From positions 1-34,535 of the forward strand of contig JAJFVA010000043.1 in the NCBI GenBank assembly GCA_021371995.1: a DNA stretch of 34,535 nt. The letters run 5' to 3'. The notes beneath the pieces were generated by a model, which saw only the letters and a list, made by a program, of their open reading frames with translations, was not told where the DNA came from and did no database searches. Source of the stretch: Methanoregulaceae archaeon (GTDB taxonomy: Archaea > Halobacteriota > Methanomicrobia > Methanomicrobiales > Methanospirillaceae). Made by a program: the position numbers and the translations under genes. Shown here piece after piece: positions 1 to 34,535 of this stretch (the first letter of the stretch is position 1; the number at the start of each line of letters is the position of its first letter).

Positions 1-58
1 TGGCGTTCTGAATCTTAAGGACATGAATGGAACTGCGGTCCTGGTGTATTCAAGCTGA
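1..58 (+). CDS. 3' end of a gene starting upstream of the window (tentative)
   Basis: The frame beginning at base 2 stays open for 18 codons and ends with TGA at 56-58, giving a tail that reads GVLNLKDMNGTAVLVYSS. The other two plus-strand frames stop within the first 20 bases. The fragment is too short to assign a family and could be chance. Bases 59-306 hold no gene that I can support; an A/T-rich stretch near 122-150 could carry a promoter for the hydrolase that follows. Confidence 0.3.
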   Translation, partial: GVLNLKDMNGTAVLVYSS

Positions 59-306
59 GAGATCGGCAAATCTCCTCTTTTTCCAGTATTCATATGGGCC
101 TCTTCATGGGTAAGTCGCCCTTTTATGAAATAAATATAAACGAAATAATCGCATTCCGGGGGCAGGGGTATTTATTCTCATCTGAAAATACCATAGAACT
201 CATCCATTAAGTGATAGTGAGGAGATTAAAACATAGAGGCCTCACGTTCGATCTGCAGGGACAGATCCGACCATAAGGTTTTCTCAGGCTGCAGAAAGGG
301 GATACT

Positions 307-1284
307 ATGAAGCGTATCTGGAAGATTTTTGGGATCATCGCTCTTATTGCATTCCTGCTGCTCCTTATCGGATCATTGCTGTACCAAGGGCCCCCATTGA
401 AAGGCACTGTTCCAGAACGTGATCTTGCAGATCCGGAGAGCCGGTTTGCCGAGATCAATGGCCTGACTGTCCATTACAAGGATATGGGACAGGGTGAACC
501 GGTGTTTATCCTGCTCCATGGATTTGGAGCGAGCGAATTCTCCTGGAGGGAGGTGGGAGAACCACTCTCCCGCGAGGGCCGCGTCATCGTCTACGATCGT
601 CCTGGATTTGGTCTTACAACACGCCCCATGACAGGGGAATGGACAGGAACGAATCCCTATAGTGTTCAGGGGAATATTGAGCTGCTGGATGGGCTGATGG
701 ATGAACTTGGCGTGGAAAAGGCCATACTGGTCGGAAACTCTGCCGGTGGAGAGGTTGCAGTGGCATATGCTCTCGAACACCCGGACAAGGTTCAGGGCTT
801 GGTATTAGTGGATCCCGCTGTGGGCAGCAAGCAGGGAGGCCGGATCCCGTCATGGATACTTCCGTTGCTAAAAACCCCCCAGATGAGGAGTCTTGGCCCC
901 CTGCTTGTCCGGAGCATCTCAGGGGAAATGGGGAATAAAACCATTCGGATGGCATGGCATGATCCATCCCTGATTGACCAGGAGGTCTACGCCGGATATC
1001 GGAAGCCTCTGATGGCAAACAACTGGGACAAGGCGCTATACGAATTTGCCATCGCTGAAAAGCCGGCCGGTTATGATGACCGGCTCATGGAACTGGCAAT
1101 GCCGGTACTTGTCGTTACCGGTGATGATGACCGCATTGTACCCACCGAGTCCACCATTCAACTTGCAGAGAAGATTCCGGGAGCGCAACTGGTGGTATTC
1201 AATGAATGCGGACATGTTCCCCAGGAAGAATGCCCTGATCAATTCATGGATGCCCTTCAGGGATTCCTTGAAGGGATGGAGTGA
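307..1284 (+). CDS. Alpha/beta-fold hydrolase with N-terminal membrane anchor
   Basis: A 325-residue alpha/beta hydrolase. Residues 1-26 form a basic start followed by a hydrophobic helix, so the enzyme is probably anchored in or exported across the membrane. The fold is marked by LLHGFG (69-74, oxyanion region), the nucleophile elbow GNSAGG with Ser145, the acid in GDDDRIVP (Asp275) and the catalytic His303 in ECGHVP, all in the usual order and spacing. ATG at 307 follows a purine-rich GAAAGGGG stretch. It stands alone on the plus strand, convergent with the DUF2254 gene. The substrate cannot be told from sequence; the family includes esterases, C-C hydrolases and haloperoxidase-like enzymes. 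Confidence 0.88.
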   Translation: MKRIWKIFGIIALIAFLLLLIGSLLYQGPPLKGTVPERDLADPESRFAEINGLTVHYKDMGQGEPVFILLHGFGASEFSWREVGEPLSREGRVIVYDRPGFGLTTRPMTGEWTGTNPYSVQGNIELLDGLMDELGVEKAILVGNSAGGEVAVAYALEHPDKVQGLVLVDPAVGSKQGGRIPSWILPLLKTPQMRSLGPLLVRSISGEMGNKTIRMAWHDPSLIDQEVYAGYRKPLMANNWDKALYEFAIAEKPAGYDDRLMELAMPVLVVTGDDDRIVPTESTIQLAEKIPGAQLVVFNECGHVPQEECPDQFMDALQGFLEGME

Positions 1285-1424
1285 TAATCGAATTACACCA
1301 ACGAGGACAGGCACTGCCAAAGAAAAGAGAAAACCCAAACCTGTTGACATCATTTTTAATCCCAAGATACTCTTTGATGAAATAGAAAAGGCTGACCGAG
1401 ATAGGTCCGGTTCAATCCCAACTC

Positions 1425-2762
1425 TCATTTCAATTTCAGTTGTAAAGCTTCACAACTCCGATAGATGGACTCCCGGTCATCTTCTATCAGGGAGCCCTCC
1501 TGGCTTTCCAGTTGGATAAGAGTCACATGATGAAGGAGGCTCTGGCGTGCATCGGGCATTTTCGTCTCCTGGCTGATTATATCGATTGTCGCCAGCATAT
1601 GCAACAATACCCTCGCATTGTGGCAACTGGCATGGCGAAGCATATCAAAGGCAGCGCTGAGCAATTCGTCGAAAGTAACGGGATCAAAAACAATGCGTAA
1701 TTGGCCATCCCTATCACAGATGTATGAACTTATCGGGCCCTGTCGGACAAACAACGACAGACCGTTGCCAATATAATCGAGGCATGTCATGGCAGTAAAA
1801 GGGTCATTGATAGCCGGAGACATGGCTCGCACGGCCATTTCAGTAAGCTGGTTCACAGCATATTCGAGATCCTGGGGGGGTGTTCGCTGGTTTCCAAGAT
1901 GGAAAGTGTTTCTGATTTCTCTATCCAGCTCATTATCAACCCTGTTTGCAGGCCAAATGAGTGCTATCACTACGCCATTTCCCACAAAGTCACCCGGCTT
2001 ATGCACTAAACGGATGATTATGTCCTTTTTTCTGACCAGGGGACGGAGGTAATCCAAATCCACGTATTGGATGTACCCCGGTTTACCCGCATGAACCGGA
2101 TGGGCTTCAGCCTCTGTTAGAGATTCCAGCGTATCTGCACCGGTTTGATGTTTGTTTTCACCGTCCTGACCTTCTAACAGGTTCGTTTTGCGGACCACAT
2201 CGAGTAAATCCCCCCCCGCTCCCGCTGCGATATTGGGGGCTTGCAGCATTATGCTGATATGCTGGATCAGCAGGATCAGTGCGGCGAAAGATGCGACGAT
2301 TAGGTATAATCCGACTGTCATGGTAATCTGGGGCCCTTCGGGTACGATTTGGACCGGAGGAATGATCATGGCACCAGTGACGCAATAGACGAAGGTAGCT
2401 ACAAACATGCCCAGAATTAACTGGGTAGTGTGATCACCCAGAAAGATGCGTAGCAAGCGTGAACCATACTGTGCCGCTACGGTGGAAAGTGGCAAGGTGA
2501 GTAGTGTGAAAACCACCCCGGCGGTTGTCAGGACGGTGGTGGCCATAGCAAACAGGTATCCACGCAGTTCCCCGACACTTCCTGACACGATGAAATGGCT
2601 GGTATTCAGGACTTCGTTGGGGACTTGACCATCCAGCCAGAACATCAACCCGGCCAGCAGCATCCCTCCAAGCCCCATGATCGCTGGAATTAACAAGAAG
2701 TTCACCGTCATCCGATCCCATAGGTGACGGCCTGCATTTCTGCTCTTTAATGGCATCCTCAT
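1425..2762 (-). CDS. DUF2254 family membrane protein
   Basis: Predicted 445-residue membrane protein of the DUF2254 family, function unknown. An N-terminal hydrophobic hairpin follows the basic start, then a long hydrophobic region, and then a soluble C-terminal half with family-like stretches such as YVDLDYLRPLV and AMSPAINDPFTAM. The open frame extends further upstream to 3131, but that part overlaps the HdeD gene antisense and has a low-complexity Ser/Pro composition, so I place the start at ATG 2762 (ATGAGGATG), behind GAGGGTG. ATG 2756 is an alternative. The neighbouring HdeD gene lies about 150 bases upstream on the same strand. Confidence 0.8.
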   Translation of the reverse strand: MRMPLKSRNAGRHLWDRMTVNFLLIPAIMGLGGMLLAGLMFWLDGQVPNEVLNTSHFIVSGSVGELRGYLFAMATTVLTTAGVVFTLLTLPLSTVAAQYGSRLLRIFLGDHTTQLILGMFVATFVYCVTGAMIIPPVQIVPEGPQITMTVGLYLIVASFAALILLIQHISIMLQAPNIAAGAGGDLLDVVRKTNLLEGQDGENKHQTGADTLESLTEAEAHPVHAGKPGYIQYVDLDYLRPLVRKKDIIIRLVHKPGDFVGNGVVIALIWPANRVDNELDREIRNTFHLGNQRTPPQDLEYAVNQLTEMAVRAMSPAINDPFTAMTCLDYIGNGLSLFVRQGPISSYICDRDGQLRIVFDPVTFDELLSAAFDMLRHASCHNARVLLHMLATIDIISQETKMPDARQSLLHHVTLIQLESQEGSLIEDDRESIYRSCEALQLKLK

Positions 2763-2916
2763 GCGTTCCACACCCTCATGAACCTTCTCACCATAATCAT
2801 ACCTTCTCAAGTAGGTATGTTCACTTCTCCTTATTGAAAAGGAACTCCTTTCTTGACTGACTGCTATGGAATACCCTTGAGCAGAGCAGCGCAAAGGAAA
2901 AATTGAAAATAATTGT

Positions 2917-3483
2917 TCAGGCTGCCTTTTGTGCAGACCTGAGGAAGAACGAACCAACAATGGCTGCAAACCCAAACACGACACCGAGAATCCCGAAGAC
3001 GAAGGGGACTGCAATGGTGGAAGCGACGGGGTTTGCGAGGATGATAAGTCCGAAGATGAGGGAGAGGATACCCAGGATTCCCACGCCCCAGCCCTGGCCG
3101 GTGAATGCTCCGTACAGGGCAATAAACCCATAAATCAGTGCGATAACTCCCACCATGATGGTGAATACAAACGGCACGATGAAAGTGCTGTAGAGTGGAT
3201 AGGCAAGGATCAGGAGACCAAGGATGATACCAAGGATACCAAGGAGGATTTTCATTCCCCGATTGCTGCTATCCACAAAGGCACTGAAGAGGGTAACCAT
3301 CCCGCTAAAGAACCAGTAAAACCCAAGGAACCAGATGATTACGTACAGGGTTTTAATGGGATAGGTGAGCAGGAAACTACCAATGATAAGGGCGAGTATT
3401 CCCTGTATCAGCAGGAGCCACCAGGGAAAGAAGGTCCCCATCGGGTGAGGGACTCCCGTTGTTGCAGTCATTTCATCAGTCAT
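2917..3483 (-). CDS. HdeD/DUF308 family membrane protein, copy A
   Basis: A 188-residue, almost wholly hydrophobic protein with about six transmembrane helices arranged as repeated two-helix units; motifs such as WWLLLIQGILALIIG and repeated YPIKT/ANPVAST turns are typical of the HdeD/DUF308 family. E. coli HdeD is linked to acid resistance; the role in archaea is unknown. The start is set by the ribosome binding site GGTGATTT 6 bases ahead of ATG, a signal also present before copy B. The protein is nearly identical through its C-terminal two thirds to copy B at 5988-6548, on the same strand, so the two are a duplication flanking a surface-protein locus. Confidence 0.88.
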   Translation of the reverse strand: MTDEMTATTGVPHPMGTFFPWWLLLIQGILALIIGSFLLTYPIKTLYVIIWFLGFYWFFSGMVTLFSAFVDSSNRGMKILLGILGIILGLLILAYPLYSTFIVPFVFTIMVGVIALIYGFIALYGAFTGQGWGVGILGILSLIFGLIILANPVASTIAVPFVFGILGVVFGFAAIVGSFFLRSAQKAA

Positions 3484-3634
3484 TGTTCAAATCACCTTTT
3501 TTTTATAACGAGATTTAATTACTTCCTATAAATTGATACCGTTCAAATTCCGGGATCAGTCGCCTGGCTGGATCAAATGGCAAAAAACAATACCATTGAA
3601 TTTCGAGATCATTGCGAAACACAACAGGTGAATC

Positions 3635-4156
3635 ATGAGCAAGAAGAACAAAACAGAATCAGATCAGGGATCGAAGAGTTCCGGATCTTCGAGTAAGACT
3701 ATCACGATTATCATCATCCTGTGCTTCCTCGGCATCATGCCCATCCTTATCTGGGCATCTCTCCCTGATTCGAGTTCACACACAGCGGCTTCGACCGCAT
3801 CCCCGATGGTCGAATCCGCCGCTACTGCTGCAGGATTGCAGATCTGCTCTTCGGAAAACTACCCTGTCAATGTTCCGGGAGGAGAGAGTGCCATCCTCTA
3901 TCAGCTCTCTCCGTCCTGTAGCGCTCCCACAGATGCGACCATTGTCAAGGTCCTCATCATCGGATTTACAAGCACGGAGGCGATGAATGCCGCCATTGCA
4001 ATAGCCCAGGATACCTATCAGAACTGGAAGACTCTGAATACTGAAGTATTCACGAGTGGCTCCAGTGTCCTTGTTGTCCAGGGTGCCCCTGGTAACGAGG
4101 ATGTTCAGCAGATTGGTGCTTCACTCATCGAACAGGGTGCAGTGCAGGTAATCTAG
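3635..4156 (+). CDS. Hypothetical membrane-anchored extracytoplasmic protein
   Basis: A 173-residue protein that I do not recognise. A basic, Ser-rich cytoplasmic tail (1-21) precedes one strongly hydrophobic helix (about 22-43), a Ser/Thr/Ala linker and a compact alpha/beta-looking domain of about 110 residues outside the cell. Two cysteines (in LQICSS and PSCSAP) could form a disulfide. ATG 3635 lies 4 bases after AGGTG. It is transcribed toward the PEGA gene 260 bases downstream, but a T tract after the stop suggests a separate transcript. The position between two HdeD copies is its only contextual hint. Confidence 0.75.
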   Translation: MSKKNKTESDQGSKSSGSSSKTITIIIILCFLGIMPILIWASLPDSSSHTAASTASPMVESAATAAGLQICSSENYPVNVPGGESAILYQLSPSCSAPTDATIVKVLIIGFTSTEAMNAAIAIAQDTYQNWKTLNTEVFTSGSSVLVVQGAPGNEDVQQIGASLIEQGAVQVI

Positions 4157-4185
4157 TAATAATTCCGTTGAGGATTACCAGACCC

Positions 4186-4195
4186 CATTTTTTCT
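4186..4195 (+). terminator. T-tract after the anchored protein gene
   Basis: Six consecutive T (4188-4193) about 30 bases after the stop codon, followed by a second T-rich stretch. Archaeal RNA polymerase commonly terminates at T tracts without a hairpin. This is composition-based inference. Confidence 0.35.
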
Positions 4196-4418
4196 GGCAT
4201 TTTCCTGTTCCACGGTTATTTGTGGTGTCGCCATGGAGGTTTTCAGGTCTGGAGAGGAACAGTGCAGTATCCTGGAAATGACATGGGAATGAAAGCGTAT
4301 TTTAGTATCTTGAATGTATTCAGACCTTCCTCAGGAAGGCTAACCAACCACACAGGTTATCGGCAGTTAGAAATAGGTACTCACGGCACTGTTTCTTATA
4401 CCAACTGGAGAGAGAAAA

Positions 4419-5816
4419 ATGCGTAGTAGTACCACTTTCATTATTGTCATACTGCTCGTAGCTACCGCTGCAGTATCTTCTGCCATGGTCTCGACCGGAG
4501 ACGTTCCCGTGGTCAATCCTGGGACATTGCCGGTGACACAAGCCGTACCCGCGACATTACCCGCACAACCGGTCGCACCAGCGACATTGCCGGTGATACC
4601 AGGAGGCGGGACGGGATATTTCTCGATCAATTCTGTTCCATCAGGAGGGGAAGTGTACTTTGACGGGGCGTATTGGGGGGAGACCCCAGCGATGGTCACC
4701 GTTTCCACAACTGGCAATCCCGATCACACCATCAGGATCAGCCTGCCCGGCTATGAAGAATGGAGTGACTCGTATTACGGCAATCCAAAAGACGGGCAGA
4801 CTATCCCGATTACTGCACAACTCACCCCAAGTGCCCAGACAGGAAATATCCAGGTCGTTTCAACACCATCGGGCGCACTGGTTACCCTTGACCGCAGCCG
4901 GTCGGCAAACACTCCTTACACCTTCACCAACATTCCGGTGGGCACCCATGAGATCACCGTCTTTATGTCGGGATACCAGGATTTCTACATGGACGTGAAT
5001 GTGAACAAAGGACAGACCTCATATGTGAATGCTGTTCTCCAACCGGCCGTGACCACCGGAACCCTGAGCGTGAGTTCGTCCCCCAGTGGTGCAGCGGTTT
5101 ACGTCGATGGTAGTTACCGGGGAGTCACCTCAACGTCGGTGGGGAACCTCGTACCCGGGTCTCATTCTGTGCAATTAATACTGGCCGGTTACCAGGACTG
5201 GACCGGAACGGTTACCATATCGGCCGGCGCAACAACCTACCTTAATCCAACCCTGACCGTTGACCAGCAACCAAAATACGCAACGGCGAGTATCACTTCG
5301 AATCCCCCGGGAGCAACTGTCTATAGTAACGGAGTCTACATCGGCCAGACCAGTGCGGGAAGCCCTCTCATTTTTACCCAGGTAAATCCAGGGACATATT
5401 CGCTTCTCATCACAAAGTCCGGCTACCAGGACTATTCCGGTACCCAGACAGTCGTTGCTGGGCAGAATTATAATATTGCTGTCACGCTGAATTCGGTCCA
5501 GAACCCGACCACCGGGGGAATCTCGGTCATATCTGCTCCCAGCCAGGCAGAGGTGTACCTGAACAACGCGTTCAGGGGGCTCACACCCATCACGCTCGAT
5601 AGTCTTACTCCGGGCTCCTACACTGTCCTTATAAAGCTGAGCGGGTATCAGGACTGGCAGGTGACCCAGCAGGTGACGGCCGGCCAGACCGCCCAGATCT
5701 CCGCTACACTCATACCGGTGAGCCAACCGACTTCAACCCCAACCCAGACAGGGCTTCTTCCCCTGACGATTATTGCAGCCCTTGGGGTGCTCTTCATAGC
5801 GGGCCGGCGGCATTAA
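4419..5816 (+). CDS. Secreted surface protein with five PEGA repeats
   Basis: A 465-residue exported protein. Residues 1-22 are a signal peptide, 30-64 a Pro/Thr/Val-rich low-complexity linker. Five PEGA repeats follow (about 67-136, 142-208, 214-280, 288-358, 366-432), each with a PSGA-like turn, a V-Y-x-D/N-G strand, a P-G-x-H/Y-x-V/I strand and a closing SGYQDW-like motif. The C-terminus has a Ser/Pro/Thr spacer, a hydrophobic helix (about 445-461) and a basic tail GRRH, which resembles archaeal sorting or anchoring signals, so display on the cell surface is likely. PEGA domains are known as S-layer-associated domains of unclear ligand. ATG 4419 follows GGAGAG. Repeat number could vary by recombination. 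Confidence 0.9.
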   Translation: MRSSTTFIIVILLVATAAVSSAMVSTGDVPVVNPGTLPVTQAVPATLPAQPVAPATLPVIPGGGTGYFSINSVPSGGEVYFDGAYWGETPAMVTVSTTGNPDHTIRISLPGYEEWSDSYYGNPKDGQTIPITAQLTPSAQTGNIQVVSTPSGALVTLDRSRSANTPYTFTNIPVGTHEITVFMSGYQDFYMDVNVNKGQTSYVNAVLQPAVTTGTLSVSSSPSGAAVYVDGSYRGVTSTSVGNLVPGSHSVQLILAGYQDWTGTVTISAGATTYLNPTLTVDQQPKYATASITSNPPGATVYSNGVYIGQTSAGSPLIFTQVNPGTYSLLITKSGYQDYSGTQTVVAGQNYNIAVTLNSVQNPTTGGISVISAPSQAEVYLNNAFRGLTPITLDSLTPGSYTVLIKLSGYQDWQVTQQVTAGQTAQISATLIPVSQPTSTPTQTGLLPLTIIAALGVLFIAGRRH

Positions 5817-5987
5817 AGAAAATTCCCACTTTTTAATCCAGGACTCTACTCCTCCATTGCTCCAGTTCTTACGATTCCTATCAGCCCACAAGCATCTTCC
5901 TATGCCGGGACATGAACTCTAGTCTCGGGATCTTGAAAGGAAGGGGCGTTTGATCCAGATACAAAGAGAAAAATGTGTTGAAAATAT

Positions 5988-6548
5988 TCAGGCCGCTTTT
6001 TGTGCAGACCTGAGGAAGAATGAACCAACAATAGCCGCAAATCCAAAGACGATACCAAGGACCCCGAAGACAAAGGGAACTGCAAGGGTGGATACCCAGG
6101 GGTTGGCAAGGATGATAAGCCCGAACAGGATGGAGAGGATACCCAGGATTCCGACACCCCACCCCTTACCGGTGAATGCCCCGTACAGGGCAATAAACCC
6201 GTAGATCAGGGCTATGACTCCCACCATGATGGTGAATACAAACGGCACAACGAAGGTACTGTAGTAGGGGTAGGCCAGAATCAGAAGGCCGAGAATAATA
6301 CCAATAATACCGAGAAGAATTTTCATTCCCCGATCGGTGGTATCCGCAAAGGCGCCAAACAAGGTAAAGATTCCGCTTACGAACCAGTATGCCCCGAGGA
6401 AGACGATGATCACCATCAGGGTCTGGATAGGGTAGGTTATCAGGTAGATACCCAGGATGAGGGCAATGATGCCCTGGATGAGGAGGAGCCACCAAGGGAA
6501 GAAGCTCCCAAGGGGGTGAGCAGAGGTTGTAGTCATTTCAGCTGACAT
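5988..6548 (-). CDS. HdeD/DUF308 family membrane protein, copy B
   Basis: A 186-residue paralogue of the protein at 2917-3483. The two differ mainly in the first 75 residues; the stretches GMKILLG, PFVFTIMVGVIALIYGF and AAIVGSFFLRSAQKAA are shared. It has about six helices and a short polar N-terminus. Its ribosome binding site, GGTGATTT 6 bases before ATG, is conserved with copy A, so the duplication included the translation signal. It is transcribed away from the DUF6325 gene; the 205-base divergent gap is A/T-rich. Role unknown, possibly envelope or acid stress by family analogy. Confidence 0.88.
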   Translation of the reverse strand: MSAEMTTTSAHPLGSFFPWWLLLIQGIIALILGIYLITYPIQTLMVIIVFLGAYWFVSGIFTLFGAFADTTDRGMKILLGIIGIILGLLILAYPYYSTFVVPFVFTIMVGVIALIYGFIALYGAFTGKGWGVGILGILSILFGLIILANPWVSTLAVPFVFGVLGIVFGFAAIVGSFFLRSAQKAA

Positions 6549-6753
6549 TGTCTAAATCACCAGTTTGTAAAGAACATTTACCTTTCTGCTTATCAACCTA
6601 ACTAGGTAATTTGTGCTTTTTTACACATATGAGACAAAAATGAAGTAATTAAACTAGTTAACCGGACACTCTCTTGGTAACCTCACTCCAAGAATTTATT
6701 ACCATCCACATGTAACAATCTCCTACCCTTCAACAAGATACGGGGGGAATATT

Positions 6754-7206
6754 ATGACAGCAAAACAAGGCAAAGTTATGGGTCCGGTTGACTACCTGAT
6801 GATCAGGTTTCCTGGTAACAAGTTCACCGGAAAGATTGCTCCCGAGCTGATTGATCTGGAAAAGAAAGGTATCATCAGAGTAATCGATCTTGTTATGATA
6901 CTGAAGGATACGAATGGAAAGTTGATGATCATCGAGGCTAATAACCTGGAGGGAGAGGCGGGTGCAGCGTACAGGGAACTGGCAAAACGCACCGATGAAT
7001 GGTTCTCTGAAGGTGACATTGAGGCGTTGGCAATGTCATTGCCGAAAAACACATCGGCTGGTCTCCTGCTCTTCGAGAACATCTGGGCCATCAAGTTCAA
7101 GGAAGCCCTTCTTGAGGCTGATGCTGAACTGATCGATATGGGACGAATCCCGCCAGAATCAATCGTGAAGGCAGAAAAACAGTTAAAGGCAAAAGGAGGT
7201 GCCTGA
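6754..7206 (+). CDS. DUF6325 family protein
   Basis: A 150-residue soluble protein resembling the DUF6325 family, which is common in actinobacteria and some archaea. Typical features are the opening MGPVDYLMIRFPGNKFTG (from residue 9), an ELIDLEKKGIIRVIDLV segment, acidic residues in the middle, and the C-terminal stretch FENIWAIKFKEALLEADAELIDMGRIP. No catalytic motif is visible and the function is unknown. It precedes a SHOCT-domain gene with a 2-base gap, a pairing often seen for this family, which suggests joint action. ATG 6754 follows a GGGGGGAA stretch; a T/A-rich box near 6691-6702 may be the promoter. Confidence 0.8.
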   Translation: MTAKQGKVMGPVDYLMIRFPGNKFTGKIAPELIDLEKKGIIRVIDLVMILKDTNGKLMIIEANNLEGEAGAAYRELAKRTDEWFSEGDIEALAMSLPKNTSAGLLLFENIWAIKFKEALLEADAELIDMGRIPPESIVKAEKQLKAKGGA

Positions 7207-7208
7207 AC

Positions 7209-7466
7209 ATGAGAGGAAGAGGATTGATGCTCGTAGCAGGTATGAAGATGGGGCAGCAGCAGGCCCAGGCGCAGGCTCAGGCCCAGGCCCAGCAGCAGGC
7301 AGCCGTAGAACAGGCAAGGCAGGAGGGCGCATCTCAGGCCCAGGCAGCGGCGCCGGCAACAAAAGATACCACTGCCGAGCTGCAGAAACTGGCTGACCTT
7401 CATAAATCCGGTGCTCTTACCGATGAAGAGTTCAGTGCGATGAAAAAGAAGCTTCTGGGCCTCTGA
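7209..7466 (+). CDS. SHOCT-domain small protein with Gln-Ala repeat
   Basis: An 85-residue protein: a short hydrophobic-basic start, a (Gln-Ala)n tract of about residues 15-31, an Ala/Gln-rich helix, and a C-terminal SHOCT domain (about 57-85, LQKLADLHKSGALTDEEF then KKKLLG). SHOCT is a short helical oligomerisation domain usually found at the C-terminus. A strong ribosome binding site, GGAGGTG at 7195-7201, lies inside the end of the DUF6325 gene, so the two genes are cotranscribed and probably translationally linked. A complex with the DUF6325 product is inference. Confidence 0.8.
   Translation: MRGRGLMLVAGMKMGQQQAQAQAQAQAQQQAAVEQARQEGASQAQAAAPATKDTTAELQKLADLHKSGALTDEEFSAMKKKLLGL
7253..7300 (+). 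repeat. In-frame hexamer repeat coding for Gln-Ala
   Basis: Degenerate tandem copies of CAGGCC/CAGGCG/CAGGCT flanked by CAGCAG triplets. The unit is six bases, so slippage would change the protein by two residues without breaking the frame. Confidence 0.6.
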
Positions 7467-7470
7467 AACA

Positions 7471-7493
7471 TCTTTTTTCTATAACGATTTTTT
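7471..7493 (+). terminator. Double T-tract terminator of the DUF6325-SHOCT operon
   Basis: Two runs of six T (7473-7478 and 7488-7493) start 7 bases after the SHOCT stop codon, as expected for archaeal intrinsic termination. No hairpin is needed or seen. Confidence 0.5.
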
Positions 7494-7659
7494 GACATTC
7501 AGAAGTAGAATCATTAGCGAATCGTTTTATCCATGTGTGAGGAAGACACTGTCAAATAGAGCCCTCAAATCACACATTCTCGCAATCTCGCAGAAAGGTG
7601 TGTTCTATTCAAAGAGTAGGGTTATATTCCCTTCAGGCGAATTCCTGTAAGAGAGTGTA

Positions 7660-8229
7660 ATGAAAAAAATTATTGTGAGTAAAGAAGAGAAGGACGGGAC
7701 GGTTCATTTTACGTTCAGGTTCAAGACACTCGGGCAGTTTCTCGATGAAGGAGATCCCACCCCCCTTCCCGGAAAAGAGCTGACGGAAGAGGCAGAGGAC
7801 GCCCTTGCAGGGCATCTCGATGAATACAGGGTCCGCAAACCCGTAAGCCTTGCCATAGAACTTCCGGAAAAAGATCTCGCCGATACCTCATCCTCCCTCA
7901 TCACCGAGGCTGTTCGTCACCATTTCGGATTTCGCCACGATGACCTGACCCATGACCTGAAAATTGCCCGGCGAGAGGGGACCTATAGTCTCCTTCTTAT
8001 GGCGGGGAATATTGCCCTGTTGTTATTGTTCATATTCTATGTCACAGTGAATGAAATCCCCCTTGAGTCTGTTAAAGTTTTAATTATCGTTGGATTCCTT
8101 ACCATCATGAACTGGGCGACAATATGGGATACCTACGAACACTTTGTGTATGAGTACCGGAACCTTGCCAGGAAACGGAGGATATATCGGAAAATCACAA
8201 AAATCCCGGTTACTATCCGGGGATACTGA
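7660..8229 (+). CDS. Hypothetical protein with two C-terminal transmembrane helices
   Basis: A 189-residue protein that I do not recognise. The first 105 residues are soluble, charged and probably cytoplasmic; two hydrophobic helices follow (about 108-128 and 136-153), then a basic tail rich in Arg/Lys (NLARKRRIYRK). The soluble part has no enzyme motif that I can see. ATG 7660 is preceded by only a weak GAGAG signal. It stands alone, with a near-perfect inverted repeat just after its stop. Confidence 0.72.
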   Translation: MKKIIVSKEEKDGTVHFTFRFKTLGQFLDEGDPTPLPGKELTEEAEDALAGHLDEYRVRKPVSLAIELPEKDLADTSSSLITEAVRHHFGFRHDDLTHDLKIARREGTYSLLLMAGNIALLLLFIFYVTVNEIPLESVKVLIIVGFLTIMNWATIWDTYEHFVYEYRNLARKRRIYRKITKIPVTIRGY

Positions 8230-8238
8230 CCATTGCAA

Positions 8239-8260
8239 CCCTCTTTTTGGAAAAAGTGGG
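8239..8260 (+). terminator. Short perfect-arm inverted repeat after the two-helix protein gene
   Basis: CCC-T-CTTTTT-GG-AAAAAG-T-GGG forms a dyad with a single T/T mismatch, starting 9 bases after the stop codon at 8229. The position suggests a transcript end, although the tight two-base centre makes a DNA-level or processing role equally possible. Confidence 0.4.
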
Positions 8261-8432
8261 AGGCAGGGTCCTTTCAGAATACGAAGATCTTTTCTTTCAT
8301 CTCTTCTCATCCATAGTTCCCTGTTATTTGCCCACCTGCAAACACTCAGGTCACTTGATGCTGGTCGATGATAAGTATCTGCGATGACTCGAGATGGTGA
8401 TTCCGTAGTTCCGGTTTTTATAAACGGATTTT

Positions 8433-8985
8433 TTCATTCGGGATAGACGCAATAATCGTATCCAGATTTATTCCTGCAAGAAGACCTTGAACAATGTGCA
8501 ATCCGGATTTTCCGAAGATATCTGCAAGTACTGAAGATACCTTGATTGATGCCGATTCGAGGATCCGGTGAACTCTGTTCTTGAGCATGGTTCGATTGTT
8601 GACCAGGTGCTCACGGGATCGCGTGAGGTTTCTTAGCTCTCTCTGCTTTTTTTGGGAAGATGCGTGAAGGTTTGATCAGGTCATTCAATGCAAGCTGGGC
8701 TATCCACTGGGCATCGGCGATATCAGTTTTCCTCCCGGGAATATTTTTGATGAGATATGGATGTGCTACTATGACTTCGATGTGGTCTTCCAAGGTGAAA
8801 TAAAGAGAATACACGTAAATCCCAATGGATTCTAATTCTACCCGTTCACATCGTTCCTTGAGTATCTATTCCTTGAATTCAAGCAGCCCTGAGTTGTCAG
8901 ACTGGAATTTCCTACTTGTTGATTCCCCTGTTTGTGATAGAAGTGCAGCGACAAAGAATTGTTTGTGAACATCTACCCCGCTAAC
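8433..8985 (-). pseudogene. Decayed IS110-family transposase
   Basis: On the minus strand, conceptual translation gives the N-terminal DEDD domain of IS110 transposases: GVDVHKQFFVAAL, then LLEFKE, a TAG stop (8866-8868) where the family normally has Trp, then RVELESIGIY (family MESTGVYW), then IKNIPGRKTDIADAQWIAQL. All acidic positions of the DEDD core remain recognisable. In the A7 run (T7 on the plus strand, 8647-8653) the frame shifts; the new frame continues with RELRNLTRSREHLVNNRTMLKNRVHRILE-like sequence (split here for length) and LADIFGKSGLHIVQGLLAG. The match is lost near 8433, so the C-terminal serine domain is missing. The element is inactive. Flanks 8261-8432 and 8986-9240 hold no gene that I can support. 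Confidence 0.85.
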
Positions 8986-9244
8986 TTTACTTCGTTGGGA
9001 CAACTCATACTCCGGCGGGGAGATATTCCCATTGAAGGCAATTTAGCATCCCCGTTCAAAGACGCATGTATGCTTTCGATAGAGATTCTGGCTGGTTTCT
9101 ACACAGGGATTATTTCCCAAAAACCTTTCAGCCTTCTCTCCCCACCAGAACATACTTGAAAAAGGATCTCCTTGTTTTTCATTCTGTAAACTTGAGTTTT
9201 CGAATAATGTGCCTTTTTTTTAAGAGCCAGATTAATAATATTAT

Positions 9245-9290
9245 GATCCTCTAGAAGGCGTCAGAAAACGACCACCTATGGTAGAGGATC
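9245..9290. repeat. 9-bp inverted repeat at the 3' end of the efflux gene
   Basis: GATCCTCTA (9245-9253) and its exact complement TAGAGGATC (9282-9290) flank 28 bases; the right arm overlaps the transporter stop codon. On the minus strand this would fold at the transcript end, followed by A/T-rich sequence, so a terminator is plausible. It also sits at the junction between the IS110 remnant and the transporter, so an insertion boundary is possible. Confidence 0.5.
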
Positions 9291-10896
9291 AAGCCTCTAC
9301 CTCCTCTGCGGTTTTTACAGCTGGCAAACGTCGAGCCAACAGATAAGCTACAAACGCCGTAAAGGCCATAAATAGCAAAGTAATGATGAACGCATTTTGT
9401 CTGGCGGCGTCATAGATTCTTATTGCTTCAGCTTCATACACTCCATTCCCTTGGAGGTTTGCCGACACCACGTCGGTCGAAACCACCTCCAGGCTCGTCA
9501 CCATGTCCTGGCTAATGTGCTGCTTTAATTCACAGGGAAATACGCTGCTCTGTTCTACCATCTGGACCGCTCCACCAGTTAAAGCCACTACCAAAATAGT
9601 ACCGATCACTGCTGTTCCCACAGCGCTCCCCAATGTTTCCAGGGTAGAAGTGATTCCCGACGCCTCCGCTGTTTGCTTGGGCGTCACTGCCGACATGATC
9701 ATGTTAACAATCTGCGACACCACTAAACCCATCCCCAAACCATAAACAAACAAACCAGGCAACAAACCCAAGGGGTCATCTCCGACAAACATATACCCGA
9801 TCATAATGAGGACCCCGGCAATAGCCATTAAAAATCCCCATGCGACCTTCTTTTTGGGTAAAATATTGAGTCCTCTTTTAGCTCCACCCATGGCCGTCAA
9901 CAACAAGCCGGCGGTTAACCCAAAGAGAATAAACCCGGTTTCAAACGCGCTAATCCCATAGGTAACCTGTAAGAACAAGGGTACCGTAAAAAGAATTCCG
10001 GCAACCAGAGCTACCTGGATAAATCTTACGTTCAGGCCGGTAACAAAATCTTTGATACTAAACAGCAACAGGTCTATCAACCTATCCCTGCCCTTCTCCT
10101 CCAAGTGCCGCTCCCAATGGACAAACTGGATTAAACATAACACTCCCGCTCCATATAAAAATGGGACGATGGACAGGCCAAAAGGAGCAAATTCGTAACC
10201 GGCGATCATAAACGGCTGTTTCGCAAAAATTAATCCGTAATCTGCAATTAAGAGCGTCCCTACGACCAACAGCACCATTGCCGCTGCCTGCCACATCACT
10301 CCCACTTTATCCAATACTGGTCTCACTTTTCCCATCACATCCTTAGGAATTGATCTGCTCATCAGTAAGACCCCGATTAACACCACCACTTCCAAACGGA
10401 AAGCCCAGCGCCAGGAGAAATAAGTGGTCAAAAACCCGCCAATAATCGGTCCGACAGCCATGGCCACCGCGTTGATTCCGCCCATCATCCCGTAAGCTTT
10501 CACCCGATCCATCCCAGTAATATAGGCCCGGATGATGGTATTCACGTTCGGTAACATCATGGCAGCCCCAAGGCCCTGAATAGCACACCACCCCAGAATA
10601 AACATCGTTAAAGTAGTACTCAAGGAAGCCAGCAAACTACCGGCAATGTAAACCAGGGCTCCTGTCAGAAAAGTTTTCTTCATCCCCGTAATATCGGCCA
10701 TTTTCCCGCCCATCAGCACAAACGCAGCCATCATGAGAGCGTTCAGTGCAATTGCCGCCTGGACCCCTGACACGGTGGTCTGCAAATCGGTAACCAGTGC
10801 CGAAATGGAAACATTCATGATGGTGTTATCCAGAACCACTACAAACGTTCCAAGGGCCATGACGACCACTAAACTTTTTCCGACATTCGGAGTCAT
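9289..10896 (-). CDS. MFS drug efflux transporter, DHA2 (14-helix) family
   Basis: A 535-residue transporter with about 14 hydrophobic helices. The first helix carries the DHA2-type motif LDNTIMNVSI; GGKMADITGMKK matches the loop 2-3 motif A, and GINAVAMAVGPIIGG matches antiporter motif C in helix 5. A large extracytoplasmic loop near residues 450-500 precedes the last helix, as is usual for the family. Such proteins expel drugs, dyes or bile acids in exchange for protons. ATG 10896 follows AGAGGAG. Codon choice looks different from the neighbours and the gene borders an IS110 remnant, so acquisition from bacteria is likely but not proven. No regulator gene is adjacent. Confidence 0.9.
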   Translation of the reverse strand: MTPNVGKSLVVVMALGTFVVVLDNTIMNVSISALVTDLQTTVSGVQAAIALNALMMAAFVLMGGKMADITGMKKTFLTGALVYIAGSLLASLSTTLTMFILGWCAIQGLGAAMMLPNVNTIIRAYITGMDRVKAYGMMGGINAVAMAVGPIIGGFLTTYFSWRWAFRLEVVVLIGVLLMSRSIPKDVMGKVRPVLDKVGVMWQAAAMVLLVVGTLLIADYGLIFAKQPFMIAGYEFAPFGLSIVPFLYGAGVLCLIQFVHWERHLEEKGRDRLIDLLLFSIKDFVTGLNVRFIQVALVAGILFTVPLFLQVTYGISAFETGFILFGLTAGLLLTAMGGAKRGLNILPKKKVAWGFLMAIAGVLIMIGYMFVGDDPLGLLPGLFVYGLGMGLVVSQIVNMIMSAVTPKQTAEASGITSTLETLGSAVGTAVIGTILVVALTGGAVQMVEQSSVFPCELKQHISQDMVTSLEVVSTDVVSANLQGNGVYEAEAIRIYDAARQNAFIITLLFMAFTAFVAYLLARRLPAVKTAEEVEA

Positions 10897-11177
10897 ACCT
10901 TTACTCCTCTCAATAATACTATTGCTTAACTCTGTATCCTAACCCAATCAATCCTCAATGTAAATTGGGGAAAATCACAATATTTACTATCCTTTTCTGC
11001 TCTCATGCGCTGGCCGATCATAACGATCAAAATCAAGCCTCCTTGTGTTTTTACAGCATTGAAATATCAAGGATTTATCGTACCTTAACTTTTCGGTTAA
11101 AAAATGGGAGTTTATCTCGATTCAAGCATTTATACAGAGCCTGTTATTCCAGGATTTTTAAAAAAAGAATGAGAATT

Positions 11178-11831
11178 TCACGCATTGAATCTTTTAAGGA
11201 AAGTGCTGTCCTTCACCATTTCATGGAAGATCGTTTCTTTTCCATAGTGTTTCAGGTAATAGTAGCATATAATTCCCACAACGAGTGAGGAGATCAGTAC
11301 AAAGATCATGTCGGTCATCGTGTCGGCATTGTTCGCCTGCATCAGTCCGGCTGCGGATCCTCCAAAGAATGAGTCAATACCAAACTCCCATATCTCCCAG
11401 AAATATTCAAAGACACACCCGAAGAAGACGATGAAGATTCCAATGAACGAGGCGTCGAGGTTGAAATTTTTGATCTTGTCCCAGAATAAAATGAGCAGAA
11501 AACCGATCAGGGCAACGATAGTTCCCGATACAAAGTGGGCAAGCATATCCCAGTTAATGAACGTGAGATATCTCCCCTGGATGTAACCCGAGGTATGGAT
11601 CAGGACGGCCAGGGATACAAGGAAATACACGAACCAGGGGAACATGATCTTTGTCTTCCAGGAGAACACGTAGATTATCAGTGCTATCAGGAAGAGGACT
11701 AAACCGATGAGGATATCTTCTGGTTTGAACAGCACTGCAAGAAGTACGTTAAAGGCGATAGCTGCCTGGACAAAATAAGCAAGGTACATGCCAGGTGTAC
11801 GGAATCGAGAAGCCATGGCATAGTATTTCAT
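11178..11831 (-). CDS. YjdF/DUF2238-like membrane protein
   Basis: A 217-residue protein with about six transmembrane helices. Signature residues fit the DUF2238 (YjdF) family: WDMLAHFVSG after helix 3, EYFWEIWEFGID in helix 5 and DTMTDMIF before the last helix, that is, a conserved set of Asp, His and Glu in or near the membrane. Function unknown. The C-terminus is basic and cytoplasmic. ATG 11831 has no clear ribosome binding site; ATG 11816 is an alternative start. It is the last gene of a minus-strand series that begins with the SulP at 16052, with gaps of 130-190 bases, so a shared transcript is uncertain. Confidence 0.75.
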   Translation of the reverse strand: MKYYAMASRFRTPGMYLAYFVQAAIAFNVLLAVLFKPEDILIGLVLFLIALIIYVFSWKTKIMFPWFVYFLVSLAVLIHTSGYIQGRYLTFINWDMLAHFVSGTIVALIGFLLILFWDKIKNFNLDASFIGIFIVFFGCVFEYFWEIWEFGIDSFFGGSAAGLMQANNADTMTDMIFVLISSLVVGIICYYYLKHYGKETIFHEMVKDSTFLKRFNA

Positions 11832-11986
11832 TGATGGTTATATGAATTTACCTTCTACTCCCCTAAAGAGCAGATTTCCTGCAGAGATGCTGCCCGAGAT
11901 AGTAGATGCAGTAACATTATCACCCTGGATTCTGGTTCCAAAAAACAATAAGATCTTTTAAAAAAAATGGTTCCAGACCACATCCT

Positions 11987-12814
11987 TTAATTCCCTTCAC
12001 TGGCCTGATATTGACCTTTTTCCAGCAGTTGTTCCAACTTTTCGACGCGGCTGGTGATCTCCGATTCTATCTTCTCCCGTTCGCTTATCAGTTGCTTCAG
12101 TTCAGCGAGATACCTGGCAGCCTGATCTCCTCCCTCCGGAGGTTGTTCTGGGGATTCCTCCTCTTTTGCCTGGGGGGCTAACAGTTTGCTTGATATCAAC
12201 CCGGCAAACGTCGCAAAGACTGCTACCCCGGTGGTCATCACCAGGATTCCCACCAGCCGGCCCTGGGCTGTTACCGGGAACCGGTCACCGTAACCAACGG
12301 TAGTGATGGTGACGTACGTCCACCAGATTGCATCACCGGCAGTCTGGATATTCGCAGACGTTGCAGCACGTTCGGCCTGCAGGACCATGAACCCCCCTGA
12401 TTCGATGATCAGGATGACCATTACCACCAGGATATACAATGCCGATGCAGCCCGGTTATTGGAAAGATACGATAGGATATATCCTCCCCCATACTTGTGG
12501 ATAATCCGGTATGCCTTGTAGATCCGGAACAGCCTGAAGATGCGTAACGCGGGGATGACCGCCAGCAGGTCAGCCCAGCCATAATCCCGGAGGAAGTAAT
12601 GTGACCGTGACGGCGCCGTGGCCAATCTGAGACTGAAGTCGTAGATAAAGAGCAGGGTGAGTACCGCGTTGATGATGTAGACAACATTGAGTGCATCCTG
12701 GTCCACTCCCGGGACATAGGCGAGGAGCATGTTGAAGACCGAAAGGATCGATACCGCAGCTATGAATAATTCATACCCGAAGTCCAGTTGTTCTCTGCGC
12801 TTGATCTGGAACAT
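11987..12814 (-). CDS. Six-helix potassium channel, voltage-gated-like
   Basis: A 275-residue potassium channel subunit. Helices S1 (about 14-34), S2 (44-64), S3 (80-90), an S4-like segment with spaced arginines (Arg91, Arg94, Arg97, Lys100, Arg103), S5 (124-145), the pore helix with selectivity filter TTVGYGD (171-177) and S6 (187-210). The tail has an acidic linker and a coiled coil (about 232-270) probably holding the tetramer together. No RCK domain is present. A GTG at 12823 is in frame, but I choose ATG 12814 because it is the start that aligns with the paralogue at 26979-27798, where the upstream GTG is out of frame. Confidence 0.9.
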   Translation of the reverse strand: MFQIKRREQLDFGYELFIAAVSILSVFNMLLAYVPGVDQDALNVVYIINAVLTLLFIYDFSLRLATAPSRSHYFLRDYGWADLLAVIPALRIFRLFRIYKAYRIIHKYGGGYILSYLSNNRAASALYILVVMVILIIESGGFMVLQAERAATSANIQTAGDAIWWTYVTITTVGYGDRFPVTAQGRLVGILVMTTGVAVFATFAGLISSKLLAPQAKEEESPEQPPEGGDQAARYLAELKQLISEREKIESEITSRVEKLEQLLEKGQYQASEGN

Positions 12815-12948
12815 GAAATTCACAACAAGAAAATTCAGCCAAAACGTATTAAGGCTGTGATCTGCTTGAGAGAGATATTCAGGTACTGATATCGGGAAGC
12901 GATATAAGAAGCAGCGGGTTTGTGGGAAGACACTGCCTCTCTTTTCAT

Positions 12949-14121
12949 TTAATCCACCATGTATTTCATAACGTTTGACGGCGGCCGGTTCGCTGTTAAT
13001 TCCTGCACCATGAATTTCATCGGCCGGTCAATATGTGAAAAGAACATCCGGTATCCTTCACAGAGGTAATTAAGGCCTGGCTCACCGTCAGGAGTTACCA
13101 CAAACCTGTTTTTTGGACATTCTCCCCGGCATGCAAAGAGAACATTGCATTCCCGGCAGTATTTCGGGAGTTTTTCCCGTTTATTCTGCCCAAACTGTCG
13201 TTGCCTATCGCTATTAACCAACTCGATTATCGGAACTTCCAGGATATTCCCGAGCAGGTGGTCCCGGTCGACAAAATGATCGCAAGAGTAGATATCCCCG
13301 TTGTGCTCGATTACCAGTGCGGACCCGCAGGTGGGTGAAAAGACACAGATCCCATGCGGCTCCCCGTACCAGTTTGCAAGGGCTGTATCAAAATGCTGGA
13401 CGTAGATCCTTCCCACGTCATGTTTCACCCATTCATCAAAGACCCCGATGAGGAACTTCCCGTACTGTTCCGGACCAACTGATAAGGGGGTCACGGTATT
13501 ACTTTGAAGGTCACGTTCTACCACCGGGATAAACTGGATAAACTGTGCCTTTACTTCATCGCGGAAGAACCGGTAGACTTCAAGGGGATGATCCCCATTC
13601 ACCGCATTGACGGTGCAAAGGATGTTATAGTCCACCTTGTGCTTTTTCAGGAGGGCGAACCCCTGCATCACCCGGTCAAACGATCCCTTCCCCGCAGCGT
13701 CTGTCCTGCAGACATCGTGCAATTTCCGCGGTCCATCGATGCTGATACCAACCAGGAACCTGTTTTTCCTGAAAAATTCGCACCACTTATCGTCCAAAAG
13801 GATTCCATTTGTCTGGATAGTGTTATGGAGTACCATGCCAGGCCTGCAATAGTTCTTCTGAAGTACCATCGCTTTCTCAAAGAAATCCCGGCCAAGGAGT
13901 GTCGGCTCACCTCCCTGCCAGGCGAAGGTAACTTCCGGTATGCAGTGTGCTTCGATAGTCTGCCGGATATACTCCTCGAGGACTTCATCTGACATCCGGA
14001 ACCGGCTCCCCGGATACAATTCCCCTTTGCGAAGGTAGAAACAGTAACGGCAGGCAAGGTCACACCGGGGACCCCCGGGTTTGGCCATGAGATGGAATGC
14101 GGGAAGATTGCAGGAAGGCAT
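12949..14121 (-). CDS. Anaerobic sulfatase-maturating enzyme (radical SAM/SPASM)
   Basis: A 390-residue radical SAM enzyme that oxidises the active-site Cys (or Ser) of a sulfatase to C-alpha-formylglycine without oxygen. The radical SAM cluster motif is Cys20-x3-Cys24-x2-Cys27, followed by WQGGEPTL (SAM-binding GGE, 69-76). The C-terminal SPASM region has Cys259, 265, 280, 322, 325, 331, 335 and 354, the eight-cysteine pattern that binds two auxiliary 4Fe-4S clusters in characterised anSME proteins. Asp281 in SCDHF matches the proton-accepting Asp of those enzymes. Its likely client is the CxPxR arylsulfatase at 19075-21411, 5 kb away on the same strand. SPASM peptide maturases are the alternative, but the Cys spacing favours anSME. 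Confidence 0.9.
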   Translation of the reverse strand: MPSCNLPAFHLMAKPGGPRCDLACRYCFYLRKGELYPGSRFRMSDEVLEEYIRQTIEAHCIPEVTFAWQGGEPTLLGRDFFEKAMVLQKNYCRPGMVLHNTIQTNGILLDDKWCEFFRKNRFLVGISIDGPRKLHDVCRTDAAGKGSFDRVMQGFALLKKHKVDYNILCTVNAVNGDHPLEVYRFFRDEVKAQFIQFIPVVERDLQSNTVTPLSVGPEQYGKFLIGVFDEWVKHDVGRIYVQHFDTALANWYGEPHGICVFSPTCGSALVIEHNGDIYSCDHFVDRDHLLGNILEVPIIELVNSDRQRQFGQNKREKLPKYCRECNVLFACRGECPKNRFVVTPDGEPGLNYLCEGYRMFFSHIDRPMKFMVQELTANRPPSNVMKYMVD

Positions 14122-14309
14122 GGAGAGAATCCCTGTGAACTGGTGGGGTAGAAAAAAGGATGAAGGTATGCCTTGGTATAGTTCTGATCAGATGTTTGGG
14201 GTGGAGTAAAGGTTTGTAAAAACAGGTAATATTAAAGAATGTTTAAGGTTTTTATTTTGGATTGAACTTTATTTTTTAAAATATCACCATCTGATTTTAT
14301 TGGCTCCGG

Positions 14310-16052
14310 CTATGCTTCTTCAAGGGAATCCTCACGAAACGCTTCGACTGCGGTTCTGATAGATGGGTAGAAATTAGAGACACCGATGAGATCTTCCAGA
14401 CCGGTCAGCTGCATGGTTTCCCGTAAACGTTTGTTCGCCCGTGCAATACCCAGGGTGATACCCTTCTCACTGAGTACCTGGTGTATGTCTTTGAGGGTAT
14501 CGGCTGCGGTAGTATCGATATCAGGAATTGCCGCTGCATCAAGGAGCAGGTACTTGAGTGGCGGATCAGCAGTTGATATGAGGTCAGTGACCTGATCCAT
14601 CAGGTAAGGAGCATTGGCAAAGAACAGTGGTGCATCGAATCCGTAGACGATCATGCCCGGCTTTACCTGCAGGTCACGTCCAGGTGCTATTCCATGATAT
14701 CCATCTACCCCAGGCTCAATTCCCAATACCGAGGTGTGGGGACGGTACACGCGCTGGATAAACACAATCAGGGAGCAGGCTATGGCAAGCGCTATGCCCG
14801 GAATGATTCCAATGACGAGCACTCCAAAGAGGGTCAGAATGGCCAGATAGTATTCGCTATGGCGCACGATATGCAGACTCCGGAACTCCTGGATGTCGAA
14901 TAAGCTGATGCACGCAACGATGATAATCGCACCCAGCACTGAGGTAGGAAGGCTCTGAAGGAGCGATGTAAAGAACAGAAGAAAAACAATCACCAGTCCG
15001 GCAGCGATTAATCCCACCATCTGACTCTTTCCGCCGGAATTATCGTTGACAACCGTCCTTGAAGAGCTGGCTGCTACAGAAAAACTCTGGAAAAAGCCGG
15101 TTGAGACATTTGCTGCTCCTAAGGCAACCAGCTCCTGGTTGGCGTCTATATCATAGTGATTTTTCCTTCCAAATACCCGGGATGTCAGCACCCCATCAGC
15201 AAAAATGAGAACGCTCAGAGCAAGTGCTGCCGGCACAAGCATTGCGATGTCGGTCAGGCTTACGATCGGTATCTGCAGTTCGGGAAGGCCGCTTGCAACC
15301 TGGCCAACCACGGCTACCCCATACTCCGCAAGGTTGAAGTATGAAGATACGATAATGGCAACAACCAAGGCTACCAGCGTGGCGGGAAGCTTTGGGACGA
15401 AGCGTTTGAGGAGTATAAGTCCCAGAATAGTAACCAATCCCACTGCCAGCGTTAACAGGTGAGTCTCATCCAGACTGAGTATCAGTTCCCAGATTTTTGC
15501 AAAAAAACCATCGCTTTCCAGGGAGATACCAAAAATCTTGCCTAACTGGCTGGAGATTACTATCAGTGCGGTTCCTGCAATATACCCGGTGAGGATGGGT
15601 TTTGAGAAGAAATTGGCCACAAACCCCATCCTGAATTTGCCCGCGAGAATACAGATAACGCCGATGAGTATAGCCAATGTCGCCGCCAGGGATGCATAAC
15701 GGACGACATCCCCCCCTGCCAGAGGTGCAACGACGGTAGCTACTAAGATTGCCGTTGTTGCCTCGGGACCAATGATGAGCTGTCGTGAGCTGCCAAAGAG
15801 GGCATACACGATCATTCCGACCAGAGCCGCATATAATCCAACCACGGGATCAAACCCAGCCAGCTCACCGTAAGCGAGAGCTGAGGGAACGAGAATAGCA
15901 AAAACGGTGGCAGCGGCAACAACATCGGTCTTCAGCAAATCCCTTTTATAAGTACGAATAAGCCCTATTCCTGGCACATATTTCTCAATTCTTTGTATGC
16001 CGGAATGTTCTGGCTCTTTGACGGGCACCGCTAAACCGGATGGTCGAATCAT
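14310..16052 (-). CDS. SulP family anion transporter with STAS domain, copy 1
   Basis: A 580-residue SulP/SLC26 transporter. After a 45-residue cytoplasmic start, the membrane core (about 45-430) shows ALAYGELAGFDPVVGLYAAL and SSRQLIIGPEATTA in the substrate-binding half and the NQELVALGAANVSTGFFQSF stretch with SRTVVND further on. A cytoplasmic STAS domain (about 450-570) closes the protein and keeps an Asp-Thr-Thr-Ala motif at its regulatory site. SulP proteins move sulfate, bicarbonate, other oxyanions or dicarboxylates; the substrate cannot be read from sequence. It lies 188 bases ahead of the sulfatase maturase on the same strand, which makes sulfate an attractive candidate. Confidence 0.9.
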   Translation of the reverse strand: MIRPSGLAVPVKEPEHSGIQRIEKYVPGIGLIRTYKRDLLKTDVVAAATVFAILVPSALAYGELAGFDPVVGLYAALVGMIVYALFGSSRQLIIGPEATTAILVATVVAPLAGGDVVRYASLAATLAILIGVICILAGKFRMGFVANFFSKPILTGYIAGTALIVISSQLGKIFGISLESDGFFAKIWELILSLDETHLLTLAVGLVTILGLILLKRFVPKLPATLVALVVAIIVSSYFNLAEYGVAVVGQVASGLPELQIPIVSLTDIAMLVPAALALSVLIFADGVLTSRVFGRKNHYDIDANQELVALGAANVSTGFFQSFSVAASSSRTVVNDNSGGKSQMVGLIAAGLVIVFLLFFTSLLQSLPTSVLGAIIIVACISLFDIQEFRSLHIVRHSEYYLAILTLFGVLVIGIIPGIALAIACSLIVFIQRVYRPHTSVLGIEPGVDGYHGIAPGRDLQVKPGMIVYGFDAPLFFANAPYLMDQVTDLISTADPPLKYLLLDAAAIPDIDTTAADTLKDIHQVLSEKGITLGIARANKRLRETMQLTGLEDLIGVSNFYPSIRTAVEAFREDSLEEA

Positions 16053-16505
16053 CTATCAATCTTCAATGAGTATATGATCAACCGTCATTAAAAAACCCTT
16101 TTGATTGTGAACTAAGGTATAAACCATATCATTTTCCAATAGAGAAATTTCGAGAGATAAAATTGATGAGGTCAGAGACTTATCGAATCATTCCTTAACG
16201 TCGAATAAATTTTCTTTCATGTCCTCTGATATCCCTCTCTTTAGTAATGGTGAAAATAATAATAGTGTATTTAATAATGAACTCACCAGTAACGTATGCT
16301 GGCTCTTTCAATTGGGAGCCCTATTGAGGATTAGTATGAAAAAGAAAGTATTGTAATAAAAAAAGTTACCGGAAAGCCAACCCGGCTCCCTGATCGAAGA
16401 GAATCGGGTGCCTATCAACAGGGTAGTGAAGCGTTGAAAATGAAAATTTAAAAGTGTGGTCTGAACCATGGGCACCCCTGATAGATAGAATGAAAGAGTA
16501 ACGTT
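16053..16505. other. Intergenic region between divergent genes
   Basis: A 453-base A/T-rich gap between SulP copy 1 (minus) and the membrane protein gene at 16506 (plus). I see no coding sequence or RNA gene. It must hold promoters in both directions; AATTTAAAA near 16444-16453 is a possible TATA-like box for the plus strand. Confidence 0.4.
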
Positions 16506-17201
16506 ATGGCTGAGACAAAAATTTCCGTAACCCGTAAGGCGCTGAAAACCCCCCGATCCGCGGCTATTGCCGGCATCATCTTTGCTGTCCTCTACGGTGC
16601 CAGCATGGTGCTCTTGAATGTCTCTCTCTCCCAGGATACTGCGGCTGGTCTTGCCAGAACGGTGGCAGACCCGCGAACTGTTTTTCTGGCCCTGAACCTC
16701 ATCCCGTACGCCGGGATTGCTTTTCTCTGGTTCATTGGCGTGATTCGCGATCTCCTGAGCGAAAGTGAAGACCGCCTCTTTGCGACCGTCTTCCTCGGCA
16801 GCGGTTTGCTATTTCTTGCCTTAACCTTCATTGGCGCAGCCTTAGCAGCCGGGTTATTGAGTGCCTCCGCAATTGCATCGAGTGTTCTCATACAAAGCGG
16901 AGTAATGATCTACGGCAGTACGGTGGTGTATAATATTTTCAACATTTATGCCGTTCGCATGTCAGGGGTGTTCATGATATCACTGGCCACGATCTGGCTC
17001 CGTACTGGCGTGATGCACCGAGGCTGGGCTTTTCTGACCTATGTGCTGGCACTGGTGTTGCTGTTAAGCATCGATTATTCCTTCTGGGTGACCTTGATCT
17101 TACCGGGATGGGTGCTGGTGATTAGTGTGTATATCCTGATACGAAACCTTCACAATCGGCCACGCGATGGCGCTGCTGAAGAAATGAAAACAACGCAATA
17201 A
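16506..17201 (+). CDS. Hypothetical six-helix membrane protein
   Basis: A 231-residue integral membrane protein with about six helices (near 21-42, 60-80, 90-117, 122-150, 160-180 and 186-212), a basic N-terminus and a charged tail. I do not recognise a named family. Two conserved-looking acidic/basic loops, RDLLSESEDR and AVRMSG, are the only distinctive parts. ATG 16506 lacks a strong ribosome binding site. The SulP gene starts 46 bases downstream on the same strand, so the two are probably cotranscribed, and this protein may be an accessory to that transporter (inference). Confidence 0.75.
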   Translation: MAETKISVTRKALKTPRSAAIAGIIFAVLYGASMVLLNVSLSQDTAAGLARTVADPRTVFLALNLIPYAGIAFLWFIGVIRDLLSESEDRLFATVFLGSGLLFLALTFIGAALAAGLLSASAIASSVLIQSGVMIYGSTVVYNIFNIYAVRMSGVFMISLATIWLRTGVMHRGWAFLTYVLALVLLLSIDYSFWVTLILPGWVLVISVYILIRNLHNRPRDGAAEEMKTTQ

Positions 17202-17247
17202 TTCTTATTATTACTGCAATAATACTCACGATGATGGATGTCAGAAT

Positions 17248-18945
17248 ATGACCAGCGCTCAAAAAAATGGGTCCGGAAGTAAGGTCAGGAATCTGTTCCC
17301 GATTCTGACGTGGCTATCGAACTACAACTGGAAAGATATTCGCTTCGACCTGATTGCGGGTATTGTGGTCGCAGGCCTGATAATCCCCGAATCGATGGGC
17401 ATTGCCGGTGTGGCAGGGGTCGAACCACAGCACGGCCTTTATGCCATCCTTATTGCACTTTTTCTCTACGCAATATTTGGTTCTGGACGTCGCTCGGTGA
17501 TAAGTACACCGAGCGCTTTGGCTCTTCTCACCGCCTCTGCCATCGCCACCCTTGCCCTTACCGCATACGAAGATGTGCTGGCGGCAGTCGTGACCATCAC
17601 GTTCCTGACCGGCCTGATTCTCCTGATCATGGCGGTTTTGCGCCTCGGATTGTTGGCTAATTTCATTTCCTACCCGGTCATGAAAGGATTCTTGTTCGGC
17701 CTCGCATTGACTATCATCATCGGTCAGGTGCCAAAGCTCCTGGGAATAGCAAAAGGGGAAGGTAACTTCTTCGAGCAACTGTGGAGTATTATCGGTTCGC
17801 TCAGCCAGACCAGCCAGGTTACCCTGGCCCTATCGATTATCGCAGTGATTATCCTCTACGTGCTTGAAGAGCGTTTCAGGAAGATCCCCGGTGTGTTGTT
17901 GCTCTTTATCATTGGTCTTAGCGCCTCATATCTTTTAAATTGGGAGTCCCTGGGCGTTGCCCTGGTGGGATTCATCCCTGCAGGGTTGCCTGCGTTTTCA
18001 GTCCCGCAGATGAATCCCGATCTGATATTCCTTGTCATACCTGCCGCTATTGGCATCGCCTTTGTGTGCTTCTCGGAATCTGTGTCCATCGGTGATGAGG
18101 TGGCAGAGAAGCACAATGACGAGGTAGATCCCAACCAGGAGTTGATTGCCGTGGCGGCAACCAACATCGGCTCGAGCTTTGGCCAGGGGATAGGGACGGG
18201 GGTGAGCATGTCTGCGACTCACGTTGGTGACAATAGTGGCTCCAGGTCCCAAATGACCCTCATCGTTGCAGGCCTTGCGGTATTGGCCACGTTACTCTTC
18301 CTTACAGGCCTGTTCTACTATCTTCCTGAGTTCATTCTGGGCGTTATCGTCATCTTCGCAGTGAAGGGGGCCTTGAAGATAAGGCTACTGGCAAGTTATT
18401 ATGGGACGCTGCGAATCGACTTCTATTGCGCCATACTAGCACTGTTCGGGGTACTGGTTTTCGACGTACTGGTAGGTTTATTGTTAGCAATCATCATCGC
18501 CATCGGCCTGGTCATCTTGAGGATTAGCAATGAACGAGGTACCCTGCTAGGACAGATGCCTGACGGTCGGTTCATGGATCTCAGCCTGCATCCGGAGGCG
18601 AAAGAGATAGAAGGGGTAAAAATCCTCCGGCTGAACGTCACCATGTTCTACGCTAACGCACCCATGATAAAGAAACGCTTGCTCGATCTCATTCGAGAGG
18701 ACCCTCGGCCGAAGGTAGTAATCATAGACATGGAAGCCCACTACCTCCATCTCGACATCAGCTCAGCTCGCGTCCTTGAAAAGGTAGTAAAGGAAGCACA
18801 GGAGAAGAATGTTCAGATAATGTTCGTTGGTGTGAATACAGTGACGATGAGTGACATGGAGAAACAGGGACTGGTTGAACTGGCTGGCAGGGATCGTGTC
18901 AAGGAGACCATCCAGGGGGCTCTCCGCGACGTGGGGGCTTCTTAA
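17248..18945 (+). CDS. SulP family anion transporter with STAS domain, copy 2
   Basis: A 565-residue SulP transporter. The core has MGIAGVAGVEPQHGLYAIL, GSGRRSVISTPSALALL, and VDPNQELIAVAATNIGSSFG followed by SATHVGDNSG. The STAS domain (about 440-560) has DMEAHYLHLDISSARVLE, with Ser-Ser in the position that is regulatory in STAS proteins. It differs clearly from copies 1 and 3 (for example, GDEVAEKHNDEVDPN where copy 3 has ARTYAKAHDYEIDNN), so it belongs to another subgroup rather than being a recent duplicate. Cotranscribed with the membrane protein gene upstream. Eight codons of a lost DUF1214 gene follow its stop. Confidence 0.9.
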   Translation: MTSAQKNGSGSKVRNLFPILTWLSNYNWKDIRFDLIAGIVVAGLIIPESMGIAGVAGVEPQHGLYAILIALFLYAIFGSGRRSVISTPSALALLTASAIATLALTAYEDVLAAVVTITFLTGLILLIMAVLRLGLLANFISYPVMKGFLFGLALTIIIGQVPKLLGIAKGEGNFFEQLWSIIGSLSQTSQVTLALSIIAVIILYVLEERFRKIPGVLLLFIIGLSASYLLNWESLGVALVGFIPAGLPAFSVPQMNPDLIFLVIPAAIGIAFVCFSESVSIGDEVAEKHNDEVDPNQELIAVAATNIGSSFGQGIGTGVSMSATHVGDNSGSRSQMTLIVAGLAVLATLLFLTGLFYYLPEFILGVIVIFAVKGALKIRLLASYYGTLRIDFYCAILALFGVLVFDVLVGLLLAIIIAIGLVILRISNERGTLLGQMPDGRFMDLSLHPEAKEIEGVKILRLNVTMFYANAPMIKKRLLDLIREDPRPKVVIIDMEAHYLHLDISSARVLEKVVKEAQEKNVQIMFVGVNTVTMSDMEKQGLVELAGRDRVKETIQGALRDVGAS

Positions 18946-18954
18946 GCTAGGGCT

Positions 18955-19022
18955 CCAGGTCCCGGTGAAATTGAGCTCCAGCCATGATAGCCGATTTCAA
19001 TCAGACCGTGAGCCGGACCTGG
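18955..19022. repeat. Nested inverted repeats between convergent genes
   Basis: An outer stem pairs CCAGGTCCCGG (18955-18965) with CCGGACCTGG (19013-19022), with one bulged C; inside it TGAAAT (18966-18971) can pair with ATTTCA. The element lies between convergent SulP copy 2 and the sulfatase gene and could serve as a bidirectional terminator. It overlaps the DUF1214 remnant, so part of the match may be incidental. Confidence 0.35.
18958..18987 (+). pseudogene. Remnant 3' end of a DUF1214 gene
   Basis: The bases read GPGEIELQP then TGA, nearly the same as the end RPGEIELHQ of the intact DUF1254/DUF1214 protein at 22641-24059. At the DNA level, about 27 of 32 positions agree, including GTCCCGGTGA and ATTGAGCTCCA. 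Upstream the match ends at once and the SulP stop lies 12 bases before. It is best read as the scar of a deleted or replaced DUF1214 gene. Confidence 0.6.
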
Positions 19023-19074
19023 GGGATACAACCTTCGGCGGATGATAAAATGGAAACGGGGAAGTTCCGTAAGG

Positions 19075-21411
19075 TCAGTCTCTCATGAGCCAGCCCAGGA
19101 CCTCTTTCTCATGGTCCATATAGGATTCTCCGCTCACGTCAACGATAACCTTCTCAATTGCCCCCCCCGCAAACCGGAAGGGTGCAGCATAATCCGGCGA
19201 AACCGGTGCTCCCCCATCACTCCCGACAGAGAGACCTTCCCCGAACACGCCTGGCTGGGTCATGATAGTCCCCTGACCGACCCGTTTCATATCAATGAAG
19301 AGGGTGAGCGTGCCGACCGCACTCATGGTTTTATCGTCGCCCGTTTTCACGAACTCCGCAGTAAATGCATGTTTACCGGGCGTTATCTCCATATCCGATG
19401 TCACCCGCTGGATCTTCTCCCCCAGCCAGTTATACACATAGTGCAGCTTTTTATCTTGAATGTACAGGCTGTGGCCTCCTCCAACCCCGCCATGGGCAAA
19501 GAGGACCCCTTCAGCAGCGGGGGTTTCAATGACCACACCGGCAGCGATGGTATAGTTCCGTCGCCGGATATTGACGGCAACCATTTCGGGCACCGGGGCA
19601 CAATCAGGATAGTAACTGTAGCGGTTTCGTGGTTTCGAAGGTTCTGGCCGGGGGGCCGAAAGAAGTTCAAGGGGACTGCGGTCATCGAGGGGCAGACCGT
19701 GGTAAACGCCTGCATAGTAATACCAGAGCCCTTTTAAATTCTCAAGGATGTCCGGATTTTTATCTGCCAGGTTATGCATCTGTGCCCGATCTTCTTTTAA
19801 GTTGTACAGTTCCCAGACATCATGCTCGAACCTGCCCCATCCGGAGATAGGGGGGTGAATGGTGTTTGCAAGCCAACCCCTGGAGTAGAGAGAACGTTGT
19901 CCGAGCATCGAGTAGAACTGGACCGCTTTTTCTTCTGCCTGCGGGTCCCTGATCGCCGCTGCGAAACTCTCCCCTTCGATCGGGTTCTGGGTGAACCCTT
20001 TCAGGACTTCCGGTGGCGTTATCCCCAGCAGCTCATACAGGGTCGGTACGATGTCCACAGCATGGATATACTGGTCACGTATCTCTCTCCGTGCCTTGAT
20101 TCCCTTCGGCCAGGAGATGAGACACATATCGGCGACTCCCCCCTCATACCCTGCAAACCGTTTCCAGTAGGGGAACGGGGTGTCAAAAGCCCATGCCCAG
20201 CCGGTGCAGTAATGGTTGTAGGACTTCGGGCTGCCAAGTTCGTCAATGCGGAGAAGGTTCTCCTTGATGTCATCCGGAATATTATTGAAAAATTTTATTT
20301 CATTAAAGGAACCGGTGGGACCACCTTCCCCGCTCCCACCATTATCTGAGATCACGATAACAATCGTGTTCTCCAGTTGCCCGGACTCCTCGAGATAATC
20401 GAGGATCTGTCCGATTTCCTGGTCTGTATACGATACAAACCCGGCAAATACCTCCGCCATCCGGATGAACAGCGTCTTCTCATCCGGAGAGAGGGAGTTC
20501 CAGGGGAGCACGAAATCAAGTTTCGGCCATGGCTGCCCGTCGGGTCCTTTTACATCGGGTTCCCCGTGGGGGTTGATGGGGGAGAGTTCTGTTGAATCTG
20601 GTAACAGTCCCATCTTTTTCTGGTTTGCAAGGATCTGCTTCCGGATCTCTTCGTATCCCCTGTCAAACCGGCCTTTGTACTTGTCCGCCCATTCCCTGAA
20701 GACGTGATGAGGAGCATGGGCACAACCCGGGCAGAAGTACATGAACCAGGGTTTATCCGGCGCCACGGTTTTTGCGTCCCTGATGAACTCGATTGCCCTG
20801 TCAGCAAGGTCTTTAGAGAGGTGATACCCCTTTTCAGGGGTGGATGGTTGTTCGACGGGGTGGTTATCATAGACGAGGTCCGGGTACCACTGGTTGGTCT
20901 CCCCGCCGAGGAACCCGTAAAACCGTTCGAAACCCCTGCCAAGTGGCCAGCGTGCTTTCCATGCCGAGAGATCGGTCTCCTCTCCCGGGGTGAGGTGCCA
21001 CTTGCCGACTGCATAGGTGTTCCAGCCCCGTTCATTGAGCACTTCGGCTATGGTCCCGTTCTCGAAGGGTATTCGCGCACTCAGGCCGGGGTATCCCGCC
21101 GATCCTTCGACAATGGTGGCCATGTTGTTGGTGGTCGCATTCCGTCCCGTGATGAGGCTTGAACGAGTCGGTGAACAGAGAGCAGTGGTATGGAAATTGC
21201 TGAACCGGATACCCGAATCAGCGATCCTGGTCATATTCGGGGTCTCAACCGGACCCCCGAACGTGTCCATGGTCCCATACCCCACATCATCCCAGACGAT
21301 CATCAGGATGTTTGGAGATCCTTCCGGTGCAATCGGCTGGGTAAACGGGGCCCAGTCAGGGGTAGCGTCCCTGATATCAACCGCGATTTTTCCTTTCCAT
21401 GGTTTGGTCAT
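19075..21411 (-). CDS. Arylsulfatase, cysteine-type, cytoplasmic
   Basis: A 778-residue sulfatase of the alkaline-phosphatase superfamily that hydrolyses sulfate esters. Metal ligands Asp41-Asp42 lie in WDDVGYG, the formylglycine site is Cys79 in CSPTR (79-83) with the following SSLITGR, and further active-site residues are in VGKWHL (Lys137, His139), AHAPHH (His232) and SDNGG (355-359). The length exceeds the usual 450-550 residues; an extra C-terminal part of about 200 residues includes a beta-rich region seen in large arylsulfatases. There is no signal peptide, so it should act in the cytoplasm. ATG 21411 follows GAGGATG. The anSME at 12949-14121 is the likely activator. The natural substrate is unknown. 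Confidence 0.93.
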   Translation of the reverse strand: MTKPWKGKIAVDIRDATPDWAPFTQPIAPEGSPNILMIVWDDVGYGTMDTFGGPVETPNMTRIADSGIRFSNFHTTALCSPTRSSLITGRNATTNNMATIVEGSAGYPGLSARIPFENGTIAEVLNERGWNTYAVGKWHLTPGEETDLSAWKARWPLGRGFERFYGFLGGETNQWYPDLVYDNHPVEQPSTPEKGYHLSKDLADRAIEFIRDAKTVAPDKPWFMYFCPGCAHAPHHVFREWADKYKGRFDRGYEEIRKQILANQKKMGLLPDSTELSPINPHGEPDVKGPDGQPWPKLDFVLPWNSLSPDEKTLFIRMAEVFAGFVSYTDQEIGQILDYLEESGQLENTIVIVISDNGGSGEGGPTGSFNEIKFFNNIPDDIKENLLRIDELGSPKSYNHYCTGWAWAFDTPFPYWKRFAGYEGGVADMCLISWPKGIKARREIRDQYIHAVDIVPTLYELLGITPPEVLKGFTQNPIEGESFAAAIRDPQAEEKAVQFYSMLGQRSLYSRGWLANTIHPPISGWGRFEHDVWELYNLKEDRAQMHNLADKNPDILENLKGLWYYYAGVYHGLPLDDRSPLELLSAPRPEPSKPRNRYSYYPDCAPVPEMVAVNIRRRNYTIAAGVVIETPAAEGVLFAHGGVGGGHSLYIQDKKLHYVYNWLGEKIQRVTSDMEITPGKHAFTAEFVKTGDDKTMSAVGTLTLFIDMKRVGQGTIMTQPGVFGEGLSVGSDGGAPVSPDYAAPFRFAGGAIEKVIVDVSGESYMDHEKEVLGWLMRD

Positions 21412-21450
21412 AGCATCCTCTTGAAATCTGGACTATTCATACTATTAACC

Positions 21451-21470
21451 GATATGATTTAAATATCATG
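21451..21470 (-). promoter_or_regulatory. TATA-like palindrome upstream of the sulfatase gene
   Basis: An ATTTAAAT palindrome (21457-21464) inside a partly symmetric A/T-rich block lies about 45 bases ahead of the sulfatase ATG. On the minus strand it would place transcription start near 21435, leaving a leader that contains the GAGGATG ribosome binding site. Inferred from position and composition only. Confidence 0.4.
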
Positions 21471-21615
21471 TTCATCCGATAGAGGGGTCAGAGGCTCGTC
21501 CGGTTCCCTCAGTCAAATTAAGGAAATTAATTTCCGGCTTGTAAAGCGATCTATTCACCGGATATTTTGCCCAGGGAGTCCGATCGTTGACACATCCGGC
21601 CCATTAAGACATGAT

Positions 21616-21623
21616 TTTATATT
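21616..21623 (+). promoter_or_regulatory. TATA box for a probably leaderless lipoprotein mRNA
   Basis: TTTATATT centred about 24 bases before ATG 21643. There is no ribosome binding site in between, so transcription probably starts at or next to the start codon. Confidence 0.45.
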
Positions 21624-21642
21624 CCTGTACCAATCTTTTATC

Positions 21643-22398
21643 ATGAACCAAAAAATCGTAATGGGAACATTTATTGTTATCGTGTGTGTGCTGTTCGTTG
21701 TCGGTTCAGGATGCACCTCAAAACAGGAAGGGGCACTGCCTCCCGCAACACAAACTCCTGGAGCAACCATAACCCCGACCGATGAGGTGACGCCGGTAAC
21801 TACTCCATCAAACACCACTCCTGTCCCTACGGCAAACACACCGCTGCTCCAAGACGATTTGTTAAATCGTGAAGGAACAGGTGACCAGGATACCGCATTC
21901 AATCTGTTTTTTTTGAAATCCCAGGCCGAAATTATTAATAAAACAAACGATTTACTTGAGGCAATGGTTCCGGGAACCCAGACAGTTCAGGTCGGCTATT
22001 CTCCCTCGTTGGTGTATGTGAGAGCTGAAGACCTCGGATATACGACTGAGAATTATTATGATCAGCTCCTGAAGATGAAGGTATCCACACCGGAGAATGA
22101 GATGAAGAGAGTTGCCTATCTCCAATTCCTCTATTCGGCCAAGTCTTCTGCCTACCACATAGCAGATGCTGCAGAATCTGAAAGTTTCGGCGATTATCGG
22201 GATGCACTCGTAAGTGCAACTGCAGCAAAATTCGATCTGCAGAATATCGAAGCAGATCCGGACCTGCCCCCGACCATCCCTTATAATCTGCTGGATGTAT
22301 TCCTCAATGAATATATTGGAGACCTGCGGGACAAAGCAATTGAGAATGAAATAAAAGAGGGTACCTCAAGTGGAAGCAGGTTCCCTTCGCGGTCTTAG
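21643..22398 (+). CDS. Lipoprotein with Thr/Pro-rich linker and helical domain
   Basis: A 251-residue exported lipoprotein. Residues 1-23 are a hydrophobic signal, ending in the lipobox VGSGC with Cys24. A Thr/Pro-rich linker (about 30-68) spans the surface layer, and a helical domain of roughly 170 residues follows, rich in Asp/Glu, Tyr and Ala, with no enzyme motif that I recognise. The linker composition is typical of Methanomicrobiales surface lipoproteins. It is transcribed divergently from the sulfatase across a 231-base gap and is followed by a hairpin terminator, so it is likely monocistronic. A binding or structural role is possible; I cannot name one. Confidence 0.82.
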   Translation: MNQKIVMGTFIVIVCVLFVVGSGCTSKQEGALPPATQTPGATITPTDEVTPVTTPSNTTPVPTANTPLLQDDLLNREGTGDQDTAFNLFFLKSQAEIINKTNDLLEAMVPGTQTVQVGYSPSLVYVRAEDLGYTTENYYDQLLKMKVSTPENEMKRVAYLQFLYSAKSSAYHIADAAESESFGDYRDALVSATAAKFDLQNIEADPDLPPTIPYNLLDVFLNEYIGDLRDKAIENEIKEGTSSGSRFPSRS

Positions 22399-22400
22399 GG

Positions 22401-22430
22401 ATTATCAGCACCGGATAATTTTACCTTTTT
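22401..22430 (+). terminator. Hairpin and T-tract after the lipoprotein gene
   Basis: ATTATC (22401-22406) pairs with GATAAT (22414-22419) over a 7-base loop, followed directly by a T-rich run to 22430. It starts 3 bases after the stop codon. Confidence 0.5.
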
Positions 22431-22640
22431 ACCTCAGGCATTATGCTGCTCCGGACTGGTGCTCGATCGACCCCGCCTGCCATAGGGCACACAATAACGC
22501 TAACAGCCTGCCTTAAAAATGATAATTCATGGAAGTAATCCGACATTCGTCAAATATTTATTTAAGACTAAATGAATGACCAAATTTGAACCTGTTTTCT
22601 CCGTGATTATTTAATTATCATATACTACAATCAGTTAGGT

Positions 22641-24059
22641 ATGACTTCTCCTGTTCCACCAGGTATCGCCTCGCCGGATGAGATCGAGACCCGGCTTGGC
22701 ACGTTGAAATTCTTCGATGGCTTTCCTGACGGCCCAAGTGTTGAGAAGCTGTTCGACAATCTGGACTTCCAGCGGGCAGTGCAGGCATACTTACTCGGGC
22801 TTGCCCCGGTGAGCCAGGTTGCAAATCGCAAGGGAATCCTCAAGGTGGGTCCGGCGAACAGGACGGTACCGATTTTTGAGCAGATGATGACCCCGAAGTC
22901 GATCTTTCTTACCCCCAACAATAACACTCCCTACACCTGGTTCTGGCTCGATCTCCGCAATGGCCCTCTGGTTCTCGAAATCCCCCCAAAGGTCCTTGGT
23001 TTAATCGATGATATGTGGTACAGATTTGTCACCGATTTGGGTATCATGGGACCGGACAAGGGCCTTGGTGGGAAGTACTTGCTCCTGCCCCCAGGCTATA
23101 CAGGTGAAATGCCGGAAGGTTACTTTATTGTTCGGCTGGAGACCTTCAGCCTGTGGGCCGCGTGGCGGACCTTCCTTGAGAATGGCGACCCGAAACCCGG
23201 TGTTGCCATGGTCAGGAAATATACGAGGATATACCCGTTATCACAGGCCGCCAATCCTCCGGCGTTAAACTTCGTAAACGTGTCCGACCGGGATTTTTGC
23301 ACGGTCGCCCCGGCGGATTACACGTTCTGGGAATATCTCAACCAGGTTGTCCAGGAGGAACCCATTGAGTCGGTCGATCCTGTTACCCTCGGTTTCTATG
23401 CTTCTGTTGGAATCAGGAAGGGGAAACCCTTTGCCCCCGATACAAGGATGAAGAGAATCCTGACCGAGGCAGCAGCAGTCGGAGATGCAACCGCACGTGC
23501 TATTGCCTACCGGTGGCGTTTACCGGAGGGTTTCTTCTACCCAAACAGTGCCTGGCGCACCGGCTTCCTTGGTGGCTACAAGTTCGAGGAGAACGGGGCG
23601 CTCATTCTCGATGCCCACACGTTCTTCTTCTTCTATGCGACCGGGATAACACCGGCGATGGATTCGAAGATGATCGGAATGGGATCGCAGTATATGGCAG
23701 CATTCATTGATTCCAGGGGCAACCCGCTTGACGGAGGAAAGAATTACAGGCTGCACCTGCCCCCCAATATCCCGGTCAAAGACTTCTGGTCGGTAATCCT
23801 GTACGACAACCAGACGCGGTCCATGCTCCAGACTGGCCAGAAGTGGCCGGCAGTCAGCAGCCAGAGCAAGGGACTCCTGGTCAATGGAGACATGTCAGTC
23901 GATATTTATTTCGGACCCAGAGCACCAGCTGGCAAGGAAAACAACTGGATCCAGACCATTCCCGGCAAGGGCTGGACCACGCTCCTGCGGCTCTATGGTC
24001 CGCTCGAGCCGTGGTTTGATAAGACCTGGCGTCCCGGTGAGATTGAGCTCCATCAGTGA
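22641..24059 (+). CDS. DUF1254/DUF1214 domain-containing protein
   Basis: A 472-residue protein. The N-terminal DUF1254 part (about 35-170) contains TPNNNTPYTWFWLDLRNGPLV-like sequence and a DMWYRFVTDLG segment; the C-terminal DUF1214 part (about 340-465) contains LPPNIPVKDFWSVILYDNQTRSM-like sequence, WIQTIPGKGW and the closing LEPWFDKTWRPGEIEL. These two domains normally occur together in proteins of unknown activity, often exported; here no signal peptide is visible, so a cytoplasmic location is likely. DUF1254 genes are frequently found near sulfatase genes in bacteria, in line with the arylsulfatase 1.2 kb away (from memory, not searched). A remnant of a second copy lies at 18958-18987. 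Confidence 0.88.
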   Translation: MTSPVPPGIASPDEIETRLGTLKFFDGFPDGPSVEKLFDNLDFQRAVQAYLLGLAPVSQVANRKGILKVGPANRTVPIFEQMMTPKSIFLTPNNNTPYTWFWLDLRNGPLVLEIPPKVLGLIDDMWYRFVTDLGIMGPDKGLGGKYLLLPPGYTGEMPEGYFIVRLETFSLWAAWRTFLENGDPKPGVAMVRKYTRIYPLSQAANPPALNFVNVSDRDFCTVAPADYTFWEYLNQVVQEEPIESVDPVTLGFYASVGIRKGKPFAPDTRMKRILTEAAAVGDATARAIAYRWRLPEGFFYPNSAWRTGFLGGYKFEENGALILDAHTFFFFYATGITPAMDSKMIGMGSQYMAAFIDSRGNPLDGGKNYRLHLPPNIPVKDFWSVILYDNQTRSMLQTGQKWPAVSSQSKGLLVNGDMSVDIYFGPRAPAGKENNWIQTIPGKGWTTLLRLYGPLEPWFDKTWRPGEIELHQ

Positions 24060-24151
24060 CAGGGATAGGTAAATCAGACAGGGAATGAGAGCATTAGTTC
24101 AACAGCAAATCTGCACTCCGGAGATAATCCCTTTGTATTTTTTTTGGTACC

Positions 24152-25873
24152 TCACGGCTGCACCGGAGGAACGTTCCCGTCTTGTTCCAGGATTACTGAT
24201 ATGGTGGTGGTGCGATCCAGTCTTCCTACCTTCTCCTCGATACCTGCTGCCCGTAACACATCTCTCACCTGCCATGATGCATTCGCGAGGCGGAGGGTTA
24301 CCCCTCTCCGATCGAGATCGGTAATGAGATCGCGAATCATATCTACGGCAGTCACATCAGTAATCGGGGATAAGTCGAGATCTATAATCGCGAGATGAAT
24401 CGGTCGCTGCTCCTTTGCGAGCGTTTTTAAGAAATTCTCTTTGAAGCTCTCTGCATTGGCAAAGATCAGGGGGGCATCTATCCGGAAAATAAATACCCCG
24501 GGAACGGCCTCATTTTCAGGGTGACGAGCAGTACTGCCGAACAGGTTCGTGCCAGGGATCCTGCCGACAACCCCCATGTGCGGGAAGGTAAATCGGTACA
24601 AAATCTCGACAAGGGAGAGGGCCGCACCAATCAATACCCCGGCAAGGATTCCGAATAGTAATACGCCCCCGAACGTGATCAGGGCGATGTAGATCTCTGT
24701 TTTGTTGATATGGCCGATCCGGGCCAGCCCGGCGATATCGACCATCCTGAACACCGCAACGACAATCAGTGCGGCGATCACCGGCTCTGCAAGATAGTAA
24801 AAGAATCCTGTCAGGTACAGGACGACGAGGATAGTCACCCCTGCAGCGATTGCCCCGGCCAACTGAGTCTTTGCATTGTTCCGGTCATTGACCGCGGTCT
24901 GTGAGAAACTCCCTGAAATAGGGAATCCCTGGCCCATGCCAACCGAGACACTGCTCGCCCCGAGCGCGAGAAGTTCCTGGTTATTGTCAATTTCGTAGTC
25001 GTGTGCCTTTGCATAGGTCCGGGCAATTGTACTGAGCTCAACAAAGGAAAGGACAAAAAGGCCGACCGCAAGGGGAAAGACGAATGCCACATCACCGGGT
25101 GAGAAAACCGGCAACCCGAAATCCGGGAGTCCCTGGGGAATGGTCCCGACAATCTCCACTCCCTTCTCTTCGAGCCCTGTCAGCCATACCAGGATGATGG
25201 AAAGCACAACCACGACAAGAGAACCCGGGAGACGCGGGAACTTGTGTTCCAGGGCAAAAAAGAGGAGGAGCGCCCCGATACCAAGGGCGAGTGCATAGAG
25301 ATTTGTTTCAGGGATATTTTGCAGAATGAAGATAATTTTTTGGAAGAATGATGAGGGAGCCCCCGAAAGTCCGAGCAGCTTTGGGATCTGGCTGACGAGG
25401 ATTACAATCCCGGTCCCGACCAGGAACCCTTTCAATACCGGACCTGAGATCAGGTTTACCAGGAACCCCAGCTTGAGCAACCATGCAGTCACAGAGATAA
25501 CTCCCACAATAATTGCTGTCAGGGCAACAATCCCGGCATATTCTGCCGGGCTGCTGATGACCATTGCGGCCAGGAATGTTGCCACCATGATAGATTCAGA
25601 GGAGCTGGGTCCGATGGAAGCCTGCCGCGAGGTGCCAAAGATAAAGTAGGCCAGCGGGGCCATTATGCCCGCATAGAGGCCGTATTCAGGGGGGAGGCCG
25701 GCGAGTGTTGCATAGGCCATATTGTTCGGGATGGCAAACGCAGCGAGGGTCAGCCCGGCAACGAGGTCAAATCTCAGCCAGGTTTTATCGTATGAAGGAA
25801 GCCAGCGCAGAACAGGTACCAGAGCGACTACCCTGTGTTTGGCCGCTTCCAGCGATATTCCCTGGATATTCAT
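24152..25873 (-). CDS. SulP family anion transporter with STAS domain, copy 3
   Basis: A 573-residue SulP transporter. Core motifs are MAYATLAGLPPEYGLYAGI, TSRQASIGPSSSESIM and IDNNQELLALGASSVSVGMG with SQTAVNDRNN; the STAS domain (about 430-555) has DLDLSPITDVTAVDM. The frame is open to ATG 25969, but I choose ATG 25873: it follows AAGGGGA at good spacing and gives the usual N-terminal length before WLRFDLVAGL. A TATA-like AATATATAT at 25991-25999 sits 27 bases before 25969, so transcription could start there and a leaderless 605-residue form cannot be excluded. It converges on the DUF1254 gene. Confidence 0.88.
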   Translation of the reverse strand: MNIQGISLEAAKHRVVALVPVLRWLPSYDKTWLRFDLVAGLTLAAFAIPNNMAYATLAGLPPEYGLYAGIMAPLAYFIFGTSRQASIGPSSSESIMVATFLAAMVISSPAEYAGIVALTAIIVGVISVTAWLLKLGFLVNLISGPVLKGFLVGTGIVILVSQIPKLLGLSGAPSSFFQKIIFILQNIPETNLYALALGIGALLLFFALEHKFPRLPGSLVVVVLSIILVWLTGLEEKGVEIVGTIPQGLPDFGLPVFSPGDVAFVFPLAVGLFVLSFVELSTIARTYAKAHDYEIDNNQELLALGASSVSVGMGQGFPISGSFSQTAVNDRNNAKTQLAGAIAAGVTILVVLYLTGFFYYLAEPVIAALIVVAVFRMVDIAGLARIGHINKTEIYIALITFGGVLLFGILAGVLIGAALSLVEILYRFTFPHMGVVGRIPGTNLFGSTARHPENEAVPGVFIFRIDAPLIFANAESFKENFLKTLAKEQRPIHLAIIDLDLSPITDVTAVDMIRDLITDLDRRGVTLRLANASWQVRDVLRAAGIEEKVGRLDRTTTISVILEQDGNVPPVQP

Positions 25874-26298
25874 CATGTCCCCTTCAATGATTTTCAGGTC
25901 CGGAATAGAACCTGAAGGACTTACAATGATTGGGGGAGAAGCGGTTATTAGTGTTGCGAATATGATCAAAACGCGATGAGTGTATTCATCAATATATATC
26001 AGATCACCTTATCCTCCTGTTTTTTTGTATGCAGGGCACCTTCATCCATACCCGGGCAGAACCGGTACTTCTATCCTGTTCGGCGGGAGCTTGTATAGCA
26101 AGGGTATCGCTGTGCGGGGCATCTCTGTCATCTGAAAAAGTATTCAGGGAAAACCCATTCTTGTGGAAAGATAATTTTTTTCGTAATTGCCATTTTTTTA
26201 AAAAATTGTTCCTGCCCCCATCCTTAATTCCACTCGCCGGCCTCTCTGTCCTGTCAGTTGCCTCACACAACATGGACAAATGTTTAATTCAAAAAAAA
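25874..26298. other. Intergenic region between SulP copy 3 and the META lipoprotein
   Basis: No gene supported. It holds the TATA-like box at 25991-25999 for SulP copy 3 and A/T-rich tracts at 26170-26211, including the palindrome TTTTTTAAAAAA, which may mark the transcript end of the META lipoprotein gene. Open frames here on both strands lack family resemblance and start signals. Confidence 0.4.
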
Positions 26299-26799
26299 TT
26301 AGGTCCGCTGATACACTAAGGTGCTTCCCAGGGGATCCCGCATGGACAGTGTTGTGTTGTTGTCGATTCCATACGAAGTAACGTTCGAAAGGATTTGGAA
26401 ATACGATGTTTCAATGTCAATGGTATCAACACAATACATCATGTTCGATGTGATAGGGCCGATGGTGATTGTCTTACCGAATGGTCCGCTTGTCCCGGTC
26501 AGGGTATAGAATCCACCGTAATTGTTGCATCCGCCGTATCCGGCCAGGGTTCCCTGCGCAGTGAACGTGATGGTTATCGGCTGAGGAAAGATAGTGAGGA
26601 GTGCCTGTCCGCCCTGCAATCCCATTTCCGAGAGGGCCCAATTACCTGTCAGTGCAGAATCGGTAACCGGGATTGTCGCGGTCGGTTGAGGTGTCGCGAT
26701 CCTCGTTGGAGCAGGTGTCACCGGCACCTGGGTTGTACATCCGGCAGCCAGCAGACAGGCTGCCGCACACATCATGAAAACAATAATCACGGCTTTCAT
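26299..26799 (-). CDS. META-domain (HslJ-like) lipoprotein
   Basis: A 166-residue lipoprotein. Signal residues 1-20 end in the lipobox LAAGC with Cys21; a Thr/Pro-rich linker follows, then a META domain (about 48-164) with GNWALSEM, TLAGYGGCNNYGGFYTLTG and ITIGPITSNMMYC, the last including the conserved Cys. The domain is related to bacterial HslJ, which is linked to heat and novobiocin tolerance; the archaeal role is unknown. The frame extends to 26862, but ATG 26799 follows AGGTG at 6 bases and starts exactly at the signal peptide, so I choose it. The domain is likely exposed on the outer face of the membrane. Confidence 0.85.
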   Translation of the reverse strand: MKAVIIVFMMCAAACLLAAGCTTQVPVTPAPTRIATPQPTATIPVTDSALTGNWALSEMGLQGGQALLTIFPQPITITFTAQGTLAGYGGCNNYGGFYTLTGTSGPFGKTITIGPITSNMMYCVDTIDIETSYFQILSNVTSYGIDNNTTLSMRDPLGSTLVYQRT

Positions 26800-26978
26800 A
26801 CCAGCACCTGTTTGTATAATCACCATATAAAATGCATCACGGCAACCGGAGGTTGTCCGCACAATGTCTATGCAGGAAACGATATGCTCGTATTCACTAT
26901 ATTCCCTCTAAAAAAACAATTAACAGAAATCCTGTCCTCAAAAAAATTATAGATCCTGACAATATCCTTCAATTCCTT

Positions 26979-27713
26979 TCAACAACCTGATATTGACCCT
27001 ATTCTATCAGCTGTTCCAGCTTTTCGAGGCGGGCTGGTGATCTCCATCTCTATCTTTTCCCGTTCGCTGATAAGTTGTTTTAGTTCCGCACGATACCTGG
27101 CAGCCTCATCTTCTCCCACCGGAGCTTGTTCTGGGGTCTCCTCCTCTTTTGCCGATGGAGCTAACAGTTTGCTTGATATAAGCCCAGCAAACGTCGCAAA
27201 GACCGCCACTCCCGTGGTCATCACCAAAATTCCTACCAGCCGGCCCTGGGTTGTTACCGGGAATCGGTCACCATAACCGACCGTTGTTATGGTCACATAC
27301 GCCCACCATATCGCATCACCAGCAGTGAGGATATTTGCTGACAGTGACGCACGTTCTGCCTGCAGGACCATGAACCCCCCTGATTCGATGATGAGAATAA
27401 CCATCAACACCAGGATATACAATGCTGATGCAGCCCGGTTATTTGAAAGGTAGGTTACGATATATCGTCCCCCGTACTTGTGGATGATCCGGTATGCCTT
27501 GTAGATCCGGAACAGCCGGAAGATTCGTAACGCCGGGATCACAGCCAGCAGGTCAGCCCAGCCATAATCCCGGAAGAAATAATGCGACCGGGAAGGCGCC
27601 GTGGCTAATCTGAAACTAAAGTCGAAGATGAAGAGGGGGGTGAGCACCAGATTGATGATGTAGACGACATTGAGTGCATCCTGGTCAACTCCAGGGATGT
27701 AGGCGAGGAGCAT
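26979..27713 (-). CDS. Second potassium channel copy, frameshifted at both ends
   Basis: The 244-residue open part is nearly identical to the channel at 11987-12814 from S2 to the acidic linker, with the S4-like RIFRLFRIYKAYR, the filter TTVGYGD and S6 intact. Alignment of the DNA shows one extra base near 27774 (TTGCCTCT against TTGTTCT), which puts the ancestral start ATG 27798 and most of S1 out of frame, and one extra base near 27030 that changes the last 20 residues; even with that corrected, a TAG precedes the ancestral end near 26969. The first in-frame ATG (27713) lies late in S1. It is either a pseudogene or a shortened channel lacking S1. Confidence 0.75.
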   Translation of the reverse strand: MLLAYIPGVDQDALNVVYIINLVLTPLFIFDFSFRLATAPSRSHYFFRDYGWADLLAVIPALRIFRLFRIYKAYRIIHKYGGRYIVTYLSNNRAASALYILVLMVILIIESGGFMVLQAERASLSANILTAGDAIWWAYVTITTVGYGDRFPVTTQGRLVGILVMTTGVAVFATFAGLISSKLLAPSAKEEETPEQAPVGEDEAARYRAELKQLISEREKIEMEITSPPRKAGTADRIGSISGC

Positions 27714-27886
27714 GTTGAAGACCGAAAGGATCGAGACCGCAGCGATGAATAATTCATAGCCGAAGTCCAGTTGCCTCTCTGCGCTTGATATGGTACATTG
27801 AAATTCACAACAAGAAAGATTCGGGGACGACTTATTAAAACTGTTCGAGTGGGGTATTGCGATCGTTTCTGCGAAAAATTGTTATT

Positions 27887-28543
27887 TCAGATATATCCTA
27901 CGCGAAGAAGGAGAGAGCCCATCAGGTAGAGAGCTACGCTGAACATGATCAGGGTCAGCACTAATATCCCCTGCCGTATTTTCGTTGATTCCCACCGTGA
28001 ATATACACCGCAGAAGAACAGGACTATAGCAAAGAGGACCGTATTTGAAATATAGAGGTCTCCGTTAGTATTCGCGTCCTTTCCGGCATTGAATGAAGCC
28101 GATGCCTGCTCCTCCAGGAGGGCACTCTCCTTATATTTCGCGACTTCATATTCCGGACGATTAAATGGCGTTCCTGGCGGGATCGGGTTTGTAGCATTTC
28201 TCTCAGCAATCCAGGCTTCAAATGCTGGCTTGAACTCCTCTCTGAAGCGTTCTTCTAAAAAATCTGCCTGCTGCTGATCATTCTTGCTGACTGCATCCAG
28301 CCAGCCAAGAAAGAGCTCGACGTCAATAATTACCTCTGAATTTGCCAATGTAGTAGCTCTAATCGATTCTGTCCGGTACTTTGCAGACTCGCCAAAATCG
28401 ACTGCCTGGACTCCGTTCCACCGGGTAGCCTGGTAGACACAAAACGCGGTGGAGAGCGTGGCAACGAGGAGGATGATGGCAAAGATGACATCCAGCGTAG
28501 GAGTGCCTTTTTTTGGGAGTTTCAGTTTGCCCGAATCCATCAT
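27887..28543 (-). CDS. Hypothetical membrane protein with large extracytoplasmic helical loop
   Basis: A 218-residue protein of unknown family. A basic start is followed by one helix (about 18-38), a charged, helical region of about 120 residues containing the repeat-like DFLEERFREEFKPAFEAWIAE, and two C-terminal helices (about 168-186 and 193-215). This layout resembles DUF4337-type proteins, but I am not sure of the match. The start follows GAGGTC on the minus strand; ATG 28543 and 28540 are equally possible. It lies 78 bases downstream of the CLC gene and is probably cotranscribed with it. Confidence 0.75.
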   Translation of the reverse strand: MMDSGKLKLPKKGTPTLDVIFAIILLVATLSTAFCVYQATRWNGVQAVDFGESAKYRTESIRATTLANSEVIIDVELFLGWLDAVSKNDQQQADFLEERFREEFKPAFEAWIAERNATNPIPPGTPFNRPEYEVAKYKESALLEEQASASFNAGKDANTNGDLYISNTVLFAIVLFFCGVYSRWESTKIRQGILVLTLIMFSVALYLMGSLLLRVGYI

Positions 28544-28621
28544 GTCAGGACCTCATGATTCCCGTTACCTGTTTTGAGGGTAAAAATTCCAGCCCCGGAT
28601 GAAGACAATACACCATGAATG

Positions 28622-29914
28622 TCATCCCTCTTTCCTGCTGATCTTCCTCGTATAAGGCAGGGAATACCGATAGCTTACTACAAAGCCCATCACCAGCGCT
28701 ATAGCCATTGCAGGGACGAGTTGTGGTTCGAACACAATGGCAATGATCATGGCAAGGGCAATCGGGCTCCTGAGCAGGGCAACACTGACTCCGGAGATAA
28801 CACAGACAAGGCACACAGCGAGAGGAATGAACGGAAAGAGCTTGAATACCAGGATTCCCAGGGTTCCCCCGATGAAGAAACCAGGAAAGATGTACCCTCC
28901 GGCAAAACCGGTGGAGAAGGAGAACGTTATGAGAAGAATCTTTACAACGATCAGGACGAGTAACATCAGAAGGCTTACTTCAAGATAATTATTGATGAGC
29001 ACCTGGAGCTGTTCACCTCCCATGAAGAGGGTGAGGGGAAGGAGGATCCCGGCAATCCCTAATCCGAGACCACCCAGCAGGCCGAGAAGGACAGGCCTGT
29101 TCTCCCAGGGCTCGAATATGCCCCGCATTTTCTTATAAAGGATAATGAAAAAAATCCCGGTTACCCCGCCAAGCAGACCGAGAAAGATGGCATAGACGAG
29201 ATCGATGTTCTTGAATCCCCCATACGGCGGCACGGTGAACATACCACTCATGAAGGTGCCAGAGAGCAGGAAATAGACAGCAAATCCTGCTGTGGCTGCT
29301 ACGATCGAGGGGAGGATTGCCTTCCACGTCATTTTGCCCTTTTCAAGGGTGACCTCGATGAGGATGAGGGCTCCGCCAAACGGTGATGTCAGGAATGCCC
29401 CGAAGAAACCACTGAACGCCGAGAGAGAGGCCAGGGTGACCAGAGGCGGCGGCATGCGGGCTTTCTCCGCAATGAGTGTTCCAGCTGCCCCGGTAGAGAC
29501 GGTCAGAGGTGCCTCAGGGCCAAGGGGCGCACCGCAGACGAGTGAGACCAGTCCCCTGAAAAAGAGCTCGATCCCCCTTTTCAGGCTAAATCTCCCTTCC
29601 CGATCGAACTCAACCAGGTCCTCTGCCATGATGGCAATCTCGCCTTTGAAATAGTGGCGTATCAACCCGACACCGAGTCCCCCAAGGATGCAGATGACAA
29701 GGATCCAGGGATTGAAGACCGGAGAGAGGGAATCAACAGGAATATCGTTCCAAACAATCGCGGTGAAAAGGTCCTCTAAGAAAAAGAAGACGATCATCAT
29801 CAGAGCACCAATGGCTCCGATTACAGAGACAAAGAGGAGCAGGAGATAGAACTTTTTCGTGTTTAACGAATCGGTAGCCTCATCAATCCTTGTGCTGCTC
29901 ACATCCCCGGGCAT
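28622..29914 (-). CDS. CLC-family chloride channel or transporter, divergent
   Basis: A 430-residue CLC protein with the family's duplicated helical core. The segment CGAPLGPEAPLTVSTG (127-141) stands for the GxEGP region; Glu134 is the gating glutamate position, but the motif reads GPEAP. The second motif, GGYIFPGFFIGG (339-350), fits GxFxP. The first selectivity motif, GSGIP, is not found where expected (near 97-110 there is an acidic stretch instead). No C-terminal CBS domains. Proteins of this type move chloride or other anions, possibly in exchange for protons. ATG 29914 follows AAGGAGAG. Divergent from the DUF2150 operon. Confidence 0.88.
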   Translation of the reverse strand: MPGDVSSTRIDEATDSLNTKKFYLLLLFVSVIGAIGALMMIVFFFLEDLFTAIVWNDIPVDSLSPVFNPWILVICILGGLGVGLIRHYFKGEIAIMAEDLVEFDREGRFSLKRGIELFFRGLVSLVCGAPLGPEAPLTVSTGAAGTLIAEKARMPPPLVTLASLSAFSGFFGAFLTSPFGGALILIEVTLEKGKMTWKAILPSIVAATAGFAVYFLLSGTFMSGMFTVPPYGGFKNIDLVYAIFLGLLGGVTGIFFIILYKKMRGIFEPWENRPVLLGLLGGLGLGIAGILLPLTLFMGGEQLQVLINNYLEVSLLMLLVLIVVKILLITFSFSTGFAGGYIFPGFFIGGTLGILVFKLFPFIPLAVCLVCVISGVSVALLRSPIALAMIIAIVFEPQLVPAMAIALVMGFVVSYRYSLPYTRKISRKEG

Positions 29915-30222
29915 TACTCTCTCCTTTTACAGAATGAAAAACCGTGGAGTATTAAATGCCACCGCTTTGTTTCGTGCATTACATACCCATCCGTCAGTTT
30001 CCCTGATAACAGATGCAGCGGGAAGATAAAACTGGGGAAAAGTTACGGTCATGCTATGGTTCACGAACCAGTGGCCAGGTATCGCTCTGGATGCAGATGA
30101 TGACAAAAAGATCCATTACCACGGATAATGGTTTGTTGATCCTAGTTTTAAGCAATAATAATTCTTGATCCAGGGAGTGAGGTTTTAAACAGAATAATGC
30201 TTTTGTATGCGTTGTGCACGTC

Positions 30223-30232
30223 ATATATAAAA
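30223..30232 (+). promoter_or_regulatory. TATA box for the DUF2150 operon
   Basis: ATATATAAAA in the 390-base gap between the CLC gene and the DUF2150 gene; it predicts transcription from about 30257 and a leader of about 45 bases. The rest of the gap 29915-30304 shows no gene. Confidence 0.5.
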
Positions 30233-30304
30233 TTAACCCATATCCGGGCTCCATTCTGGTTGAAACCCAAAAATCTTTAAGATTTAAGAATGCATCAGGT
30301 ACTG

Positions 30305-30940
30305 ATGGCTAAAAAGAAGGAAAAAGCGGGCAAAGAAGAAGAACCCCTCAAATTGTTCTATATTTTTTACAACCAGGAACGCTGGGACAACTGGATCAAT
30401 ACGCTCAGGGAATCTGATTTTACCATCAAGCCCGGTTCAGAAGAGATGCCGGAAGGCTATACCACCCTCTATAATTTTTCAATGGATATCAACATCGAGG
30501 TCCTGAAGATCATAAAGCTCTTCCAGAACAGCAGGTTCTCAAAAGAAGAGTCCCTTCAGAGACTGAACCAGGTTGAGGCCATTATCATGGGGGATATCAA
30601 GGACGAGAAACTCGAAGAGTATATTGAGTCACTCCAGCTCTCCATGCTGGTCCTCTTTGCAGGCTGCAAGCGGTTCCTGGAAGGCCAGTACTCCACCGAC
30701 ATCAAGACCCTTGTCAAAGACGGGAAGAAAGCGGGTGATGAGAACCTCGAGACAGCGCTTGGCATTGCTGCCGAGATTGCAGCAAACGTGATCAACGGTG
30801 CAGCCTGTTGCGGCAAGTACATCAAGGACGATATCGAGCAGCCCGGCCTCTTTGACGAATGGCTCATCGAGGTCGAGAGCATGCACGAGGCCATGGCCTC
30901 GCTCAAGAATTTTGACGAGGAGGCTGGCGAGTCGTCGTGA
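30305..30940 (+). CDS. DUF2150 family protein
   Basis: A 211-residue soluble protein of the archaeal DUF2150 family, function unknown. A Lys-rich start is followed by FYIFYNQERWDNWINTL, a helical middle, and LEEYIESLQLSMLVLFAGCKRFLEG-like sequence; the C-terminus is acidic. I prefer ATG 30305 (MAKKKEK, after AGGT) to the in-frame ATG 30290, which lacks a ribosome binding site. The stop codon overlaps the GTG start of the next gene in GTGA, so the two are translationally coupled and their products probably work together. Confidence 0.85.
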   Translation: MAKKKEKAGKEEEPLKLFYIFYNQERWDNWINTLRESDFTIKPGSEEMPEGYTTLYNFSMDINIEVLKIIKLFQNSRFSKEESLQRLNQVEAIIMGDIKDEKLEEYIESLQLSMLVLFAGCKRFLEGQYSTDIKTLVKDGKKAGDENLETALGIAAEIAANVINGAACCGKYIKDDIEQPGLFDEWLIEVESMHEAMASLKNFDEEAGESS

Positions 30941-31389
30941 TCGCGGACAGGGCCCGGTTCCGGCACGCCCGTAAGATCGAACGTGCGGTGGGATACCGGA
31001 TCCCTGATCTTGCGTTTCACGGGGCGACACTTGATGCCCTCTCCTCCCGCATCAATCCTGACCGTCTTGATAATGTGCTGAGGGAACAGGTTCTCTCTTT
31101 TTTCAATTCGTTTCTCAAATGCGACTGCAGGGATAATCCCCAGTGCGGTTGCCCGGAGAAGAAATTTGCCCGCGAGATCATCGAACTTCGTGAAAACGGG
31201 CTTGATCACCGCCAGATCGTAGCATACCTCCAGGAAGAATATGGGATTGATCTCTATCCCGCCGACGTGCTGAGTTTTCTTGAGGAGTCAGTCCACGTGC
31301 TCGAAGCAATCCGGGATATTGCAGCCCTCAAGAATAAATCCGAACTTGAGAAAGCTGCGGTTGAGCATATCGAAATGATCGAACGATAA
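30937..31389 (+). CDS. Cys-cluster protein coupled to DUF2150
   Basis: A 150-residue protein starting with GTG 30937 that overlaps the previous stop by four bases. A basic N-terminus precedes a cluster Cys62-x-Cys64-x5-Cys70-x-Cys72, a candidate zinc site, then helical sequence FAREIIELRENGLDHRQIV with a helix-turn-helix-like pattern. The cluster and the following helix remind me of a segment in archaeal DUF5814 proteins, but I am not certain. A nucleic-acid-binding role is possible. The coupling to DUF2150 is the strongest clue. Confidence 0.75.
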   Translation: MIADRARFRHARKIERAVGYRIPDLAFHGATLDALSSRINPDRLDNVLREQVLSFFNSFLKCDCRDNPQCGCPEKKFAREIIELRENGLDHRQIVAYLQEEYGIDLYPADVLSFLEESVHVLEAIRDIAALKNKSELEKAAVEHIEMIER

Positions 31390-31445
31390 GTCCCTGATCC
31401 GAATTCCTTATCCCCTCCTTTTTCATAAGACTATATTGAATCCCC

Positions 31446-31859
31446 ATGGAGAGGACTCTGACCGTGCTCTGGAAGCATTCCGGCGACCAGGCAGAGCCCT
31501 GTCTCTTTTGCACTGATACCAGAAAATCCTTCACGGGATTACTGGAGGAACTCCTCCCGGCATTCAGGGAAGAAGGGATCGAGCTTGTTTTTGAGGATGA
31601 GACGGTTTCGCCCGGCAAAGGAATGAAGGTGAATGCCGTGGAGCTCAACGGGATTTCACTCTCCCTCCTTCTTTCCCGTGCTGCAGAAGGGGAGGAGTAC
31701 TGCCATGCATCGAAATGCATGCCGATTCAAAACCTTGTCCGCCAGATCCCGGGGCCCGATGGGATTCTCTGCGGGGAGGCCCCAGAGATCCTGTTCCGCA
31801 AGGCAATTCTTATCGCACTGGAAGGAGACATCATTGAGAAGTCTCTGGACGACAGGTAA
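31446..31859 (+). CDS. DUF2703-like small cysteine protein
   Basis: A 137-residue soluble protein with an N-terminal strand LTVLWKH, the pair Cys19-x2-Cys22 followed by Thr, an EEGIELVFEDE strand, a VELNGISL segment and further cysteines in YCHASKC and ILCGEAP. This order fits the DUF2703 family, small thioredoxin-like proteins of unknown role; CxxC suggests redox or metal binding. It starts 56 bases after the Cys-cluster gene on the same strand. ATG 31446 has no strong ribosome binding site, so a leaderless or coupled start is possible. Confidence 0.7.
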   Translation: MERTLTVLWKHSGDQAEPCLFCTDTRKSFTGLLEELLPAFREEGIELVFEDETVSPGKGMKVNAVELNGISLSLLLSRAAEGEEYCHASKCMPIQNLVRQIPGPDGILCGEAPEILFRKAILIALEGDIIEKSLDDR

Positions 31860-31904
31860 AACTTATCATCACTGCCGGCGAGAACAGCATAGAGGTATTC
31901 TTTC

Positions 31905-33329
31905 TTGCCCATCGGTCTTACCATCGTTCTGATTATAGTAATTATCCAGATTTTCCTGGTTTTTGTCATCATCTTTGACCAGCGGAGAAACCCGACATCG
32001 ACTGTCGGCTGGATCCTGGTCCTCCTTCTTCTGCCTGTACTAGGTTTTTTGCTGTATCTTTTCTTTGGCCAGGATTGGACGAAACGCCGCCTGTTCTCCC
32101 TGAAAGCGCAGGATGATCAGCGGCTTGCTGATGAAGCACTCTTCCAGATAAAGGAACTCGAGCGTATCGCTCACGAACACCGCGGTGATCTCTATGAACG
32201 GTTTCTCAGTATCGCAAGGATGCTTCTTGAAAGCAACCAGGCAATCATAACCAATGACAATGTTCTCACCATTTTTACTGACGGGGAGGCCAAGTTCGCA
32301 TCCCTCTTTGACGCCATCCGGGCGGCAAAACACCACATCCACCTGGAGTATTACATCATCCGGGACGACCCGCTCTCCCGGGAACTCATCCAGCTCCTCA
32401 CGATGAAGGCACGGGAAGGGGTGGAGGTCAGGCTGCTCGCTGATTCATTGGGCATGAAGGTGAAAAAGAAAGGACTGAAAGAGTTTGAGCAGGCCGGGGG
32501 GATGCATGCCGTCTTCTTCCCGCGAATATTTACCCTGAATTACCGGAACCACCGGAAGATTGCCGTGATCGATGGAACCACCGGGTTTATCGGGGGCTAC
32601 AATATCGGCGAGGAATATCTCGGGAAAGGCCCTCTCGGATATTGGCGGGATGCGGCAATAAAAATCGAAGGGATGGGGGTAACCGGACTGCAGCTCCGGT
32701 TCCTCATGGACTGGAACTATGCTGCTTCTGGTCATCTAAACTATGATCCGATCTACTTCCCGGAAACGAAGGGAACGGGGAAGTGTCCCCTCCAGATCGT
32801 CTCGAGCGGTCCTGATGCCCGCTGGAGCCATATCAAAGAAGGGTACGTGAAACTGATCCTGACTGCAACGGAATCGGTATACATCCAGACCCCGTACTTC
32901 ATCCCCGATGACAGCATCTCGGATGCCCTCCGGATTGCGGCGCATTCCGGCGTGGATGTCAGGATCATGGTCCCGGATAAACCCGATCACCCGTTTGTCT
33001 ACTGGTCGACGCTCTCTTTCATCGGGGATCTCCTCGATTCCGGGGTGAAGGCCTACACGTATAACAACGGGTTCATCCACGCAAAAACAATCGTTGTAGA
33101 CGGCATCGCAGCGTCGGTAGGAAGTGCCAACTTTGACATCAGGAGTTTCCGGTTGAACTTTGAGGCCAACGCATTCTTCTATGACCTGGAATACGGGGGC
33201 CAGATGAAGAAAGCATTCCTGGATGATCTCCCGAAGTGCACCGAGATAACACTTGAGAAGTATAAGAACAGGTCACGGTGGATCAAGGCAAAGGAATCGG
33301 TTTCCCGGCTCTTCTCACCGTTAGGGTAA
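31905..33329 (+). CDS. cls: Cardiolipin synthase, phospholipase D type
   Basis: A 474-residue membrane enzyme that joins two phospholipids into cardiolipin. Two N-terminal helices (about 3-24 and 34-54, with the QRRNPTSTVGWIL turn typical of bacterial Cls) are followed by two phospholipase D HKD motifs: His216-Lys218-Asp223 in NYRNHRKIAVID and His392-Lys394-Asp399 in FIHAKTIVVD, each ahead of a GG/GS-N motif. The start is TTG 31905 with AGAGGT 8 bases upstream. An archaeal enzyme of this type from Methanospirillum has been shown to make archaeal cardiolipin. It lies 45 bases after the DUF2703-like gene, and a T tract follows its stop. Confidence 0.92.
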   Translation: MPIGLTIVLIIVIIQIFLVFVIIFDQRRNPTSTVGWILVLLLLPVLGFLLYLFFGQDWTKRRLFSLKAQDDQRLADEALFQIKELERIAHEHRGDLYERFLSIARMLLESNQAIITNDNVLTIFTDGEAKFASLFDAIRAAKHHIHLEYYIIRDDPLSRELIQLLTMKAREGVEVRLLADSLGMKVKKKGLKEFEQAGGMHAVFFPRIFTLNYRNHRKIAVIDGTTGFIGGYNIGEEYLGKGPLGYWRDAAIKIEGMGVTGLQLRFLMDWNYAASGHLNYDPIYFPETKGTGKCPLQIVSSGPDARWSHIKEGYVKLILTATESVYIQTPYFIPDDSISDALRIAAHSGVDVRIMVPDKPDHPFVYWSTLSFIGDLLDSGVKAYTYNNGFIHAKTIVVDGIAASVGSANFDIRSFRLNFEANAFFYDLEYGGQMKKAFLDDLPKCTEITLEKYKNRSRWIKAKESVSRLFSPLG

Positions 33330-33331
33330 CC

Positions 33332-33337
33332 TTTTTT
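33332..33337 (+). terminator. T-tract after the cardiolipin synthase gene
   Basis: Six T beginning 3 bases after the stop codon; a likely archaeal termination signal. Confidence 0.4.
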
Positions 33338-33484
33338 CATATTCTGCTCTATCGGGAGGCAGGAATTCCCTGGAAAAGACGAAAAACATTACCCATGGGG
33401 AATGCCTTGAATCGAAGAGGTATCGTAAGGGTCGTAGTTAGTGACAGTTCATGTCTGAAAGAATCTAAAAAATAGATGAGTGGT

Positions 33485-34057
33485 TTATGCCTTGCAGTAC
33501 TCGTTCTTGATACTCCGGAGGGCAAACCCTGCGATGATAGAGAGTATGCCGTAGATAAGGAAGTACAGGCCGATGAGGTACCCGAACAGAATAACTGACC
33601 CTATGAGCGGATAGATCATCAACAGGATGGCAAAGATGATCGAGAGGACACCCATGATAAAGAGCAGCCAGCGATGCGGGTACGTCTTTTCGGACAGTGC
33701 AATGGTAACGTTCACGATACCGATGACAAACATGACAATAGCAATGATGATGGTAAGAAACGCAGCCAGGAACTGGGGGGCGACGAGAGCACTGGCTCCC
33801 ACGATGAACCCGAGTATTGCAGCAAACAGTAAAAGGGTAGGACGACCTGATTCTCCGGTACTCATCAGTGCCATGACAAGAGCCATGAATGCGAGGATGA
33901 TGATCAGTACCCCAAAGAGCATGACAAGCACTGCTGCAGTTATGCCGGGGTAGAAAAAGATTAGGATACCAAAGATGAGTGAGAGCAGCCCGATGAGGAC
34001 GAAGGTCCCCCACTTCACATTGCACATTTTTTCTTCATATACGATAACGTCAGTCAT
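33485..34057 (-). CDS. HdeD/DUF308 family membrane protein, copy C
   Basis: A 190-residue protein with about six helices in paired units, for example FVLIGLLSLIFGILIFFYPG and LFIMGVLSIIFAILLMIYPL. It belongs to the same family as copies A and B but is distant from them, with a different N-terminus and a polar loop STGESGRP after helix 3. The start follows GAGGTC on the minus strand; the transcript ends near an A run on the plus strand (33467-33472). Convergent with the cardiolipin synthase gene. A role in envelope stress is only a family-based guess. Confidence 0.85.
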   Translation of the reverse strand: MTDVIVYEEKMCNVKWGTFVLIGLLSLIFGILIFFYPGITAAVLVMLFGVLIIILAFMALVMALMSTGESGRPTLLLFAAILGFIVGASALVAPQFLAAFLTIIIAIVMFVIGIVNVTIALSEKTYPHRWLLFIMGVLSIIFAILLMIYPLIGSVILFGYLIGLYFLIYGILSIIAGFALRSIKNEYCKA

Positions 34058-34298
34058 AGGATGACCTCAGTACATCGTCATATTCTACCTATAAAAATGT
34101 TATCTGAAAAGAGTTCGATTAGGGGGGTAATTTCCTAAAAATTGAATGATACGCCATTCTGCATTACCCTTTGTGAAACAGTGTATCGATACCCTCATAA
34201 AAATCCCGGGCTTACTTGTTCCACTTTGTTACATTTTTTCTGGGATCCCAAAGAATAATCAGAAGATTTATTCCGGTACACTCCAAAAACGGGCACTC

Positions 34299-34535
34299 AT
34301 GCGAACGATCGTTATCTATCACAGTGACACCGGCCATACAAAAGAAGTAGCCGGCTATATTTCCCGGCAGACCGGGGCGGACCTCGTCCAGGTACGCTCG
34401 CGGTTTCCCTATAATCCCGTCTCCCGGATGATTGTCGGGATCCGGCGTGCCCTTTCCGGAACACAGGACCCGGTCGACCCGGCATCGATCGATGTCTCCG
34501 GCTATGACTGTATCGTGATCGGGACCCCGGTCTGG
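34299..34535 (+). CDS. Flavodoxin family protein, 5' part
   Basis: The first 79 codons of a gene cut by the window end. The product opens with TIVIYHSDTGHTKEVA, the FMN phosphate-binding loop (Ser9, Thr11, Gly12, Thr14) of flavodoxin-like proteins, and reaches YDCIVIGTPVW, the second flavin-contacting loop. These proteins carry electrons or reduce quinones with FMN. A TTTATT box about 27-30 bases ahead of ATG, with no ribosome binding site, suggests a leaderless transcript. The C-terminal half is not in the window. Confidence 0.8.
   Translation, partial: MRTIVIYHSDTGHTKEVAGYISRQTGADLVQVRSRFPYNPVSRMIVGIRRALSGTQDPVDPASIDVSGYDCIVIGTPVW

Follow-up and report, generated by a model that had tools for sequence, protein, structure and literature searches.

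An intact Kv-like potassium channel gene and a second copy, probably a young pseudogene, on one Methanoregulaceae contig

We describe two related Kv-like potassium channel genes that lie ~14 kb apart on one archaeal contig. One of them, copy A, is intact. The other, copy B, is in our judgement likely to be a young pseudogene of a dispensable, laterally shuffled channel, left standing beside its intact relative. The stretch of DNA analysed, hereafter the window, comprises contig 27 in full (34,535 bases) and comes from a genome of 43 contigs and 1.85 Mb that is 98.6% complete. To judge from its family, Methanoregulaceae, the host would be a methanogen. Besides copies A and B, the genome has one further match to the channel, a distant one (36%) on another contig. 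The named relatives that we found are MAGs, namely OWC_0046 and Prado136 (both Methanoregulaceae) and BL5_bin.12 (labelled Euryarchaeota). The contig of OWC_0046 is identical, letter for letter, to a contig of G010, a member of the window's own genus; that of Prado136 is likewise identical to a contig of G064, listed under another genus.

Copy A (11987-12814, minus strand) encodes 275 amino acids followed by a stop codon. It matches the Pfam families Ion_trans (4e-18; 65.9 bits, above the gathering cut-off of 25) and Ion_trans_2 (1.8e-14). Its best sequence match among solved structures is 6uwm, a voltage-gated potassium channel (5.7e-19), which covers residues 15-225. The TVGYGD filter and the basic residues of S4 are present; positions V173-D177 of the filter and R91, R94, R97 and K100 of S4 are invariant in all 17 aligned sequences, copy B included.

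The AlphaFold2 model of copy A (pLDDT 76, pTM 0.65) shows clear helices for S1 (residues 12-31), S2, S4, S5, the pore and S6, with S3 as two short helices and a C-terminal coil at residues 231-265. Foldseek places Kv channels at the top of the matches to this monomer model (E 2.5e-6), yet with a TM of only ~0.3, so that the model fails to reproduce their overall arrangement. Altogether, copy A is a Kv-like K+ channel by its domains, filter, S4 segment and match to a solved structure, and its voltage gating is predicted.

The whole homologous unit of copy B, which reaches from a TATA-like element into the 3' flank, occupies 26940-27844 on the minus strand, as do all the features of this copy given below. 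Aligned over 27844-26940 in B and 12858-11960 in A, the two copies share 776 identities in 898 columns. Such a likeness, 86% of the DNA over ~900 bases, is far beyond chance. The stretch that matches the copy of G010 is 26966-27844. The TATA-like element, TTTTAATAAG at 27831-27840, aligns with CCTTAATAYG in A, G010 and L034, and is a putative promoter.

The two indels and the TAG codon pointed out in the initial annotation are all confirmed by the alignment. The 5' frameshift, at about codon 8-9 (27774-27775), is a one-base insertion: copy B reads AGAGAGGC at 27775/27774, where the counterpart is AGAGAAC in A and AGAGAGC in the relative L034. The 3' frameshift results from one base inserted in a CCC run (27031-27033; CC in A); it alters everything after residue 255 of A, and with it the final 10 residues of the predicted coil. 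The TAG (26999-27001) lies in the former frame, at the place of residue 266 of the 275 in A. Relative to an intact homologue, copy B thus carries disabling lesions, one of the marks of a pseudogene: two frameshifts and one TAG. An extra base just 5' of the aligned ATG (CAATG in copy B, CATG in A) was also considered as a lesion and rejected, since L034 has CAATG as well; this base is perhaps ancestral, and outside the gene.

Because of the insertion at 27775/27774, the frame that starts at the aligned ATG (27798) meets a TGA after 14 codons (27754-27798). Beyond this point extends an open core of 247 codons (27033-27773) that comprises S1-S6, with S4, the TVGYGD filter and the first part of the coil, and differs from A by 23 amino acids. 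Segments S2-S6 had already been described as open; S1 is open too. The core frame is open from upstream, and a search of it for ATG, GTG or TTG before 27713 found none. The longest ORF with a usual start codon (26979-27713, 244 aa) begins at an ATG whose counterpart in A is Met29, a residue close to the end of the S1 model helix (12-31), and still matches Ion_trans with 61 bits. No single open frame of copy B has a usual start and spans S1-S6, as a working channel would. In addition, a radical change, leucine to proline, is found in the S2 helix at position 54 of A; it occurs in copy B alone, the other 16 of the 17 sequences having L, I or A.

Lesions of one base naturally raise the matter of errors. 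If both frameshifts were assembly or sequencing errors in a draft, probably metagenome-derived contig, copy B would be an intact second channel. One-base expansions in very short runs could arise in assembly, both changes are of this kind, the genome, in 43 contigs, is still a draft, and no relaxed constraint is seen in the core. We nevertheless consider errors an unlikely cause. The runs are only GG and CCC, the TAG in the former frame and the S2 proline are point changes, which would have to be explained separately, and a difference of ~14% between A and B should keep their reads apart. As a control, we took the 12 window genes that have a counterpart in the fetched loci; all are unbroken in the window, aligned in one piece over 9,387 bases in total, a set that covers part of the window's genes and, in the forward search, starts from ORFs open by choice. 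A reverse search, with the ORFs of relatives against the window, recovered the same 12 genes in one piece and stop-free. With 12 genes unbroken and collinear, two artefacts within a single 0.8-kb gene are unlikely. The reverse search matched 53 ORFs of relatives to the window, 34 of them stop-free and 19 with stops; by their coordinates, the 19 are read as overlapping or opposite-strand frames, or as too-early starts of the same genes.

The initial annotation had proposed to compare nonsynonymous and synonymous changes between the copies, and the outcome speaks for selection on the protein: over the 247-codon core, dN is 0.053 and dS is 0.50 (ratio 0.107). This dS also led us to reject a recent duplication of A and B. 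On the copy B branch, with L034 as the only outgroup, the 41 polarised changes comprise 30 synonymous and 11 nonsynonymous ones, a count that leaves out gapped codons, sites at which A, B, G010 and L034 show a pattern outside the four scored, and the partial Prado136 sequence (161 codons), and that takes two copy B changes in one codon separately. Under neutrality, ~29-31 of the 41 would be nonsynonymous or stop changes. None of 4000 neutral simulations, seeded from the core of A and not from a reconstructed ancestor, gave 11 or fewer at any of the three ts/tv settings.

It follows from these counts that the protein was under selection before the lesions, which are young in comparison with the copy. 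Selection acted on copy B during most of its history, and the frame was lost late. The very recent decay suggested at the outset therefore holds for the lesions, and not for the copy itself, whose dS of 0.50 is no sign of recent origin. In a mixing model, the unconstrained share of copy B changes has P 0.055 at 20% and 0.016 at 30%, which suggests that at most about a fifth to a third of the changes arose in unconstrained time. Compared with the 27 synonymous and 18 nonsynonymous changes of A, G010 and their stem taken together, the 30/11 of copy B is not distinguishable (Fisher p = 0.26). There is no excess of nonsynonymous change in the copy B core, which is expected also if decay is recent. 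The openness of the core alone tells little, since many neutral simulations stayed stop-free as well (650, 885 and 1074 of 4000 at the three ts/tv settings).

Some points count against a pseudogene, among them the absence of relaxed constraint in the core and the 61-bit Ion_trans match. In the available part of PMC8211752 the majority of interrupted genes are stated to be functional, and in that of PMC7918605 conserved stop-bearing genes with a kept dN/dS are said often not to be pseudogenes. Both indels of copy B are confined to the outer tenth of the gene; two random breaks would leave a clean middle of at least 90% with a chance of ~1%, by post hoc arithmetic. Such a placement would be compatible with selection that preserves the core, or with chance.

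The initial annotation had raised, next to decay, a shortened subunit that might co-assemble with the full channel. Copy B would then still be translated, from an unusual start or from ATG 27713, and its product could join A. What stands of this idea is an S1-S6 core that is open, under purifying selection and without relaxed constraint, together with the kept TATA-like element. However, a gene inactivated only recently should have its core open as well, and recent decay explains an open, constrained core just as well; decay is favoured over the co-assembling subunit. Other observations weigh against translation. The core frame lacks ATG, GTG and TTG before 27713, and a start there would remove nearly all of S1; the coil is cut, with its last 10 residues replaced, and the S2 proline is borne by copy B alone. 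No orthologue of copy B is known from the 108 family genomes searched. With copy B DNA as the query, the search returned A (86%), G010 (85%) and Prado136 (84%, partial), the next match being at 71%; as nothing is closer to copy B than A, no orthologue shows that this shape has been kept. We rate a translated short subunit as very improbable.

A candidate for an unusual start is CTG 27770, preceded by GAGAGG. Its product would have the full S1-S6, and would be devoid of the N-terminal peptide and of the end of the C-terminal coil. That copy B acts from this codon as a regulatory subunit, one that enters channel A and alters how the channel gates or how much of it there is, seems to us more doubtful still. 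Programmed ribosomal frameshifting, by which copy B would yield a full channel, is barely credible. The available text of PMC8211752 does report one archaeal case of programmed -1 frameshifting. Copy B, however, would need two separate shifts, and even then its frame would close too soon, at the TAG at 27001-26999. Its two sites, GAGAGGCAA and CAGCCCGCC, are not A/T-rich slippery tracts of the sort described in that text, and A, G010 and L034, its close homologues, are read without any shift. We thus retain the young pseudogene as the preferred reading.

As for the origin of the two copies, the tree joins A first with Prado136 (support 90), then with G010 (92), copy B (95) and L034 (98). A duplication before the split from G010, which this order first suggested, was rejected: the channel has diverged much less than the backbone genes have, so the species split cannot date A, B and the copy of G010. 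Between the window and G010, dS is 0.85 for g30290, 1.00 for DUF308c, 1.19 for both ClC and g30937, 1.38 for CLS and 1.63 for g31446. The same comparison gives only 0.26 for the channel (copy A), 0.39 for the end of the sulfatase, 0.42 for the sulfatase maturase and 0.80 for a 217-aa membrane protein. Against Prado136, of another genus, dS is 0.23 for the channel (~160 codons), 0.23 for the membrane protein and 1.59 for ClC. With its dS (0.26 and 0.23) far under that of the backbone (0.85-1.6), the channel appears to have been exchanged laterally along with neighbours, which is the simplest reading of the low values.

The site of copy B occurs only in this genome among the genomes examined. 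G010 has no channel on either side of ClC; the ORF that follows its ClC is a different one, presumably phosphoesterase-like from its sequence. In Prado136, no start of copy B is found in the 257 bases after the g27887 homologue, up to the contig end.

Loss of the channel is common in the genus. Its 11 other genomes divide into four with an intact close homologue (G002, G006, G009 and G010; 59-92% identity), three with a wrecked remnant and four without a close match. The remnant of G003, ~70 codons with an indel, lies upstream of ClC, the remainder of the gene being gone. Those of G008 and G011 carry stops and deletions, and the latter lies within 500 bases of a contig end; because their DNA is 76% identical (L077:3241-3730 and L078:1-480), they are probably one old shared pseudogene, heavily decayed. 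No close match was found in G001, G004, G005 and G007 (98, 74, 64 and 82% complete), which, for mostly incomplete genomes, makes weak absences; G001 and G004 have hits of ~30% only. In G002, G006 and G009 the channel sits between g30290 and ClC. The same place is empty in the window, where a remnant was sought between ClC and g30290 and not found. A scan of viral contigs for the channel returned 36 pattern matches, none of them confirmed.

Several other features of the contig are worth recording. A sulfatase (Pfam), an anaerobic sulfatase maturase and three transporter-like ORFs lie at 12949-14121 (-), 19075-21411 (-), 14310-16052 (-), 17248-18945 (+) and 24152-25969 (-). The maturase matches TIGR03942 with 498 bits (cut-off 349). 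We take the CSPTR motif of the sulfatase to be of the Cys type, and the three ORFs to be SulP-type transporters, from their sequence. In G010 the sulfatase end adjoins the maturase, both at a dS of ~0.4 from the window. The proteins of 217 and 218 aa at 11178-11831 (-) and 27887-28543 (-) are membrane-like by eye, and searches of Pfam and NCBIfam at E 0.001 returned no match for either. The former has a homologue near the channel in L033 and L035, and beside the remnant in G008. Three small membrane-like proteins (2917-3483, 5988-6548 and 33485-34057 (-)) presumably belong to HdeD/DUF308. Finally, ~1 kb at 8230-9288 is devoid of any ORF of at least 80 aa and of Rfam matches at the gathering score; Rfam and tRNA scans of the window gave no match.

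We now propose a history for copy B. The channel clade seems, from the dS values, to be laterally exchanged among Methanoregulaceae. The host genome has two diverged members, both of which evolved, as dN/dS shows, under selection for the protein. Copy B would then have been disabled by the two one-base insertions visible in this assembly, with copy A presumably left as the working channel. Should the TATA-like element still drive transcription of copy B, a peptide of 14 residues would be made from the aligned ATG. In itself this adds little, one more young pseudogene. It also offers a detailed case of an ion channel gene that seemingly passes from one related archaeal species to another and is lost time and again, a single genome here having both an intact copy and a freshly broken one. 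A clean core between damaged ends is how a constrained gene looks after recent inactivation, and alone is no sign of a retained short protein.

Our literature search found no report pairing Methanoregula with a potassium channel, and for KvAP, methanogens and potassium channels together it found only cyclic-nucleotide-gated channels. The closest known systems are the prokaryotic voltage-gated K+ channels 6uwm, 2a0l and 1orq, which we take to be of the KvAP type. The window's channels share with them the Ion_trans domain, the regularly spaced basic residues of S4 and the TVGYGD filter. Unlike them, copy A has a predicted C-terminal coil (231-265), and copy B has neither a usual start ahead of S1 nor the final part of the coil. 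Copy A is only weakly alike to NF040645 (K_channel_Meth, the NCBIfam family of hyperpolarization-activated voltage-gated potassium channels) and is no member of it, with 33 bits, far under the cut-off of 300. As to the broken copy, many prokaryotic pseudogenes are read as failed horizontal transfers in the available part of PMC522871. Copy B resembles these in being disabled, in its probably laterally moved origin and in having an intact copy elsewhere in the genome. It differs from them in having evolved mostly under constraint, and so is not a transfer that failed at once.
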